DNA from: Bacteroidota bacterium
Lineage (GTDB): Bacteria > Bacteroidota > Bacteroidia > AKYH767-A > OLB10
NCBI GenBank assembly: GCA_947447155.1
Contig: CANFIN010000005.1
Coordinates: 1-59,511 of the forward strand
DNA: 59,511 bases
Reading direction: 5' to 3'
Position 1 is the stretch's first letter. Every line of letters starts with the position of its first letter. Made by a program: the position numbers and the translations under genes. A model generated the notes under the pieces. It had not been told where the DNA came from. It did not search any database and saw only the letters and a list, made by a program, of their open reading frames with translations. Positions 1 through 59,511 of this stretch are shown one piece after another.

Positions 1-104
1 AAACCCTACCCTGTGTTGTATCATACACAAATTTATATTGTCTTGCAAAATAGCAGGGGATTGCCTGTAGTAGCGCAAGCACACTTCAGGCAATCCCTAC
101 CCTG
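1..104. repeat. GGGTAGGG-family palindromic repeat, partly cut by the window edge
   Basis: The window opens with AAACCCTACCCTG, which is one arm of the perfect palindrome found intact at 1838-1865. A second, imperfect unit lies at 53-104. There GGGATTGCCTG (57-67) pairs with CAGGCAATCCC (87-97) around a 19-base loop, and the unit ends in the same TACCCTG block. These units are upstream of the LamG T9SS gene, and related units lie downstream of it. They look like intergenic REP-type repeats. No transposase is visible in the window. Confidence 0.6.
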
Positions 105-155
105 ATTTTTTACCACCCTCAAACAATAACTTGTTAGTTATTTCCGCATTTTTTC

Positions 156-186
156 TTGGAGGGTATTATACAGAGCCCTAACTTTG
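156..186 (+). promoter_or_regulatory. Bacteroidota-type promoter of the LamG T9SS gene
   Basis: TTG (156-158), 20 bases, then TAACTTTG (179-186) matches the Bacteroidota -33/-7 pattern (TTTG / TAnnTTTG). The final G of the -7 box starts a perfect 12-base palindrome, GATATTAATATC (186-197), which would lie at the transcription start. The leader to the ATG at 231 would be about 35-40 bases. Confidence 0.6.
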
Positions 187-230
187 ATATTAATATCAAT
201 TAATCATTTTTTTAACCAACTTAAATAACA

Positions 231-1754
231 ATGAAAACAAAATCAATTATCGCAGCGCTATTATTCGCTGCAAGCAGTGCTTTTGCACAAGTGCCTTCGT
301 ATGTACCGACTAGCGGACTCGTAGGTTGGTGGCCATTTAATGGCAATGCGAATGATGAGAGTGGGAATGGGAATAATGGGACAGTGAATGGAGCAACGCT
401 GACGATTGATAGATTGGGCAATTCAAATGGTGCTTATTATTTTTCAAGTAATGGTTGTGGGACAAGAATAGATGTTAATGTAAATACAACATCTATTCAA
501 TCGGGATTAACGATTTCAATATGGGCATTAAAAGCCTCAAGTGGATGTATTGGTCCTAGGATTTTAGAGTTTGGGCCAACAGCTGGAAATATAGGAGATG
601 TTCAGTGGATTTGGGATAATTCGAATGGTACTAGGTTTGGCGCTTGCTCTTCTACAGGAACCGCTTATAATTCAAGTTTTACTCCTGTGTTAAATAATAC
701 TTGGACACATTTAGTTTTTACTAATGATGGTTCTATAGCTAAGTTCTATCAGGATGGAGACTTGATAAATAGTATTGTTGTTACGAGTGGTTCACCAAGA
801 ATGGCGAGCAATGGCTGTTTTGGCCGCATGAATCATCCTGCCTACGATGCATTTAATGGTAAACTCGACGACATCGGTATCTGGAACCGAGCACTTACAC
901 AACAAGAAATTACTGCATTATACAATGCGCAATCATGTACAGGAACAGGCGCTATCACCGCTGATGGCCCAACCACTTTCTGCGCAGGCAACTATGTTAA
1001 CTTAAAAAGTGATGTAGTGGGTGGCACCTACCAATGGAAAAAGAATGGAGTGAACATTACTACTAACGCAACATCACGTACATACAAAGCAACTGCAACG
1101 GGTTCTTATACTTGTGTGGCTACTTGTAACGGTACTGCATTAATGAGCAATGATATTCAGGTGACATCACAAACCAATGCAGCAGTAACGCTTACGGCAA
1201 GCGGCGCTACTTCGTTCTGCGCTGGAGATAGCGTTACTTTAAATGCAACTAATCTTGGTAGTGGTTACAGCGTGCAATGGTATCGCACAAATATTTCTAT
1301 GCAAGGAGCTACTAACTATTCGGTGGTAGTAAAACAACCAGGCACCTACAAAACAATAACAAAAAATCTTTCTAACGGATGTTCACGTATTAGCAGTGGC
1401 TCAATCATAACTGCGGTTAATTGTCGTATGAGCAATCCTGATATTATTGCTGTAGACCCTGTGAGTGATGAAATCCCAGCAACTAAATTAGGCAACAGCA
1501 CAGAAACAACTATGCATTTATTCCCTAACCCTAATGCAGGCTCTTTCACATTAGAGTATGATGGCATAGAAGCAGATTTTGAAGTGCAAGTAGTTAATAC
1601 AATGGGTCAGGTTATTTACAATGATATTATCCCATCTAACGATAAGCATTTAAAAACTACTATCAACTTAGGAGACAACATGCAAAAAGGTGTTTATGTC
1701 GTTCGCATTATCAATGGTGAGAACGTACAGGAGTCGAAGGTGATGTTGCAGTAG
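231..1754 (+). CDS. LamG-domain T9SS-secreted protein with C-terminal sorting domain
   Basis: This is a 507-aa secreted protein. It has a Sec signal peptide (residues 1-19, ending SSAFA before Gln). A LamG/concanavalin-like jelly roll follows (about 28-232), opening with the typical LVGWWPFNGNANDESGNGN pattern. Two Ig-like segments come next (about 240-395), each starting with a xFCAGxxV strand. The C-terminus is a type A T9SS sorting domain (about 430-507) with LFPNPNAGSF near its start and the typical GVYVVRI strand near its end. T9SS would carry it across the outer membrane, where it would be anchored or released. LamG domains commonly bind glycans, but the ligand here is unknown. It is a single-gene unit with its own promoter and terminator, between palindromic repeats. 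Confidence 0.88.
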   Translation: MKTKSIIAALLFAASSAFAQVPSYVPTSGLVGWWPFNGNANDESGNGNNGTVNGATLTIDRLGNSNGAYYFSSNGCGTRIDVNVNTTSIQSGLTISIWALKASSGCIGPRILEFGPTAGNIGDVQWIWDNSNGTRFGACSSTGTAYNSSFTPVLNNTWTHLVFTNDGSIAKFYQDGDLINSIVVTSGSPRMASNGCFGRMNHPAYDAFNGKLDDIGIWNRALTQQEITALYNAQSCTGTGAITADGPTTFCAGNYVNLKSDVVGGTYQWKKNGVNITTNATSRTYKATATGSYTCVATCNGTALMSNDIQVTSQTNAAVTLTASGATSFCAGDSVTLNATNLGSGYSVQWYRTNISMQGATNYSVVVKQPGTYKTITKNLSNGCSRISSGSIITAVNCRMSNPDIIAVDPVSDEIPATKLGNSTETTMHLFPNPNAGSFTLEYDGIEADFEVQVVNTMGQVIYNDIIPSNDKHLKTTINLGDNMQKGVYVVRIINGENVQESKVMLQ

Positions 1755-1775
1755 TGTTGTTTAAGAAATAGTTTT

Positions 1776-1803
1776 AAGGAGGTCGATGGGCCTCCTTTTT
1801 TTT
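1776..1803 (+). terminator. Rho-independent terminator of the LamG T9SS gene
   Basis: AAGGAGG (1776-1782) pairs with CCTCCTT (1791-1797) across an 8-base loop. A run of T residues continues to 1803. It lies 21 bases after the stop codon. Confidence 0.85.
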
Positions 1804-1815
1804 GGCTAATCTGTA

Positions 1816-1911
1816 GCAGGGTAGGGAATTACATGAAGCAGGGTAGGGTTTAAACCCTACCCTGCGCAATCATGTATAAATATCGCAGGGTGGGGATTAA
1901 TCCCCACCCTG
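1816..1911. repeat. Cluster of GGGTAGGG palindromes (half-site plus two perfect palindromes)
   Basis: Three units lie in 96 bases: a half-site GCAGGGTAGGGAATT (1816-1830); a perfect 28-base palindrome with arm GCAGGGTAGGGTTT (1838-1865); and a perfect 26-base palindrome with arm CAGGGTGGGGATT (1886-1911). The plus strand carries four GGG tracts in 1819-1848 and two more in 1888-1895, so G-quadruplex formation competes with hairpin formation. Related units precede the LamG gene at 1-104. Apart from this cluster, the terminator and the repeat at 1949-2055, nothing else is apparent in the 314-base gap 1755-2068. Confidence 0.75.
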
Positions 1912-1948
1912 TTCATCAATTCTATTATCATTTCAAATTAAAAAAACA

Positions 1949-2055
1949 GGATTTTTCAGAACCCATTTTTCATAATTTTTATTTTTCAATTTTAATTTTA
2001 TCTCGTAAAATAAAATTAGACTGGAAAAATTCGGAATCGAATTCCGAATTTTTCC
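1949..2055 (+). repeat. Flanking repeat, copy A, ending in a perfect 15-bp hairpin
   Basis: This AT-rich stretch matches 3241-3348 in the same orientation at roughly 80% by eye. It ends in a perfect hairpin: GGAAAAATTCGGAAT (2023-2037), loop CGA, ATTCCGAATTTTTCC (2041-2055). The two copies bracket the AAA ATPase gene. In this copy the hairpin fills the position where a -33 promoter element would sit. Confidence 0.8.
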
Positions 2056-2056
2056 A

Positions 2057-2064
2057 TATATTTG
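2057..2064 (+). promoter_or_regulatory. -7 promoter element of the DUF4143 ATPase gene
   Basis: TATATTTG lies only 4 bases before the ATG at 2069, so the transcript would be leaderless or nearly so. The upstream region is the hairpin of repeat copy A, and no -33 TTTG is seen. Confidence 0.5.
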
Positions 2065-2068
2065 CGGC

Positions 2069-3229
2069 ATGGTACAAAGGATAGCAAAAAAGAAATTAAT
2101 TGATCTTGCCTCCAAGTTTAAGGCGGTTGCTGTTATTGGAGCGCGTCAGTCGGGGAAGACCACACTCATCAAACAGGTATTTAAAAATAAGCCTTATGTT
2201 TCGATGGAGAATCCTGATACGCGACATTTTGCGATTGAAGATCCGCGAGGATTTTTATCGTCGTTTCCGAAAGGAGCCATCCTTGATGAGGTGCAACGTG
2301 TGCCACAACTATTTTCATACTTACAAGAGATTCTCGATGACCAACGAGCAAAAGGATTGTTTATCCTTTCCGGTTCAAACAATTTTTTACTTCAACAAAA
2401 TATCTCGCAAACATTGGCTGGCCGTGTAGGATACTTGCAGCTACTCCCATTTTCTATTAGTGAGTTAAGTAAGAGTAAACTATTAGCAGCAAGCGATGAT
2501 GCCTTAATGCTGAAAGGGTTTTATCCGCCTGTATATGATCAGAAAATTCCTTTTGGTGATTGGTGTCCTAATTATATCAGCACCTATATTGAAAGAGATG
2601 TGCGCCAAATAAAAAACATAACCGACCTTATTGTATTTGGAAGGTTTATGAAACTACTCGCAGGTAGAAACGGACAAGAATTGAACTATAGTTCACTATC
2701 GATAGAAACGGGTGTAGATATGAAAACGATACAATCGTGGGTGGGAGTATTAGAAAGCAGCTTTATCATTTACCTATTAAAGCCACACCATAATAACTTC
2801 AATAAAACGATTGTAAAACGTCCTAAGCTGTATTTCTACGACACATCGATTGTTTGTTCCTTGCTAGGAATTCGAAATGTAGCGCAGATAAAAAACCATC
2901 CACTACGCGGAGCCATCTTCGAAGGAATGGTGATTACAGAGTTGTTAAAGAACAGAACCAATGCAGGCAAGCCTGTTAATTTATCGTTTTGGCGAGATAA
3001 AACAGGAAGAGAGATTGATGTTATTGTTGACAATGGCAACACTCAGTTTCCAATTGAGATAAAATCAGGTAAAACAATTCATGATGAGTTTTTGAAGAAT
3101 ATCGAATATTGGAAATCAATGAGTGGGTTCAAAAAAGGACTTGTATTATATGCAGGAAAAGAAAATCAGAAGAGAAGCAAAGGAACCGATATTTTAAACT
3201 GGAGAGCACTTTCAGAATTAGATTTGTGA
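2069..3229 (+). CDS. AAA-family ATPase with DUF4143 / PD-(D/E)XK-like C-terminus
   Basis: This 386-aa protein belongs to the AAA ATPase plus DUF4143 family, which is abundant and often present in many copies in Bacteroidota. The Walker A motif GARQSGKT lies near residue 25, Walker B ILDEVQ near 72, and a sensor-like LSGSNNFLL near 97. The C-terminal part has EID followed about 15 residues later by EIKSG, the layout of a PD-(D/E)XK nuclease-like core. The start at 2069 is required because Walker A begins about 25 residues in and no other upstream Met exists. Cellular role is unknown for the family. The gene sits between two direct repeats, which suggests mobility or recombination. No toxin, antitoxin or restriction partner is visible nearby. 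Confidence 0.85.
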   Translation: MVQRIAKKKLIDLASKFKAVAVIGARQSGKTTLIKQVFKNKPYVSMENPDTRHFAIEDPRGFLSSFPKGAILDEVQRVPQLFSYLQEILDDQRAKGLFILSGSNNFLLQQNISQTLAGRVGYLQLLPFSISELSKSKLLAASDDALMLKGFYPPVYDQKIPFGDWCPNYISTYIERDVRQIKNITDLIVFGRFMKLLAGRNGQELNYSSLSIETGVDMKTIQSWVGVLESSFIIYLLKPHHNNFNKTIVKRPKLYFYDTSIVCSLLGIRNVAQIKNHPLRGAIFEGMVITELLKNRTNAGKPVNLSFWRDKTGREIDVIVDNGNTQFPIEIKSGKTIHDEFLKNIEYWKSMSGFKKGLVLYAGKENQKRSKGTDILNWRALSELDL

Positions 3230-3240
3230 TGATAAAAAAG

Positions 3241-3348
3241 GCTATTTTTTGGAAGCCATTTTTCGTAATTTTAAATTTTCGATTTTCATTTCACCTCGTA
3301 AAAATAAAATTGATCGGAAAAATTCGGAATCGGATTCCGAATTTTTCC
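3241..3348 (+). repeat. Flanking repeat, copy B, ending in a perfect 16-bp hairpin
   Basis: This is the second copy of the repeat at 1949-2055, in the same orientation, starting 12 bases after the ATPase stop codon. It ends in CGGAAAAATTCGGAAT (3315-3330), loop CGG, ATTCCGAATTTTTCCG (3334-3349). Unlike copy A, it has no TAnnTTTG box after the hairpin. The hairpin might also stop transcription, although the T-run lies inside the stem. Confidence 0.8.
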
Positions 3349-3392
3349 GATGTTATTAAACAAACAGAATTATGTTTGCCTGCAATGTATGT

Positions 3393-3599
3393 TTATAGAT
3401 CCTTCTTTTTATTCCAAATAAAGAAATAACCAACTCCTAAAATAATAGCCAGTGAAAAAGTAAAGTTGGTAATTAAAAATCCTTGGTCTTGTTCTGTTAA
3501 ATCACCACCACCACGACGTAGTTTAAAAACGAAATAGGATAAAATACATCCGATTACAACAGATGTAATAATGATGATTACACGACGGCGATTTGACAT
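3393..3599 (-). CDS. Small two-helix membrane protein, function unknown
   Basis: This 68-aa protein starts with a basic stretch (SNRRR). A hydrophobic helix follows at about residues 7-26, then a polar linker rich in Gly and Asp (about 30-42), then a second hydrophobic helix (about 43-62) with a KKK tail. It therefore looks like a hairpin in the inner membrane with both ends in the cytoplasm. I do not recognise the family. It is supported as a real gene by the good helix pattern, the absence of any competing ORF, and a TATCTTTG promoter element 4 bases before the ATG. It is divergent from the DUF255 gene. Confidence 0.65.
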   Translation of the reverse strand: MSNRRRVIIIITSVVIGCILSYFVFKLRRGGGDLTEQDQGFLITNFTFSLAIILGVGYFFIWNKKKDL

Positions 3600-3603
3600 A
3601 GGT

Positions 3604-3611
3604 CAAAGATA
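3604..3611 (-). promoter_or_regulatory. -7 promoter element of the 68-aa membrane protein
   Basis: On the minus strand, TATCTTTG ends exactly 4 bases before the ATG, which predicts a leaderless transcript. Confidence 0.5.
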
Positions 3612-3650
3612 TAAATTCTAATTAAACTTATTTTGCGCTAATTTAGACGC

Positions 3651-5690
3651 ATGTCATTACCTAACGAACCAAACGCTTTAATTCATTGTACGAGTCCTTA
3701 TTTATTGCAGCATGCCTATAACCCGGTGCATTGGCTACCATGGACAAACGATTCATTGCATAAGGCAAAAGAGGAGAATAAGTTAATCATTGTCAGCATT
3801 GGTTATTCTACTTGTCATTGGTGTCATGTAATGGAGCATGAGAGTTTTGAGGACGAGGAAATTGCTACGGTCATGAATAAAAATTATGTTAGCATAAAAG
3901 TAGACCGAGAAGAGCGCCCTGATATTGATAAAATTTACATGGATGCAGTGCAGCTAATGACAGGCAGAGGTGGCTGGCCGCTGAATTGTATTTTGCTTCC
4001 CGATGGTCGCCCGATTTATGGAGGCACCTATTTTCAAAAAGAGCAATGGAGAAATATCTTGTTGCATATTGCAAACCTCTACCGAACAGATCCTGAAAAG
4101 TGCTATAGTTATGCTACGGAATTAACCGAGGGTATCAACAAAATGGAATCTTTTAGGAAAGACGCTACCGTTAGTACACTAAGCCCGATTGACTGGCAGC
4201 AGTTATTTCTGAATTGGTCAGTGAATTTTGATACCGAAGATGGAGGGAATAACCGTTCACCTAAATTTCCGATGCCTTCTAATTACGATTGGATGCTGGA
4301 TTTTTTCTTGTTGCATAAACATGCTTACGCAGGAGAGCATTTGCAGCTTACGCTGAATAAAATGTTGCATGGAGGAATCTATGATCAGCTAGGAGGAGGA
4401 TTCTGTCGTTATAGCACCGACATGCAATGGAAGGTTCCTCACTTTGAAAAAATGTTATATGATAATGCGCAATTACTATCTCTCTATTCAAAAGCGTATG
4501 CTGTTTTTAAAAATGAAAACTATAAAGAAATTGCAAATGGAATTTTAAAGTTCTTACAAGCTGAATTAAAATCTGAATCGGGTTTATTTTATTCAGCACT
4601 CGATGCCGATACAGAAGGCGTGGAAGGTAAATTTTATACGTGGACAGTGGAAGAATTACAACAATTGTTAGAGGAGCAAGAATACATGATTGCTAAGGAA
4701 TATTTCCACTTCGATAAAAAAGGATATTGGGAAGATGAAGTTTATATTCCCTTGCGAAATGAAAATCCTGAACCTATTTATCAGAAGTATCAATTAACAA
4801 AAGAAGAATTTTATTCTTCAATCACGAACATAAAAAGCAAACTATTGGCACAAAGAAACAAACGTGTAAACCCTTCATTAGACAATAAACAGATTGCATG
4901 CTGGAACGGGTTATTATTAAAAGGATTTTCGGATGCCTATCAAGCTACACAGGATGCAACTTTTCTCGAAGAAGCGACTAAATTAGCAGACAGTATAATT
5001 AACCATTTGATTCACGACAATAAAGTGATTCACTCAATAGTCTCAACCTCAGAAAATAATCAAACAGCAAGTCATAACGAAGGCTTTCTAGATGATTACG
5101 CGAGTATCATTGAAGGACTAATTGCTGTTTATCAGATTACTTTTAATGAGCAATATTTGCTACTTGCAAAACAACTATGTGAAACTGCCATCCATAATTT
5201 TAGTACTGAAGGCTCTCCCATCTTCTACTATTCATCAAACACTGCTGAAAAACTAATCAAGCGTAGTATGGAATTACAAGACAATGTTATTCCTTCTTCT
5301 AATGCAATGATGGCGATGAACCTTTATTTACTTTCTCGCTATTTCGATGAGTCCAATTATTTAAAGCGTGCGCAACAAATGCTTGCTCTAGTACAAAAGG
5401 AAATCAATAATACTATTCCGTGGTATAGCAAGTGGGCACAGGTAGCATTGCTAATGGAAAACAGCAAAGAAGAATTAGTGGTGAGTGGACCATCAGCGAA
5501 CGAATGGATTCATCAAATTCAAAAAAATTATCGTCCGAATTTAATTTTTTCAGTAGCTCATCAGGATGCTAATTTACCTCTGAATAAAAATCGTTTTAGT
5601 GTAGATAAAACCATTGCCTACCATTGCATTGACAATGCATGCTCCTTACCTATTACCAATTTTAAAGCGCTATCAACACTTTTTAATTAA
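3651..5690 (+). CDS. Thioredoxin-domain protein of the DUF255 / YyaL (SPATA20-like) family
   Basis: This 679-aa protein begins with the family signature NPVxWLPW. Residues about 1-165 form a thioredoxin-like domain (DUF255) with the motif [14 protein letters not shown] near residue 57 and the KVDREERPD block near 85. The rest is an alpha/alpha toroid related to N-acylglucosamine 2-epimerases and cellulases (for example [12 protein letters not shown] and [17 protein letters not shown]). Length agrees with the family. The biochemical role is not established; a redox or glycan-modifying function has been suggested. No signal peptide is seen, so it should be cytoplasmic. The next gene starts 23 bases after the stop codon. 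Confidence 0.9.
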
Positions 5691-5712
5691 TTTCGATAAA
5701 AATTTACTGAAT

Positions 5713-7764
5713 ATGAAAAAGCAATTGCTCGTTGCAGCATTATTTCTTTCTGTCGGATTTGTTTCTTGCAATCAGAACAAATCAACTACAGAAAAACCAG
5801 CAGATGTAAAAGATGTGCTGGTAGAAAACATGGACACTACCATCAACCCTGCCGATGATTTCTTCGGATATGCTTGTGGTGGCTGGATTAAGAACCATCC
5901 CATACCTGCCTCTGAAAAGGGATTTGGTATCTGGACGATGGTAATGAATGAAACGTATAACCGTACTAAATCCATTAGTGAAGAAGCTGGAAAATCAGAA
6001 GCTACGAAAGGAAGTATCGAACAAAAAATTGGAGATTTCTACTTTTCGGGTATGGATACCGTTAGTATTGATAAAATGGGTATTGCTCCACTTAAAAAAG
6101 AATTAGATGCTATTAGTAACATCAAAACAAAAGAAGATGTATTGGCAACAGTTGCGCATATGCAAGTATATGGAGCAAGTCCTTTTTACAGTGCAGGTGT
6201 TTATCAGGACGAGATGAACAGCGAGCAAGTATCAGTGCATCTTGGTCAAGGTGGAATTGGATTACCTGACCGTGATTACTATTTCAATTCAGATAGTCGC
6301 ACAAAAAACATTCGTGAAGAATACAAAAAGCATATTGTAAATATGTTTAAGCTAACTGGCGAAGACTCTGCAACAGCCAATGCTAACATGAATAAAGTAT
6401 GGAGCTTAGAAACTTCTTTTGCAAAAGCATCACGTAAGTTAGAAGACCTTCGTGATCCTTATGCTAACTACAACAAGAAAGCTGTATCAGAATTAGGAAA
6501 ACTTACGCCTTCTATCAATTGGGCAACAATGTTTACTAATATGAAAATGTCGAAATTGGATACTGTAATTGTGGGCCAACCTGAGTTTTTAAAGCAAATG
6601 GAAGCTTCTATCAAATCAGTTTCTATTGAAGATTGGAAAGCATATTTTAAATGGTGTTTAATAAATACTTATGGCGACTATTGCGGTAAAGAATTCGAAC
6701 AAGAAGCATTTAATTTTAATGGAAAAATATTAAACGGAGTTAAGGTACAACGTGACCGTTACAAGCGCGTATTGGATGAAGAAGAATCATGCATGGGCGA
6801 TTTACTAGGACAGCTTTACGTGAAAAATTATGTGTCTCCATCAGTAAAAAAACGTTACGAAGATTTAACAAAAAACATGTTCGATGCATATCGTGAACGC
6901 ATCAAAGGATTAGATTGGATGAGTGCAGAAACAAAAGAAAAAGCTATTAGCAAATTAAATTCAATAACTGTTAAATGCGGTTATCCTGATAAATGGAAAG
7001 ATTATTCATCGTTATCGATCAGCAGAGATGCTTATGTAATTAACATCATGAATAGTCACATTTGGGCACATGAATATCAAGTATCCAAATTAGGCAAACC
7101 AGTTGACCGTACTGAGTGGGATATGACTCCTCAGACTTACAACGCTTATTACAATCCTTCAAATAATGAAATCGTATTGCCAGCTGCAATATTTATCATT
7201 CCTGGACTACCAGATTCATTAGCAGATGATGCTATCATTTATGGATATGCGGGTGCTTCTACTATCGGTCACGAAGTAACGCACGGCTTTGATGACCAAG
7301 GAAGGCAATTTGATGAGAAAGGAAATTTGAAGTCATGGTGGACAGCAAACGACGAAAAAGAATTTAAGAACAGAGCACAGAAAATTATTGATCAATTCAA
7401 TAGCTTTAAAGTGTTAGACAGCTTACATGTTAATGGTGATGCAACACAAGGTGAAAACATCGCTGACTTAGGTGGAGTTGTAATCGGATTAGAAGCATTT
7501 AAGAAAACGGAGCAATATAAGTCTGGAAAAGTAATCAACGGCCTTACACCAGTACAACGTTATTTTATGGGATATGCATTAAGTTGGGTTGGACATTATC
7601 GTGATGAAGTAATGGCTTTACGTATTATGACGGATGTTCACTCGCCTAACTTCTTACGCGTGCAAGGACCAGTGATGAATGTGCCAGAATTCTACGAAGC
7701 GTTTAATGTAAAACCAAACAATAAAATGTTTGTTCCTCTTGAGAAAAGAGTGAAAATCTGGTAA
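5713..7764 (+). CDS. M13-family zinc metallopeptidase (neprilysin/PepO type), lipoprotein
   Basis: This 683-aa protein has a lipoprotein signal (MKKQLLVAALFLSVGFVSC, Cys at residue 19), so the start is 5713. An in-frame ATG at 5614 would fuse an unrelated segment inside the DUF255 gene. The zinc site is visible as HEVTH (H520, E521, H524) with the third ligand E581 in ENIAD. NAYYNPSNNE is the substrate-binding strand of M13 enzymes, and the protein ends with the family-typical VKIW. It should cleave peptides in the periplasm or at the outer membrane. It is 23 bases downstream of the DUF255 gene and may be cotranscribed with it. Confidence 0.93.
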   Translation: MKKQLLVAALFLSVGFVSCNQNKSTTEKPADVKDVLVENMDTTINPADDFFGYACGGWIKNHPIPASEKGFGIWTMVMNETYNRTKSISEEAGKSEATKGSIEQKIGDFYFSGMDTVSIDKMGIAPLKKELDAISNIKTKEDVLATVAHMQVYGASPFYSAGVYQDEMNSEQVSVHLGQGGIGLPDRDYYFNSDSRTKNIREEYKKHIVNMFKLTGEDSATANANMNKVWSLETSFAKASRKLEDLRDPYANYNKKAVSELGKLTPSINWATMFTNMKMSKLDTVIVGQPEFLKQMEASIKSVSIEDWKAYFKWCLINTYGDYCGKEFEQEAFNFNGKILNGVKVQRDRYKRVLDEEESCMGDLLGQLYVKNYVSPSVKKRYEDLTKNMFDAYRERIKGLDWMSAETKEKAISKLNSITVKCGYPDKWKDYSSLSISRDAYVINIMNSHIWAHEYQVSKLGKPVDRTEWDMTPQTYNAYYNPSNNEIVLPAAIFIIPGLPDSLADDAIIYGYAGASTIGHEVTHGFDDQGRQFDEKGNLKSWWTANDEKEFKNRAQKIIDQFNSFKVLDSLHVNGDATQGENIADLGGVVIGLEAFKKTEQYKSGKVINGLTPVQRYFMGYALSWVGHYRDEVMALRIMTDVHSPNFLRVQGPVMNVPEFYEAFNVKPNNKMFVPLEKRVKIW

Positions 7765-7782
7765 GTAAAAAAAGCCAATAAA

Positions 7783-7816
7783 AAAACGGGATGTTGCAAA
7801 TGCTTCATCCCGTTTT
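7783..7816. terminator. Bidirectional terminator between the M13 peptidase and the BNR T9SS gene
   Basis: AAAACGGGATG (7783-7793) pairs with CATCCCGTTTT (7806-7816) around a 12-base loop. It has an A-run on one side and a T-run on the other, so it can serve both convergent genes. Confidence 0.85.
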
Positions 7817-7835
7817 AATTTAGTATAAACTACGA

Positions 7836-10800
7836 TTAATAAACCGTGATTTTGCGCATTACATTTTTAGTTGGTCCGCTTACGTTAATTACATAAACTC
7901 CTTTGCTTAACATTGACAAATCAACCATTCGTTTATGTTCACCAACGAAATCATTCAATTGGTATTCGTAAACAATTTCTCCTAATGTGTTTAACACCGT
8001 TACTTTGTAATTCTGAACAACATTTGCATTAAAACTTAATTCAAATAATCCATTCGTAGGATTTGGATATACCTGCATACTCTGATCGATTGAAAAATCA
8101 GCTAAGCCTACAGAGCAAGAATCTAATGCAGTACAAGCTGTTCTTCCTGTGTTGCAATAGATATCAGTATACTGCCAGTTGTAGAAGAAATAATAATAAC
8201 CAGGAGAGCCAGCATTACTACCTGTAATATTAATAGAAGTACTATTATAAGGATAAGCTGCACCAGCTGAGTTTCGGTATAAATCAACTAAACCACGACA
8301 TTTAATAAAATAGTTTGTTCCTGGATATAATTTAAAGTTTACATTAACAGTGGTAGTATTTGCTCCACTTGCAGGAATATTAATAGTAGTATCAATATAA
8401 GTATTTCCTTGTGCATCTAAAATTTCAATTGTGCGAGCTCCGGCAGTATTTGCATAAACATCAAATGAATTTAGGATTACCGGATTAATAACATCGAAAT
8501 ATAATCCACGAATATCATTCGCCGTAAAGAAACTACCTGCTCCAATTCCGTTTCCTACTTCACCAACATAATCTACTAATCCATTAGGAAAATCTTCATC
8601 AACATAATAAGTTGTTGTACCATTGATAGTAGGATTATAATTGTTACCAGTAGCTAAAACATTTCCACCACCTGGAGCATCCCACCAGCGTAATGTTCCA
8701 TTTCCTGAACCTGCTGCAGATAAAGCAATCGAACCAGGTCCACAACGAACACCTCCTGTTGTTTGCGGATCAGGAGCAATACTTGTTGCAATATTGATAA
8801 AGTTCGAATAAGTAACCGAATCAGTTCCATTTGCATTTGTAGATACTAACGCTGCCGAATATACGCCTGGAGTATTATAGACTACTGTTGGATTTTGCAA
8901 AGTTGAAGTTGACGGATTTCCTCCTGGGAAAGACCACAACCATGAAGTTGGTTGGCCTGATGAATAATCAGCGAAATCAATTGCTGCGCCCGAACAAGAA
9001 ATCTTTTTGCTTGAACCAAATGCCGCAGTTGGTGCGTAAGTGCCTGGTACATATAAATCAGATTCCCACAAGCCTCTTCCATAAGTAGATGCTCTTATTT
9101 TTCCTGTTGGATAATGTATTGCTAATTGCGATACATTCACGTTTGGAAGTCCGTTAAAGAATGGCTGCCAAACGTTCATTGTTGAATCTTTAAAGAAAAT
9201 ACCTACATCCGTCCCGATGTATAATCCATCAGCCGAATTATTTTGATAGGTGATACAATTAACTGGAATATTCGGAATTGAAGCCGATAAGTTAATCCAC
9301 GTAGTTCCCTGGTCGTTAGTCTGAAATACTTTGCTCGTATTAGTAAATCCTGAGTAAGTAATCCATGCTTTATTAGGATCTGTAGGACTACAAGCGATAT
9401 AAGTAATATTACCATTTGGAACTGACGTAATGGTTGTCCAAGTTGTACCACCATTACTTGACTTATACAATCCACCTGGCTTACACGCCCAGATTACCTG
9501 ATTGTTAGCAGGAGAAACATCTAGCTGCGTTACCGTTGCTGTATTCGTAAAGTTGCTGATCTTCGTCCATGCATTACCTCCATTTGTACTTTTCCAAACA
9601 TTCACAAATCCAGAATATAAAGTTGTTGGTGTAACAGGATCTTGCATCCAAGGAGTTACCCATGCACCTGTTTCTGTAATTCCGTTTGTTGCTGCCGACC
9701 ATGAATTACCACCATTTGTTGAACGTTGAAATGCACCATTATAATATTCAGCCCACATGTTTTGATCATTCGTATTATCAATGAAGCAAAGCATACCATC
9801 ACCACCTAATAATTTTGTCCAGCCTGTATTTGTGTATTTGCTTGTTCCGTTATCTTGCCATCCCTGAATAATTAAATTAGCATTAGTGGCAGACTGACCT
9901 AAGCCATACATTTGGGCTATTTGTAATCCATCACTAAGGTCTGTCCATGTGTTACCGCTATTACTCGTTTTAAAAATACCACCGTCGCTACATGTAAAAT
10001 AAGTAGTACCACTTGTAAAAACAATATCATGATAATCAACGTGCGTATTACCACCGTTTTGCGTCCACGATGTACCGCCATTAGTTGAACGTTGAAAATC
10101 TGTTTGTCCTCCTAATATTACTTCATTGATATTTGTTGGAGAAACCGCTATCGCTAAGTCGTACCATTGTTGTGTGCCTAATGCAGGAGTTGAAGGTTTA
10201 GTGAAACTTGTTCCGCTGTTGGTTGATTTATAAAATCCTTCGGTACCATAATTTGGTTGAGGCAAACCTACAATCATATAAACATAAGATGGGTCAGCTG
10301 GAGAAACTGCAATAGCCATACGACTTACATTTGCTGCAGCAGGCATTCCCGCTGTAATTTTCGTAAAGGCAACACCGTTATTAGTCGATTTATAAAATTC
10401 AGTTCCGCATACATAAACTGTATTTGGATCACCTGGCTTAAACTCCATGTCTTTGAAAGTACCTGCAAGTGTATTCGTAAAAGTCGCACCGGCATCTGTA
10501 CTTCTGTAAACGCCAGCAGAAGTAGCAACCAAAATTGTATTTGTATTTGTTGGGTCAATTAAAAGTTTACTTATCTGACGATAGTTAGCCATATAGTAAG
10601 ACAAACCTGTTGGTTGCCATGTTGTACCACCATCAATTGATTTTAATACACCAACAGAGTAAGTATCGCCAGCATCACCATCACCAGTTGCTAAATACAT
10701 AATATTCGTATTTGTTGGATCAATAGCGATATCTGTGCAGCCAATAATCTGTGCTACTCTATCTGTATTTGTTGACCATGTGTTACCACCATCCATCGAC

Positions 10801-11300
10801 TTCCATAATCCTCCTGCAGGTGAACCTACATATATGATGTTATTATTAGTTGGATCAAATCGAACAAATGTTAAACGGCCAGCATTACCACCATTTGATG
10901 GCACAGCTGAAACGGGACCTAACAATGTCCAGTTTCCTGAATTAAAAACTCCGTGTTGCTGATTGTAACGCTCCATCTCACGGTAAGCAGTTGCAGGGTC
11001 GAAGCGCTCACCTGTTGGCGATACACGAGGAGCCATAAAATGTTCCCAGCGCTTATATTGAAAATAACCAGGAATTTCTAATTCCTCTTCAGAAAGCGGC
11101 TCTCCTTTTCTTTTAGATGCTCTTTTTCGCTCGCGTTCTACTTCGCGATCTTTCTTTGCAGCATATTTATTAAATGAATTTTGAACTTCATAAAAGTTCA
11201 CATTAGGGTCATTCATTTTCGTAACCCAGTCCTGTCCGAAAGATATTGTCGGCACAGCAATAACAGCGGCTAGTAACAGCGCTTTTAATCGAGTAATCAT
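7836..11300 (-). CDS. BNR/sortilin-repeat beta-propeller protein with PKD and T9SS sorting domains
   Basis: This is an 1154-aa secreted protein. It has a signal peptide (about residues 1-22, ending TISFG before Gln) and a charged segment rich in Lys, Arg and Glu at about 45-75. Many BNR/VPS10-type repeats follow from about 130 to 750, each with a S.DGG.TW or STNGGTSW asp-box. A PKD domain comes next at about 770-860 (SWLWSFPGG), then an Ig/jelly-roll-like region at about 880-1050. It ends in a type A T9SS sorting domain (VYPNPTNGLFELSF near 1080, KGVYVINV near the end). The propeller suggests glycan or protein binding, or a hydrolase scaffold, but I see no catalytic signature. It lies immediately downstream of the C25 peptidase and PorV/PorQ-like genes. 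Confidence 0.88.
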   Translation of the reverse strand: MITRLKALLLAAVIAVPTISFGQDWVTKMNDPNVNFYEVQNSFNKYAAKKDREVERERKRASKRKGEPLSEEELEIPGYFQYKRWEHFMAPRVSPTGERFDPATAYREMERYNQQHGVFNSGNWTLLGPVSAVPSNGGNAGRLTFVRFDPTNNNIIYVGSPAGGLWKSMDGGNTWSTNTDRVAQIIGCTDIAIDPTNTNIMYLATGDGDAGDTYSVGVLKSIDGGTTWQPTGLSYYMANYRQISKLLIDPTNTNTILVATSAGVYRSTDAGATFTNTLAGTFKDMEFKPGDPNTVYVCGTEFYKSTNNGVAFTKITAGMPAAANVSRMAIAVSPADPSYVYMIVGLPQPNYGTEGFYKSTNSGTSFTKPSTPALGTQQWYDLAIAVSPTNINEVILGGQTDFQRSTNGGTSWTQNGGNTHVDYHDIVFTSGTTYFTCSDGGIFKTSNSGNTWTDLSDGLQIAQMYGLGQSATNANLIIQGWQDNGTSKYTNTGWTKLLGGDGMLCFIDNTNDQNMWAEYYNGAFQRSTNGGNSWSAATNGITETGAWVTPWMQDPVTPTTLYSGFVNVWKSTNGGNAWTKISNFTNTATVTQLDVSPANNQVIWACKPGGLYKSSNGGTTWTTITSVPNGNITYIACSPTDPNKAWITYSGFTNTSKVFQTNDQGTTWINLSASIPNIPVNCITYQNNSADGLYIGTDVGIFFKDSTMNVWQPFFNGLPNVNVSQLAIHYPTGKIRASTYGRGLWESDLYVPGTYAPTAAFGSSKKISCSGAAIDFADYSSGQPTSWLWSFPGGNPSTSTLQNPTVVYNTPGVYSAALVSTNANGTDSVTYSNFINIATSIAPDPQTTGGVRCGPGSIALSAAGSGNGTLRWWDAPGGGNVLATGNNYNPTINGTTTYYVDEDFPNGLVDYVGEVGNGIGAGSFFTANDIRGLYFDVINPVILNSFDVYANTAGARTIEILDAQGNTYIDTTINIPASGANTTTVNVNFKLYPGTNYFIKCRGLVDLYRNSAGAAYPYNSTSINITGSNAGSPGYYYFFYNWQYTDIYCNTGRTACTALDSCSVGLADFSIDQSMQVYPNPTNGLFELSFNANVVQNYKVTVLNTLGEIVYEYQLNDFVGEHKRMVDLSMLSKGVYVINVSGPTKNVMRKITVY

Positions 11301-11327
11301 TGGTTATAGTTTGGCTTTTTAGAGTAT

Positions 11328-11335
11328 CAAATATA
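11328..11335 (-). promoter_or_regulatory. -7 promoter element of the BNR T9SS gene
   Basis: TATATTTG on the minus strand lies 27 bases before the ATG at 11300. A well-spaced -33 box is not clear. Confidence 0.45.
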
Positions 11336-11422
11336 AATAATTCAAATCACAATTTAAATTACTTTTAAAGCACATTACGGCCATGTTATAATGGCAATAA
11401 GGCAATTATTAAAGACTGAAAA

Positions 11423-14400
11423 CTAGTGCATTAAATACATTTTACCCCAACCCTTTTTGAAATACTGATCGGCGGACGTTTCACGTTTTTCTATTTCAGC
11501 ACCATTCATTCCGGTGATGACTTTATAAAGATAAACTCCATTTGCAAGCTGATCCCCAAACTGATCTTTACCATCCCACGCAAAGTCGGTGATATTTCTG
11601 CCTATATGAATATCTCCTATTTCTGCTCTACTGATTTCTCTTACAATTTTTCCGCTCACTGTCATAATTCGAATTCTGAAATCATCGGGAATTTCACTTC
11701 CAGTTAATGTAAATACAAAACGAGTTGATGTACTAAACGGATTAGGATAATTAATAACCTCTGTAATGGTACTTTTATTTACTACTTCAAATTGAATTTT
11801 ATAATCATTCAATCCACTCTGATTGCCCGACTCATCTGTTGCCTGCACGCTTAGAGAATAAATACCGTCTTTTAAAAGCGATGGCTGATAAATAATATTG
11901 AAACTGTTTTTAGGAAGATTAGCTGGCACCCATTGTAGCAATTGCTGTTCAGAATTAATACTAGATGCTGTTTCAAAAGGTATAAGCTTTACTATTCCAT
12001 CAGGATCAGTAATAACTATTCTAAAATTACTTGTATCATTCAATGCAATAAATTTATTTTCATCCAGCAACTGAATATTTATTGTAGGCTTTGCGGAAAT
12101 AATGTCGCCGTTCAATATACGCGAACCATCAAAAGTGACATCTAACAATGGATTTGTAATATCTCTTGAAACATTAAAACGAATACTTGTTAAATTATTA
12201 AAATGATATTGTTCTGGCTGATCGTTGCGTGGATTAACCTCAACCCATAAAGTATTAGCACCAACAAATCCACGCGAGTTAAAACTTATTCCAGTATTTA
12301 CAGTATCGCCTGCTGGAAGGTTGCGCGGCAAACGAACAGTTGCTAAATCGTATCTTACATTTTGCTGATTATATAAATAATAATCGACCAACAAAGAATC
12401 CATATCAACCGTACTAATATTTTCGAAAGCAATTTTTAAATTAATATTTTGTCCTTCTTGTACTGTATCTGAATTGAAAGTATAATACGAAGGATTAATA
12501 GTTCCTTCAGGAACTGGATCATAATAAACTTGCCATTTAGTAAGTTGAGGCGGCGTTCTATTTGTTCCATCTTGCGCATACATTTTTAATTTCAAGTAAG
12601 GATATGTATTTGCATCAATATTAGAAATTGAAAAATCTTTTTGGCTTGATGGTATCCCCGACATTAAATTAAACTCTTGTCCTGCTGCGTTTATTCCGAT
12701 TAAGCTGAGCATTACAGAATCAGGCGAAGAACTTATTTCAGTTGATGTAAAATCCCAATGTACCGACGACCATGATGATGCAGGTCCTACTTTCGTAGAT
12801 GTATAAAATCCTTTATCCCAATCACGTTGTAACGTATAGTCTATCCGCAAATCCGCTATTGGATAGGTACCTTTCTGAAATATCTCAGTTGATGGGTCTC
12901 CTTTCTTCATAAAGAAAAGGTATTTATCCTGTGATGTTAAGCTTGAATATTGCGTAGAGCCTAAAGCAGCAAAACCATTTTTCAAAACTGATAAGGTATC
13001 AAATGGCACATCAAAAACAGTCCAGCTTAAAATATAATCACCATTTGGAACATCATTTAAAATCATATCTACCAAACTATCTGTTTGTGCAGGAATAGCT
13101 GTATTAAATAAGAAGAATTTATCTGGTCTATAACGGTTACAACCAATTCGAGTTGAGCAATTAAAATAATTGTAATTTCCGAAATAGCGTATACATGAAT
13201 CTGTTTGCCATGGGTGTTCAAAATCTATGGAATCTAAAACAGCAATAGCAATCTGCGGAGCATAATTACAACCACCATAATCGATATTAACTCCATTGAT
13301 TTCATAAGACGGGCGTGTACCAGAATGTGTAATTGTTAAGGCGTATTGCGAATTAATAAACTCAAAATAACGAATTGTATTCTGACGAATAATATTTGTC
13401 AAATCATCTTTTTGAAACTGTGGATAATCGGCTTGCGACCAACCTGTGATCCCTTGTTTGTAAATAAATGAGCTGTATTTCCATTGGAATTTATTCGCAA
13501 TTGCGGTATCTGGATTTGTGATTGAATCATTCGCAACGCGCCAATAGTAGACTTGATTATCTGCGAGTGTTTGAGGAACTGTCCAGCTAACAACGCCATA
13601 AATATTATTTACTATATGACTTAATTTAAAAGAACTTGTAAATATTGCTGATGTATCAATTTCGAAAATATAATTTTTCGGGTTTGAAAAGAGATTTGCA
13701 GTTGTAGCTTTTAACGTAACTGTATCATTCGGAATGATAGCAAATTCAGAAGGGAAAACAGGATTGATATCGGTGCTTGTAATTTGCAAGGTAGCTGACG
13801 CAAAATTATTTGACGACTCATTAAATTCCTGAACCTCATTGAAAGCATCCACGGTAATATCAAAAGTATTTAAACCTGCTCCATCTCGAAAATCGACAGG
13901 TAACTTAACTTGAATTGTATCACGATAAGAAATATAAGGCACAATAACAATTGTATCGCGCATACTAACGCCATCGGGCATACGACGACTAACAAGCACA
14001 CGGATACTTTGCGAGGTGTTTTTACCAAGATTAGTAATTGCAACTTTAACTGTAAATGAATCTAATTCTGTAGTTACAACCTGTGGATCAAAAATGATGG
14101 AAGAATTATCAATCGAATAATCTGGCAATTCATATGAATTTAAGTTAATAGCAGGATCGCCATGCATTGTCATGCACATGCAAACATTTTTATATCCCGG
14201 ATTCGATGTCATTAGTGTGTTAATTGTTTTTTTCATCGACTCACAAACACTCTTGCCATAGTTTAATCGGAATAACTGCTGATGAAGTTCAGTTGAATAA
14301 GCATCTAACTCTTCAATAATTCCTTTATCAGGAACTGCAACAAACCCGATTGCTGCTTTATCAGGTGTTAATACAAAACGCTCATTCAACAATTTAGAAG

Positions 14401-16450
14401 TGGTGAAAATATCACCAACATAGCAACTCTGCGCCAATACCAATGGATACTTCCCTTTGTTATTATAGTTCTCTGGTGCATCCGTACTGATATCGAATGA
14501 GGTTCCAGCTGCGTGACCATAGAATGTCATCATTGAAGAGCCTGAATCAATCAACGATTGTAAATACTGACTTTGATTTATCTGAATTGGAGCACTTGAG
14601 TTTTTTAAGAAAGTATATACATTACCACCGAACAAAGTGTCTTGTATTACCTGTGCATATGCATTTAATTTTGCAGCTAAAACATTTTGCTCGTTCAAAT
14701 CGGTACCGCCACCAAAATGCAATACATTCTTCATCCATAAAGCTGGTGCTTGTGCCTGATTGCTTTCAAATTCGATTAGCTTATTCAAATAGGCAGTAAT
14801 ATCGTCATTAGTCGTTGCAGCTATACGACCAGTTGCTAATTCGGGAACAAATTTATTGGTGTTTAATTTTGAAGTAAACATTTGATCCGATGCAGGCTCT
14901 CCCCAAGTAGGGACAAAGTTCAAAGTATGACCGGCTCCACTGCGTGCATCAGAAATTAAAATTCCCTTTCCCAATAATAATAAATACTTCGGATATCCAG
15001 TAGCGTTATCAATCATGAAATCTGAAAAACTTCTGATTGCCTGCACATGCTGACGAATACCAAATGAGAATTGATCGTACAATTCATTTACATCGACCAA
15101 CAATGAAGAATACCCTTTCGTATTTCTGTATGCAGCATAAGCATTAGCTCCTGTCCATAATGTGCGATGGGAAACAATCAAAAAATCAGAAGTAGCACCC
15201 GTAACTTTAAAATTAGTAAAGCGCGCATAGGTATTAGGATTAGGATCTTTATTAACTGATTCGATAGATACATTACCAGATGAATAAAACACTTGACTAT
15301 TATCCATCAATAACATATTACTTTTCCCATTATAAGCAGGAATCAAAACATTAAAATTACCTCCAGTTGTATTGATGCTTACGATATGCACTGTATCATT
15401 ATCCACTACATATAACAACGGACTAGCTGTATTTACATTCGAAAAATTGACAACATACTTGCTATTATTCTGATCAAGATAAAATTGAACCGGAAAAGAT
15501 TCGCCTGAAAAATCTGAGGTACGATCGTAGGTTATTTTTACATAACCAAGATTCATATAGTTCGCGTTAAACGGATTTGAGGCGTCAGCGAGTGGCTGTA
15601 GTTTAACGTTTAAGTTCCCACTTCCAGGAAATAATGAAAGAGGCAACACATCTTTATTTAACGAATATCCATAAATAGCATTATTTGTAATTGTATTACT
15701 ATTAACGATAATACTATAAGGATGCGAAAGCGCATTGGCTCCCATTTGCACCATCTCTATCTCAGGAGCATTGATTGTGGTATTTGATTTATTGATAGTA
15801 AAATCGACACTTGCACTTTGATTATAACTTACTTTGTTAAAGTAAAACCCCTCGCCTTGTGTATAAGAATTATCAGCAATTGAATTAGCATCGCGATCAC
15901 CAATATTATAATCCTGTGCAGCTGTTTTTACCTCTGAAACTCTTAGCAGTGACGCTGTGGGATACGAAGAAAAATTATGATCATTTTCAATTTTCATTCT
16001 GCGATTTGCAGTCGAATTCAAATTGTATGTCAAGTAATACGCAGCAGTATCATTAAACAAACTCTGATACGGATTTGGATGTGATGTAATGGTATCGTAA
16101 ATCTGCGCATCAAAAGCTCCATCGTTTTTGTTTCCTATGAACTCAATAAAATCGCCGTTATTAAAAATTCCATTCTGGTCATTATCCAACACACGAATAA
16201 ACTGTTCTGTTCCTCTGTGAAATAACTGATAACGATCGGGACTAAACCATGCATTAACAGGAACACTTGAATTTTGAAGATCGTTATAGGTTAATCGATA
16301 AACACCATCTTTCCATACTCCAATTCTAAAATACTGCTGACTAGAATAAGGCTGTCCATTAACGAAAGATATCCATTCGTTACCATAGGTTTGCGAAAAC
16401 CCATAATTTATAAAAGAAGTAAAAACTAAAAGGAGTAATAGTTTCTTCAT
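11423..16450 (-). CDS. C25-family cysteine peptidase, putative T9SS sortase of PorU2 type
   Basis: This is a 1675-aa secreted protein with a signal peptide (MKKLLLLLVFTSFINYGFS). The N-terminal half resembles PorU/gingipain C25 peptidases: an Ig-like prodomain region, then a caspase-like fold from about 420 to 760. The catalytic pair is visible as H646 in FYGHAAG and C676 in AQSCYVGDIF, 30 residues apart. CARDB-like Ig modules fill about 790-1560. The C-terminus (about 1580-1675) is a FlgD-like/sorting-like domain with INYPNPFSTSTRF. PorU removes sorting domains from T9SS cargo and attaches the cargo to the surface. The length and C-terminal domain fit the longer PorU2 variant better than classic PorU (about 1160-1280 aa). 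The PorV/PorQ-like gene directly upstream supports a T9SS role. Confidence 0.82.
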   Translation of the reverse strand: MKKLLLLLVFTSFINYGFSQTYGNEWISFVNGQPYSSQQYFRIGVWKDGVYRLTYNDLQNSSVPVNAWFSPDRYQLFHRGTEQFIRVLDNDQNGIFNNGDFIEFIGNKNDGAFDAQIYDTITSHPNPYQSLFNDTAAYYLTYNLNSTANRRMKIENDHNFSSYPTASLLRVSEVKTAAQDYNIGDRDANSIADNSYTQGEGFYFNKVSYNQSASVDFTINKSNTTINAPEIEMVQMGANALSHPYSIIVNSNTITNNAIYGYSLNKDVLPLSLFPGSGNLNVKLQPLADASNPFNANYMNLGYVKITYDRTSDFSGESFPVQFYLDQNNSKYVVNFSNVNTASPLLYVVDNDTVHIVSINTTGGNFNVLIPAYNGKSNMLLMDNSQVFYSSGNVSIESVNKDPNPNTYARFTNFKVTGATSDFLIVSHRTLWTGANAYAAYRNTKGYSSLLVDVNELYDQFSFGIRQHVQAIRSFSDFMIDNATGYPKYLLLLGKGILISDARSGAGHTLNFVPTWGEPASDQMFTSKLNTNKFVPELATGRIAATTNDDITAYLNKLIEFESNQAQAPALWMKNVLHFGGGTDLNEQNVLAAKLNAYAQVIQDTLFGGNVYTFLKNSSAPIQINQSQYLQSLIDSGSSMMTFYGHAAGTSFDISTDAPENYNNKGKYPLVLAQSCYVGDIFTTSKLLNERFVLTPDKAAIGFVAVPDKGIIEELDAYSTELHQQLFRLNYGKSVCESMKKTINTLMTSNPGYKNVCMCMTMHGDPAINLNSYELPDYSIDNSSIIFDPQVVTTELDSFTVKVAITNLGKNTSQSIRVLVSRRMPDGVSMRDTIVIVPYISYRDTIQVKLPVDFRDGAGLNTFDITVDAFNEVQEFNESSNNFASATLQITSTDINPVFPSEFAIIPNDTVTLKATTANLFSNPKNYIFEIDTSAIFTSSFKLSHIVNNIYGVVSWTVPQTLADNQVYYWRVANDSITNPDTAIANKFQWKYSSFIYKQGITGWSQADYPQFQKDDLTNIIRQNTIRYFEFINSQYALTITHSGTRPSYEINGVNIDYGGCNYAPQIAIAVLDSIDFEHPWQTDSCIRYFGNYNYFNCSTRIGCNRYRPDKFFLFNTAIPAQTDSLVDMILNDVPNGDYILSWTVFDVPFDTLSVLKNGFAALGSTQYSSLTSQDKYLFFMKKGDPSTEIFQKGTYPIADLRIDYTLQRDWDKGFYTSTKVGPASSWSSVHWDFTSTEISSSPDSVMLSLIGINAAGQEFNLMSGIPSSQKDFSISNIDANTYPYLKLKMYAQDGTNRTPPQLTKWQVYYDPVPEGTINPSYYTFNSDTVQEGQNINLKIAFENISTVDMDSLLVDYYLYNQQNVRYDLATVRLPRNLPAGDTVNTGISFNSRGFVGANTLWVEVNPRNDQPEQYHFNNLTSIRFNVSRDITNPLLDVTFDGSRILNGDIISAKPTINIQLLDENKFIALNDTSNFRIVITDPDGIVKLIPFETASSINSEQQLLQWVPANLPKNSFNIIYQPSLLKDGIYSLSVQATDESGNQSGLNDYKIQFEVVNKSTITEVINYPNPFSTSTRFVFTLTGSEIPDDFRIRIMTVSGKIVREISRAEIGDIHIGRNITDFAWDGKDQFGDQLANGVYLYKVITGMNGAEIEKRETSADQYFKKGWGKMYLMH

Positions 16451-16452
16451 CC

Positions 16453-17550
16453 TTACTTAGTATTAGTGGTTGCTGGATTTGTCTTTCTTATGAAATTTAA
16501 TTTGAGCGAAAAAATATTAGAGTACAATGTTCCTGCAGCTCCAGTAAAATTGGTTAGTGCATAATCAATCGTTACGTTCTTAATTTTAATTCCTGCGCCA
16601 ATGCTTGGCTGAGCAATCGTAGATGTTGATGCATCTATATTCTGAACAGTTTGAATATTCGCTACTCCTCCACGCAAGAAAATAAAATCATCATAGGCTA
16701 ATTCTAATCCACCTTTAGGATCAATACTTACAACATCCGATTTAATTGGAACATTTCTTTTTCCATCAAACGTAAAATCCAAATCGACCATAGGCGTTGC
16801 CGTTATCTTCTTTGAAAGATTAAATTTATAAGCAACACCGCCAATTAATTTTGGCAAGGTTACTTCTAATCCGTTCTGAGGAATTTCATTTCCTGTTTGT
16901 GCGAACACATCTTGCAACGATTCTGTATTGTAGGTCCATGCATTAAATGTAGACGTGATATCTTTTCCCATCAAGCCAAAATTCCAGCGATTATGTTCAT
17001 ATTGCAAACCTGCATCTAAACCAAATCCCCAAGCATTTGCAAAATCACCTACCTTACGATGAATAACTTTTACATTTCCACCTGCTGAAAGTCCTTTCAC
17101 TTTTAATGTTTGAGCGTAAGAAAATAAAAACGCATAATCTGCGGATGAAAAAGTTTTTAATCGGCCGTAATCAATATTTCCGTCCTTATCAATTAAATCA
17201 GTTGAATCGATAATATCATCAATAGCAAAACGAATAAAAGACGCACCTATAGTTCGTGTTGCATCAATGGGAGCAGCAAAAGATGCATAATCATATTTAC
17301 CAATACCACCGAAATATTCATTGTGCATTACAAACAACTGTAAATTACTTTTTACTTTCACTAGTCCTGCGGGATTCCAGAAACCTGCAGAAGCATCGCC
17401 AACCAAAGCAGATTGTGCTCCACCAAGTGATAGTCCACGGGCACCTACCCCAATAGATAAAAACTCATTACTATATTTTACTTGCGCTAAAGCCAGATTC
17501 GGAATTATAAATCCGAACACAACGAACACTAATTTTTTAATTGACGTCAT
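16453..17550 (-). CDS. PorV/PorQ-family outer-membrane beta-barrel protein
   Basis: This 365-aa protein has a signal peptide (about 1-22, ending NLALA before Gln). The FadL-like barrel start of PorV/PorQ proteins follows, with FLSIGVGARGLSLGGAQ and GFWNPAGL near residues 30-65. Later strands are rich in alternating polar and hydrophobic residues, and the predicted end SLKLNFIR is followed by a polar tail. PorV shuttles T9SS cargo from the translocon to PorU. The gene ends 2 bases before the C25 peptidase gene starts, a strong sign of one operon. Whether it is the main PorV or a paralogue working with PorU2 cannot be decided here. Confidence 0.85.
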   Translation of the reverse strand: MTSIKKLVFVVFGFIIPNLALAQVKYSNEFLSIGVGARGLSLGGAQSALVGDASAGFWNPAGLVKVKSNLQLFVMHNEYFGGIGKYDYASFAAPIDATRTIGASFIRFAIDDIIDSTDLIDKDGNIDYGRLKTFSSADYAFLFSYAQTLKVKGLSAGGNVKVIHRKVGDFANAWGFGLDAGLQYEHNRWNFGLMGKDITSTFNAWTYNTESLQDVFAQTGNEIPQNGLEVTLPKLIGGVAYKFNLSKKITATPMVDLDFTFDGKRNVPIKSDVVSIDPKGGLELAYDDFIFLRGGVANIQTVQNIDASTSTIAQPSIGAGIKIKNVTIDYALTNFTGAAGTLYSNIFSLKLNFIRKTNPATTNTK

Positions 17551-17616
17551 TAGTTAATAGTTAATTTATCAGAACGGAAAACGACACATTAAATTTCATC
17601 ATCCGACAATATTCCC

Positions 17617-17632
17617 TCTACAAATTTGTAGA
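17617..17632. promoter_or_regulatory. Perfect 16-base palindrome in a divergent promoter region
   Basis: TCTACAAATTTGTAGA lies between the divergent PorV/PorQ-like gene and pssA. It may be an operator, but no second copy was seen. The rest of the 156-base gap holds only the pssA promoter. Confidence 0.3.
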
Positions 17633-17694
17633 ATACAAGAACAACTTTAAAGTTAAAAAAAAAAGGTTGTAAACAATATATCGTTAGATAAATT

Positions 17695-17702
17695 TACATT
17701 TG
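17695..17702 (+). promoter_or_regulatory. -7 promoter element of pssA
   Basis: TACATTTG ends 4 bases before the ATG at 17707, so the mRNA would be leaderless or nearly so. TTG at 17666-17668 is 26 bases upstream, rather far for a -33 box. Confidence 0.5.
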
Positions 17703-17706
17703 CATT

Positions 17707-18432
17707 ATGATTAAACACTTACCCAATGCCATGACCCTTGGCAACTTGCTTTGTGGATGCATCGCGATTGTTGCTATTATGAACGGCGAAATGGAATTAT
17801 CGGCAATAATGGTGGTTGTTGCAGGTATTCTGGACTTCTTCGATGGATTTGTTGCACGTCTTGTAAAATCAAGTTCTGAATTAGGAAAACAGCTAGACTC
17901 ATTAGCCGATATGGTAACCTTTGGTGTTGTACCAGGATTAACACTTTTTCACCTGTTTTCAGGATCGATGCTGAGTTTAAGTGAGCTGAGTGTTGAATCA
18001 AATTCGCCGGCATATATGCCTTATTTTATGTTTGCCGTTACACTTGCGTCCTGCCTTCGTTTAGCAAAATTCAATATTGATATTCGTCAGGAACATTATT
18101 TTATTGGCGTGCCTACTCCGCTAAATGCGTTGGTAACTGCAGGAATTCCCTTTATTGCCTACGACAATCCTGCTTATGGGAAGTATGTTCACAACCCTGC
18201 ACTACTAATTGCCTACGCATTAATTACCTCGTATTTAATGTTGGCAGATATACCCATGATTTCTTTGAAAGTGAAGTCGTGGTCGTTTAAAGCAGCCAAA
18301 GAAGTTTACTTTTTATTAATTGGAAGCTTGCTAATGTTAATAATTTTAAAGCATGCTGCATTCCCATTAATTCTTTGCTATTATGTAATTTTGTCGACAG
18401 TATTTCCACCTGATAAAAAACTTGAATTATGA
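17707..18432 (+). CDS. pssA: CDP-diacylglycerol--serine O-phosphatidyltransferase
   Basis: This 241-aa inner-membrane enzyme joins serine to CDP-diacylglycerol to make phosphatidylserine, the precursor of phosphatidylethanolamine. The CDP-alcohol phosphotransferase motif DG-x2-AR-x8-G-x3-D-x3-D is complete: D46, G47, A50, R51, G60, D64, D68. Several hydrophobic helices follow (about 95-230). The N-terminal LPNAMTLGNLLCG block is typical of the type II enzyme. The gene overlaps purS by 4 bases (ATGA), implying translational coupling. Confidence 0.95.
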   Translation: MIKHLPNAMTLGNLLCGCIAIVAIMNGEMELSAIMVVVAGILDFFDGFVARLVKSSSELGKQLDSLADMVTFGVVPGLTLFHLFSGSMLSLSELSVESNSPAYMPYFMFAVTLASCLRLAKFNIDIRQEHYFIGVPTPLNALVTAGIPFIAYDNPAYGKYVHNPALLIAYALITSYLMLADIPMISLKVKSWSFKAAKEVYFLLIGSLLMLIILKHAAFPLILCYYVILSTVFPPDKKLEL

Positions 18433-18680
18433 AATTTATTGCCCACATCAATGTAATGCCTCAGAAGGCGTTGTTAGATCCTCAAGGAAGAGCAGTTTCT
18501 GCAGGGATGAAAAATTTAAATCTTAATGAAATTGACAATGTGCGTATTGGCAAAAGAATTTCATTGGAGGTAGAAGCTGCATCAAAAGAAGTTGCTTCCG
18601 AAAAAGTAGAAACAGCCTGCAAACAATTATTGGCAAACCCAATTATGGAAACGTATGAATTCCATTTAGAAGAAGCTTAA
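18429..18680 (+). CDS. purS: Phosphoribosylformylglycinamidine synthase subunit PurS
   Basis: This 83-aa protein matches the PurS family in length and pattern: HINVMPQKALLDPQGRAV at the start, then VRIGKRISLEVE and CKQLLANPIMETYEF. PurS bridges PurL and PurQ in the fourth step of purine synthesis. The other two subunits are not in the window. Its ATG overlaps the pssA stop (ATGA). Confidence 0.93.
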   Translation: MKFIAHINVMPQKALLDPQGRAVSAGMKNLNLNEIDNVRIGKRISLEVEAASKEVASEKVETACKQLLANPIMETYEFHLEEA

Positions 18681-18700
18681 TCATTATTTACCCACATAAA

Positions 18701-18730
18701 AAAACCCTGCAGTGAATACTACAGGGTTTT
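18701..18730. terminator. Bidirectional terminator between purS and pheS
   Basis: AAAACCCTG (18701-18709) pairs with CAGGGTTTT (18722-18730), followed by CTTTTTTC. The flanking A and T runs allow use by both convergent genes. Confidence 0.85.
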
Positions 18731-18747
18731 CTTTTTTCTATCAATTA

Positions 18748-19791
18748 TTAAATCACTCCTTTAAATTGCTTCAAAAAGCGAAGGTCATTTTCAGAGAATA
18801 AGCGTAAATCTTTTACACCATACTTCAACATCGTAATTCGTTCTATTCCCATCCCAAAGGCAAAGCCTGTATAAACTGTTGAATCGATATTACAATTTTC
18901 AAGCACTGCAGGATCAATCATACCGCATCCTAAAATTTCTACCCAGCCGGTATGCTTACATACATTACAACCGTCGCCTTTACAAAGCGAACAGCTTATA
19001 TCCATTTCTGCTGAAGGCTCTGTAAATGGGAAGTAAGAAGGACGCAATCTGATTTTAGTCTCGCTGCCAAACATTTCTTGCGCGAAGTATAACAACGTCT
19101 GTTTTAAGTCGGCAAACGAAACTCCTTTATCTATATAAAATCCTTCTACCTGATGAAAGAAACAATGTGCTCGCGCACTGATTGCTTCATTTCTATAAAC
19201 TCGTCCCGGACAAATTGTTCTAACTGGCGGCTCTTGATTATCAAGCACCCGAATCTGTACTGATGAAGTATGTGTACGCAAGGCTAAAGGGCCAAAGTAA
19301 TGTTCTTCATTCGGATTCAAATTAATAAAAAACGTATCCTGCATATCACGCGCGGGATGTTCCGGCGGGAAGTTCAAGGCTGAGAAATTATGCCAGTCAT
19401 CCTCCACCTCTGGACCATCACTAACGGTGAAGCCTATGCGTGAAAATATTCTGTTTATTTCATTGCGCACAATGCTGATTGGATGCATCGCTCCTGTTTC
19501 CTGAGGAACACCTGGCAATGTTAAATCGAATGCCGATGAAGAAGAATCAACCTGATTTTCGAGTTGTTCACGAATAGCATTTACCTTATCTTCTGCAACA
19601 TTCTTCAATTTATTTACCAGCTGTCCGAACTCTTTGCGTTGTTCGGCAGGCACCTCTTTCATCATGGCAAAAAGATCAGTAAGCACACCTTTTTTACCAA
19701 GGTATTGAAGGCGATATGCCTCTAACTCCTCCTTTCCATTAGGAGTAGCTGCTTCTGCTTCCGCGATAAATTGATTTATTTTTTCAAACAT
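18748..19791 (-). CDS. pheS: Phenylalanine--tRNA ligase alpha subunit
   Basis: This 347-aa class II aminoacyl-tRNA synthetase subunit charges tRNA-Phe together with PheT. An N-terminal coiled-coil tRNA-binding arm spans about residues 1-85. The catalytic domain follows, with HPISIVRNEINRIF, motif 2-like VRTICPGRVYRNEAISARAH, and motif 3 GFAFGMGIERITMLKYG near residue 310. The four-Cys segment CSLCKGDGCNVCKHTGW near 270 is common in PheS. Length is normal. It starts 2 bases after the end of the upstream peptidylprolyl isomerase gene. pheT is not in the window. Confidence 0.97.
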   Translation of the reverse strand: MFEKINQFIAEAEAATPNGKEELEAYRLQYLGKKGVLTDLFAMMKEVPAEQRKEFGQLVNKLKNVAEDKVNAIREQLENQVDSSSSAFDLTLPGVPQETGAMHPISIVRNEINRIFSRIGFTVSDGPEVEDDWHNFSALNFPPEHPARDMQDTFFINLNPNEEHYFGPLALRTHTSSVQIRVLDNQEPPVRTICPGRVYRNEAISARAHCFFHQVEGFYIDKGVSFADLKQTLLYFAQEMFGSETKIRLRPSYFPFTEPSAEMDISCSLCKGDGCNVCKHTGWVEILGCGMIDPAVLENCNIDSTVYTGFAFGMGIERITMLKYGVKDLRLFSENDLRFLKQFKGVI

Positions 19792-19793
19792 GA

Positions 19794-20483
19794 TTATTTA
19801 TCCACTAAAACCATTTTCATACGCAAATCTGTAGCGGGGCGATCATTAGGACCACAAGGTACTGCGGCAATTTTATCAATTACATCAAGTCCTTCTACAA
19901 CTTCACCATAAACTGTGTATTCTCCATCTAACCAAGCAGAACCTCCAATAGTTTTATAGTCGTTGCGCTTAGTTTCCGACATTGGCTTTCCTGAACGACG
20001 CTCCATCATTTGAAGTTCGTTTTCAATCATAGGCTTACCCTGAACGATATAAAACTGACAACCGCTAGATGCTTTCTCAGGATTATTATCACGCGCAGCA
20101 GCTAAAACGCCTTTTTTATGATACAAACTATCATTAATCTCAGCAGGAATTCGGTAACCCACATCTCCTCCACCTAGCATTTGACCTGCAGGAGCATTTT
20201 TAGATTGAGGGTCTCCTCCTTGAATCATAAAACCTTTGATTACACGGTGAAATAAAAGACTATCATAAAACCCTTCTGAAACTAATTTCACAAAATTATC
20301 GCGGTGAAGCGGCGTTTCATTGTATAATTTCACTTTCATTGTTCCAAAATCAGTGGTGATTTGAACGTAATACACTTTTTCCATAGTTGCTTTTTTATCT
20401 GTTTTATTATTTTTCTGGCCATATCCAATTGAACTCACAAACACGAGCGCAATAAGGCTTAATATTAATGCTATTTTATTCAT
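19794..20483 (-). CDS. Exported cyclophilin-type peptidylprolyl isomerase
   Basis: This 229-aa protein has a Sec signal peptide (about 1-22, ending SSIGYG before Gln). The cyclophilin domain covers about 38-227, with the core motif FHRVIKGFMIQGGDPQ and later SSGCQFYIVQGKP. It should speed proline isomerisation during folding in the periplasm. An insert of about 20 residues (MMERRSGKPMSETKRNDYKT) between QGKP and the conserved LDGEYTVYGEV is usual for Bacteroidota homologues. It lies directly upstream of pheS with a 2-base gap, so the two are likely cotranscribed. Confidence 0.93.
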   Translation of the reverse strand: MNKIALILSLIALVFVSSIGYGQKNNKTDKKATMEKVYYVQITTDFGTMKVKLYNETPLHRDNFVKLVSEGFYDSLLFHRVIKGFMIQGGDPQSKNAPAGQMLGGGDVGYRIPAEINDSLYHKKGVLAAARDNNPEKASSGCQFYIVQGKPMIENELQMMERRSGKPMSETKRNDYKTIGGSAWLDGEYTVYGEVVEGLDVIDKIAAVPCGPNDRPATDLRMKMVLVDK

Positions 20484-20573
20484 TACAAGATTTGTTTATT
20501 TTTGGATTTGCAAGTTTACGGAAGATTTGTTTTCTGTTCTATTGCAATAATAATTAAATTCGAACAAATTATG

Positions 20574-20581
20574 TAGCTTTG
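20574..20581 (+). promoter_or_regulatory. -7 promoter element of the 115-aa lipoprotein gene
   Basis: TAGCTTTG lies 28 bases before the ATG at 20610. No convincing -33 box was found. Confidence 0.45.
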
Positions 20582-20609
20582 TCGTATTGAGCCGATATTT
20601 ACACAGACC

Positions 20610-20957
20610 ATGGTTAGAAATATTATCCTTTTATTAGCTGTTGCAGGAATCATCAGTGTATCTGCCTGCAAAAAAACACAACCTTGTAAAGCAATAATTA
20701 CTGTTGTTGACACATTAGGGAATCCTGTTGTAGGTGCTACTGTGGTTTTACGTCAGGATAGCGTAGTTAATGCGCAAACTGGTGTTCGTGCCGATTTATT
20801 TCAGGAACAGGTATCTACCGGAACTGGAGAAGCTTTCTTCGAGTTTAAATGGGAAGCTGTTCTAAATGTAGAAGCATCGAAAGATGTATTGTCTGCAAAA
20901 GATTACATCCGTTTAGAGCAATCTGAAGAAGTTAGAAAAACTGTAGTTATCAAATAA
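20610..20957 (+). CDS. Small lipoprotein with an Ig-like (carboxypeptidase regulatory-type) domain
   Basis: This 115-aa protein has a lipoprotein signal: a hydrophobic stretch ending ISVSAC, with the acylated Cys at residue 20. The mature part looks like a single transthyretin/CarboxypepD_reg-like beta domain: ITVVDTLGNPVVGATVVL, then a segment with a conserved TGTGEAFFEF strand and a final VRKTVVIK. This fold is common in envelope proteins of Bacteroidota and has no fixed function. The gene stands alone between divergent ppiase/pheS and a convergent terminator. Confidence 0.8.
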   Translation: MVRNIILLLAVAGIISVSACKKTQPCKAIITVVDTLGNPVVGATVVLRQDSVVNAQTGVRADLFQEQVSTGTGEAFFEFKWEAVLNVEASKDVLSAKDYIRLEQSEEVRKTVVIK

Positions 20958-20976
20958 TAACTACCTACTAATAAAC

Positions 20977-21009
20977 AAAAAAACCTGGCAATAACTGTCA
21001 GGTTTTTTT
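20977..21009. terminator. Bidirectional terminator after the lipoprotein gene and the gldH cluster
   Basis: AAAAAAACCTG (20977-20987) pairs with CAGGTTTTTTT (20999-21009). A and T runs on both sides suit the two convergent units. Confidence 0.85.
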
Positions 21010-21014
21010 TATTT

Positions 21015-21374
21015 CTATTGAAAAATCTCATGCTCTTCGAAGTAATCAATGATACATTGCTTTAACAGATAATCTTGTTCCCCGAGGTTCATTTTAGGTA
21101 GCTGGTTTACTAATTTCCAATGTGGCCACCCTTCCTCATCTTCTCCTGCAAGCTCATAATAACCATACATTGATAACAATCTGCAAGTAGCGATATGCAT
21201 CAGATCTTGCTTCTCATCTTTTTTAAATTTTTGAACTCCCTGGCCGAGTTCCTGAACTCCAATAATAAATAGCAATCCTTGTAAATCAACATCGGCATCA
21301 AAATGCTTGTTCACTTTTTGAATCACAACATCCCATTGCGATTTTAACTCTTCAATATTTCTGACGTGCAACAT
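21015..21374 (-). CDS. Conserved protein of unknown function, downstream of gldH
   Basis: This 119-aa soluble, acidic, mostly helical protein has no signal peptide. Visible features are GLLFIIGVQELGQG near residue 34, a Lys-rich loop, HIATCRLLSMYGYYEL near 66 and EDEEGWPHWK near 80. I do not recognise a named family. It starts 2 bases after gldH ends and so belongs to the same operon (holB, the PSP1-domain gene, gldH, this gene), which suggests a housekeeping role. Confidence 0.75.
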   Translation of the reverse strand: MLHVRNIEELKSQWDVVIQKVNKHFDADVDLQGLLFIIGVQELGQGVQKFKKDEKQDLMHIATCRLLSMYGYYELAGEDEEGWPHWKLVNQLPKMNLGEQDYLLKQCIIDYFEEHEIFQ

Positions 21375-21376
21375 AG

Positions 21377-21853
21377 CTACTTAACTTTTTCGATACGCAT
21401 TCCAGCATCGGTTATACCGGGCAACGGATTTAGACGCATTGCCTGTGAAATCTCAAAACTATATTTACCCTTTTCAGGAAATGTAACATTTCTTTTGAAT
21501 AAAACTCGGTTATCCCAGATATCTCCAAGACCTCTTCCCATCCATTTTCCTTCTGGCGAAGCAAGCATAATTTCTACAGTATCTTTATCGATAGTCCCGT
21601 TGGGGAAATAAGTATTTACAAATAAAAATATGTTGCTATATGGATAGTTTCCGGCATTGCGCAGATTTAAATAAACATTGTACCCATTCGATGTATCAGG
21701 AATTTCTGTCTCGAATTTAAAAACCTTTTCAGCATCCCAATTAGCATCCTTAATTGTTTTATTTTCTTCAAACAAAGTAGCATTATCTTTACATGCTATC
21801 CAAAACATTGATACCATGAACAACCCATAAAAAAAGAATTTTGAACTATTCAT
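21377..21853 (-). CDS. gldH: Gliding motility lipoprotein GldH
   Basis: This 158-aa protein has a lipoprotein signal with Cys at about residue 21 (SMFWIAC). The mature part fits GldH: YNVYLNLRNAGNYPYSNIFLFV in the middle, then GKWMGRGLGDIWDNRVLF and the final ISQAMRLNPLPGITDAGMRIEK. GldH is needed for gliding in Flavobacterium, where loss of several Gld lipoproteins also impairs T9SS, but its exact role is open. It lies in an operon with the PSP1-domain gene and holB, an arrangement I believe is common in Bacteroidota. Confidence 0.92.
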   Translation of the reverse strand: MNSSKFFFYGLFMVSMFWIACKDNATLFEENKTIKDANWDAEKVFKFETEIPDTSNGYNVYLNLRNAGNYPYSNIFLFVNTYFPNGTIDKDTVEIMLASPEGKWMGRGLGDIWDNRVLFKRNVTFPEKGKYSFEISQAMRLNPLPGITDAGMRIEKVK

Positions 21854-21858
21854 GAGTA

Positions 21859-23346
21859 TTAACTTCCTCTATCAAATTTACGCGGTGGACGATTGCTTTT
21901 TGTAGGCGTTGCAGGGTTGTTTGCTGGATTATTTGCTGGCGCTGTTGGTGCCGGTTGTGGAGGCATATCCGTAGCACCGGGCAATTTCCTTTCTGGCCTT
22001 GCAGGGTTAGTGGTTAATGGATTTGCTTTTGGAGCATCAGGCATTTGGCGCTGTGGCTGCGGTCTTGGTCCTTGGTTAGGATTCGGAGCAGGCTTTGGCT
22101 GAGGTGCTAGTTGTTTTGCTGGTGGTGGATTATTTGAAGCTGGCTTAGCAACTGCAACAGCAGGCGTTTTTTCTCCACCTGTTCTATCGCTTGGCTTCTT
22201 CTTCTTTTTCTTCTTCTTACGATCCATACGAGTCAGACTATCCTGCCCTACAACATCTTTATAGTGCATATCCTCCTCAGTCGTATCTTCTATTTCTAAA
22301 ACTCCAGCATCATCTGGTTTCTGTCCGCGCTTATTTAAATCAATAATTTCTTTAACGCGCTCAACACTTAGTGGAACCCAGTTTTCAGGAACAAAAGGCG
22401 TTCTCTCATTCTCTTCTTTCGCTTCTGGAATTAAGTTATACCACATAATTCGTTTAAAGATATCCGTCTTACGATGCACCATAGTTCCCTTAGAAAGAGA
22501 TAATCGAATATTCGATTCCGGGATATCCCTCAAGGCATCCATATAGGTATCTAACTCGTAGTTGAGGCAGCATTTCAACTTACCACACTGACCAGCCAGT
22601 TTTAATGGATTCAAGGATAAATTCTGATAACGTGCGGCGCTGGTAGAAACAATTTTAAAATCAGTCAGCCAGGTAGAGCAACAAAGCTCTCTTCCGCATG
22701 AACCAATACCGCCCAATCGAGCAGCCTCCTGACGCATACCTATCTGACGCATCTCAATTCTCACCTTAAACTCGTCAGCTAATCTTTTAATCAGCTCGCG
22801 AAAATCTACGCGTTCATCAGCTGTATAATAAAAAGTTGCTTTTTTACCGTCACCTTGATATTCAACATCACTCAATTTCATTTTAAGTCCGAGTTGTAAC
22901 GCAATGGTACGAGAGCGATGCATTGTATTAAATTCAAGACCCTTTACTTCTTTCCATTTATCATGATCCGCTTGCTTAGCTTCACGATAAAGCGATTTAA
23001 TTTCGATTGAATCATCCGCAAGATTTCTCTTTCGTAATTGAAAGCGAACTAGCTCGCCAATCATACTTACTTCCCCGATATCATGTCCGGGGTTTCCTTC
23101 CACCGCTACAATGTCGCCTACCTTTAAAACCAGATTATTGACATTTCTAAAAAACTCCTTTCTGCTTCCTTTGAATCTTACCTCTAAAACATCATAAGGT
23201 TTATGTCCTTCTGGGAGCACCATATCGGACAACCAGTTATATACATTCAATTTATTGCAGCCACCAGTACCACAGGTACCATTGCTTTTACAGCCGGCAG
23301 GAGTTCCATTTGTTGAGTCGGTGGTGGAACAGGTACTACATCCCAT
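21859..23346 (-). CDS. PSP1-domain (RicT-like) protein with a long Pro/Asn-rich tail
   Basis: This 495-aa protein has a Cys-rich N-terminus (CSTCSTTDS..., seven Cys before residue 35). The PSP1 core covers about 45-300 with the RicT-type block GIGSCGRELCCSTW near 215 and QCGKLKCCLNYE near 252. In Bacillus, RicT acts with RicA and RicF in a complex with Fe-S clusters that affects RNA processing; the Bacteroidota role is unknown. From about residue 375 the protein becomes low-complexity: a run of eight or more Lys followed by about 110 residues rich in Pro, Asn, Ala and Gln. Such tails vary among species. It is 5 bases upstream of gldH. Confidence 0.88.
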   Translation of the reverse strand: MGCSTCSTTDSTNGTPAGCKSNGTCGTGGCNKLNVYNWLSDMVLPEGHKPYDVLEVRFKGSRKEFFRNVNNLVLKVGDIVAVEGNPGHDIGEVSMIGELVRFQLRKRNLADDSIEIKSLYREAKQADHDKWKEVKGLEFNTMHRSRTIALQLGLKMKLSDVEYQGDGKKATFYYTADERVDFRELIKRLADEFKVRIEMRQIGMRQEAARLGGIGSCGRELCCSTWLTDFKIVSTSAARYQNLSLNPLKLAGQCGKLKCCLNYELDTYMDALRDIPESNIRLSLSKGTMVHRKTDIFKRIMWYNLIPEAKEENERTPFVPENWVPLSVERVKEIIDLNKRGQKPDDAGVLEIEDTTEEDMHYKDVVGQDSLTRMDRKKKKKKKKPSDRTGGEKTPAVAVAKPASNNPPPAKQLAPQPKPAPNPNQGPRPQPQRQMPDAPKANPLTTNPARPERKLPGATDMPPQPAPTAPANNPANNPATPTKSNRPPRKFDRGS

Positions 23347-23410
23347 AAGCTTCTATATTTTGTTCGTTTACCACTATGATAATTTAATTAATGCTGTAAA
23401 GTTAACTTTT

Positions 23411-24556
23411 CTATTCTTTAATTTGAAGTATGTTCCCCAATTTAAGCGATAAATCAAGGAATAGAATCTTTGCGTGGGCATTTCGCTCGATATGATAATG
23501 CGCTTTACTAAGTTCCTCTACAAAAGGAGTCATGTTTTTGGCATTGATAAACGGAAGGAATTTCTCCAATGTTTTCACCTGCTGATTATCGAGTTTTACG
23601 AGTGAGGGTTCAGCCAAATTGACCATCATGCATTCTCTCACCATTTGAATTGATGCAAATAGAAATTGTTTCTGCTCTTCTCTTTTATGTGCCGCCATCT
23701 GATCAACCCAAGCCATTAACGCTTCCATGTTTTTTATTGGATTAAAACACAAACGCATCCATGCTAAAAATGCTTTATCGAAAGTATCGTCACCCACTAA
23801 TTGCTCTGATAGTTCTTCTGCAAGGTGGTAATCGCCATCTGCAAGGCGCGCTAATTCACCTGCTTTTTGCATATCCATGCCCTTATTAAGCAATAATGAT
23901 TTTATCACTTGCTGATCATCTAATCGGCCAAGCTTAACAGATTGTGTTCGCGATAAAATAGTTTGAAGAAGTGCTTCTCGCTGTTCAGAGGCCAGGATAA
24001 ACAAAGTATTATCCGGTGGCTCTTCAAAACTCTTTAAAAGTTTATTCGCTAAATCCTGTCCCATTTTTTCAGGCAACCACATGATTACAACCTTGAATGG
24101 AGCTTCAAAAGCTTTTAAGTTAATCCGCTTAATTATCTCTGGAGCTTCGTGCACAAAAATTCTCCCCTGCTTGTTTTCTGTATCACTAATCTCCGCTATC
24201 CAATCATTATAATCCAGGTAAGGATGCGAAAGAACAGCCTTTCTAAAATCTACAATAAAGTCGTTAGAAACCGGCTTGTCAATTTTTTGTTTGGCGAGGG
24301 TGATCACTGGAAAACTGAAGTAAATATCCGGATGGACCATCTTATTGCATTTCTGACAAACACCACAAACACCACAACTATCCTCATCAGATGGGTTTTC
24401 ACAAATCAGGAACTGCGCATAGGCCATCGCCATAGGCAAAACCCCTGATCCGGGCGGACCAAAAAACAGTTGTGCATGACTGACACGCTTTTCTTTGCGA
24501 GAAGCACGTAGACTTGCCTTTACCTTGTCTTGCCCAATTACATCCTTAAATTGCAT
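23411..24556 (-). CDS. holB: DNA polymerase III subunit delta'
   Basis: This 381-aa clamp-loader AAA protein has zinc-binding cysteines in CGVCGVCQKC near residue 61 and the conserved KLLKSFEEPPDNTLFIL block near 170, followed by ILSRTQ. The P-loop is degenerate (GPPGSGVLP, without the usual Lys), as expected of the non-ATP-binding delta' subunit, so this is not damage. It loads the sliding clamp during replication. TATTTTTG lies 5 bases before the ATG. It is the first gene of the operon with PSP1 and gldH (64 bases to PSP1). Confidence 0.92.
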   Translation of the reverse strand: MQFKDVIGQDKVKASLRASRKEKRVSHAQLFFGPPGSGVLPMAMAYAQFLICENPSDEDSCGVCGVCQKCNKMVHPDIYFSFPVITLAKQKIDKPVSNDFIVDFRKAVLSHPYLDYNDWIAEISDTENKQGRIFVHEAPEIIKRINLKAFEAPFKVVIMWLPEKMGQDLANKLLKSFEEPPDNTLFILASEQREALLQTILSRTQSVKLGRLDDQQVIKSLLLNKGMDMQKAGELARLADGDYHLAEELSEQLVGDDTFDKAFLAWMRLCFNPIKNMEALMAWVDQMAAHKREEQKQFLFASIQMVRECMMVNLAEPSLVKLDNQQVKTLEKFLPFINAKNMTPFVEELSKAHYHIERNAHAKILFLDLSLKLGNILQIKE

Positions 24557-24561
24557 AGTTG

Positions 24562-24569
24562 CAAAAATA
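24562..24569 (-). promoter_or_regulatory. -7 promoter element of holB
   Basis: TATTTTTG on the minus strand lies 5 bases before the ATG at 24556, which predicts an almost leaderless mRNA. Confidence 0.5.
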
Positions 24570-24676
24570 CACGGAATGACCTTTCAAAGTTGAGTTTCCT
24601 CCTTCCGTATTTAGTTTTTTTTCTAGAATTTATCCAATCGTTTTGGTGGAAAAGTTTTTTTTAGGCAAGGAACACC

Positions 24677-24684
24677 TATTTTTG
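24677..24684 (+). promoter_or_regulatory. -7 promoter element of pgk
   Basis: TATTTTTG lies 21 bases before the ATG at 24706. Confidence 0.5.
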
Positions 24685-24705
24685 CGCTCTTAAAATTTGA
24701 TTATT

Positions 24706-25908
24706 ATGCAAATAAAAACCATCGATCAATTCGACTTTGCTGGTAAAAAAGCCCTTATACGCGTCGACTTTAACGTTCCACTGAACAGCGATTTTCAGGT
24801 GACTGACCCTACTCGTATCAAGGCTGCAATTCCAACAATTGAAAAAATAATAAATGATGGTGGTAGCGTAATACTTATGTCGCACTTAGGTCGTCCAAAA
24901 GAAGGACCAGCCGAGAAATACTCGTTGAAGCATACCGTATCAACACTTTCAGCTCTATTAAATCGTCCTGTACAATTTGCTACTGATTGCATCAATGCAC
25001 CTGCTGAAGAGGCCGCTGCATCATTACAAAATGGCGAGGTGCTTTTATTAGAGAATTTACGATTTTACAAAGACGAAGAAAAAGGGGCTCCTGAATTTGC
25101 TAAGAAGTTGGCAGCATTAGGCGATGTATATGTGAATGATGCATTTGGAACTGCACATCGCGCTCATGCAAGTACAGCTGTGATTGCTCAATACTTCAAA
25201 GGCAATAGTATGTTTGGCTATGTGATGGCAAACGAATTAAACAACGCAGAAAAAGTATTGAATAATGCGGCAACTCCTTTTACCGCGATTATGGGTGGTG
25301 CTAAAGTTTCTGATAAAATATTAATCATTGAGCAATTGATGAATAAAGTTAATCATTTGATTATTGGTGGAGGAATGGCTTACACTTTTATTAAAGCAAT
25401 GGGTGGAAACATAGGCAATTCACTTTGCGAAGACGATAAGCTAGACTTAGCGATGCTGATATTAGAAAAGGCAAAGGAAATGGGCGTGCAAATTCATTTA
25501 CCAACTGATTCCGTAAACGGTGATAAATTCGACAAAGACGCTAATACTAACACTACGGATATCCGCCATATTGAAGCAGGTTGGTTAGGACTAGATATTG
25601 GTCCGGATTCGGCTGCGGCTTTTGCAAAAGTGATTAGCGAAAGTAAAACGATTTTATGGAATGGGCCGATGGGAGTTTTTGAAATGAAAAAATTTGAAAA
25701 CGGCACTAAAACAGTAGCAGATGCAATTGTGGCAGCAACTGCAAATGGTGCGTTTTCATTAATTGGTGGTGGCGACTCTGCCGCGGCAATAAATCAGTTT
25801 TCACTTGCAAAACAAGTAAGTTATGTTTCTACTGGAGGTGGTGCATTACTTGAATATATTGAAGGGAAGGAACTACCAGGAGTAAAAATGGTGATAGAAG
25901 CTTATTAA
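24706..25908 (+). CDS. pgk: Phosphoglycerate kinase
   Basis: This 400-aa glycolytic enzyme moves a phosphate between 1,3-bisphosphoglycerate and ADP. The signatures are RVDFNVPL near residue 18, [10 protein letters not shown] near 57, LLLENLRFY near 107, GGAKVSDKI near 200 and the nucleotide-binding [12 protein letters not shown] near 355. Start 24706 is preferred. An in-frame TTG at 24697 would only add three residues. It is a single-gene unit. Confidence 0.97.
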
Positions 25909-26000
25909 CTATTTAGCTCTTTTTATTGTTAATGATTGATAAAAAGCAACATTGCTAAAGCAACAACAGAGCACTATATTAGCAGAAACATTGTTTTAAC

Positions 26001-26525
26001 ATGAACTACTTAGACATTTTAATTGCACTTCCTATTTGCTGGGGATTATACAAAGGTTGGAAAAGAGGAATCATTTTCGAAATTGCGATGATGATTGGAC
26101 TTGTTCTAGGATTGTATGTAGCGATAAAGTTTTCGGGATTATTTGAAGGTGTAGTTAAAAAAATGACAGATAGCCCGGACAAAGTTTTGCCGTGGATTAC
26201 ATTTATACTTGTATTTGTTTTGGTACTGGTAGTTATGATTTTACTTGCAAGATTTTTAGAAGGCATTTTGAAAATCGGAAAACTATCTCAAATTAATCAG
26301 TTGTTAGGATCAATTTTCGGAGGATTAAAATTTGCATTAACGGTAAGTGTGATTCTTGCTATTTTTAAGCCTATTGATAATCGCGTTAAACTTATTGATG
26401 ACAAAACAAAACAAGAATCATTATTGTATTCCCCTGTTTTAAATTTGTCGCATTTGTTATTTCCTGCATTAGAAGACGTAAAGCAAGAATTTGAAAAAGT
26501 AATTCCTGAACCTAAAGAGAAATGA
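26001..26525 (+). CDS. CvpA-family inner-membrane protein
   Basis: This 174-aa protein has four hydrophobic helices (about 5-22, 28-45, 62-84, 98-118) and a cytoplasmic-type polar tail. It opens with the CvpA pattern LDILIALPICWGLYKGWKRG. CvpA is linked to colicin V export and envelope homeostasis in enterobacteria; the role in Bacteroidota is unclear. It overlaps the next gene by 4 bases (ATGA). Confidence 0.85.
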   Translation: MNYLDILIALPICWGLYKGWKRGIIFEIAMMIGLVLGLYVAIKFSGLFEGVVKKMTDSPDKVLPWITFILVFVLVLVVMILLARFLEGILKIGKLSQINQLLGSIFGGLKFALTVSVILAIFKPIDNRVKLIDDKTKQESLLYSPVLNLSHLLFPALEDVKQEFEKVIPEPKEK

Positions 26526-27004
26526 AAAAACTAATTATTATTTTTTTAATGTTATTGTCCTCGGATTTATGGGCACAAGACTCCCTAATTTATCATCCGG
26601 AGATTAATGCTGCAGAACAAATTAAATCTGCCACAATTAAAGCTACTGCAGAAAACAAACATGTACTACTAATGATTGGAGGCAACTGGTGCAGATGGTG
26701 TAAAATGTTTAACAAATTTGTTACAACCGATTTTCAATTAGATTCTGCAATGAATAAAAACTTCGTAGTTGAACATATTAATTATAGTAAGGAAAACAAA
26801 AACGCTGAAACATTAAAAAACCTCCATTTCCCACAGCGATTTGGATTCCCTGTTTTTGTTATTTTGAATTCGACTGGTGTAATAATTCACACTCAAAATT
26901 CAGCTTATCTTGAAAAAGGAGAAGGTTACGATAAAGAAACAGTAATGGACTTTTTTAATCAATGGAGAAAAGAAGCGCTTGATGAAAAAAATTATAAAAA
27001 CTAA
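26522..27004 (+). CDS. Exported thioredoxin-fold protein with CxxC motif
   Basis: This 160-aa protein has a signal peptide (about 1-18, ending SDLWA before Gln) and a thioredoxin fold carrying GGNWCRWCKMF near residue 56. The C-R-W-C active site and the downstream FGFPVFVILNS with the cis-Pro are intact. It resembles the thioredoxin_7/DUF953-like periplasmic reductases fed by DsbD; a DsbD is encoded at 53637-55682. It is translationally coupled to the cvpA-like gene. Confidence 0.85.
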   Translation: MKKLIIIFLMLLSSDLWAQDSLIYHPEINAAEQIKSATIKATAENKHVLLMIGGNWCRWCKMFNKFVTTDFQLDSAMNKNFVVEHINYSKENKNAETLKNLHFPQRFGFPVFVILNSTGVIIHTQNSAYLEKGEGYDKETVMDFFNQWRKEALDEKNYKN

Positions 27005-27007
27005 TTA

Positions 27008-27940
27008 ATGTCAGAAATAGTCCCGGCTTCTTTTTGGATTTATTTTAACCTTGGCATTTTAGCATTACTTGGACTTGATTTGTTTTTCGTCAATCGTGAT
27101 AACAAAGCGGTTTCGGTAAAAGAAACAATTAGCTGGGTGCTTTTTTGGATAGGTGTTGCATTCGCATTCGCAGCATGGATTTATTATTGTTTTGGTACAG
27201 CTTCTACTATTGAATTTACAACCACCTACCTAATTGAATGGACTTTAAGCGTAGACAATCTTTTTGTATTCATTATTGTATTTAAATATTTCAAAGTTCC
27301 GGATGAATACCAGCATCGCGTTTTATTTTGGGGGATATTGGGGGCGTTAGTGTTGCGTGGAATATTTATTTCAGCAGGTGTTACGCTTATACAGCACTTT
27401 GAATGGCTTATCTATTTATTTGGAGGCTTTCTTGTTTTTACAGGATTTAAAATTTTCTTTCATCACGATGACGAAGCCTCCGACTTATCTAAAAACTATG
27501 TGGTGCGCATCATGAAAAAATTTGTTCCATTAGCAGATGAATATGATGGAGCTAAATTTTTCACTAAACAAAATGCGAGATTAATTGCTACTCCATTATT
27601 ATTGGTATTAGTAGTAATTGAGTTCACCGATTTGATTTTTGCAGTTGATTCAATTCCTGCTTCCTTATCCATCAGTAAAAATGCATTTATTATTTATTGT
27701 AGTAATGTATTAGCCGTATTAGGATTACGCTCGTTATACTTCGGAATTTCACATCTGATGAAAATTTTCAGATATCTAAAATTTGGTATTGCTGTTATTC
27801 TTGTATTTGTAGGATTTAAAATGATTATTGCAGAATATTTCAATCATCACATGCCTTCTATTATTGCATTAGGAACAATTATTATGATACTTACAATTAG
27901 TATTTTGTTTTCATTAAATGCAAAAGAAAGAGTATCATGA
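27008..27940 (+). CDS. TerC/Alx-family membrane protein
   Basis: This 310-aa integral membrane protein has about nine helices. The family motifs are visible: EWTLSVDNLFVFIIVFKYF near residue 77 and its repeat VVIEFTDLIFAVDSIPASLSIS near 200, each with acidic residues in a helix. TerC/Alx proteins take part in metal (Mn) homeostasis or in loading exported metalloenzymes. It starts 3 bases after the thioredoxin gene and overlaps the next gene by 4 bases. Confidence 0.93.
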   Translation: MSEIVPASFWIYFNLGILALLGLDLFFVNRDNKAVSVKETISWVLFWIGVAFAFAAWIYYCFGTASTIEFTTTYLIEWTLSVDNLFVFIIVFKYFKVPDEYQHRVLFWGILGALVLRGIFISAGVTLIQHFEWLIYLFGGFLVFTGFKIFFHHDDEASDLSKNYVVRIMKKFVPLADEYDGAKFFTKQNARLIATPLLLVLVVIEFTDLIFAVDSIPASLSISKNAFIIYCSNVLAVLGLRSLYFGISHLMKIFRYLKFGIAVILVFVGFKMIIAEYFNHHMPSIIALGTIIMILTISILFSLNAKERVS

Positions 27941-28725
27941 TTGGATTGTTTCGATTAGTTTGGGGTTATATTATTTATTGGTTTTCATCAGTTGGCCGCC
28001 ACGGATTACAATCAACTTTTCTTTATAATTTAAATGAGTTTGTTTGGCGATATGATAAAAAAAATTTGTCGCAAAATAGAATTGAAGCTTATCGCGAAGC
28101 ATGTTTAAAAAACAAAACAGTTATTGATGTAAAAGATTTTGGAGCAGGCGTAAATGGAAATATAAAGAAAGAATTATCTATTGCTTCCATTGCAAAAAAT
28201 GCTGCAAAGCCTCCTAAATATGCCCGCATGCTTTTTCGTTTGATGGAGTATTTGAAACCTGAGAATGTAATTGAATTAGGAACATCGTTAGGCATCAGTT
28301 CATTATACATCAGCTCAGGAAATCCGAAGATGAAATTAACTAGCTTGGAAGGATGTGATTCAACTGCTGAATTTTCGCGTAAACAATTTCAGCAATTCCC
28401 TGATTTGAATATAGAAGTAATAACTGGAGATTTTGATACTACTTTATCAGAACTATTAAAGTCCAAAAGTAAAATCGACGCCATTTACATTGATGGAAAT
28501 CACCGTTACGAACCGACCTTGCGCTACTTTAATATGTGCTTACCTTATATGCATGATGAATCTTTTATCATCTTTGATGATATCAATTGGTCGGAGGAGA
28601 TGAAGAAAGCTTGGCAAGAAATTATTAAGCATCCAAGTGTAAGTATTTCAATTGATGTATTTATGATGGGCATCGTATTTTTCAATAAAGGATTTTCAAA
28701 ACAAGATTTTAAAATAAGATATTAA
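27937..28725 (+). CDS. Class I SAM-dependent methyltransferase
   Basis: This 262-aa protein has a methyltransferase domain from about residue 85. Motif I is VIELGTSLGISSLYIS, an acidic loop LEGCD follows, then DAIYIDGNHRYEPTLRYF and FIIFDDINWSEEM. This is the Methyltransf_24/O-methyltransferase-like pattern. The first 80 residues contain a hydrophobic helix (about 1-18) and a basic stretch, so it may sit at the membrane. The substrate cannot be told. It is coupled to terC by an ATGA overlap and ends a four-gene operon. Confidence 0.85.
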   Translation: MIGLFRLVWGYIIYWFSSVGRHGLQSTFLYNLNEFVWRYDKKNLSQNRIEAYREACLKNKTVIDVKDFGAGVNGNIKKELSIASIAKNAAKPPKYARMLFRLMEYLKPENVIELGTSLGISSLYISSGNPKMKLTSLEGCDSTAEFSRKQFQQFPDLNIEVITGDFDTTLSELLKSKSKIDAIYIDGNHRYEPTLRYFNMCLPYMHDESFIIFDDINWSEEMKKAWQEIIKHPSVSISIDVFMMGIVFFNKGFSKQDFKIRY

Positions 28726-28778
28726 TCAAATAGCGTTTTATTCCTCTAAATGCACGAACAGAATAAGCATCCGTTTGT

Positions 28779-28786
28779 TACCTTTG
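28779..28786 (+). promoter_or_regulatory. -7 promoter element of the LolD-like ATPase gene
   Basis: TACCTTTG lies 16 bases before the GTG start at 28803. Confidence 0.45.
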
Positions 28787-28802
28787 ATAAAAATTTATTC
28801 GC

Positions 28803-29513
28803 GTGGATTCAATTATAAAAATCAATAATATTTCAAGAACCTATCAGGTAGGTGCTGAAAAAATTTATGCACTTCGTGATATTAGTTTAGAAATTTTCAA
28901 GAATGAATATGTTGCACTAATGGGTTCTTCTGGTTCTGGGAAATCTACCTTAATGAATGTTTTAGGATGTTTAGATACTCCATCCGGAGGAGAGTATTTT
29001 CTAAACAACATTAATGTAGCAAAAATGACGGATAATGAATTAGCTGAGATTAGAAACCGTCAAATAGGATTCGTATTTCAATCATTTAATTTATTACCAA
29101 GAAGCACCGCATTAGAAAATGTTGCCTTACCCTTAATTTACTCTGGCGTAAGTAAATCTGATCGCGAAGCAAGAGCCGCAGAAACATTAGCGAGTGTAGG
29201 CTTGAATGATCGTATGACACATAAACCAAATGAACTTTCAGGAGGGCAACGACAGCGTGTTGCTGTTGCGAGAGCATTAGTAACAAATCCGAGTATTATC
29301 CTTGCCGATGAACCAACAGGTAACCTCGACTCAAAGACATCCGAAGAGATCATGGAATTATTTGCGGAGATACATCGTAGAGGAAATACTGTCATTTTGG
29401 TTACCCACGAAGAAGATATTGCCCGACATGCTCATCGTATTGTGCGCTTAAAAGATGGCTTAGTAGAATCGGATGCTAAGAATCCCAATTTTAACAGTAA
29501 ACAATTAGCTTAA
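28803..29513 (+). CDS. ABC transporter ATP-binding protein, LolD/MacB type
   Basis: This 236-aa ATPase has Walker [10 protein letters not shown] near residue 41, the Q-loop [18 protein letters not shown], signature [15 protein letters not shown] and Walker [14 protein letters not shown]. This set is typical of the LolD/MacB/FtsE group that powers FtsX-like permeases in lipoprotein release or efflux. The start codon is GTG at 28803, which gives the expected family start ([16 protein letters not shown]). No permease gene is next to it, so the partner is encoded elsewhere. A one-base gap separates it from the cobalamin adenosyltransferase gene. Confidence 0.92.
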
Positions 29514-29514
29514 A

Positions 29515-30063
29515 ATGAAAATATACACTAAGACAGGTGACCAAGGCGAAACATCCTTAATTGGTGGAACGCGAGTTCCCAAATATCATTTGCGTATTGA
29601 AACCTATGGAACAATTGACGAATTAAACTCGTGGATTGGATTAATCAGAGATCAAATGACTGATAATAGTCAAGTACAGGAATTACTTTACATACAGGAC
29701 CGATTGTTTACCATAGGTTCATTATTGGCTGCAGACCCTGAAAAAAGTAAGATGAAGCTTCCAACATTATCAATTGAAGATTGCGAGATACTTGAAAAGA
29801 CTATGGACCGTATGGATGAGGAACTTGAACCATTAAAATCGTTCGTACTACCTGGAGGCCACCCGCTTGTATCTCAAATTCATATTGCAAGATGTGTATG
29901 CAGAAGGGCTGAAAGGCTCATTGTTCATTTACAAAAAGAGGCTGAAACCGACCCAATAATTGCTATTTATCTGAATCGATTATCGGATTATTTATTCATG
30001 TTGTCACGCCTGACAGCTAAAAATCTTAATGCTGTGGAGAGTCCTTGGACCCCAAGATTATAA
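29515..30063 (+). CDS. Cob(I)yrinic acid a,c-diamide / cobalamin adenosyltransferase, PduO type
   Basis: This 182-aa protein shows the PduO-type signature KIYTKTGDQGETSLIGGTRV at the start, YGTIDELNSWIGL near residue 37, then SFVLPGGHPLVSQIHIARCVCRRAER and YLNRLSDYLFMLSR. The enzyme transfers the adenosyl group of ATP to cob(I)alamin to make adenosylcobalamin. Adenosylcobalamin is the chromophore of CarH-type photoreceptors, and a CarH-like regulator is encoded at 41508-42395. It is likely cotranscribed with the upstream ABC ATPase, although no functional link is evident. Confidence 0.95.
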   Translation: MKIYTKTGDQGETSLIGGTRVPKYHLRIETYGTIDELNSWIGLIRDQMTDNSQVQELLYIQDRLFTIGSLLAADPEKSKMKLPTLSIEDCEILEKTMDRMDEELEPLKSFVLPGGHPLVSQIHIARCVCRRAERLIVHLQKEAETDPIIAIYLNRLSDYLFMLSRLTAKNLNAVESPWTPRL

Positions 30064-30078
30064 AATACCCCTAAAAAA

Positions 30079-30113
30079 TTTGTTTTTTTTAGATAAATCT
30101 TTTATTATTTTTG
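30079..30113 (+). promoter_or_regulatory. Promoter of the DUF2795 gene
   Basis: TTTG (30079-30082), 23 bases, TATTTTTG (30106-30113). The predicted start of transcription falls just before a GC-rich hairpin at 30117-30136, giving a leader of about 65 bases. Confidence 0.55.
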
Positions 30114-30116
30114 CAC

Positions 30117-30136
30117 GCCCCTTAGAAAACGGGGGC
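30117..30136 (+). promoter_or_regulatory. GC-rich hairpin at the 5' end of the DUF2795 transcript
   Basis: GCCCC (30117-30121) pairs with GGGGC (30132-30136) around a 10-base loop, in a region otherwise almost all A and T. It would be at or next to the transcript's 5' end and could protect the mRNA or affect translation. Confidence 0.4.
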
Positions 30137-30183
30137 AACATAAATATTTTATTGTCGTTTTAAAATTTATTAAATTTACAACT

Positions 30184-30405
30184 ATGTACTGGACCTTAGA
30201 ACTTGCTTCCCACTTAGAAGATGCCCCATGGCCTGCAACCAAGGATGAGCTGATCGATTATGCAATCCGTTCAGGAGCTCCTATGGAGGTAATAGAAAAC
30301 CTTCAGGAATTAGAAGACGAAGGTGAGCCATACGAAACTATTGAAGAAATATGGCCCGACTATCCAACTAAAGATGACTTCTTTTTTAATGAAGATGAAT
30401 ACTAA
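30184..30405 (+). CDS. DUF2795-domain protein
   Basis: This is a 73-aa, very acidic, soluble protein. The DUF2795 core is WPATKDELIDYAIRSGAPMEVI followed by LQELEDEGEPYETIEEIWPDYP. The family is widespread in Bacteroidota at this length, with near-constant sequence, which suggests a basic role that is not known. It stands alone between the adenosyltransferase gene and convergent recQ, with its own promoter and a strong terminator. Confidence 0.9.
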   Translation: MYWTLELASHLEDAPWPATKDELIDYAIRSGAPMEVIENLQELEDEGEPYETIEEIWPDYPTKDDFFFNEDEY

Positions 30406-30407
30406 AT

Positions 30408-30443
30408 AAAAAAAACCTGTAGCACAAACTACAGGTTTTTTTT
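30408..30443. terminator. Bidirectional terminator between the DUF2795 gene and recQ
   Basis: An A-run plus CCTGTAG (30416-30422) pairs with CTACAGG (30429-30435) plus a T-run to 30443, with a 6-base loop. Confidence 0.88.
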
Positions 30444-30460
30444 ATTGAAAGTACTTTGGA

Positions 30461-32659
30461 TTAATTTCCTACTTCACTTATAAACTTAATGCGCATTAAA
30501 CGAATTTCTTCTTCTGTATAATCATCTTCTCCTAGCTCATTAATTGCGTCCTCAACTGAATCAGTTTCTGCAGTTTTAAAATAATCAAAAACTTCATCCT
30601 GACGTTCTTCATCTATTAACTCGTTGATATAATAACCAATATCGATTTTAGTTCCCGAAGCAACGATTGATTCAAGTTCTGAAACAATATCCTTTACCTG
30701 TAATCCTTTTGCTTTTGCCATTCCTTCAAGCGATATCTTACGGTCGATATTCTGAATTAAATACACTTTTAATCCGCTTTTATTGACAACACTTTTTACT
30801 ACAATATCTACAGGGCGTTCAATCTCGTTATCCTCAACATACTTTTTGATTAACTCAATAAAAGGCTTTCCGTATTTACTTGCCTTACCAGTTCCAACAC
30901 CTGTGATGTTTTTCAATTCATCCATCGTGATTGGATAGTTGGTTGTCATTTCTTCTAAAGAAGGATCTTGAAAAACAACAAAAGGAGGCACGTTTAAATT
31001 CTTTGCTACGGTCTTACGCAAATTCTTTAACATTTCAAATAATTGCGTATCGGCTGCACCGCCACCACCAGCTCCTCCACCACCAAAATCTTCATCGTCA
31101 TCGCTCTCAGTATCTTCAAAACTTGTATCTAATGCGATTTTAAATGAAACAGGATTTTCAATAAACTCCTCTGCCTTATCACTGATTTTTAATAAGCCAT
31201 AATTATCAATATCCTTATGTAAAAACCCTGCTAATACAGCTTGTCGTATAAGGGTTGTCCAGAAACGATCACTTTGATCTGCTCCTTCTCCAAACACGTC
31301 TAGCTTATCATGCTTATACGTTTTCACTTGTTGATCTGCTACACCTAAAAGTACATTAACAAGATGTTCGCCCTGATGCTTTTCTTTTACTGCCTTAACT
31401 GATTCAATTAATAATATCAGTTCATCTTGTGCTTCTATCAATGGTTTTGGATGTAAACAATTATCACAATTTCCGCAATTTTCCTGCTCGTATTTTTCCC
31501 CGAAATAATTCAATAAAACTTTTCTTCTACATACAGAAGTTTCGGCATAACCTACAGTTTCCGTTAATAATTGCTTCCCAATTTCCTGTTCTGCAACAGG
31601 TTTGCCCTTCATGAACTTTTCTAACTTTTCAATGTCCTTGAAAGAATAAAAAGTTACACATTTACCTTCCCTTCCATCGCGACCTGCGCGACCTGTTTCT
31701 TGATAATAGCCCTCTAAACTTTTTGGAATATCATGATGTATTACAAACCTAACATCTGGTTTATCGATACCCATTCCAAATGCAATAGTTGCTACAATGA
31801 CATCGGCTTCTTCCATCAAAAATTTATCTTGATGAGTAGCACGCGTGCCAGGATCCAAACCTGCATGATAAGGTAATGCTCGTATTCCATTAACTGTAAG
31901 TGTTTCTGCCACCTCTTCTACTTTCTTTCTGCTCAAACAATAAATCACACCCGACTTCCCTACATTCTGCTTTACAAACTTGATAATTTCCTTCAGTACA
32001 TTTTGCTTAGGACGAATTTCATAATACAAATTAGCACGGTTAAATGATGCTTTAAACAAAGCAGCATCCATCATCCCAAGATTTTTTTGAATATCTCCTT
32101 GTACTTTTTCCGTTGCTGTTGCTGTTAAGGCAATGATTGGAACTTTACCAATTTCGTCTATAATTGGTCGTAAGCGACGATATTCAGGACGAAAATCATG
32201 TCCCCATTCTGAAATACAATGAGCTTCATCAATTGCAAAAAAAGAAATATTAACTTCTTTCAAGAACTTGATATTCTCTTCTTTAGTTAATGATTCAGGA
32301 GCAACATAAAGCAATTTGGTCTTACCTGCTTTAATATCACTTCTTACAACCTGGATTTCCGTTTTTGTCAGCGATGAATTTAAAAAATGCGCAATGCCCT
32401 CTTCCGTATTAAATCCACGAATTGCATCCACTTGATTTTTCATCAATGCAATTAATGGTGAAATTACAATGGCAGTTCCCTCACTCATTAAAGCAGGCAA
32501 CTGATAACACATCGATTTACCACCTCCGGTGGGCATAATTACAAAAGTGTTGTTTCCATCAAGAACATTTCGAATAATTTGTTCTTGTTCACCTTTGAAT
32601 TGATCGTATCCAAAATATTTATTTAACGCTTCCTGGAGCGTTGATTCAGCCAATAACAT
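30461..32659 (-). CDS. recQ: ATP-dependent DNA helicase RecQ
   Basis: This 732-aa 3'-5' helicase is of the genome-maintenance type. Walker A is MPTGGGKSM near residue 41 and the DEAH box lies in FAIDEAHCISEWGHDFRPEY near 140. Motif VI is QETGRAGRDG near 320. The zinc-binding site has CRRKVLLNYF then CGNCDNC near 395. RQC and HRDC domains follow, joined by an unusual acidic and Gly-rich linker at about 518-540. About 100 further residues form another helical domain after HRDC, as in the longer Bacteroidota RecQ forms. TAAATTTG at complement 32685-32692 may be its promoter. Confidence 0.95.
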   Translation of the reverse strand: MLLAESTLQEALNKYFGYDQFKGEQEQIIRNVLDGNNTFVIMPTGGGKSMCYQLPALMSEGTAIVISPLIALMKNQVDAIRGFNTEEGIAHFLNSSLTKTEIQVVRSDIKAGKTKLLYVAPESLTKEENIKFLKEVNISFFAIDEAHCISEWGHDFRPEYRRLRPIIDEIGKVPIIALTATATEKVQGDIQKNLGMMDAALFKASFNRANLYYEIRPKQNVLKEIIKFVKQNVGKSGVIYCLSRKKVEEVAETLTVNGIRALPYHAGLDPGTRATHQDKFLMEEADVIVATIAFGMGIDKPDVRFVIHHDIPKSLEGYYQETGRAGRDGREGKCVTFYSFKDIEKLEKFMKGKPVAEQEIGKQLLTETVGYAETSVCRRKVLLNYFGEKYEQENCGNCDNCLHPKPLIEAQDELILLIESVKAVKEKHQGEHLVNVLLGVADQQVKTYKHDKLDVFGEGADQSDRFWTTLIRQAVLAGFLHKDIDNYGLLKISDKAEEFIENPVSFKIALDTSFEDTESDDDEDFGGGGAGGGGAADTQLFEMLKNLRKTVAKNLNVPPFVVFQDPSLEEMTTNYPITMDELKNITGVGTGKASKYGKPFIELIKKYVEDNEIERPVDIVVKSVVNKSGLKVYLIQNIDRKISLEGMAKAKGLQVKDIVSELESIVASGTKIDIGYYINELIDEERQDEVFDYFKTAETDSVEDAINELGEDDYTEEEIRLMRIKFISEVGN

Positions 32660-32684
32660 TATCTAGTAGAAAATTAAAGGACAA

Positions 32685-32692
32685 CAAATTTA
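32685..32692 (-). promoter_or_regulatory. -7 promoter element of recQ
   Basis: TAAATTTG on the minus strand lies 25 bases before the recQ ATG. Confidence 0.45.
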
Positions 32693-32820
32693 ACCTATTT
32701 TTGTCTTTCGGTTGGTAAATTTTTATCTTTCAACTAATGAATTATAAACAAATACTCCGCTTGCGTGAAGATACATTAAAAAACAAAAAAAACAAATAAA
32801 GTTCAGTTTAAATAATAAAA

Positions 32821-32828
32821 TACTTTTG
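32821..32828 (+). promoter_or_regulatory. -7 promoter element of the kdsD operon
   Basis: TACTTTTG lies 24 bases before the ATG at 32853. A second plus-strand match, TATTTTTG (32696-32703), could be an upstream alternative. Confidence 0.45.
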
Positions 32829-32852
32829 CAGCAGTAATACAAATCTAAACAC

Positions 32853-33818
32853 ATGATTTCCGACCAAAAAATTTTAGCATCAGCTCGTAAAACAATCGAT
32901 ATTGAATCAAAGTCTATTGTTGATTTGAAAAAGCAAATTGATTCGGATTTTGTTGAAGTTGTGAAAAAAGTTGTGGCTTCCAAAGGAAGAGTTGTGATAA
33001 GCGGAATCGGCAAAAGCGCAATCATTGCTAACAAAATGGTAGCAACATTTAACTCAACAGGCACGCCTTCTCTTTTTATGCATGCTGCTGACGCTATCCA
33101 TGGTGATCTTGGAATGATTCAAAAAAATGATATCGTCATATTAATTTCAAACAGCGGCACTACACCAGAAATAAAAGTATTAGCACCATTAATTAAAAAT
33201 GGAGGAAATATTCTTGTTGCTATGGTTGGAAAGAAGAATTCTGATTTAGCTCGTCATGCAGATTTTATTCTAAATACTGCTGTTAAGCAAGAAGCTTGTC
33301 CGCATAACTTAGCTCCAACAAGTTCCACCACCGCACAACTAGCAATGGGTGATGCACTTGCAGTTTGCTTGCTAGAAGCAAGAGGATTTACAAGTAAAGA
33401 TTTTGCAAAGTATCATCCGGGAGGAGCTTTAGGTAAAAAACTTTATTTAAAAGTTTCTGACTTGTGGTCAAACAATCCAAAACCAATTGTTGCACCGAAC
33501 GCTCCTATTACAGAAGTTATTTTGGAAATTACTTCTAAGCGATTAGGATGTACTGCTGTAGTTGAGAAAAACAAATTGTTAGGAATAATTACTGATGGCG
33601 ATCTAAGAAGAATGATGCAGCAAAAAGGGAAGTTTGAAACACTTACTGCAAAAGACATCATGAATAAAAAGCCAAAGCAAATAGAAAGCGAAACAATGGC
33701 AATTGAAGCACTCGATGTTATGAAATCGTTTAATATTACTCAGCTTGTAGTAACTGAAAAGAAAAAATTTGTAGGATTTATTCACCTGCATGATTTATTA
33801 AAAGAAGGTATTATCTAA
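32853..33818 (+). CDS. kdsD: Arabinose-5-phosphate isomerase (KpsF/GutQ family)
   Basis: This 321-aa protein has an N-terminal SIS sugar-isomerase domain (about 35-180; SGIGKSAIIANKMVATFNSTG, DIVILISNSGTTPE, APTSSTTAQLAMGDALAV and KYHPGGALGKKL). Two CBS domains follow (about 205-321). It converts ribulose-5-phosphate to arabinose-5-phosphate, the first step toward Kdo in lipopolysaccharide. It leads an operon with tatC, a CMD-family gene, a DUF5686 gene and lptB, so the unit is devoted to envelope building. Confidence 0.93.
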   Translation: MISDQKILASARKTIDIESKSIVDLKKQIDSDFVEVVKKVVASKGRVVISGIGKSAIIANKMVATFNSTGTPSLFMHAADAIHGDLGMIQKNDIVILISNSGTTPEIKVLAPLIKNGGNILVAMVGKKNSDLARHADFILNTAVKQEACPHNLAPTSSTTAQLAMGDALAVCLLEARGFTSKDFAKYHPGGALGKKLYLKVSDLWSNNPKPIVAPNAPITEVILEITSKRLGCTAVVEKNKLLGIITDGDLRRMMQQKGKFETLTAKDIMNKKPKQIESETMAIEALDVMKSFNITQLVVTEKKKFVGFIHLHDLLKEGII

Positions 33819-33821
33819 TTT

Positions 33822-34646
33822 ATGTTATTAAAAAAAAGAGACCCTAATTATGACATGACCTTCCTTGATCACCTCGAGGCTTTGAGATGGCATGTTGTGC
33901 GTTCAGTTATTGTAATTTGCCTTTTAGGTTTTGTTGCATTCTTTAATAAAGAATTAATTTTTGATGGAATTATTCTAGCTCCAAAAAATGCAGACTTCTG
34001 GACTTATAGAATGATGTGCTTACTAGGTCAGAAATTAAATGTTGATATGTGTATCACACAAATTGATTTTTCCGTAATTAATTTAGATATAAGCGGACAA
34101 TTTACAACGCATATGTGGGTTGCTTTCGTTGCTGGTTGTGTGCTAGGTTTTCCATATCTCGTCTGGGAAATATGGAGATTTATTAGTCCTGCGTTATCAG
34201 AAAGAGAAATTAAATACTCACGCGGAATCGTTTTTTTTACCTCTGCCCTCTTTTTAATAGGAATTCTATTCGGTTATTATATCATTTCGCCTTTATCAAT
34301 TAACTTTTTAGGAAGTTATCATGTAAGTGAAGAAATACGAAATCAAATTAGCATGGATTCGTATATTAATATTGTAACTGTCATGACGCTTTCTTCAGGA
34401 TTAGTTTTTGAATTGCCGATGATTATTTATTTTTTAAGTAAGATTGGAATAATGTCGCCTGCATTTATGCGTAAGTATCGAAAGCATGCAATGATTGTTA
34501 ACTTAATAATTGCAGCAGTAATCACGCCTTCTCCTGACGTAACCAGTCAGATGCTAGTTGCAATACCATTATTTTTACTCTACGAAATAAGCATATTTGT
34601 TTCGGCAGCAGTAGAAAGAAACAAAAACAAAAATTCAATCGCATAA
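33822..34646 (+). CDS. tatC: Sec-independent protein translocase TatC
   Basis: This 274-aa protein has six hydrophobic helices. The TatC start MTFLDHLEALRWHVVRS is present, as are FPYLVWEIWRFISPALSERE, the glutamate in FELPMIIYFLSKIGI and AVITPSPDVTSQMLVAIPLFLLYE. TatC is the receptor for twin-arginine signal peptides in the inner membrane. The TatA partner is not in the window. It starts 3 bases after kdsD. Confidence 0.95.
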   Translation: MLLKKRDPNYDMTFLDHLEALRWHVVRSVIVICLLGFVAFFNKELIFDGIILAPKNADFWTYRMMCLLGQKLNVDMCITQIDFSVINLDISGQFTTHMWVAFVAGCVLGFPYLVWEIWRFISPALSEREIKYSRGIVFFTSALFLIGILFGYYIISPLSINFLGSYHVSEEIRNQISMDSYINIVTVMTLSSGLVFELPMIIYFLSKIGIMSPAFMRKYRKHAMIVNLIIAAVITPSPDVTSQMLVAIPLFLLYEISIFVSAAVERNKNKNSIA

Positions 34647-34649
34647 ACC

Positions 34650-35003
34650 ATGAGTTTAGAAAATGACTTTAATGATTACAGAGCTAAAATGAATGAAAAA
34701 ATTTTAGCGCAGGGTGATACAAACATGAAAAGACTGTATGCATTGGATGCATCAACTTATCAAAATGGTGCATTGTCAGTAAAAACAAAAGAAATGCTCG
34801 GATTAGTTTCCTCTATGGTTTTGCGCTGCGATGATTGTATAAAATATCATTTAGGAAAGTGTAAAGAAGAAGGACTAACAACAGAAGAATTATTTGAAAT
34901 ATTTACAGTAGCTAATTTGGTTGGAGGAACAATTGTTATTCCTCATACTCGAAGAGCTTTAGAATATTGGGAGAGTTTATCGAATGAAAATCAAGTTAAA
35001 TAG
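34650..35003 (+). CDS. Carboxymuconolactone decarboxylase (AhpD-like) family protein
   Basis: This 117-aa protein belongs to the CMD/AhpD-like family. The redox motif C-x2-C-x3-H is intact in LRCDDCIKYHLGKC near residue 64, which suggests a peroxidase- or reductase-type activity rather than true decarboxylation. The protein is helical and soluble. It starts 3 bases after tatC and overlaps the DUF5686 gene by 20 bases. Confidence 0.9.
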   Translation: MSLENDFNDYRAKMNEKILAQGDTNMKRLYALDASTYQNGALSVKTKEMLGLVSSMVLRCDDCIKYHLGKCKEEGLTTEELFEIFTVANLVGGTIVIPHTRRALEYWESLSNENQVK

Positions 35004-37464
35004 AACAACTACTTTTTTAAAAACATTCATCACATTAATTTTTCTGCCATGCATTTCATTTGCTCAGCAAACTGTAATCAACGGGAAAGTAACAGATGAA
35101 CTAACGAACGAGGCTATACCTTTTGCAACTATTATTTTTAAAGGCAGCAACTCAGGGACAAATACGGACTTTCAAGGAAACTACCGTCTGACATCAAGTA
35201 CACCAACAGATTCGATCCTTTGCACGTTGATAGGATACAAGCCTGTTGTAATGAAAATCAAAAAGGGAGAAACTCAATCAATAAATATTGTTTTATCAAC
35301 TAACCAAATAGAATTTCAAGAAGTAATAATTCGTCCGGGAGAAAACCCTGCGTTACAAATTATACGAAATATTATTGAACATAAACCTGAAAATGACCCT
35401 TCTAAATTAAGCACTTATCAATTTGAAGTTTATAATAAATTAGAATTCGATATTACTAATATCAATGATAAATTAAAAAATAAAAAAATACTTAAACCAT
35501 TTAATTTTATTTGGGATAATATTGATAGTAGTGAAACAAACAGTAAACCATTCCTGCCCTTTTTTATTTCCGAATCTTTGTCTGATGTTTATTTCAAAAG
35601 CAATCCGAAAGACAAAAGAGAAATTATCAAAGCAAGTAAAATATCAGGATTAGAAAATGCAACTGTAACACAGTTTCTAGGTGATATGTATCAGAAAATA
35701 GATATCTATGAAAACTTTATTGATTTGTTTGGAAAAAGTTTTATTAGTCCTACTTCAAATATTGGAACCCTTTACTACAAATACTATTTGCTTGATAGTA
35801 CTTTCATTGACAGTAAATGGTGTTATAAAATAAAGTTCAGGCCAAGGCGCCCAGAAGATTTAACATTTCTTGGAGAGTTATGGGTGAACGATAGTACTTG
35901 GGCAATTAAAAAAATCGACATGCGTATTTCAGCCAAAGCCAATATCAATTGGGTAGAAGACATGGCCATTGTTCAGGAATATACTTACTTCAATAATCAG
36001 CAATGGATGTTATCGAAAGATAAATTAGTTGTTGACTTTGCTGCAAAAGATGAGGGAACAGGATTTATTGGACGTAAAACAACATCGTATCGTAATTTCC
36101 ATATCAATGAACATCCTATTGATTCCATTTTTAAAGGTGGAGAAAATATAATAGTAAAAGCCGATGCTTCGGCAAAATCAACAGCGTTCTGGGACAATAG
36201 TAGGCATGATAGTTTATCAAATCGTGAATTGCAGATTTATCACATGGTTGATACAATTAAAACACTTCCTGCTTTTCAAACCTATGTTGATTTAATAACT
36301 TTATTTTTTACTGGATACAAAGACATCGGAAAAATTGAACTAGGTCCGTATTACACATTTTATAGTTTTAACAAAATAGAAGGCAACCGATTTAGAATTG
36401 GTGCGAGAACAAGTGATGATTTTAGCACCAAACTACAGTTAGATGGTTATGTTGCTTATGGTTTAAAAGACGAGCGATTTAAATATGGTGGTGGTATCAA
36501 ATATAAAATCAATGATAAACCACGACAGTTTATTGGAGTCAATTATAAAAACGATGTACAACAATTAGGGCAAAGTGATAATGCATTTCAGGAAGACAAT
36601 GTATTGTCATCTCTATTTCGGAGAAACCCTGCCAACAGATTAAATAATATCGAGATTCATAAAGCCTGGTATGAAATAGAATGGGGCCCTGGATTATCAA
36701 ATAGAATTACTTATCAGCATTCAGCATTCAAGCCTCTTGGCGATTTGAACATCAATTACTATTATAATAACGATACTGCGGATATACGAAACAGTTATGA
36801 GACTACTGAATTGAATTTGTATTTCCGTTTTGCCTATAGAGAAAAATTTGTTTCAGGCAAAATAGATCGAGTAAGCTTAGGATCTGATTATCCAATTTTA
36901 CAGGTTAACTATACACAAGGATTAAAAGATGTAGAACATGGATTATTTAACTATCAAAAAATAAATGCGAAAGTTGATGACTTGTTACGACTTGCACCAT
37001 TCGGATATGCCTATTGGGCGTTAACAGCAGGAAGAGTTTGGGGTAAAGTACCATACCCATTATTAGAGATGCATCCAGGAAATGAAACTTATTTTTATGA
37101 TTATGCTTCCTTTAATTTGATGAACTATTTTGAATTTGTAAGCGATTATTATTTAACAGGAACAGCGGTGCAACATTTCGATGGATTCTTCTTTAATAAA
37201 ATACCTTTAATGCGTAAGCTACAATGGCGAGAAATCGCTCAGGTAAAAGCAGTTTGGGGCGGTATCAACCAAAGGAATCTGGATATTTTAGAAAACAAAA
37301 AAGCATTTACCACCCTACGAGCTAAGCCATATGTTGAAGTTGGTGCTGGAGTAGAGAATATCTTTAAAATATTACGGGTTGATTTTATCTGGCGCTTAGC
37401 TTATTTAGAAAATGAAAACATTTCTAATTATGGAATTCGTGCTAGTTTACAATTAACTTTCTAA
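34984..37464 (+). CDS. DUF5686 outer-membrane protein with carboxypeptidase regulatory-like domain
   Basis: This 826-aa protein has a signal peptide (ending CISFA before Gln, about residue 28) and a CarboxypepD_reg-like beta domain at about 30-112 ([19 protein letters not shown]). A long DUF5686 region follows that ends in many amphipathic strands and a terminal aromatic residue (LQLTF), as expected of an outer-membrane barrel. Function is unknown; the plug-plus-barrel layout recalls TonB-type receptors, without a TonB box that I can see. It overlaps the CMD gene by 20 bases and precedes lptB by 10 bases, so it may serve envelope assembly. Confidence 0.85.
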
Positions 37465-37474
37465 TTTTACATTC

Positions 37475-38200
37475 ATGCAAACACTTCGCACCGATAATTT
37501 AATCAAACGCTACAAGGGCAGAACCGTTGTAAATAACGTTTCTATTCAAGTTAGACAAGGTGAAATTGTAGGACTTCTTGGACCAAATGGCGCTGGAAAA
37601 ACAACTACCTTTTACATGACAGTTGGATTAATTAAACCAAATGAGGGAAAAATATTCTTAGAAAATACTGATATAACGCTAGAGCCTATGTATAAAAGAG
37701 CTCAAATGGGTATTGGCTATCTTGCTCAGGAAGCATCTGTTTTTCGAAAATTAAGTGTTGAAGATAATATCAAAGCTGTTTTAGAAATGACCCAGAAAAG
37801 TCAGGAAGAACAAAAAGAAAAGTTAGAAATTTTACTTGAAGAATTTAGCTTACAAAAAATACGGAAAAGTCGCGGTGAAGTTTTATCCGGTGGCGAAAGA
37901 AGAAGAACTGAAATTGCACGAGCTCTAGCAGTGGACCCTAAATTTATTTTGCTTGACGAACCCTTTGCTGGTGTTGACCCAATCGCGGTAGAAGATATTC
38001 AAGGAATAGTTTACAAGTTAAAAGAAAAGAATATCGGCATCTTAATTACCGACCACAACGTACACGAAACATTAACAATTACCGACAGATCTTATTTATT
38101 ATTTGAAGGTAAAATTTTAAAAGAAGGTACAGCGAGAGAGTTAGCAGAAGACGAGACAGTAAGAAGAGTTTATCTCGGACAAAATTTCGAATTGCGTTAA
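37475..38200 (+). CDS. lptB: LPS export ABC transporter ATP-binding protein LptB
   Basis: This 241-aa ATPase has Walker [14 protein letters not shown] near residue 36, the LptB-specific Q-loop region [18 protein letters not shown], signature [15 protein letters not shown], Walker [17 protein letters not shown] and switch DHNV. It drives LptFG to pull lipopolysaccharide from the inner membrane to the Lpt bridge. The same operon starts with kdsD, so one end makes a Kdo precursor and the other exports LPS. It ends 4 bases before the convergent S41 protease gene, with no terminator between. Confidence 0.96.
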
Positions 38201-38204
38201 GCAA

Positions 38205-39884
38205 TTATTTTTTCTTGCCGATTATTTTATAATCGCCTTCGCCATTTAAAATACTATTGTAAAGCGTTGCATTAGAAATTGTATATAGCGCTTGCAATAA
38301 TACAGGATCGTTTTTCATCATAAAACGGTTCTTCCCACTCTGAAAATAATAACGGCCAACAATTTCCTTTTCAATCAAGGATTTGATTTCTTCTTTTGCG
38401 TTTATCAAATCTGCCTTGCGATCGTGTTTTATTTTATTGCCTAAAAAATCAATTTCTTTATTAGCACTTGCATAATATTTATCATGCTTACTGGTCTCTA
38501 ACAAATCATTAAATGCTAATTCCGTTTGAGTACTGTAATCGAAATTTTTTGCGAGTACGAAATTCACAAAATCATTATAATCTGCATCTGAAAATTTAAA
38601 ATCACCTAATGAATCAATTGCAGTATGCTTAGTTCGGTAATATGAAGCATAATCAAATATCACCATTTTGTGATAAAGACTTTTTGTGATATTACTAGTA
38701 TCCTTTAAGCTAACAAACACATCAGGATAAACAGCGCTACCATCAAATACAGTCCGACCATTTTTAGTTTTAAATGGTTTGATTGATGAATCCGCTACTT
38801 CTTCAAATGCAGAAGTTTCTGAAGAAGTATGCGTATATATTTTTGTTTGCACACAACGGCCACTTGCAGTATAATACTTCGCAACAGTTAATTTCATCTG
38901 GCAGTTAAAAGTAAGCGGGCGTGTTTGCTGCACTAATCCTTTACCATAACTACGCTGACCAACTACAACTCCTCTGTCAACATCCTGAAAATTTCCGGCG
39001 GTGATCTCGCTTGCCGATGCAGAGTTTTTATCGACTAACACTGCAATGCGCAATTCAGGTGCAATAGGATCAGCTTCTGCTTTATATACATTGTTAGAAC
39101 CTGTTATACGTCCTTTTTGTGTTACCAGCAACTGCCCTTTCTGAATAAACAAATTCAATATTCTAACAGACTCTTCGAGTAAGCCACCACCATTTCCTCG
39201 CAAATCAAAAACAAGTTGAGTCATCTTTGGATTCTTTTGAAGATCCACTAAGGCTTCGCGAGTTTCGCTATAACAATCCTGTAAGAATTTATCGAGTTTA
39301 ATATAGCCCGTAGAATCATTTATCATTCCGTAGTAAGAAATATTTTTTACTTTTATTTCTTCACGCGTAATTGTTTTCTCAATTGTCTTCGACTCACCTG
39401 TTCGTCCGAGTAATAAAGTAATAGAAGTACCGCTCTGTCCTTTCATCAGACCATCAATTTCATCACCAGAAAGTCCTTTTAACGATTTACCATTAGCTGA
39501 AAGAATAACATCACCTGCACGCACATCCGCTTTTTGCGCTGCATAACCTTCATAAACATCATACACAAAAACACTATCCCCTATACGCAAAGAAGAAATT
39601 CCTATTCCACCATAATCGGCACTGACATGCTCAATTTTATAATCCTCTATTTCTGACTCAGTATAAAAATTCGTGTAAGGATCCAATGTGCGTAACATAG
39701 CATCAACACCCGTTTTAAAAAGCTTCCCTGGATTGATATCATCCACATAATAGGTGTTTACTTCACGGTAAACACTTGCAAAAATTTCCAGTTGTTTACT
39801 TACCTGAAAGTAGTCGGCGGTAAAGCTCCATAAAACAAAAGCTATTGGCAGTATGATAAGGGTATAGACTATTTTTCTTCTCAC
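38205..39884 (-). CDS. S41-family carboxyl-terminal processing protease (CtpA/Prc-like)
   Basis: This 559-aa protein has a single N-terminal membrane helix or uncleaved signal (about 5-25). A PDZ domain follows (about 85-175; YGGIGISSLRIGDSVFVYDV). The S41 core has VFDLRGNGGGLLEESV and the catalytic pair: Ser in NSASASEITAGNFQD and Lys in SYGKGLVQQTRPL. The C-terminal 180 residues form a helical region seen in Bacteroidota homologues. It should trim or degrade periplasmic proteins. It is convergent with lptB. Confidence 0.93.
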   Translation of the reverse strand: MRRKIVYTLIILPIAFVLWSFTADYFQVSKQLEIFASVYREVNTYYVDDINPGKLFKTGVDAMLRTLDPYTNFYTESEIEDYKIEHVSADYGGIGISSLRIGDSVFVYDVYEGYAAQKADVRAGDVILSANGKSLKGLSGDEIDGLMKGQSGTSITLLLGRTGESKTIEKTITREEIKVKNISYYGMINDSTGYIKLDKFLQDCYSETREALVDLQKNPKMTQLVFDLRGNGGGLLEESVRILNLFIQKGQLLVTQKGRITGSNNVYKAEADPIAPELRIAVLVDKNSASASEITAGNFQDVDRGVVVGQRSYGKGLVQQTRPLTFNCQMKLTVAKYYTASGRCVQTKIYTHTSSETSAFEEVADSSIKPFKTKNGRTVFDGSAVYPDVFVSLKDTSNITKSLYHKMVIFDYASYYRTKHTAIDSLGDFKFSDADYNDFVNFVLAKNFDYSTQTELAFNDLLETSKHDKYYASANKEIDFLGNKIKHDRKADLINAKEEIKSLIEKEIVGRYYFQSGKNRFMMKNDPVLLQALYTISNATLYNSILNGEGDYKIIGKKK

Positions 39885-39978
39885 GTTAAACAGAATCTTT
39901 TATTAGTAATTCAAAGATAATTTTCTTTACATAACGAGATTAAACTGATAAAATTATTAATCAACATTTATAAAAAAC

Positions 39979-40009
39979 AAAAGCCACCTTAAAAACAAGA
40001 GTGGCTTTT
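39979..40009 (-). terminator. Terminator of the ECF sigma factor gene
   Basis: AAAAGCCAC (39979-39987) pairs with GTGGCTTTT (40001-40009). On the minus strand it is followed by a T-rich run, 22 bases after the sigma gene's stop codon. Confidence 0.75.
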
Positions 40010-40030
40010 AACTAAAACTAACCAATAAAT

Positions 40031-40558
40031 CTAATCCAAAACAAAACTGTGTTTTGTGCCATAATCTTTTAATCGCTCCATTAAACGCTGACGAGCTACA
40101 TGAATTCTAATTTTTACCGTTCCTAGTGGAACATCTAAATGCTCTGCTATTTCTTCATATTTATAACCTTCGAAGCTCATCAAAAAAGGTGTTTTTAAAT
40201 TATCCGCTAACTCACCTATTGCGGTATTCAACTCTTTCATAACAAGGTTTCTTTCTCCTTCGTTTTTTGCGGTAAAGCTTGCTTGATTTATATAAAACTG
40301 CCCTTCTGTATCATCGGTAAAGATGTTTCCCTTTACCATTCTTCTATAGTTATTGATGAAGATGTTTTTCATGATGGTGTACAACCATCCTTTAAGGTTT
40401 GTTCCCTCTTCAAACTTATCTTTATTCTTGAAAGCCTTTAACATTGTCTCTTGAACCAGGTCATTAGCATCTTCATGATCTTGCGTCAATTTTAAGGCGT
40501 AGCCTCTTAACGGACTATAATGAAGATTTACTTTATGGGAAAATTCAAAGTTTGTCAT
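40031..40558 (-). CDS. ECF-type RNA polymerase sigma factor
   Basis: This 175-aa sigma factor has region 2 at about residues 10-75 (DANDLVQETMLKAFKNKDKF, NLKGWLYTIMKNIFINNYRR) and region 4 at about 110-165 (YKYEEIAEHLDVPLGTVKIR). No anti-sigma gene is adjacent. Close relatives in Bacteroidota often lie beside carotenoid genes and a MerR-type regulator; this is from memory. Here the MerR/CarH-like gene is 1 kb away, beyond folE. Its promoter (TTTG-N20-TATATTTG, complement 40587-40618) is overlapped by one operator-like inverted repeat (40558-40589) and followed by another (40623-40654), so it is likely repressed or switched by that regulator. Confidence 0.92.
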   Translation of the reverse strand: MTNFEFSHKVNLHYSPLRGYALKLTQDHEDANDLVQETMLKAFKNKDKFEEGTNLKGWLYTIMKNIFINNYRRMVKGNIFTDDTEGQFYINQASFTAKNEGERNLVMKELNTAIGELADNLKTPFLMSFEGYKYEEIAEHLDVPLGTVKIRIHVARQRLMERLKDYGTKHSFVLD

Positions 40559-40589
40559 TGTTTAAATGTTTTGATTAAAAGTTGAACAA
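40558..40589. promoter_or_regulatory. Operator-like inverted repeat 1 (TTGTTTAA-N16-TTGAACAA)
   Basis: Half-sites are at 40558-40565 and 40582-40589; the second differs by one base from the TTAAACAA seen in the other two copies. The spacer is exactly 16 bases. It covers the space between the -7 box and the ATG of the sigma gene and overlaps both. Confidence 0.65.
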
Positions 40590-40618
40590 ATATAGGATGA
40601 CATGCTTCAACATACAAA
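40587..40618 (-). promoter_or_regulatory. Promoter of the ECF sigma factor gene
   Basis: On the minus strand, TTTG (complement 40615-40618), 20 bases, TATATTTG (complement 40587-40594). This fits the housekeeping Bacteroidota consensus. The leader would be about 20 bases. Confidence 0.65.
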
Positions 40619-40622
40619 AGTT

Positions 40623-40654
40623 TTGTTTAATTTTTTTGTCATATTTTTAAACAA
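40623..40654. promoter_or_regulatory. Operator-like inverted repeat 2 (TTGTTTAA-N16-TTAAACAA)
   Basis: Perfect 8-base arms at 40623-40630 and 40647-40654, with a 16-base spacer. It lies just upstream of the -33 box of the sigma gene. Confidence 0.75.
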
Positions 40655-40756
40655 GATTAAAATACTGATTTTTAGCTAGGTAGCCTTCTATCTACTTACT
40701 TAAGAATAGCTTTAATGACAATTTGGGGTCATATCCTCCTACTGAGTAAGCCTTTT

Positions 40757-40788
40757 TTGTTTAATTATCAGTCCCCTTTTTTAAACAA
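40757..40788. promoter_or_regulatory. Operator-like inverted repeat 3 (TTGTTTAA-N16-TTAAACAA)
   Basis: Perfect 8-base arms at 40757-40764 and 40781-40788, again with a 16-base spacer and a T-rich flank on the left of each arm. It ends 36 bases before the folE ATG. No TAnnTTTG box is seen for folE, so folE may depend on another sigma factor or on an activator bound here. Confidence 0.75.
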
Positions 40789-40824
40789 TATGCAAAACAG
40801 CTTGTTATAACCTAAAATCATTAT

Positions 40825-41511
40825 ATGAGCGCATACCCCTTAAAAGTATCCAATATAAATCACGATGATTTATTGGTAGACGATATTATCCATCAATTCA
40901 ATGGAATAGCCAAAACACCATTACACAAGAATGCTTTTGAATTGAGTCCGGAACAAAAAATTGAAAAAATTGCAGCACACTTTAGCGAGATACTTCATAC
41001 ATTAGGCATGGACCTTACAGATGAAAGCATCAAAGACACGCCATTGCGCGTAGCCAAAATGTATGTAAACGAGACTTTCAAAGGGTTAATTCCAGATAAT
41101 GAGCCCTCAATAACCCAGTTTGCCAACGACTATCGCTATTCGCAAATGTTAGTTGAAAAGAGCATTACCGTTTTTTCTACGTGTGAGCATCACCTTGTTC
41201 CCATTCATGGTAAAGCACATGTTGCTTATTTTTCTTCAGGCAAAGTAATAGGACTATCAAAATTAAATCGACTAGTTGATTATTATTCTCGTCGCCCGCA
41301 GGTGCAAGAGCGGTTGACTATACAAATAGCTGACGCACTAAAAAGAGCATTAAACTCAAATGATGTTGCGGTTGTCATAGATGCGCATCATATGTGCGTA
41401 GCATCGCGAGGCATCAGAGACGTTAATAGCTCAACGGTTACTGCAGAATATTCTGGTAAGTTTTTAAATCCAGAAACAAGAAAAGAGTTTTTAGAATTTA
41501 TCCGCGGTTAA
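40825..41511 (+). CDS. folE: GTP cyclohydrolase I
   Basis: This 228-aa enzyme turns GTP into 7,8-dihydroneopterin triphosphate, the first step to tetrahydrofolate and pterins. Zinc and active-site residues are visible: Cys and His in FSTCEHHLVPIHGKAHVAY near residue 116, and the Cys and His in VIDAHHMCVASRGIRD near 190. Length matches the family, with a somewhat extended N-terminus. Class I photolyases often carry a methenyltetrahydrofolate antenna, and a photolyase gene lies at 44918-46231. Its TAA stop overlaps the stop of the convergent MerR gene (TTAA at 41508-41511). Confidence 0.96.
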   Translation: MSAYPLKVSNINHDDLLVDDIIHQFNGIAKTPLHKNAFELSPEQKIEKIAAHFSEILHTLGMDLTDESIKDTPLRVAKMYVNETFKGLIPDNEPSITQFANDYRYSQMLVEKSITVFSTCEHHLVPIHGKAHVAYFSSGKVIGLSKLNRLVDYYSRRPQVQERLTIQIADALKRALNSNDVAVVIDAHHMCVASRGIRDVNSSTVTAEYSGKFLNPETRKEFLEFIRG

Positions 41512-42395
41512 GCGTTTAACACATTTAATAAAGAAGAAAGGTCTTGCATAGAAGTTAAGACCTTCACATTCGAAGGCAATTGAATATTAGCCTGCATCAT
41601 CTGAAATCCGCTTAAAAGAATTTTTGTATTCGGAAAATCGTTGGATAATTTCTTTGTTATAAAGAGTGGCGTTTGCGTTGGATGTGGTGCTGTCAAAACA
41701 GTCAAAATATAATCCGCTTTATATAATTGCATTACCGGACCTAAATCGTCAATTGGTAAATTAGGGCCAAGATAATTCGTATGATGGCCTTTTGAACGTA
41801 TCAGATAATTCGCGAACAACAATCCGATTTCATGTGGTTCGAATCCTGGAAGAAACAGCAAGAATTTTTTTCCACCTGATTTAAGATGTTTAGGCTGAGC
41901 ATCGGCCGCAACAAATAATTTCTGACGGATTAAATTCGTGATAAAATGCTCGTAAGCAGGGTTTATACTACCTGTTTGCCACAACATTCCCACTCTGCCA
42001 AAGAAAGGAAAAACTAAATCTAAAAAAGTATTTTCAAATCCATTTTTTAATGTGTACGCTGAAAGAATCTGTTCAAAAACTACTTCATCAAAATTAAACA
42101 TCGCAACAGTTAACGACTCAATCTGAACCACATGATCTCCTGATAACTGAGAAATATCCTGAACTATAGAAGATCTTTCATTATCACTCATACTAGTGAT
42201 TTTCGAAATCTTATAGCCATTTCGGTTAAGCGCCGAAACACTCAACAACAATTTAATATCCTCATCGTCGTAAAAACGAATATTCGTCGATGTGCGCTTG
42301 GGCTGTGGAATACCATACCGCTGCTCCCAAATACGCAGTGTATGGGATTTTATACCCGTTAAAACCTCTACATCTTTTATCGAAAACTGGTTCAT
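41508..42395 (-). CDS. MerR-family regulator with B12-binding domain, CarH/LitR-like photoreceptor
   Basis: This 295-aa protein has a MerR DNA-binding head (about 1-72; IKDVEVLTGIKSHTLRIWEQRYGIPQP is split over the helix-turn-helix). A helical B12-cap domain follows (about 85-165), then a cobalamin-binding Rossmann fold (about 176-295). The CarH signatures are intact: W139-x9-E149-H150 in the cap, and E186-x-H188-x2-G191, in which His188 would be the lower cobalt ligand. In CarH and LitR, adenosylcobalamin bound in the dark makes a DNA-binding tetramer that falls apart in light. The residue after W139 is Gln; in Thermus CarH it is His132, the second ligand in the light state. Likely targets are the three inverted repeats upstream of the sigma factor and folE. 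Confidence 0.9.
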   Translation of the reverse strand: MNQFSIKDVEVLTGIKSHTLRIWEQRYGIPQPKRTSTNIRFYDDEDIKLLLSVSALNRNGYKISKITSMSDNERSSIVQDISQLSGDHVVQIESLTVAMFNFDEVVFEQILSAYTLKNGFENTFLDLVFPFFGRVGMLWQTGSINPAYEHFITNLIRQKLFVAADAQPKHLKSGGKKFLLFLPGFEPHEIGLLFANYLIRSKGHHTNYLGPNLPIDDLGPVMQLYKADYILTVLTAPHPTQTPLFITKKLSNDFPNTKILLSGFQMMQANIQLPSNVKVLTSMQDLSSLLNVLNA

Positions 42396-42443
42396 GATTT
42401 TAATTATTCCAACTCAATTACTGTTGTCTACTTCAATAACAAC

Positions 42444-42782
42444 CTATTTGGAATAAAGTTTTCGTAATATAACTTTTATTAACTCACGTTTTACAACCAG
42501 AGCAGTTAAAGCAGGTATATCTGAACAAGGTCCTCTTTCAGGGTAATGATGTTCTGGGATATCTATCTGATAAAGTAGTGATGCGAGCCTTGAGTTCTCT
42601 TCTTTACACCATTGTTTTAAATACGGCTCGATGTGCATTTGCAAATGTATTATCCCGGTGAGCTGCATAACATCAAATTCAACTTGAAAACCCATGCGTT
42701 CACAATCTCTGATAAATTGCTGCGCAGTCAGTCGAATAAATTCGAGATCATTTCTATATTTATCAAGTTGTTGCTCATCCAT
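42444..42782 (-). CDS. Uncharacterised helical protein upstream of the CarH-like regulator
   Basis: This 112-aa soluble protein looks nearly all helical. Visible features are LTAQQFIRDCERMGFQVEFDVMQLTGIIHLQMH near residues 18-52 (two amphipathic segments), WCKEENSRL, and a basic C-terminal helix VVKRELIKVILRKLY. I do not recognise a family. It lies 48 bases upstream of the regulator on the same strand, so the two may be cotranscribed. Its ATG and that of the divergent barrel gene form the palindrome CAT-AATT-ATG. TATTTTTG at complement 42795-42802, inside the barrel gene, may be its promoter. Confidence 0.7.
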   Translation of the reverse strand: MDEQQLDKYRNDLEFIRLTAQQFIRDCERMGFQVEFDVMQLTGIIHLQMHIEPYLKQWCKEENSRLASLLYQIDIPEHHYPERGPCSDIPALTALVVKRELIKVILRKLYSK

Positions 42783-42786
42783 AATT

Positions 42787-43788
42787 ATGCATTACAAAAA
42801 TAATTTTATTCCTTCACTATCATTTAGCTTTTTGCTATTTATAATGCAAACATTTATCAGCTCTTCTACAAATGCACAAGGATATTATAGACCGCATCCG
42901 TTTTTATCTCCAATGTGGCAAATTGAAGGTGAATATATACCAGCATCGCAAATAAAAGATTCTACAGTATCTAATGGCTATACCGGCGCTAACTTCGCTT
43001 TACGAGTTCCTGTTTGGAAGAAGAAAGACTGGCTTGATGCAAGCGGAGGGAAACCTTTCATCGCAATTCTAACACACTACGGATTAAGTGCACGCAGATC
43101 ACAAATTGATTTCTTTCAACCAAATCAGAACTTTACAGTATCTAAGTTTGGCGTTTCAGGCGTAATGGCAAAAGGACTACGAAATTTATATTTGATGCAA
43201 GGATTTGTGAGTATGCCTACCTCCGATTTTTCATTTCAACTAAATCACATGCGTTACCATGCAACTGGATTATGGCGACACTTATACCAAAATAATAAAT
43301 GGTGGCACACATTGGGAATTACATACTCTCCAATTTTTGGTAAAGACTATATTTTGCCCATCGCTGGTGCGGGTGTTCAACTTTCCAATGAGAATCAATT
43401 GCAATTTACATTTCCGTTTAATATGACATATACGCATATGTTCACTCGAAAATTCAGCTTAAGCTTGAAATTAAATAATTCTGGAGGGTATAACTTTTTT
43501 ACTTCGGATAGCATCAATAATAACGAATGGAGTATCTATCGCTTTAACTATAAACGTGGAAGTGTTTTAATCAGATACTATACAGATCGATTTGTAGTTT
43601 TTACTTTAGAAGGAGGTGCTACTAGTTGGGCCAATTTAGAAATAAATGATATCACATATCAACAACATCCATCATTTTATGTAAAAATGGGTTTTCAAAT
43701 TCGATTTGGTAAACGACCACCAGCGGCTCCGATATTGAATTTTGATCCAGGCGAATCAGGTTTCGACCCGAATTACATTGTTGAATAA
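42787..43788 (+). CDS. Predicted outer-membrane beta-barrel protein
   Basis: This 333-aa protein has a signal peptide of about 31 residues (hydrophobic SLSFSFLLFIMQTF, ending SSTNA before Gln). The mature part has alternating strands such as GANFALRVPV, ATGLWRHLYQNNKWWHTLGITYSP, FSLSLKLNNSGGYNFFT and FYVKMGFQIRFG, as in porin-like barrels of the DUF6268 kind. A Pro-rich polar tail follows the last strand. The start at 42787 is chosen because the in-frame ATG at 42694 lies within the divergent gene and would put a long non-hydrophobic stretch before the signal. Role unknown. It may share regulation with the light-related genes around it. Confidence 0.75.
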   Translation: MHYKNNFIPSLSFSFLLFIMQTFISSSTNAQGYYRPHPFLSPMWQIEGEYIPASQIKDSTVSNGYTGANFALRVPVWKKKDWLDASGGKPFIAILTHYGLSARRSQIDFFQPNQNFTVSKFGVSGVMAKGLRNLYLMQGFVSMPTSDFSFQLNHMRYHATGLWRHLYQNNKWWHTLGITYSPIFGKDYILPIAGAGVQLSNENQLQFTFPFNMTYTHMFTRKFSLSLKLNNSGGYNFFTSDSINNNEWSIYRFNYKRGSVLIRYYTDRFVVFTLEGGATSWANLEINDITYQQHPSFYVKMGFQIRFGKRPPAAPILNFDPGESGFDPNYIVE

Positions 43789-44034
43789 ACTATTTAGGAT
43801 AGAGGTTGTTTTGATTTGATTATTTGATTTCGCCTAGAAATATTGGGATACTTTAGAAATTAAAATCACAAAAAACAATAAAACAGGGGACCTCCTAGGC
43901 CCCTCCCACTATAAATTTAATAGTTAAAAAAATACAAGCCAACTATATTTAAATCTTAAACGTTTGTTGTCGGATATTCAAATCTAAAATCTAAGAATGA
44001 ACGACTTAATTTCTTAACAAATCACAATATATTG
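43789..44034. other. 246-base intergenic region before the epimerase gene
   Basis: No gene is seen. A short GC-rich hairpin (AGGGG 43885-43889, CCCCT 43900-43904) is the only structured element; it lacks a T-run. TTAAACG (43956-43962) and a nearby TTTGTT resemble the operator half-site of the sigma/folE region but without the 16-base spacing. Confidence 0.5.
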
Positions 44035-44928
44035 ATGAAAAATATTCTAATAGCAGGAGGCAGCGGTTTAGTTGGAAAGCAACTTTCAAATCTTCTTTTA
44101 CAAAATGGTTATGAGGTTGCTTGGCTTTCTAGAAGTAATAATCAATCACAATCTTTTCCTTCCTATAAGTGGGACCCTGAAGCAGGGATAATAGATCTTC
44201 AAGCTATCGCCTTTGCTGATGTGATAATTGTTTTATCTGGAGAAAATATTGCCGCTGAAAGATGGACAGATAAGTTCAAGAAAAAAATTATAACCAGTCG
44301 ACTGCAAGCTGCCGCAACAATAAACAACGCAATTAAAAATCATCCCAATCATGTTACACATGTAATTGCTGCCTCAGCAATTGGTTTTTATGGAGATCAT
44401 TATGACACCTTACTTGATGAAGTGAGTGAAAAAGGAAAAGGTTTTTTATCAGACACCACCCAACAATGGGAAAATGCATACTCTGATTTTACAGTTCCAG
44501 TTAGCAACATTCGCATTGGTGTAGTGCTATCAAAATTAGGAGGCGCCTTAGTTGAAATGTCACTTCCCGTTAAATGGGGTATCGCATCCCCGTTAGGAAG
44601 CGGAAAACAATTTATCAGCTGGATCCATATTGATGATCTCGCAGGTATATTTATGCATGTAATACAGAATCAACTGACTGGTAAATACAATGCCGTTGCA
44701 ACAAATCCAGTTACAAACGAAGAGTTTACTAGACAACTAAAACATTCTTTGTGTAAAAACGCAATCAGTATCCCAACTCCTACATGGGCATTGAAAATAT
44801 TACTCGGAGAAAAATGTGCAATTGTACTTGATTCTTCTCGTGTATCTAACAAAAAAATAATTGATTCAGGATTTACTTTTAAATTCGAATTCCTTGAACA
44901 AGCCTTAAAAAACTTTTATGGAAAATAA
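44035..44928 (+). CDS. TIGR01777-family NAD-dependent epimerase (SDR39U1/YfcH-like)
   Basis: This 297-aa protein has a Rossmann fold with AGGSGLVGKQLSNLLL at the start. The family block follows: VIVLSGENIAAERWTDKFKKKIITSRLQA near residue 62, HVIAASAIGFYGD near 105, QQWENAYSDF and VRIGVVLSKxGGAL-like VSNIRIGVVLSK. The C-terminal part is the DUF1731 segment. The substrate is unknown; some family members are linked to cell division or stress. The ATG at 44035 is preferred over a TTG three bases upstream. It overlaps the photolyase gene by 11 bases, so the two are translationally linked. Confidence 0.92.
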   Translation: MKNILIAGGSGLVGKQLSNLLLQNGYEVAWLSRSNNQSQSFPSYKWDPEAGIIDLQAIAFADVIIVLSGENIAAERWTDKFKKKIITSRLQAAATINNAIKNHPNHVTHVIAASAIGFYGDHYDTLLDEVSEKGKGFLSDTTQQWENAYSDFTVPVSNIRIGVVLSKLGGALVEMSLPVKWGIASPLGSGKQFISWIHIDDLAGIFMHVIQNQLTGKYNAVATNPVTNEEFTRQLKHSLCKNAISIPTPTWALKILLGEKCAIVLDSSRVSNKKIIDSGFTFKFEFLEQALKNFYGK

Positions 44929-46231
44929 ACAACAAATTGCTATTCATTGGTTTCGTCGAGATTTAAGATTGCATGATAACAATGCTTTATTTAATGCGCT
45001 TAAAAGTAACATCCCCGTGTTGCCTATATTTATTTTTGATACGCACATATTAGATAAACTTGAAAACAAACAAGACGCAAGAGTTGAATTTATTTATAAT
45101 TCACTTCTTTCCATTCATGAACAACTTCAAAAGATAAAATCAGGCTTAAAAATATTATATGGTAACCCCCTTGATTGCTGGAGAAAGTTGATTGAAGAAT
45201 ATGATATTAATTGTGTATTTACAAATCACGATTATGAACCCTATGCAATAAATCGTGATAAAGAAATTGAGTCACTTCTAAGTAAAAAAAATATCTCATT
45301 TAAGACCTATAAAGACCAGGTGATTTTTGAAAAATCAGAAGTGGTGAAAGATGATGGAAAGCCATACACTGTGTATACTCCTTATAGTAGAAAATGGATG
45401 AGTCGTTTGAATGCAGAAGGTATTCCAAGTTATGATTCAAAATCGCTATTAAATAATTTTTATCAAACAACAATAAATTTTCCTTCACTAAAATCTATCG
45501 GATTTAAAAAAAGCGATTTAATATTTCCATCGGATCATTGCGCCGATGAAATCATTCAAAAATACGCGGACCAACGCGATATTCCGGGAATTAATGGAAC
45601 CAGTCGTTTAGGAATTCATTTGCGTTTCGGAACTATTTCTATTCGTGATATGGCACGAAAAGCGAAATATTTAAGTGATAGCTGGCTCAACGAATTATGC
45701 TGGCGAGAATTTTATATGATGATTCTTTGGCATTTTCCACATGTTATCGAAGGGGCATTTAAACCTTTGTATAATTCAATTAAATGGAGAAACAACGAGG
45801 AAGAATTTAATGCATGGTGCGAAGGAAGAACCGGATACCCCATTGTGGATGCTGGTATGCGTGAATTAAACACCTCAGGGTATATGCATAACCGTGTGCG
45901 TATGGTTGTTGCAAGTTTTCTAACTAAACATTTGCTTATCGACTGGCGATGGGGAGAAGCTTATTTTGCTTCTAAACTCCTCGACTTTGACTTATCAGCT
46001 AACAACGGCGGTTGGCAATGGGCTGCAGGAAGCGGCTGCGATGCAGCGCCCTATTTCAGAATTTTTAATCCGTACGAGCAAACAAAAAAGTTTGATAGCG
46101 ATTTAAAATACATTCGTAAATGGGTACCCGAGTTTCAGGACTTCAGCTATCCGCAACCGATAGTAGACCATAAAATAGCCAGGGAGAGATGCCTTGTTAC
46201 TTATAAAATTGGATTAAATCGAGAATTATGA
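44918..46231 (+). CDS. phrB: Class I deoxyribodipyrimidine photolyase / cryptochrome family
   Basis: This 437-aa flavoprotein has an N-terminal antenna domain (about 1-130; IAIHWFRRDLRLHDNNALF). The FAD domain covers about 200-430, with TSRLGIHLRFGTISIRD, ELCWREFYMMILWHFP, the block VRMVVASFLTKHLLIDWRWGE, and GGWQWAAGSGCDAAPYFRIFNP. The Trp-rich motif fits a light-driven CPD repair enzyme. Its location beside a CarH-like regulator and folE, and its overlap with the epimerase gene, suggest light control. It ends 6 bases into the convergent ABC ATPase gene (TTA-TGA at 46226-46231). Confidence 0.95.
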   Translation: MENKQQIAIHWFRRDLRLHDNNALFNALKSNIPVLPIFIFDTHILDKLENKQDARVEFIYNSLLSIHEQLQKIKSGLKILYGNPLDCWRKLIEEYDINCVFTNHDYEPYAINRDKEIESLLSKKNISFKTYKDQVIFEKSEVVKDDGKPYTVYTPYSRKWMSRLNAEGIPSYDSKSLLNNFYQTTINFPSLKSIGFKKSDLIFPSDHCADEIIQKYADQRDIPGINGTSRLGIHLRFGTISIRDMARKAKYLSDSWLNELCWREFYMMILWHFPHVIEGAFKPLYNSIKWRNNEEEFNAWCEGRTGYPIVDAGMRELNTSGYMHNRVRMVVASFLTKHLLIDWRWGEAYFASKLLDFDLSANNGGWQWAAGSGCDAAPYFRIFNPYEQTKKFDSDLKYIRKWVPEFQDFSYPQPIVDHKIARERCLVTYKIGLNREL

Positions 46232-46900
46232 ACGAATAACTTCTCCATCTTTTAATTCGATAATTCTATCACTTTTACTGGCAAAATCCTCGTCGTGTGT
46301 TACAGCAATTATTGTTTGACCATATGACCTTGAGAGTTCTTGAAAAATATCAAATACAATTTTAGTATTCTTACTATCCAGATTTCCTGTTGGCTCATCG
46401 CCCATAATAATTAATGGATCATTTATTAACGCACGAGCAATTGCAACTCGCTGTTGCTGACCACCAGATAGCTTACTTGATAATTTTAAAGCCTGATCAG
46501 ACAAGCCTAAAACTTCCAATTTGCTATAGGCTTTTTCTTCAATCTCTTTGTAATCCAACTTTCCTAACTTCAATGCTGGGAGCATAACATTTTGCAAACA
46601 AGTAAAATCACTTAACAAATAATGAAATTGAAATACAAATCCTATTTTTTCATTTCTTAAACCAGCCAATTGATCTTTTGTTAATTCACCTGTTTGTTGC
46701 CCATCAATTATTAATTGCCCTTGAAAATCAGTATCCATAGTCGAGAGTACATATAGCAGTGTGGACTTACCACACCCAGACTTACCGACAAGAGTAGTAA
46801 ATTCTCCTTTGTTTACATCAAATGAAATGTTCTTTAACACCTGAAAATCTACAGGGTCAATAAATTTTTTTGAAATTGACTTCGCTTCTAGAATCTTCAT
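46226..46900 (-). CDS. ABC transporter ATP-binding protein of a MacAB-like exporter
   Basis: This 224-aa ATPase has Walker A VGKSGCGKSTLLYV near residue 38, signature KLSGGQQQRVAIARAL, Walker [14 protein letters not shown] and the switch VTHD. It belongs to the MacB/LolD group. The ATG at 46900 is preferred; the TTG at 46903 would add one residue. The permease stop is at 46905-46907, so the three genes (adaptor, permease, ATPase) form one operon. Confidence 0.93.
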   Translation of the reverse strand: MKILEAKSISKKFIDPVDFQVLKNISFDVNKGEFTTLVGKSGCGKSTLLYVLSTMDTDFQGQLIIDGQQTGELTKDQLAGLRNEKIGFVFQFHYLLSDFTCLQNVMLPALKLGKLDYKEIEEKAYSKLEVLGLSDQALKLSSKLSGGQQQRVAIARALINDPLIIMGDEPTGNLDSKNTKIVFDIFQELSRSYGQTIIAVTHDEDFASKSDRIIELKDGEVIRS

Positions 46901-46904
46901 CAAA

Positions 46905-48128
46905 CTATTTTCTAAAAATTTCTACTGGATCAATATTGGCAGCTTTTTTTGCTGGGATATAACCAGCGAAAAATGTAATAATCATTCCCACAAAAATACC
47001 TTGCAAATACTTTGTTGGCTCATAGGTTATCGGAAAATATCCTATATCTCCTCCAATATAAACACGCTGTAAAATGGTTATTATTATTGTGGCCATTATC
47101 ATTCCACCTACAACTCCCATAATACCAACAGTTACAGCTTGCGTTACAAATATGCGAATCACATCTTTACCCTTAAATCCCATTGCTTTTAAGATGGCAA
47201 TGTCGTTTATTTTTTGAGTAATGGTCATGTTAAGGATATTATAAATTCCAAAACCTGCAACCAGTAAAATAGTAGTAGAAACAAAAGTAATAATTATCTT
47301 ACGCATGCGCTGCGCAGCCATTAATGTTTCATTGGCCTTCTCCCAGCCTTCCGCTTTATAACCAGTGCTTGCAGCAATCTGTGTTGCAATATTTTCTGCA
47401 TCATCAGGATTAGAAATATTTACATTAATATCAGTTACATAAACATTACTTTCTATTAATAATTGTTGGGCTGCTAAAATATTTACATACGACTTACTTT
47501 TATCAATTATACTATTACTCGTTTTAAAAACACCTACAATTTTAAATGCTTTATTAACTCCTTTTGACGAAGTAATATTTACATAATCGTTAACTCGTAA
47601 ACTCATTTTTTCAGAAACCCCACTGCCTATTAAAATTCCATTTGGGTTTCCTTTTAGTGCCTGTATACTGCCTTCAACAATTGTAGATGATATTGCATAC
47701 ATTCGATCTGCTTCCTCTGGATTTATACCTGAACAAATTCCTGTGATTTGCGATTTCCCACTATTATAAAAGATATTTGTATTAACCTGCGCGGTCACAA
47801 TTTGCACTTCCTTCATTGTGCGAATAGAAGAAATTACCTGTGCAGGATTTATGATCGTATTTTTGGCAGGTACAATCTTTGGATTTATCAATAGCATTTG
47901 TTTTCCATTGCTGCTTATCAAAGGCTTGCTTATTTCATCATCCTTATAAACACGAATATGTGGAGTAGTTTTAAAAATTGATTTGCTTGAAGACTTATCA
48001 AAACCCAGCAACATCGAATTCATAAAAATGTAAATCGACATTCCAAGAACAACTCCTGCTACAGCGACTCCAGTAAGCTTCTTATTAGTAACGATATATG
48101 TTTTGGCAATCTGTGTATTTATATTCAC
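46905..48128 (-). CDS. FtsX-like ABC transporter permease (MacB/DevC type)
   Basis: This 407-aa permease has one N-terminal helix (about 19-40) and a large periplasmic domain (about 45-270; MacB_PCD type). Three C-terminal FtsX helices follow (about 280-305, 325-355, 370-392), and the protein ends PAKKAANIDPVEIFRK, a typical FtsX terminus. With the adaptor and ATPase next to it, it would move a substrate from the periplasm or inner membrane outward by a mechanotransmission mechanism. The substrate is unknown. It starts 3 bases after the adaptor gene. Confidence 0.92.
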   Translation of the reverse strand: MNINTQIAKTYIVTNKKLTGVAVAGVVLGMSIYIFMNSMLLGFDKSSSKSIFKTTPHIRVYKDDEISKPLISSNGKQMLLINPKIVPAKNTIINPAQVISSIRTMKEVQIVTAQVNTNIFYNSGKSQITGICSGINPEEADRMYAISSTIVEGSIQALKGNPNGILIGSGVSEKMSLRVNDYVNITSSKGVNKAFKIVGVFKTSNSIIDKSKSYVNILAAQQLLIESNVYVTDINVNISNPDDAENIATQIAASTGYKAEGWEKANETLMAAQRMRKIIITFVSTTILLVAGFGIYNILNMTITQKINDIAILKAMGFKGKDVIRIFVTQAVTVGIMGVVGGMIMATIIITILQRVYIGGDIGYFPITYEPTKYLQGIFVGMIITFFAGYIPAKKAANIDPVEIFRK

Positions 48129-48131
48129 AGC

Positions 48132-49229
48132 TTATGGTTTAATAGGTAATAAAATATCATCTTTAGTTACCCCATCTAATACTTCAACATAATCGTTTGA
48201 TATAATACCAGTTTTAATTATTGTAGGGTCGCTCTTACCCTTAACATTAACTTTATTTCCGTATGCCACATATAATTTCGGAATTATCAATGCATCTTTT
48301 TTAGTGCCGACAATAATATTTGCTTCCAGTTGCGCACCATAATAAGACTGAGGCAGACTATCATTCATTTTTATTTTGCAGATATACGATTGCGTTAGTA
48401 AATCAAATGAAGGAAGAACTTCTGAAATAGCTCCATTAATTATTTTTCCTTTGTTGGTATTTAGCTGAACATACACTTTCTGACCTACAGCTACTTTAGC
48501 AATACTGTTTTCGTCAACATTTACCACAGCCTCTATACTTTCTTTGTTAGCAATAATAGCAACTACCTCTCCACGACGAACATAGTCGCCTTTGTTTTTA
48601 AATTTCTTTATTATAGTTCCTGATTGCAAAGATTGAATCTTGTTAAAATCGGTTGCAACTAAACTATTTTGTAATTGTCCTTTGCTAATAATTTGCTGCT
48701 GTTTAGCTTGAAGTAAAATAGCGTTGTACTGATTCTTTAACGACATCCAGCTTGAATAAGAATTCTTCTCTGCTAATTGTGCATTCTCCATTGCTACTTT
48801 AGATGTGCTTTGTTGGGCATATAAAATTTCATATCGACGAGCCTGCAATGAATCCTGACGGTATTTATTTTCGGCTGAGCGGATATTTTCTTTAATCTGC
48901 AATAACTGAGGAGAATTAGTAGAAACATTTTCATCTGCAATTAGAAGCTGATCTTTGGCAACAGAAGAATTAACTTCGTTCGTATGATTATCTATTGTCG
49001 CTAATAACTGCCCCGCCTGTACGAAAACACCTTCTTCAAGTGCGGAACTAATTAAGACCCCTTCAGTTTGAGCCGTAACATTATATGCATCTTTCCAATC
49101 AATATTTCCACTTGCAAAAACAAGCTCTTCAACATCCTTAATTTGCGGTTTAACTTCTTGATTACTACATGCACAATAAAAACAAATAATAAAAACAAAG
49201 TACTTCAATTGATTTTTTCGGTTAGACAT
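48132..49229 (-). CDS. Periplasmic adaptor lipoprotein of the MacAB-like exporter (HlyD/MacA family)
   Basis: This 365-aa protein has a lipoprotein signal (FVFIICFYCAC, Cys near residue 21). The biotinyl-lipoyl-like half GVLISSALEEGVFVQAGQLLATIDNHTN follows, then a long alpha-helical hairpin (about 90-200). The second lipoyl half (GTIIKKFKNKGDYVRRGEVVAII) and a beta-barrel domain (VNVDENSIAKVAVGQKVYVQLN) complete it. It would bridge the permease and an outer-membrane channel encoded elsewhere. It is the first gene of its operon. TAATTTTG at complement 49255-49262 may be the promoter. Confidence 0.9.
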   Translation of the reverse strand: MSNRKNQLKYFVFIICFYCACSNQEVKPQIKDVEELVFASGNIDWKDAYNVTAQTEGVLISSALEEGVFVQAGQLLATIDNHTNEVNSSVAKDQLLIADENVSTNSPQLLQIKENIRSAENKYRQDSLQARRYEILYAQQSTSKVAMENAQLAEKNSYSSWMSLKNQYNAILLQAKQQQIISKGQLQNSLVATDFNKIQSLQSGTIIKKFKNKGDYVRRGEVVAIIANKESIEAVVNVDENSIAKVAVGQKVYVQLNTNKGKIINGAISEVLPSFDLLTQSYICKIKMNDSLPQSYYGAQLEANIIVGTKKDALIIPKLYVAYGNKVNVKGKSDPTIIKTGIISNDYVEVLDGVTKDDILLPIKP

Positions 49230-49254
49230 GTTGTAATATTATAAGTATCATTTT

Positions 49255-49262
49255 CAAAATTA
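49255..49262 (-). promoter_or_regulatory. -7 promoter element of the MacAB-like operon
   Basis: TAATTTTG on the minus strand lies 25 bases before the ATG at 49229. Confidence 0.4.
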
Positions 49263-49299
49263 AATAATGTTCAACAACAAGATGCTGATATAACTCAAC

Positions 49300-50064
49300 T
49301 TATTCGATAAACTTTAAAACTGCCTCCAATAGTTCATGTGGTTTATCAGCTTGCACCCAATGACCTGCGCCTTCAATCGACACAAATTGCAGATTCGAAT
49401 ACCAATTTTTAATCTCAGAGAACCGAGCCTCTTCAATATATCCGGAATTACTTCCTTTTACGAACAAAACAGGAGTGTCAATGATTACAGATGGCCAAGT
49501 AGCGGTTCCGACCTCTTCAATGTGTTCATTAAGCGTTTTAAGATTAAAGCGCCAATCCATTTGCTCAGGTGTTTTCCAATGCAGATTCTTTAATAAAAAC
49601 TGCCTTGTACCATAATCATCAATTGCGTCACTCATGAGTTTCTCGGCTTCAGATCGTCGGGTGATTTTTGACAAATCAATTGACACCAATGTATCAATAA
49701 TTTCACGATGATGAACTGGATATTGATAAGGCGCAATATCAATTACAATTGCTTTGCTAACCAAATTGGCGTAAGAGTTTATTAAAGTCAATGCCATTTT
49801 ACCTCCCATCGAATGACCAATTACTACAGGTTGCTGTAGATTCAAGTCGGCAATTAATTCTGCAACATCAGCAGCCATTGAGGTATAGTCATGTACTTCA
49901 TCATGTGGCGACAATCCATGATTTCGCAAATCGGCAGTTATCACTTGATAACCTTTTTCAGCCAGCATGCGAGCAAAACTTTGCCAGTTATCGCTCATGC
50001 CAAATAGCCCATGAAAAATTAAAACTGGCCGACCCTCGCCATAAACTCTGTAACTAAGTTTCAT
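49300..50064 (-). CDS. Alpha/beta hydrolase (YbfF-like)
   Basis: This 254-aa protein opens with LSYRVYGEGRPVLIFHGLFGMSDNWQ, the HG oxyanion region of YbfF-like esterases. The block TADLRNHGLSPH follows, then the nucleophile elbow GHSMGGKMAL (Ser near residue 90) and the late catalytic His in IEGAGHWVQADKPHE. It likely hydrolyses an acyl or thioester substrate in the cytoplasm. It stands between the exporter operon and the divergent GNAT gene. Confidence 0.92.
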   Translation of the reverse strand: MKLSYRVYGEGRPVLIFHGLFGMSDNWQSFARMLAEKGYQVITADLRNHGLSPHDEVHDYTSMAADVAELIADLNLQQPVVIGHSMGGKMALTLINSYANLVSKAIVIDIAPYQYPVHHREIIDTLVSIDLSKITRRSEAEKLMSDAIDDYGTRQFLLKNLHWKTPEQMDWRFNLKTLNEHIEEVGTATWPSVIIDTPVLFVKGSNSGYIEEARFSEIKNWYSNLQFVSIEGAGHWVQADKPHELLEAVLKFIE

Positions 50065-50112
50065 AATGCCAGCAAAGATGATAATTTTTGACGGATTGCT
50101 TTAAAATCTTAC

Positions 50113-50141
50113 TTGAGTAAATTGATTAAACTCTAAATTTG
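50113..50141 (+). promoter_or_regulatory. Promoter of the GNAT-aspartate kinase operon
   Basis: TTG (50113-50115), 18 bases, TAAATTTG (50134-50141). The ATG follows after only 4 bases, which predicts a leaderless transcript. Confidence 0.6.
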
Positions 50142-50145
50142 CTAC

Positions 50146-50607
50146 ATGAATACAATTGTTCGATTTGCCACAGAAAATGACATCCCACACGTGCATGCTT
50201 TAATTAAGGAACTAGCTGAATATGAAAAAGCACCGCAAGAAGTTACTAATACAGTTAATGATATGCTGAAAGATGGCTTTGGTGCTAATCCTATTTACAA
50301 GTGTTTTGTTGCAGAAACTGATGGGGTTGTTTCGGGAATGGCTATTTACTTTGTAAAATATTCTACCTGGAAAGGCAAAGGTGTCTATCTGGATGATATC
50401 GTTGTAACGCAATCGATGAGAAGGCTTGGAATTGGAAAACTTTTATTTGATGCAGTTATGAAGGATGCACATGATATAGGTGCGAAACAACTTCATTGGC
50501 AAGTATTAGATTGGAACGAGCCCGCAATAGAATTTTATAAAAAATACAATGCCGATTTAGATAGTGAATGGATCAATTGCAAACTTACTGAACAACAACT
50601 CGCATGA
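50146..50607 (+). CDS. GNAT-family N-acetyltransferase
   Basis: This 153-aa protein has the GNAT fold: VRFATENDIPHVHALIKELAEYEKA at the start (typical of diamine-like acetyltransferases), GVYLDDIVVTQSMRRLGIGKLLF carrying the acetyl-CoA P-loop (R-x-x-G-I-G) near residue 92, and WQVLDWNEPAIEFYKKYNA. The pattern resembles the spermidine/diamine or thialysine N-acetyltransferase group (SSAT2-like), but the substrate is not certain. It overlaps the aspartate kinase gene by 4 bases (ATGA). Confidence 0.9.
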   Translation: MNTIVRFATENDIPHVHALIKELAEYEKAPQEVTNTVNDMLKDGFGANPIYKCFVAETDGVVSGMAIYFVKYSTWKGKGVYLDDIVVTQSMRRLGIGKLLFDAVMKDAHDIGAKQLHWQVLDWNEPAIEFYKKYNADLDSEWINCKLTEQQLA

Positions 50608-51872
50608 AGGTATTTAAATTCGGAGGAGCGTCTGTAAAAGATGCAGCGGCAGTAAAAAATGCAGGAGAAATTTTAAAGCTGCATTCATCAGATAAGCTCA
50701 TAGTTGTTATTTCCGCCATGGGCAAAGTAACAAATGCACTTGAGAGAATTGTAGACGCACATGTTTATCAAACTGGCGAAGCGCAATCGCAATTGGAAGC
50801 TTTAAAAAATTATCATTTACAAATTACTAGTGAATTGTTTTCTGATCCTAAACATGAAGTAAATAACAAAATCAATAATTATTTTGTAGAAATAGAATGG
50901 GTTTTAGAAGAGCCTCCTCGCGAATATGATTTTGTTTATGACCAAATTGTTTCTTTTGGAGAACTTTTATCAACGACCATTGTAAGCACCTGGTTAAACG
51001 GCAATGGATTGATAAATCAATGGATGGATGTGCGTGATTGTTTAATTACTGATAACACCTATCGAGAAGGAAAAATTGAATGGGAAGTGAGTACAGGATT
51101 ATTCCAGTCAAGAATAAAAGAATTGTTTAATCAATCGAATATAATTATCACACAAGGATTCATAGGAAGTACAACAGAAAATTTTTCTACAACATTAGGA
51201 CGAGAGGGCTCTGACTATTCAGCAGCAATCATCGCTCATATAATGAATGCAGAATCAGTAACTATTTGGAAGGATGTCCCTGGCGTATTAAATGCAGATC
51301 CAAAACATTTTTCGGATGCACAAAAACTAATTCAGTTAAGCTATCAAGATGCTATTGAATTAGCCTATTATGGTGCTTCTGTTATTCATCCTAAAACAAT
51401 TAAGCCTCTCGAAAATAAAAATATTCCTTTGCATGTTAAATCTTTCTTAGATCCGAATAGTAAAGGGACAATGATTGGAAAAGATTTAGAAACGAAGCCA
51501 TTAATTCCTTCTTTTATTTTTAAATCAAATCAGGTACTAATTAGTATTTCAGCAAAGGACTTCTCCTTTATTGCTGAAGAAAATCTAAGTGAAATCTTCT
51601 CTGATTTTGCTTTGGCAGGAATAAAATTAAACCTAATGCAAAACTCTGCTATCAGTTTTTCTGTTTGTATTGATGATTCCCCTAAAATGGAATTATTGAT
51701 TGAAAAATTAAAAGTGAAATATAAAGTAAAATATAATTCAGGGTTGCAACTTTATACAATTCGCCACTATTATCCTTCAACCATCGAAGCATTAACCGTT
51801 GGAAAAGAAATATTGTTGGAACAAAGGAGTCGTACCACCGCACAATTAATAACCAAAGACCTGCCTAAATGA
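50604..51872 (+). CDS. lysC: Aspartate kinase, monofunctional
   Basis: This 422-aa enzyme phosphorylates aspartate, the entry to lysine, threonine and methionine synthesis. The signatures are KVFKFGGASVKD at the start, VISAMGKVTNAL, TTLGREGSDYSAAIIAH near residue 200 and WKDVPGVLNADPK. ACT-like strands in the last 120 residues suggest feedback control, although they are divergent. It is not fused to homoserine dehydrogenase. It overlaps both neighbours by 4 bases, sharing an operon with a GNAT gene and heme A synthase, an odd mixture of functions. Confidence 0.93.
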   Translation: MKVFKFGGASVKDAAAVKNAGEILKLHSSDKLIVVISAMGKVTNALERIVDAHVYQTGEAQSQLEALKNYHLQITSELFSDPKHEVNNKINNYFVEIEWVLEEPPREYDFVYDQIVSFGELLSTTIVSTWLNGNGLINQWMDVRDCLITDNTYREGKIEWEVSTGLFQSRIKELFNQSNIIITQGFIGSTTENFSTTLGREGSDYSAAIIAHIMNAESVTIWKDVPGVLNADPKHFSDAQKLIQLSYQDAIELAYYGASVIHPKTIKPLENKNIPLHVKSFLDPNSKGTMIGKDLETKPLIPSFIFKSNQVLISISAKDFSFIAEENLSEIFSDFALAGIKLNLMQNSAISFSVCIDDSPKMELLIEKLKVKYKVKYNSGLQLYTIRHYYPSTIEALTVGKEILLEQRSRTTAQLITKDLPK

Positions 51873-52963
51873 AAGACCCGTTAATAGAAAAAAGACCAGC
51901 CAATAAAAGCAGTTTAATTATATGGTTGTTTGTTGGATGTTTCATGATATTTGCCATGGTAGTGGTAGGTGGAATTACAAGACTAACTGGCTCAGGACTA
52001 TCAATTACTGAATGGAAAGTTGTAACTGGCGTTATTCCTCCACTTAACCAAGCAGAATGGGAAAGCGAATTTTTTAAGTACCAGCAAATTCCTCAGTTTC
52101 AATTAATCAATTCTAATTTTACTTTAGAAGATTTTAAGTTTATTTACTTCTGGGAGTATATTCATCGTTTGATTGGCAGAACAATCGGATTGGTTTTTCT
52201 TTATGGTTTGTTTACTTATTACATGCGCGGTGTAATTTCAAAAGAACTCATGCCGCGATTATTATTCATGTTTGTCCTTGGTGGTATACAAGGTTTTTTA
52301 GGTTGGTATATGGTGAGCAGTGGACTAACCGAAAATGTGAGAGTAAGTCATATCAGACTAGCCATCCATTTAACATTTGCATTTATCACTTTCGGATACA
52401 TTTTTTGGGTTGCACTAACGCAGCTTTTTCCAGTTAAAAACACTAACACGTACGCCTATACACGTTACAAAAAATATGGCTGGACAATTTTGTCGCTCGT
52501 TTTACTACAAATTATTTATGGTGCTTTTGTGGCCGGAACGAAAGCAGGATTAGTTTATACTACATGGCCAATGATGGAAGGAGAATGGGTTCCGGAATCA
52601 ATGACCTATATGCTTCAGAAAGAAGGATTGAAAAGCTTAATTAACAATATGGCAAGCGTGCAGTTTATACATCGCATGATAGCGTATCTTATTGCTATAG
52701 CAATTACAGTATTAATTGTTAAAGTCTGGAAAGATAAACAGCTCTCTTCAAAGCAAAAGCAAAATGCATATTTACTCGGTGGCTTAGTCGTGGTGCAAAT
52801 TATTTTGGGTATCTATACATTATTGAATAGTGTCCCTGTTGCATTAGGAGTAATTCATCAGGCGGTTGCATTCTTCGTATTTGCAGCAACTATTTATTTT
52901 ATTTATCGATTGGCTTATGCCTCAATGAGAGAGAAAGTGGTTTTTGTTGAAGACGAAGAATAA
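51869..52963 (+). CDS. ctaA: Heme A synthase (COX15/CtaA family)
   Basis: This 364-aa membrane protein has eight hydrophobic helices. The four conserved His of the family are visible in EYIHRLIGR, SHIRLAIHL, QFIHRMIAYL and GVIHQAVAF. The N-terminal GGITRLTGSGLSITEWKVVTG motif is that of the longer COX15 type. It oxidises heme O to heme A for cytochrome c oxidase, which indicates aerobic respiration. The start overlaps the lysC stop (ATGA). Confidence 0.95.
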   Translation: MKDPLIEKRPANKSSLIIWLFVGCFMIFAMVVVGGITRLTGSGLSITEWKVVTGVIPPLNQAEWESEFFKYQQIPQFQLINSNFTLEDFKFIYFWEYIHRLIGRTIGLVFLYGLFTYYMRGVISKELMPRLLFMFVLGGIQGFLGWYMVSSGLTENVRVSHIRLAIHLTFAFITFGYIFWVALTQLFPVKNTNTYAYTRYKKYGWTILSLVLLQIIYGAFVAGTKAGLVYTTWPMMEGEWVPESMTYMLQKEGLKSLINNMASVQFIHRMIAYLIAIAITVLIVKVWKDKQLSSKQKQNAYLLGGLVVVQIILGIYTLLNSVPVALGVIHQAVAFFVFAATIYFIYRLAYASMREKVVFVEDEE

Positions 52964-52968
52964 ACAAC

Positions 52969-53577
52969 ATGCAACCAGAAGATTTAAATAAAAACGGATA
53001 TCAATTATTTGAACAATTACGTCATAGCGAAATTGGCCTTTTTATTAGACCTTATTTATTTAAAAAAAATCGTGCGATTTACTTTTACTGGATTTTTAAT
53101 TTTTTAGTTTGGGCTGGAATAATTATAAGCATATTCACTTGTTCTATTAGTCTTGTTAAATCATTTGATTTTTTTGCATTAGGCATTTTGGGGATGCTCC
53201 CATTAATTCCAATTCATGAATTGATTCATGGATTGTTTTATAAGTTAGCTGGCGCACCATCTGTTCAATACAAAGCCAATTTCAAAAAATTTATTTTCTA
53301 TGCAATGGCCGATAAATTTATTACTGATCAAAAAAACTTTGTTCGATTAGCATTAGCTCCTTTTATTATTATAAATTCAATCCTGATAATTTCAATCTTT
53401 TTATGTACGGGAATAATATCATTCCTACTAGCAGGAATTCTTTTTATACATACTGCTGGGTGCGCAGGAGATTTTGCATTGGTGAGCTACTTCATCGAAA
53501 ATGATGGAAGAAACCTTGTTACCTATGACGATGTATCTAAAGGAGAGTCCTATTTTTATAAAAAGACTGCTTATTAG
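52969..53577 (+). CDS. DUF3267-type membrane protein with HExxH motif
   Basis: This 202-aa protein has about four hydrophobic segments (about 40-65, 72-88, 122-142, 145-165). The putative zinc motif HELIHG lies near residue 84 at the end of the second segment. The later AGCAGDFALVSYF region contributes an Asp that could complete a site-2-protease-like centre. This layout matches DUF3267 proteins, which are predicted intramembrane metalloproteases without a known substrate. It starts 5 bases after ctaA. Confidence 0.82.
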   Translation: MQPEDLNKNGYQLFEQLRHSEIGLFIRPYLFKKNRAIYFYWIFNFLVWAGIIISIFTCSISLVKSFDFFALGILGMLPLIPIHELIHGLFYKLAGAPSVQYKANFKKFIFYAMADKFITDQKNFVRLALAPFIIINSILIISIFLCTGIISFLLAGILFIHTAGCAGDFALVSYFIENDGRNLVTYDDVSKGESYFYKKTAY

Positions 53578-53636
53578 CAATAGTTTACCATTTTCATTCT
53601 TATTTTTTTTAATTTCGGACTTCATTCTATTATCTT

Positions 53637-55682
53637 ATGAAGAAGTTAATTATCTTATTATTTTTATTTTGCTTTAAATTTATTTCTGTTGATGCTCAAC
53701 TGTTAGAGCCAGTAAAATGGAGTTATAAAGTTGAACAAAAGGGACAAGAAGCAACATTAGTTTTTAAGGCTACAGTTGATAAAGGATGGCATGTGTATTC
53801 ACAATTTATTCCTGATGGCGGACCTATTCCAACTTCATTCACATTTACGCCCGATAAAAATTATACATTAGTTGGGAAAGTAACTGAGCCCAAAGGCGAA
53901 GAAATTTTTGATTCCAATTTTGAAATCAAATTAAAGTTCTTCGAAAAAGTTGCTGAATTCAGACAAAAAATCAAACTTACTTCTAACAAAGCATTTAAAC
54001 TTAAAGGTGTAGTTGAATCGATGGCTTGCAACGACAGAAACTGTACACCTCCTAATGCAGTTGACTTTGAATTTTCTATTGCTGGCGAAGCTTCTACAGA
54101 GGCAGTAACTCCTGAAGCATCTACATCAACATCTGAAATTGATATTGTCAACACTTCTACTACCGCAACAACAGAATCAATCGCAACAAATTCTAAAATA
54201 CCACTTCCTTCAAGCGATATAACAAAATTAGAACCTGCGTGTAATAACGGTGGTTCTACTCAGGCAGAAGATAAGAGTTACTGGGGAATATTTTTAGCAG
54301 GTATGATTGGAGGATTCTTAGCTTTATTAACTCCATGCGTCTTTCCAATGATTCCAATGACAGTAAGCTTCTTTACCAAGAGAAGTCCTACACGCGCAAA
54401 GGGTATACGCAATGCCGTTATTTATGCCTTATCGATTATTCTCATTTATGTTACGATTGGATTTTTCGTAACCGTCACACTCGGATCTGATGCATTAAAC
54501 GATTTAGCCAGCAGTGTTTTCTTTAATCTATTATTCTTCGTTATCTTCTTCATTTTTGCCCTTTCTTTCTTAGGAGCATTCGAAATTGTATTACCGAGTT
54601 CATGGGTTAATAAAGCAGATTCCGCATCCGATAAAGGAGGCTTGGCAGGCATCTTCTTTATGGCATTTACACTAAGCCTTGTTTCATTCTCTTGTACCGG
54701 ACCAATTATCGGAACTTTATTAGTGGAAGCAGCGAAAGGCTCCAGTTATTTAGGACCAATTATGGGCATGATAGGCTTCTCTACTGCACTTGCTTTGCCG
54801 TTTGCATTGTTTGCGGCATTCCCTGGATGGTTAAATTCTTTACCTAAATCTGGCGGTTGGTTAAATAGCGTTAAAGTAGTTTTAGGATTTTTAGAATTAG
54901 CCTTGGCATTGAAGTTTTTATCGAATGTTGACTTAGCATACCATTGGGGATTCTTAAAGCGTGAATTATTTATTGCATTATGGATTACTATTTTCGGATT
55001 AATGTCGTTGTATTTATTAGGGAAAATAAAGTTTTCTCACGATAGCGACTTGTCGTTTATTGGAACAACCAGAATTATCTTTGCAATTATCGCTATTGCA
55101 TTTACTTTTTATTTAATTCCAGGATTATGGGGAGCACCTTTACGCTTAATCAGTGGATTTCCTCCTCCTGAATTTTACAAAGAATGGCAACAAAACGAAG
55201 GAGCTGCGCAAGCTGGGAAAGGCGGCGAATCTTGTCCGCATAATTTAAATTGTTATCACGATTACGAAGCGGGAATGGCCTATGCAAAATCAATTGGCAA
55301 ACCTGTTATGATTGATTTTACAGGATGGAGCTGCGTTAATTGTCGTAAGATGGAAGACAATGTATGGTCTCAGGCGAAAGTGCTAAAGCACTTGTCGGAT
55401 GATTACGTTGTTATATCGCTTTATGTTGATGACAAAACTGAATTGCCTGCTAACGAACAATACATAAGTAAGTTCAGCGGAAAGAAAATCAGAACTACAG
55501 GAAATAAATGGAGCGATATGGAAGCTGCGGTTTTAAATAAGAACGTTCAACCTTATTATGTGTTATTAGATAATGAAGGAAAGATGCTAGCTGAACCAAG
55601 AAGCTACACTCCTAGCGTGGATGAATACACGAAGTTTTTAGAAGAGGGTTTGTGTAGGTTTAAAATCAGAAATAACAAGTAA
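53637..55682 (+). CDS. Thiol:disulfide interchange protein DsbD-like
   Basis: This 681-aa protein has a signal peptide (about 1-20) and an N-terminal DsbD-alpha-like domain (about 25-150), with a Cys pair in ACNDRNC near residue 132. A Thr/Ser-rich linker leads to the membrane domain (about 220-490), in which the redox Cys pair lies in TPCVFPMIPMTV and FSCTGPIIGT. The C-terminal thioredoxin domain has the motif GWSCVNCRKME near 565. It moves electrons from cytoplasmic thioredoxin to periplasmic partners, perhaps including the exported CRWC protein at 26522-27004. It is a single gene with a strong terminator. Confidence 0.94.
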   Translation: MKKLIILLFLFCFKFISVDAQLLEPVKWSYKVEQKGQEATLVFKATVDKGWHVYSQFIPDGGPIPTSFTFTPDKNYTLVGKVTEPKGEEIFDSNFEIKLKFFEKVAEFRQKIKLTSNKAFKLKGVVESMACNDRNCTPPNAVDFEFSIAGEASTEAVTPEASTSTSEIDIVNTSTTATTESIATNSKIPLPSSDITKLEPACNNGGSTQAEDKSYWGIFLAGMIGGFLALLTPCVFPMIPMTVSFFTKRSPTRAKGIRNAVIYALSIILIYVTIGFFVTVTLGSDALNDLASSVFFNLLFFVIFFIFALSFLGAFEIVLPSSWVNKADSASDKGGLAGIFFMAFTLSLVSFSCTGPIIGTLLVEAAKGSSYLGPIMGMIGFSTALALPFALFAAFPGWLNSLPKSGGWLNSVKVVLGFLELALALKFLSNVDLAYHWGFLKRELFIALWITIFGLMSLYLLGKIKFSHDSDLSFIGTTRIIFAIIAIAFTFYLIPGLWGAPLRLISGFPPPEFYKEWQQNEGAAQAGKGGESCPHNLNCYHDYEAGMAYAKSIGKPVMIDFTGWSCVNCRKMEDNVWSQAKVLKHLSDDYVVISLYVDDKTELPANEQYISKFSGKKIRTTGNKWSDMEAAVLNKNVQPYYVLLDNEGKMLAEPRSYTPSVDEYTKFLEEGLCRFKIRNNK

Positions 55683-55683
55683 C

Positions 55684-55718
55684 AAAAAAACCCTGACGAA
55701 ATCGTCAGGGTTTTTTTT
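55684..55718. terminator. Bidirectional terminator between dsbD and the SBBP-repeat gene
   Basis: An A-run plus CCCTGACG (55691-55698) pairs with CGTCAGGG (55703-55710) plus eight T, with a 4-base loop. Confidence 0.9.
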
Positions 55719-55733
55719 AGAGCATAAATTATA

Positions 55734-57395
55734 TTACTTAACTTCAATTGCTTTGTTAGCATATCCATCAGGAGTTAAAACCTTAACTTGATAGATACCT
55801 TTCGACAATCCTGCTAAATCTAATAATGTACTATTTAGAGGTAAACTTAATTCAGTATGATGAACACGTTGACCATTTATTGAATAAACATCTACTTCTT
55901 GCATGTATTTACCTTCTGGTAATTCGATATTAACCTGACCTGTTGTAGGATTTGGATAAAGTGAAAAATTATAGTTCGTTTTTACTTCTTGAATTCCAGT
56001 TGTAAATCCATTTAAACGACCAATATAGGTTGCTATGTTGGTCGGTAAAGAAATAACAGGATTTAATGAACCCAATGTGATTGAACCAAAGAAATTACCC
56101 ATCACATAGCAATAACCAATGTTATCACTAACAATTGTTTTAGGACGATCATCACTCATATTTCCCAGTTTTATTCCCCAAAGGATTCCTCCATTCGGAT
56201 TATACTTAGCAGCAAATCCATCTGCACCACCCATATTTGTCAAATTTACAGATGTTGTAGTAGATGTTAATGTAGCAGTCCCATTACTATAATATCCGCA
56301 CAGATATACATAACCGTTAGCAGCTACTTCCATTCCAGTTGTTATATCATCAGATGCACCGCCCTGGCGGCAAGCCCATTGACAAACACCTGTTGAATTA
56401 TATTTAGCTAAAAACCCATCTGTATAAGTACTTCCACCATTAGATGTTAAAGAAACAGTTCCACCAAAGTTTACAGTTCCTAGAAAATCGCCACTAATGT
56501 AGATATTTCCATTTGCATCATTTCCGATATTTAATGCTTGATCAGTATTAGTAGAGCCAATTCTTTTTGCAAGGTCATATGTTCCAGCGGTAGTTAAGCG
56601 AGTCATAAGGATATCATCTGCAGAACCAGAACCCGTTAAATTAATTGAACCAAAAGATGCCGATGAACCTCTCACCGCTCCTGCAGCATAAACTGCCGTT
56701 GAAGAAGCTGAAACTGAGAAAAAGTAATCCTGATCAGAACCACCACCAGTAGAAGCCCATAAAGCAGTACCAGCTGTATCAAATGCAATTACCATTGCAT
56801 CGCTACTTCCATTATTGCTTGCAGCCAACGTAATTGAACCCGCAGCAAATGACCCCATATAAGCCCCAGCTACGTATACCTTATTTCCATTAATAGCAAT
56901 GGCATTAAAGTCTTGAGTAGTTGCTGAACCAAACGACTTTACCCAAATAACATTTCCATTCGGATCAAGCTTAATAATAAATCCATCTTTATCCCCCGCC
57001 GAGTAATAATTAATTCCATTAATTGTCATAAGGAAGGTATATGAACCCACAATATAAATATTGCCAGCCGCATCTGTACTCATACCACCAATAGATATTG
57101 AGTTAGAAAGTCCGCCAAATCCTTTTGCCCAAACAGGTGTCCCAGACTGATCAAACTTTGTAGCATATAAATCTACAGTTCCAGTTAGTGCTAAATTACT
57201 AGCGCCAAAAGGAGCATTCTGATCAAACTGGCCAGAAACGATTATTCCTCCGGAAGCATCTTTTACAGCACAAACTTTTGATTGATTATCTAATCGTGCG
57301 CCTACTGATTTGGCCCATACCCATGCTGGTGCCTGAGCATTCATTGCATTGGAACACAATAATGCCAATACTAATACAAGTAAATTTTTTTTCAT
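55734..57395 (-). CDS. SBBP-like beta-propeller protein with T9SS sorting domain
   Basis: This 553-aa secreted protein has a signal peptide (MKKNLLVLVLALLCSNAMNA before Gln). Start 57395 is chosen because the longer frame from 57443 puts 16 polar residues before it. Repeats of roughly 40-60 residues run from about 25 to 460, each with a D.AGNIYIVGSY or NGNIYISGDF strand followed by GFIxKLDPNGNVIW-like text, the SBBP pattern. A type A T9SS sorting domain ends the protein (LYPNPTTGQVNIELPEG, then KGIYQVKVLTP). It is the third T9SS cargo gene of the window. Confidence 0.9.
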   Translation of the reverse strand: MKKNLLVLVLALLCSNAMNAQAPAWVWAKSVGARLDNQSKVCAVKDASGGIIVSGQFDQNAPFGASNLALTGTVDLYATKFDQSGTPVWAKGFGGLSNSISIGGMSTDAAGNIYIVGSYTFLMTINGINYYSAGDKDGFIIKLDPNGNVIWVKSFGSATTQDFNAIAINGNKVYVAGAYMGSFAAGSITLAASNNGSSDAMVIAFDTAGTALWASTGGGSDQDYFFSVSASSTAVYAAGAVRGSSASFGSINLTGSGSADDILMTRLTTAGTYDLAKRIGSTNTDQALNIGNDANGNIYISGDFLGTVNFGGTVSLTSNGGSTYTDGFLAKYNSTGVCQWACRQGGASDDITTGMEVAANGYVYLCGYYSNGTATLTSTTTSVNLTNMGGADGFAAKYNPNGGILWGIKLGNMSDDRPKTIVSDNIGYCYVMGNFFGSITLGSLNPVISLPTNIATYIGRLNGFTTGIQEVKTNYNFSLYPNPTTGQVNIELPEGKYMQEVDVYSINGQRVHHTELSLPLNSTLLDLAGLSKGIYQVKVLTPDGYANKAIEVK

Positions 57396-57440
57396 ATTAA
57401 CTAAATGTAACGAGTTGTTTGTTTTAAATTTTCTGTAAAC

Positions 57441-57448
57441 CAAAAATA
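57441..57448 (-). promoter_or_regulatory. -7 promoter element of the SBBP-repeat gene
   Basis: TATTTTTG on the minus strand lies 45 bases before the ATG at 57395. Confidence 0.4.
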
Positions 57449-57497
57449 AAAAAATATTGAATAAAACAGGTCCTATTTTTCAATTAAGCCCTATCTT

Positions 57498-58904
57498 TTA
57501 AATATGTATCGCTCTGTTATCCGTTGCTGCTAAGCAAGCTTCTTTAAATGCCTCCGTAAATGTTGGATGCGCATGACTCATACGGGCAATATCCTCGGCC
57601 GATGCTCTGTATTCCATAGCTACAACAGCTTCCGCAATTAAATCAGCACAACGAGGTCCAATCATGTGTACTCCTAAAATTTCATCTGTCTCCTGATCGG
57701 CTAAAACCTTTATGAATCCATCTAAATCCATACTTGCACGCGCTCTACCACTCGCTTTAAATGGAAACACTCCAGACTTATATGCCTTACCCTGTGCTTT
57801 TAATTCTTCTTCTGTATGTCCAACAGCAGCCACTTCAGGCCATGTGTAAACAACTCCCGGAATTAACAGGTAATTGATATGTGGCTTTTGCCCTGCAATT
57901 TGCTCAGCTACATATGTGCCTTCTTCTTCAGCTTTATGCGCTAGCATTGCTCCTTTAACAACATCACCAATTGCATAAATGCCTTTTGCAGCAGTTTGCA
58001 AATGTTCATCAACGATAATTCTTCCACGCTCATCTTTGCTGATGCCAGCATTCTCTAATCCTAAATTCTCTGTGTACGGCGAACGACCAACACATACTAA
58101 GCAATAGTCGCCTGTTAACTCTAACTCTTTACCGTCTTTATTAGCTGTTGCTTTCAACTTCACATTTTTTCCTTTTGCTTCAACACCGCTTACCGCATGT
58201 GATAAATAAAACTCGACTCCCGACTTAGCTAATACCTTTTGCAATTCTTTTCCTAATGATTTATCCATTGTAGGAATGATAGATTCTGCATATTCAACTA
58301 CACTAACCTTTGCGCCTAGCCGTGCATAAACACTTCCTAATTCTAATCCGATTACTCCACCTCCTATGATTAATAAATGCTTAGGAATCTCCTTTAGTTT
58401 TAACGCTTCTGTAGAGGTAATAATGCGTTGCTTATCGACGGTAACGCCTTTTAAATTTGAAGGCTTTGATCCAGTTGCAATAATGGTATTTGCTGATGTG
58501 ATTGTCTCAATACTTCCATCTTCTTTTTTTACAGAAATCGTTTTTGCATCTACAAACGAAGCAAAACCATGAATCACATCTACTTTGTTTTTCTTCATTA
58601 AAAAGCGGATACCTTGTACCGTTTGCGTGATCACATCATCTTTGCGTTGAATCATCTGTGCAAAGTTGATTGACAAACCTTTCAAATCAATACCATGCTC
58701 TTTAAACTGATGTACCGCTTGATGATAATGCTCTGACGAATCCAACAATGCTTTTGAAGGAATACATCCAACATTTAAACAAGTTCCGCCAAGGGAATTA
58801 TATTTTTCAATTAAAGCTGTTTTCTTTCCTAATTGCGCTAAACGAATTGCTGCTACGTAACCACCAGGGCCAGCACCAATTACTACTGCATCATATGAAG
58901 CCAT
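57498..58904 (-). CDS. lpdA: Dihydrolipoyl dehydrogenase
   Basis: This 468-aa flavoenzyme is the E3 component of pyruvate and 2-oxoglutarate dehydrogenases and of the glycine cleavage system. Visible features are the FAD motif VIGAGPGGYVAAIRLAQLG and the redox disulfide GGTCLNVGCIPSKALL near residue 40. The NAD motif GGGVIGLELGSVYARLG lies near 180 and YAIGDVVKGAMLAHKAEEEG near 310. The C-terminal catalytic HAHPTFTEAFKEA holds the His-Glu pair. Length is normal. It has a strong promoter (TTTG-N21-TAAATTTG). Confidence 0.97.
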   Translation of the reverse strand: MASYDAVVIGAGPGGYVAAIRLAQLGKKTALIEKYNSLGGTCLNVGCIPSKALLDSSEHYHQAVHQFKEHGIDLKGLSINFAQMIQRKDDVITQTVQGIRFLMKKNKVDVIHGFASFVDAKTISVKKEDGSIETITSANTIIATGSKPSNLKGVTVDKQRIITSTEALKLKEIPKHLLIIGGGVIGLELGSVYARLGAKVSVVEYAESIIPTMDKSLGKELQKVLAKSGVEFYLSHAVSGVEAKGKNVKLKATANKDGKELELTGDYCLVCVGRSPYTENLGLENAGISKDERGRIIVDEHLQTAAKGIYAIGDVVKGAMLAHKAEEEGTYVAEQIAGQKPHINYLLIPGVVYTWPEVAAVGHTEEELKAQGKAYKSGVFPFKASGRARASMDLDGFIKVLADQETDEILGVHMIGPRCADLIAEAVVAMEYRASAEDIARMSHAHPTFTEAFKEACLAATDNRAIHI

Positions 58905-58930
58905 TTCCGTTTGATTTTATTGATTGCCCG

Positions 58931-58963
58931 CAAATTTACAAGTAATTCGAATGTAAAAGCAAA
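58931..58963 (-). promoter_or_regulatory. Promoter of lpdA
   Basis: On the minus strand, TTTG (complement 58960-58963), 21 bases, TAAATTTG (complement 58931-58938). The leader would be about 20 bases. Confidence 0.65.
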
Positions 58964-58986
58964 GAAAAAGTGATTAAATACCTGCC

Positions 58987-59511
58987 CTATCGCTGCTTAA
59001 AAATACCAATGGGGAAGTAGGAAAGAATGGTTATAATCATTAGTAAGCCAACGATTAAACATGCTATGCGTCCTAAATAATCTCCATGACTTGTATAAAA
59101 TGTTTGTCCGTCATGAATTATTACCTCTTTACGAATGACATCATCTGTCCACCATTTCGTTACATCTGTTAATTCTCCTCTTGAATTGATAAAACAAGAA
59201 ATTCCTGTATTAGCAGAACGAACAATATTCTTACGCGTTTCGATAGCTCGAAGGCGTGCATACTGACAATGCTGCTTATGTCCAGGAGTATTTTCCCACC
59301 AGCCATCGTTAGTCATGATGCAAATTAAATTGGCACCCTGGCGAACATAATCACCTACATATTCGCCATAAATCGACTCGTAACAAATCACAGGTGCGGT
59401 AATTACTCCGTCGCCTATAGGTAAAATTGTAGGCACTTTCTTGCTACCTAAACTACCTGCAGTCCCTCCTAAATCAATCGCGTACTCTTCGAAAAATCCG
59501 AAGAACGCAGG
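58987..59511 (-). CDS. lnt: Apolipoprotein N-acyltransferase, C-terminal part (runs off the window edge)
   Basis: The frame is open from 59511 to the stop at 58987, giving the last 174 residues or so; the N-terminal part lies outside the window. The nitrilase-like domain is visible: the catalytic Cys in APVICYESIYGEYVGDYVRQG, then IMTNDGWWENTPGHKQHCQYARLRAIETRKN and VRSANTGISCFIN. A final membrane helix (about 20 hydrophobic residues) is followed by a basic tail. The enzyme adds the third acyl chain to lipoproteins in the inner membrane; several lipoproteins are encoded in this window. A GTG at 59434-59436 is internal, not the start. Confidence 0.93.
   Translation of the reverse strand, partial: PAFFGFFEEYAIDLGGTAGSLGSKKVPTILPIGDGVITAPVICYESIYGEYVGDYVRQGANLICIMTNDGWWENTPGHKQHCQYARLRAIETRKNIVRSANTGISCFINSRGELTDVTKWWTDDVIRKEVIIHDGQTFYTSHGDYLGRIACLIVGLLMIITILSYFPIGIFKQR

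Follow-up and report, generated by a model that had tools for sequence, protein, structure and literature searches.

One ATPase gene in the 59,511-nt stretch of Bacteroidota DNA analysed here (the whole stretch is called the window) lies between two similar repeats, and each repeat ends in a palindrome. What is the palindrome to the gene? A sequence-only reading of the window had seen in the repeats the possible limits of a mobile cassette, or of a unit that could be lost or amplified by recombination between them.

The gene, its product and the flanking repeats

The gene (2069–3229, + strand) encodes a 386-aa protein that scores over the curated Pfam cut-offs for both AAA_14 (99.8 bits, cut-off 27) and DUF4143 (161.7 bits, cut-off 28.1), and that matches the PADLOC PDC-S01 models over residues 2–382 (324 bits, E = 3e-97). 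With both domains and this score it belongs to the PDC-S01 or AAA_14-DUF4143 candidate phage-defence ATPases, a family that we take to be COG1373. A solved homologue was sought by sequence and none was found at E up to 1, while an NCBIfam search gave weak partial matches and nothing more. The structure model of the protein has a mean pLDDT of 93.2. The best fold matches of residues 1–267 are the archaeal ATPases 2qen (PABY2304; Z 15.7, rmsd 3.1, 244 aligned) and 2fna (SSO1545; Z 15.0, rmsd 3.2, 243 aligned), and this alignment stops short of the nuclease domain of the model. Residues 187–240 (2627–2788, + strand) form a helix-turn-helix region predicted from the secondary structure of the model, which we read as a putative winged helix. 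A separate model of the C-terminal 130 residues (pLDDT 91.3) resembles PD-(D/E)XK nucleases: the best rows are Can2 (Z 10.2, rmsd 4.4, 128 aligned) and McrC (Z 8.9, rmsd 3.4, 125 aligned), a Holliday junction resolvase scores Z 6.0 (rmsd 3.8, 92 aligned), and nearly all of the top fold rows, with Z up to 10.2, have what is presumably the PD-(D/E)XK fold. The D...(D/E)xK motif is found here as E315-x-D317 ... E330-x-K332 (3011–3064, + strand), with E315, D317 and K332 invariant and E330 kept in at least 90% of 44 sequences. We predict from these models an AAA ATPase with a winged helix and a PD-(D/E)XK nuclease domain, a PDC-S01 defence candidate. A homologue was also present in 359 plasmid and 6 phage records. 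For one gene with AAA_14 and DUF4143, TT_P0211 of Thermus thermophilus, a 6.6-fold rise with plasmid and Argonaute present is reported (PMC4406477); such a rise would fit an inducible gene.

The two repeat copies, A (1941–2055) and B (3234–3348), are both on the + strand with a spacing of 1293, and are identical at 94 of 115 positions without gaps. The bracket of similar, same-orientation repeats around the gene is confirmed, and begins about 8 nt earlier than the sequence-only reading had placed it. The perfect hairpins of 15–16 bp that it described are indeed perfect at both sites. Palindrome A (2022–2056), the one aligned with 41 relatives below, has 16-bp arms and a 3-nt loop; palindrome B (3313–3351) turned out to be longer, with 19-bp arms around a 1-nt centre. 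Palindrome A stands just upstream of a TATATTTG box (2057–2064, + strand, 12 nt before the ATG), presumably the Bacteroidota -7-like box, and this promoter-like box follows copy A only, as had been noted. With up to two mismatches, the 15-nt arm occurs four times in the window, as both arms of both copies; shuffles gave a mean of 0.39, and none of 100 reached four. Between the two copies the palindrome is better preserved than the remainder of the repeat, with 32/33 identical positions against 65/83 (Fisher p = 0.013).

With up to three mismatches, the hairpin matches its own genome (172 contigs, 84.5% complete) at the two window sites alone; a random genome-wide scatter beside unrelated genes, the outcome that would have told against the earlier reading, is not what is found. 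The 128-nt repeat region gave no further long match in seven genomes of the genus, except at the same site in the sister genome G004. We rejected a dispersed repeat of the REP or MITE type, as neither the palindrome nor the repeat region occurs away from the gene, be it in the own genome or in the genus genomes. Three CAGGGTNGGG motifs with palindromes (e.g. 1838–1865) lie at 1817–1911 beside the LamG gene, the reverse motif occurs near positions 4 and 95, and similar motifs stand at the same site in G004 and in the sister species G003. They form a small family of palindromic repeats belonging to the genus, distinct from the repeats around the gene.

Palindromes at the starts of family genes

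An inverted repeat scoring at least 12 between -100 and +15 was found in 76 of 139 family genes and at 2 of 155 neighbouring gene starts (Fisher p = 8e-29), counts that are not independent, since the sequences are related, and in which the near clade is over-represented (52/139). The survey covered 139 of 143 genes; L080, L085, L005 and L135 were dropped for a short upstream region or a low score. The same score was reached by 0.14% of shuffles and by 6 of 135 downstream regions of the family genes themselves. When each gene was compared with 20 shuffles of its own, 106/139 beat all of them and 33/139 did not, on a score that understates imperfect palindromes because bulges are disallowed. A palindrome over the promoter or start is thus far commoner in this gene family than in neighbouring genes.

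In nearly every near relative the palindrome lies about 15–60 nt before the ATG. More distant relatives have other palindromes, often extending to the ATG, and the arms reach up to 30 bp (L061). A TA(2-3)TTTG box, which we take to be the promoter of a leaderless gene, is found 11–13 nt before the ATG in 35/52 near relatives; its position puts the palindrome upstream of any transcript to be expected there. The palindrome probably occupies the -33 to -7 region of a leaderless gene. As for an operator, a dyad over the own promoter is found in the family. Eight plasmid genes, picked from the best homologue matches, had palindrome scores of 12 (Ciceribacter), 10 (Wolbachia), 9 (Allochromatium), 8 (Aliarcobacter), 5 (Bosea) and 5 (Ruminococcus) in other phyla, and of 6 (Runella) and 7 (Emticicia) in Bacteroidota. 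Five of 20 viral contigs score at least 10, three of these being identical. On three contigs from a viral collection (L292–L294) the gene has an identical 45-nt palindrome that runs into the ATG.

The letters of the palindrome differ between clades and the symmetry is retained. Within the near clade, the inner core GGAATNNNATTCC is present in 42/52 relatives, and these 42 genes were aligned; the other ten are without the exact core, L054, L065 and L071 differing from it at a single letter. Requiring the exact core makes the five inner pairs symmetric by construction and hence uninformative; the outer 14 are informative. In 13 of the 19 pairs both sides have changed; two-sided cells number 132, compared with 46 after shuffling, and 92.5% of cells pair versus 74.4% shuffled. 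G-U states make up 6 of 798 cells. The near absence of G-U pairs indicates a symmetry of DNA and not an RNA stem, and an RNA element was also rejected on Rfam matches that are sub-threshold only (best E 0.005, far below gathering). Covarying arms of this kind fit selection on DNA symmetry. Among 12 Dyadobacter genes whose helix-turn-helix regions are 89–100% identical, outer arm pairs still change symmetrically: positions 17, 18 and 19 from the centre show paired changes and no asymmetric case.

Second copies, solitary palindromes and the history of the site

Among the 135 genes for which 100 nt or more of downstream sequence was available, about 10 repeat their own palindrome, nearly unchanged, in the 400 nt after the stop codon (the window gene, L121, L123, L100, L083, L035, L050, L033, L049 and L008); L121 and L123 come from near-identical genomes, which leaves nearer 9 independent cases. 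The window gene is therefore a less common form of the family, with a second palindrome downstream of the stop codon. The sequence-only reading had proposed looking for the same repeat beside other DUF4143 genes; the arrangement does recur, with other letters and in these few of the 135 genes. At eight of these loci the homology stops at the 3' edge of the palindrome or a few nt from it, and this end precedes the promoter-like box or the start; L033 differs and L008 was left out. The repeat of L121 and L123 is 159 nt long and 97–98% identical, so it has the look of a local duplication of recent date; the window repeats may be an older stage of the same process. The downstream palindrome may be a second binding site in the window, and its conserved arms suggest that it is under constraint too. 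A linker of about 260 nt separates the stop codon of L121 from its downstream repeat, and the opposite strand of this linker resembles, by eye, the C-terminal end of another DUF4143-type gene. A 162-nt stretch from the genus of G118, probably in the Prevotella group, was found in 3/65 genomes: two of them have it at two places, which flank the gene, and the third has a single weak match.

Palindromes beside a DNA-acting gene are familiar from REP elements with RAYT genes and from integron cassettes, and the window unit has their hairpin-gene-hairpin look. Unlike them, it carries no transposase or integrase gene. Its sole gene is the AAA_14-DUF4143 gene, with no Y1 (HUH) transposase as in REP-RAYT systems, and the palindrome is undispersed: it occupies two places in its own genome, and a covariance model of the near-clade palindrome, run over 47 genomes with both strands counted, matched 1–8 times per genome in 45 of them. 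Seventeen further matches of the model comprise seven at the 5' end of another DUF4143 gene, two behind one and eight without a family gene within 2 kb. L217 is a palindrome behind a distant family gene (78 bits), L219, L223 and L225 look like chance, and L212, L214 and L218 are solitary palindromes that have no family gene within 2 kb. The solitary palindrome L214 is closely like the promoter palindrome of gene L069 in the same genome.

Two of the eight gene-less matches fall at the Dyadobacter argB locus, where the ATPase gene adjoins argB in other species, and we surveyed this locus in 48 genomes of the genus. All 15 arm pairs are symmetric in 4/4 intact genes, against 14, 14, 10, 9, 7 and 7 of 15 in six gene-less remnants (Mann-Whitney p = 0.005). 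These six were accepted among 15 gene-less argB loci with gene X beside argB; L238 also has p = 0.005 but lies in a different place and was not counted, L260, where X was not seen, has a remnant by score, and no remnant was recognised in the remaining eight loci that lack the gene but have X. Judging from these arms, the palindrome tends to degrade after gene loss, and two gene-less ones are still nearly perfect (14/15 in L239/L210). At one further argB locus, L258, the ATPase gene is cut to a C-terminal fragment (residues 309–385) beside an intact palindrome (15/15), which is a step of gene loss. From their sequences, the solo argB palindromes look like scars of gene loss from a unit with one palindrome. 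Pop-out by recombination between two palindromes was rejected: solos exist at argB, but the filled relatives that were read carry the upstream copy alone. No example was seen of the proposed loss or amplification between repeats, neither a pop-out nor a multiplied unit.

The history of the window site can be followed in two sister genomes. G004 has a 96% identical orthologue behind the same LamG gene, with the same palindrome arms and a different loop; its contig stops 230 nt past the stop codon, where 57 nt align with the beginning of a second repeat copy, and the contig with DUF255 begins just past the expected end of that copy. G003 has LamG and DUF255 with a small ORF alone between them, and so provides the empty site that had been called for, though one with neither the gene nor a single repeat copy; its flanks have diverged, and no base-exact junction was seen there. 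DUF255 of G003 is 74% identical, yet the AAA_14-DUF4143 gene is missing. Conversely, the window protein is 72–74% identical to proteins from genomes of other families and orders whose DUF255 is 46–47% identical or, for two records, finds no match at the cut-off. The gene is present patchily, in 27/61 relatives, and these comparisons point to horizontal gain or very patchy retention. The mobile-cassette reading is supported in part, by the horizontal signal and the empty site; neither a transposase nor a definable target duplication was found, and units of the repeat were neither dispersed nor multiplied in the own genome (84.5% complete) and the genus genomes. Near-identical DUF4143 copies within a genome, also part of the sequence-only reading, found no support here, other matches in the same genomes being mostly 24–50% identical to the query protein.

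An operator, a DNA structure or the end of a unit

We lean towards the palindrome being a dedicated cis-acting DNA site of the AAA_14-DUF4143 family that the protein uses for autoregulation. The protein would bind the palindrome as a symmetric complex, with contact through the predicted winged helix and possibly the nuclease domain as well, and the bound protein would repress its own promoter until called on. Among restriction-modification controllers and toxin-antitoxin systems are genes that regulate themselves through a dyad operator lying over their promoter. The family resembles them in that the palindrome overlaps the promoter or start, the DNA site is symmetric and the product has a predicted DNA-binding domain; it differs in its long outer arms, which change freely and stay symmetric, in the nuclease domain within the same protein and in the occasional second copy behind the gene. 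The literature searched, which covered few subscription journals and was accessible in part, gave no description of a palindrome at AAA_14-DUF4143 or PDC-S01 genes, and the passages that mention PDC-S01 name none. We infer binding, autoregulation, contact by the winged helix and a role in defence; the evidence itself ties a symmetric DNA site to the gene family, placed where an operator would sit, and self-binding with autorepression is the simplest account of it and, in our judgement, slightly the better bet than its negation.

A plain sequence-specific operator is harder to square with outer arm letters that vary while the helix-turn-helix region hardly does. The 33/139 genes that fail to beat all their own shuffles, the nearly perfect gene-less palindrome of L239/L210 and the solitary palindromes also count against our account. 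Since the outer arms drift freely under a near-constant helix-turn-helix sequence, there is room for recognition of structure by the nuclease domain, and the palindrome could be recognised or processed as a cruciform or hairpin, as target or sensor, with regulation secondary. Symmetry that outlasts the letters without G-U pairs, arms of up to 30 bp and the PD-(D/E)XK likeness of the C-terminal model all speak for this; we hold it to be unlikely, as the core GGAATNNNATTCC in 42/52 near relatives exceeds what structure alone needs and a protein dimer could yield similar symmetry. A tentative and rather doubtful proposal joins the two ideas, making PDC-S01, which is among the most common of the candidate defence families, a two-part system of an ATPase-nuclease and its own cis palindrome, which stays symmetric while its letters drift, is read as DNA structure and serves as operator and as reference or trigger site. 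Loss of self-binding, e.g. by titration onto hairpin-forming invading DNA, would then switch the gene on, and palindrome pairs around a gene, as in the window, would be the bracketed form of the same design.

We consider it distinctly improbable that the palindromes delimit a unit able to move, or to be deleted through recombination between the two palindromes. Patchy presence, the horizontal signal, the empty site in G003, the downstream copies of own palindromes and homology that ends at or near the palindrome's 3' edge in the window and seven other loci are all what a cassette would leave; against it, most genes have no downstream copy, same-place genes in related Dyadobacter species among them, the repeats are found beside the gene only, neither a transposase nor an exact junction was found, the 159-nt repeats of L121 and L123 resemble local duplication, and the upstream palindrome belongs to the promoter or start of the family generally. 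Less probable still is a terminator or insulator role of the palindrome, for a gene that frequently settles at new sites: terminator-like pattern matches do occur at both palindromes (7 between 1800 and 3700, 1.3 expected), but copy B has none on the + strand, the gene's own direction, the stems are AT-rich with almost no G-U pairs, and the palindrome usually precedes the gene, just ahead of the promoter-like box. It would be most surprising if the arms had been equalised by a mutational process alone and the element had no function. Template switching is reported to homogenise the arms of inverted repeats (PMC8604942), and leaves unexplained why the palindrome sits over the promoter, why it goes with one gene family and why symmetry is lost once the gene has disappeared.

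For the family, a palindrome tied to the gene means a concrete DNA ligand and a sequence handle on the regulation and specificity of these candidate defence ATPases. It also means a DNA element that keeps its symmetry although its letters change.
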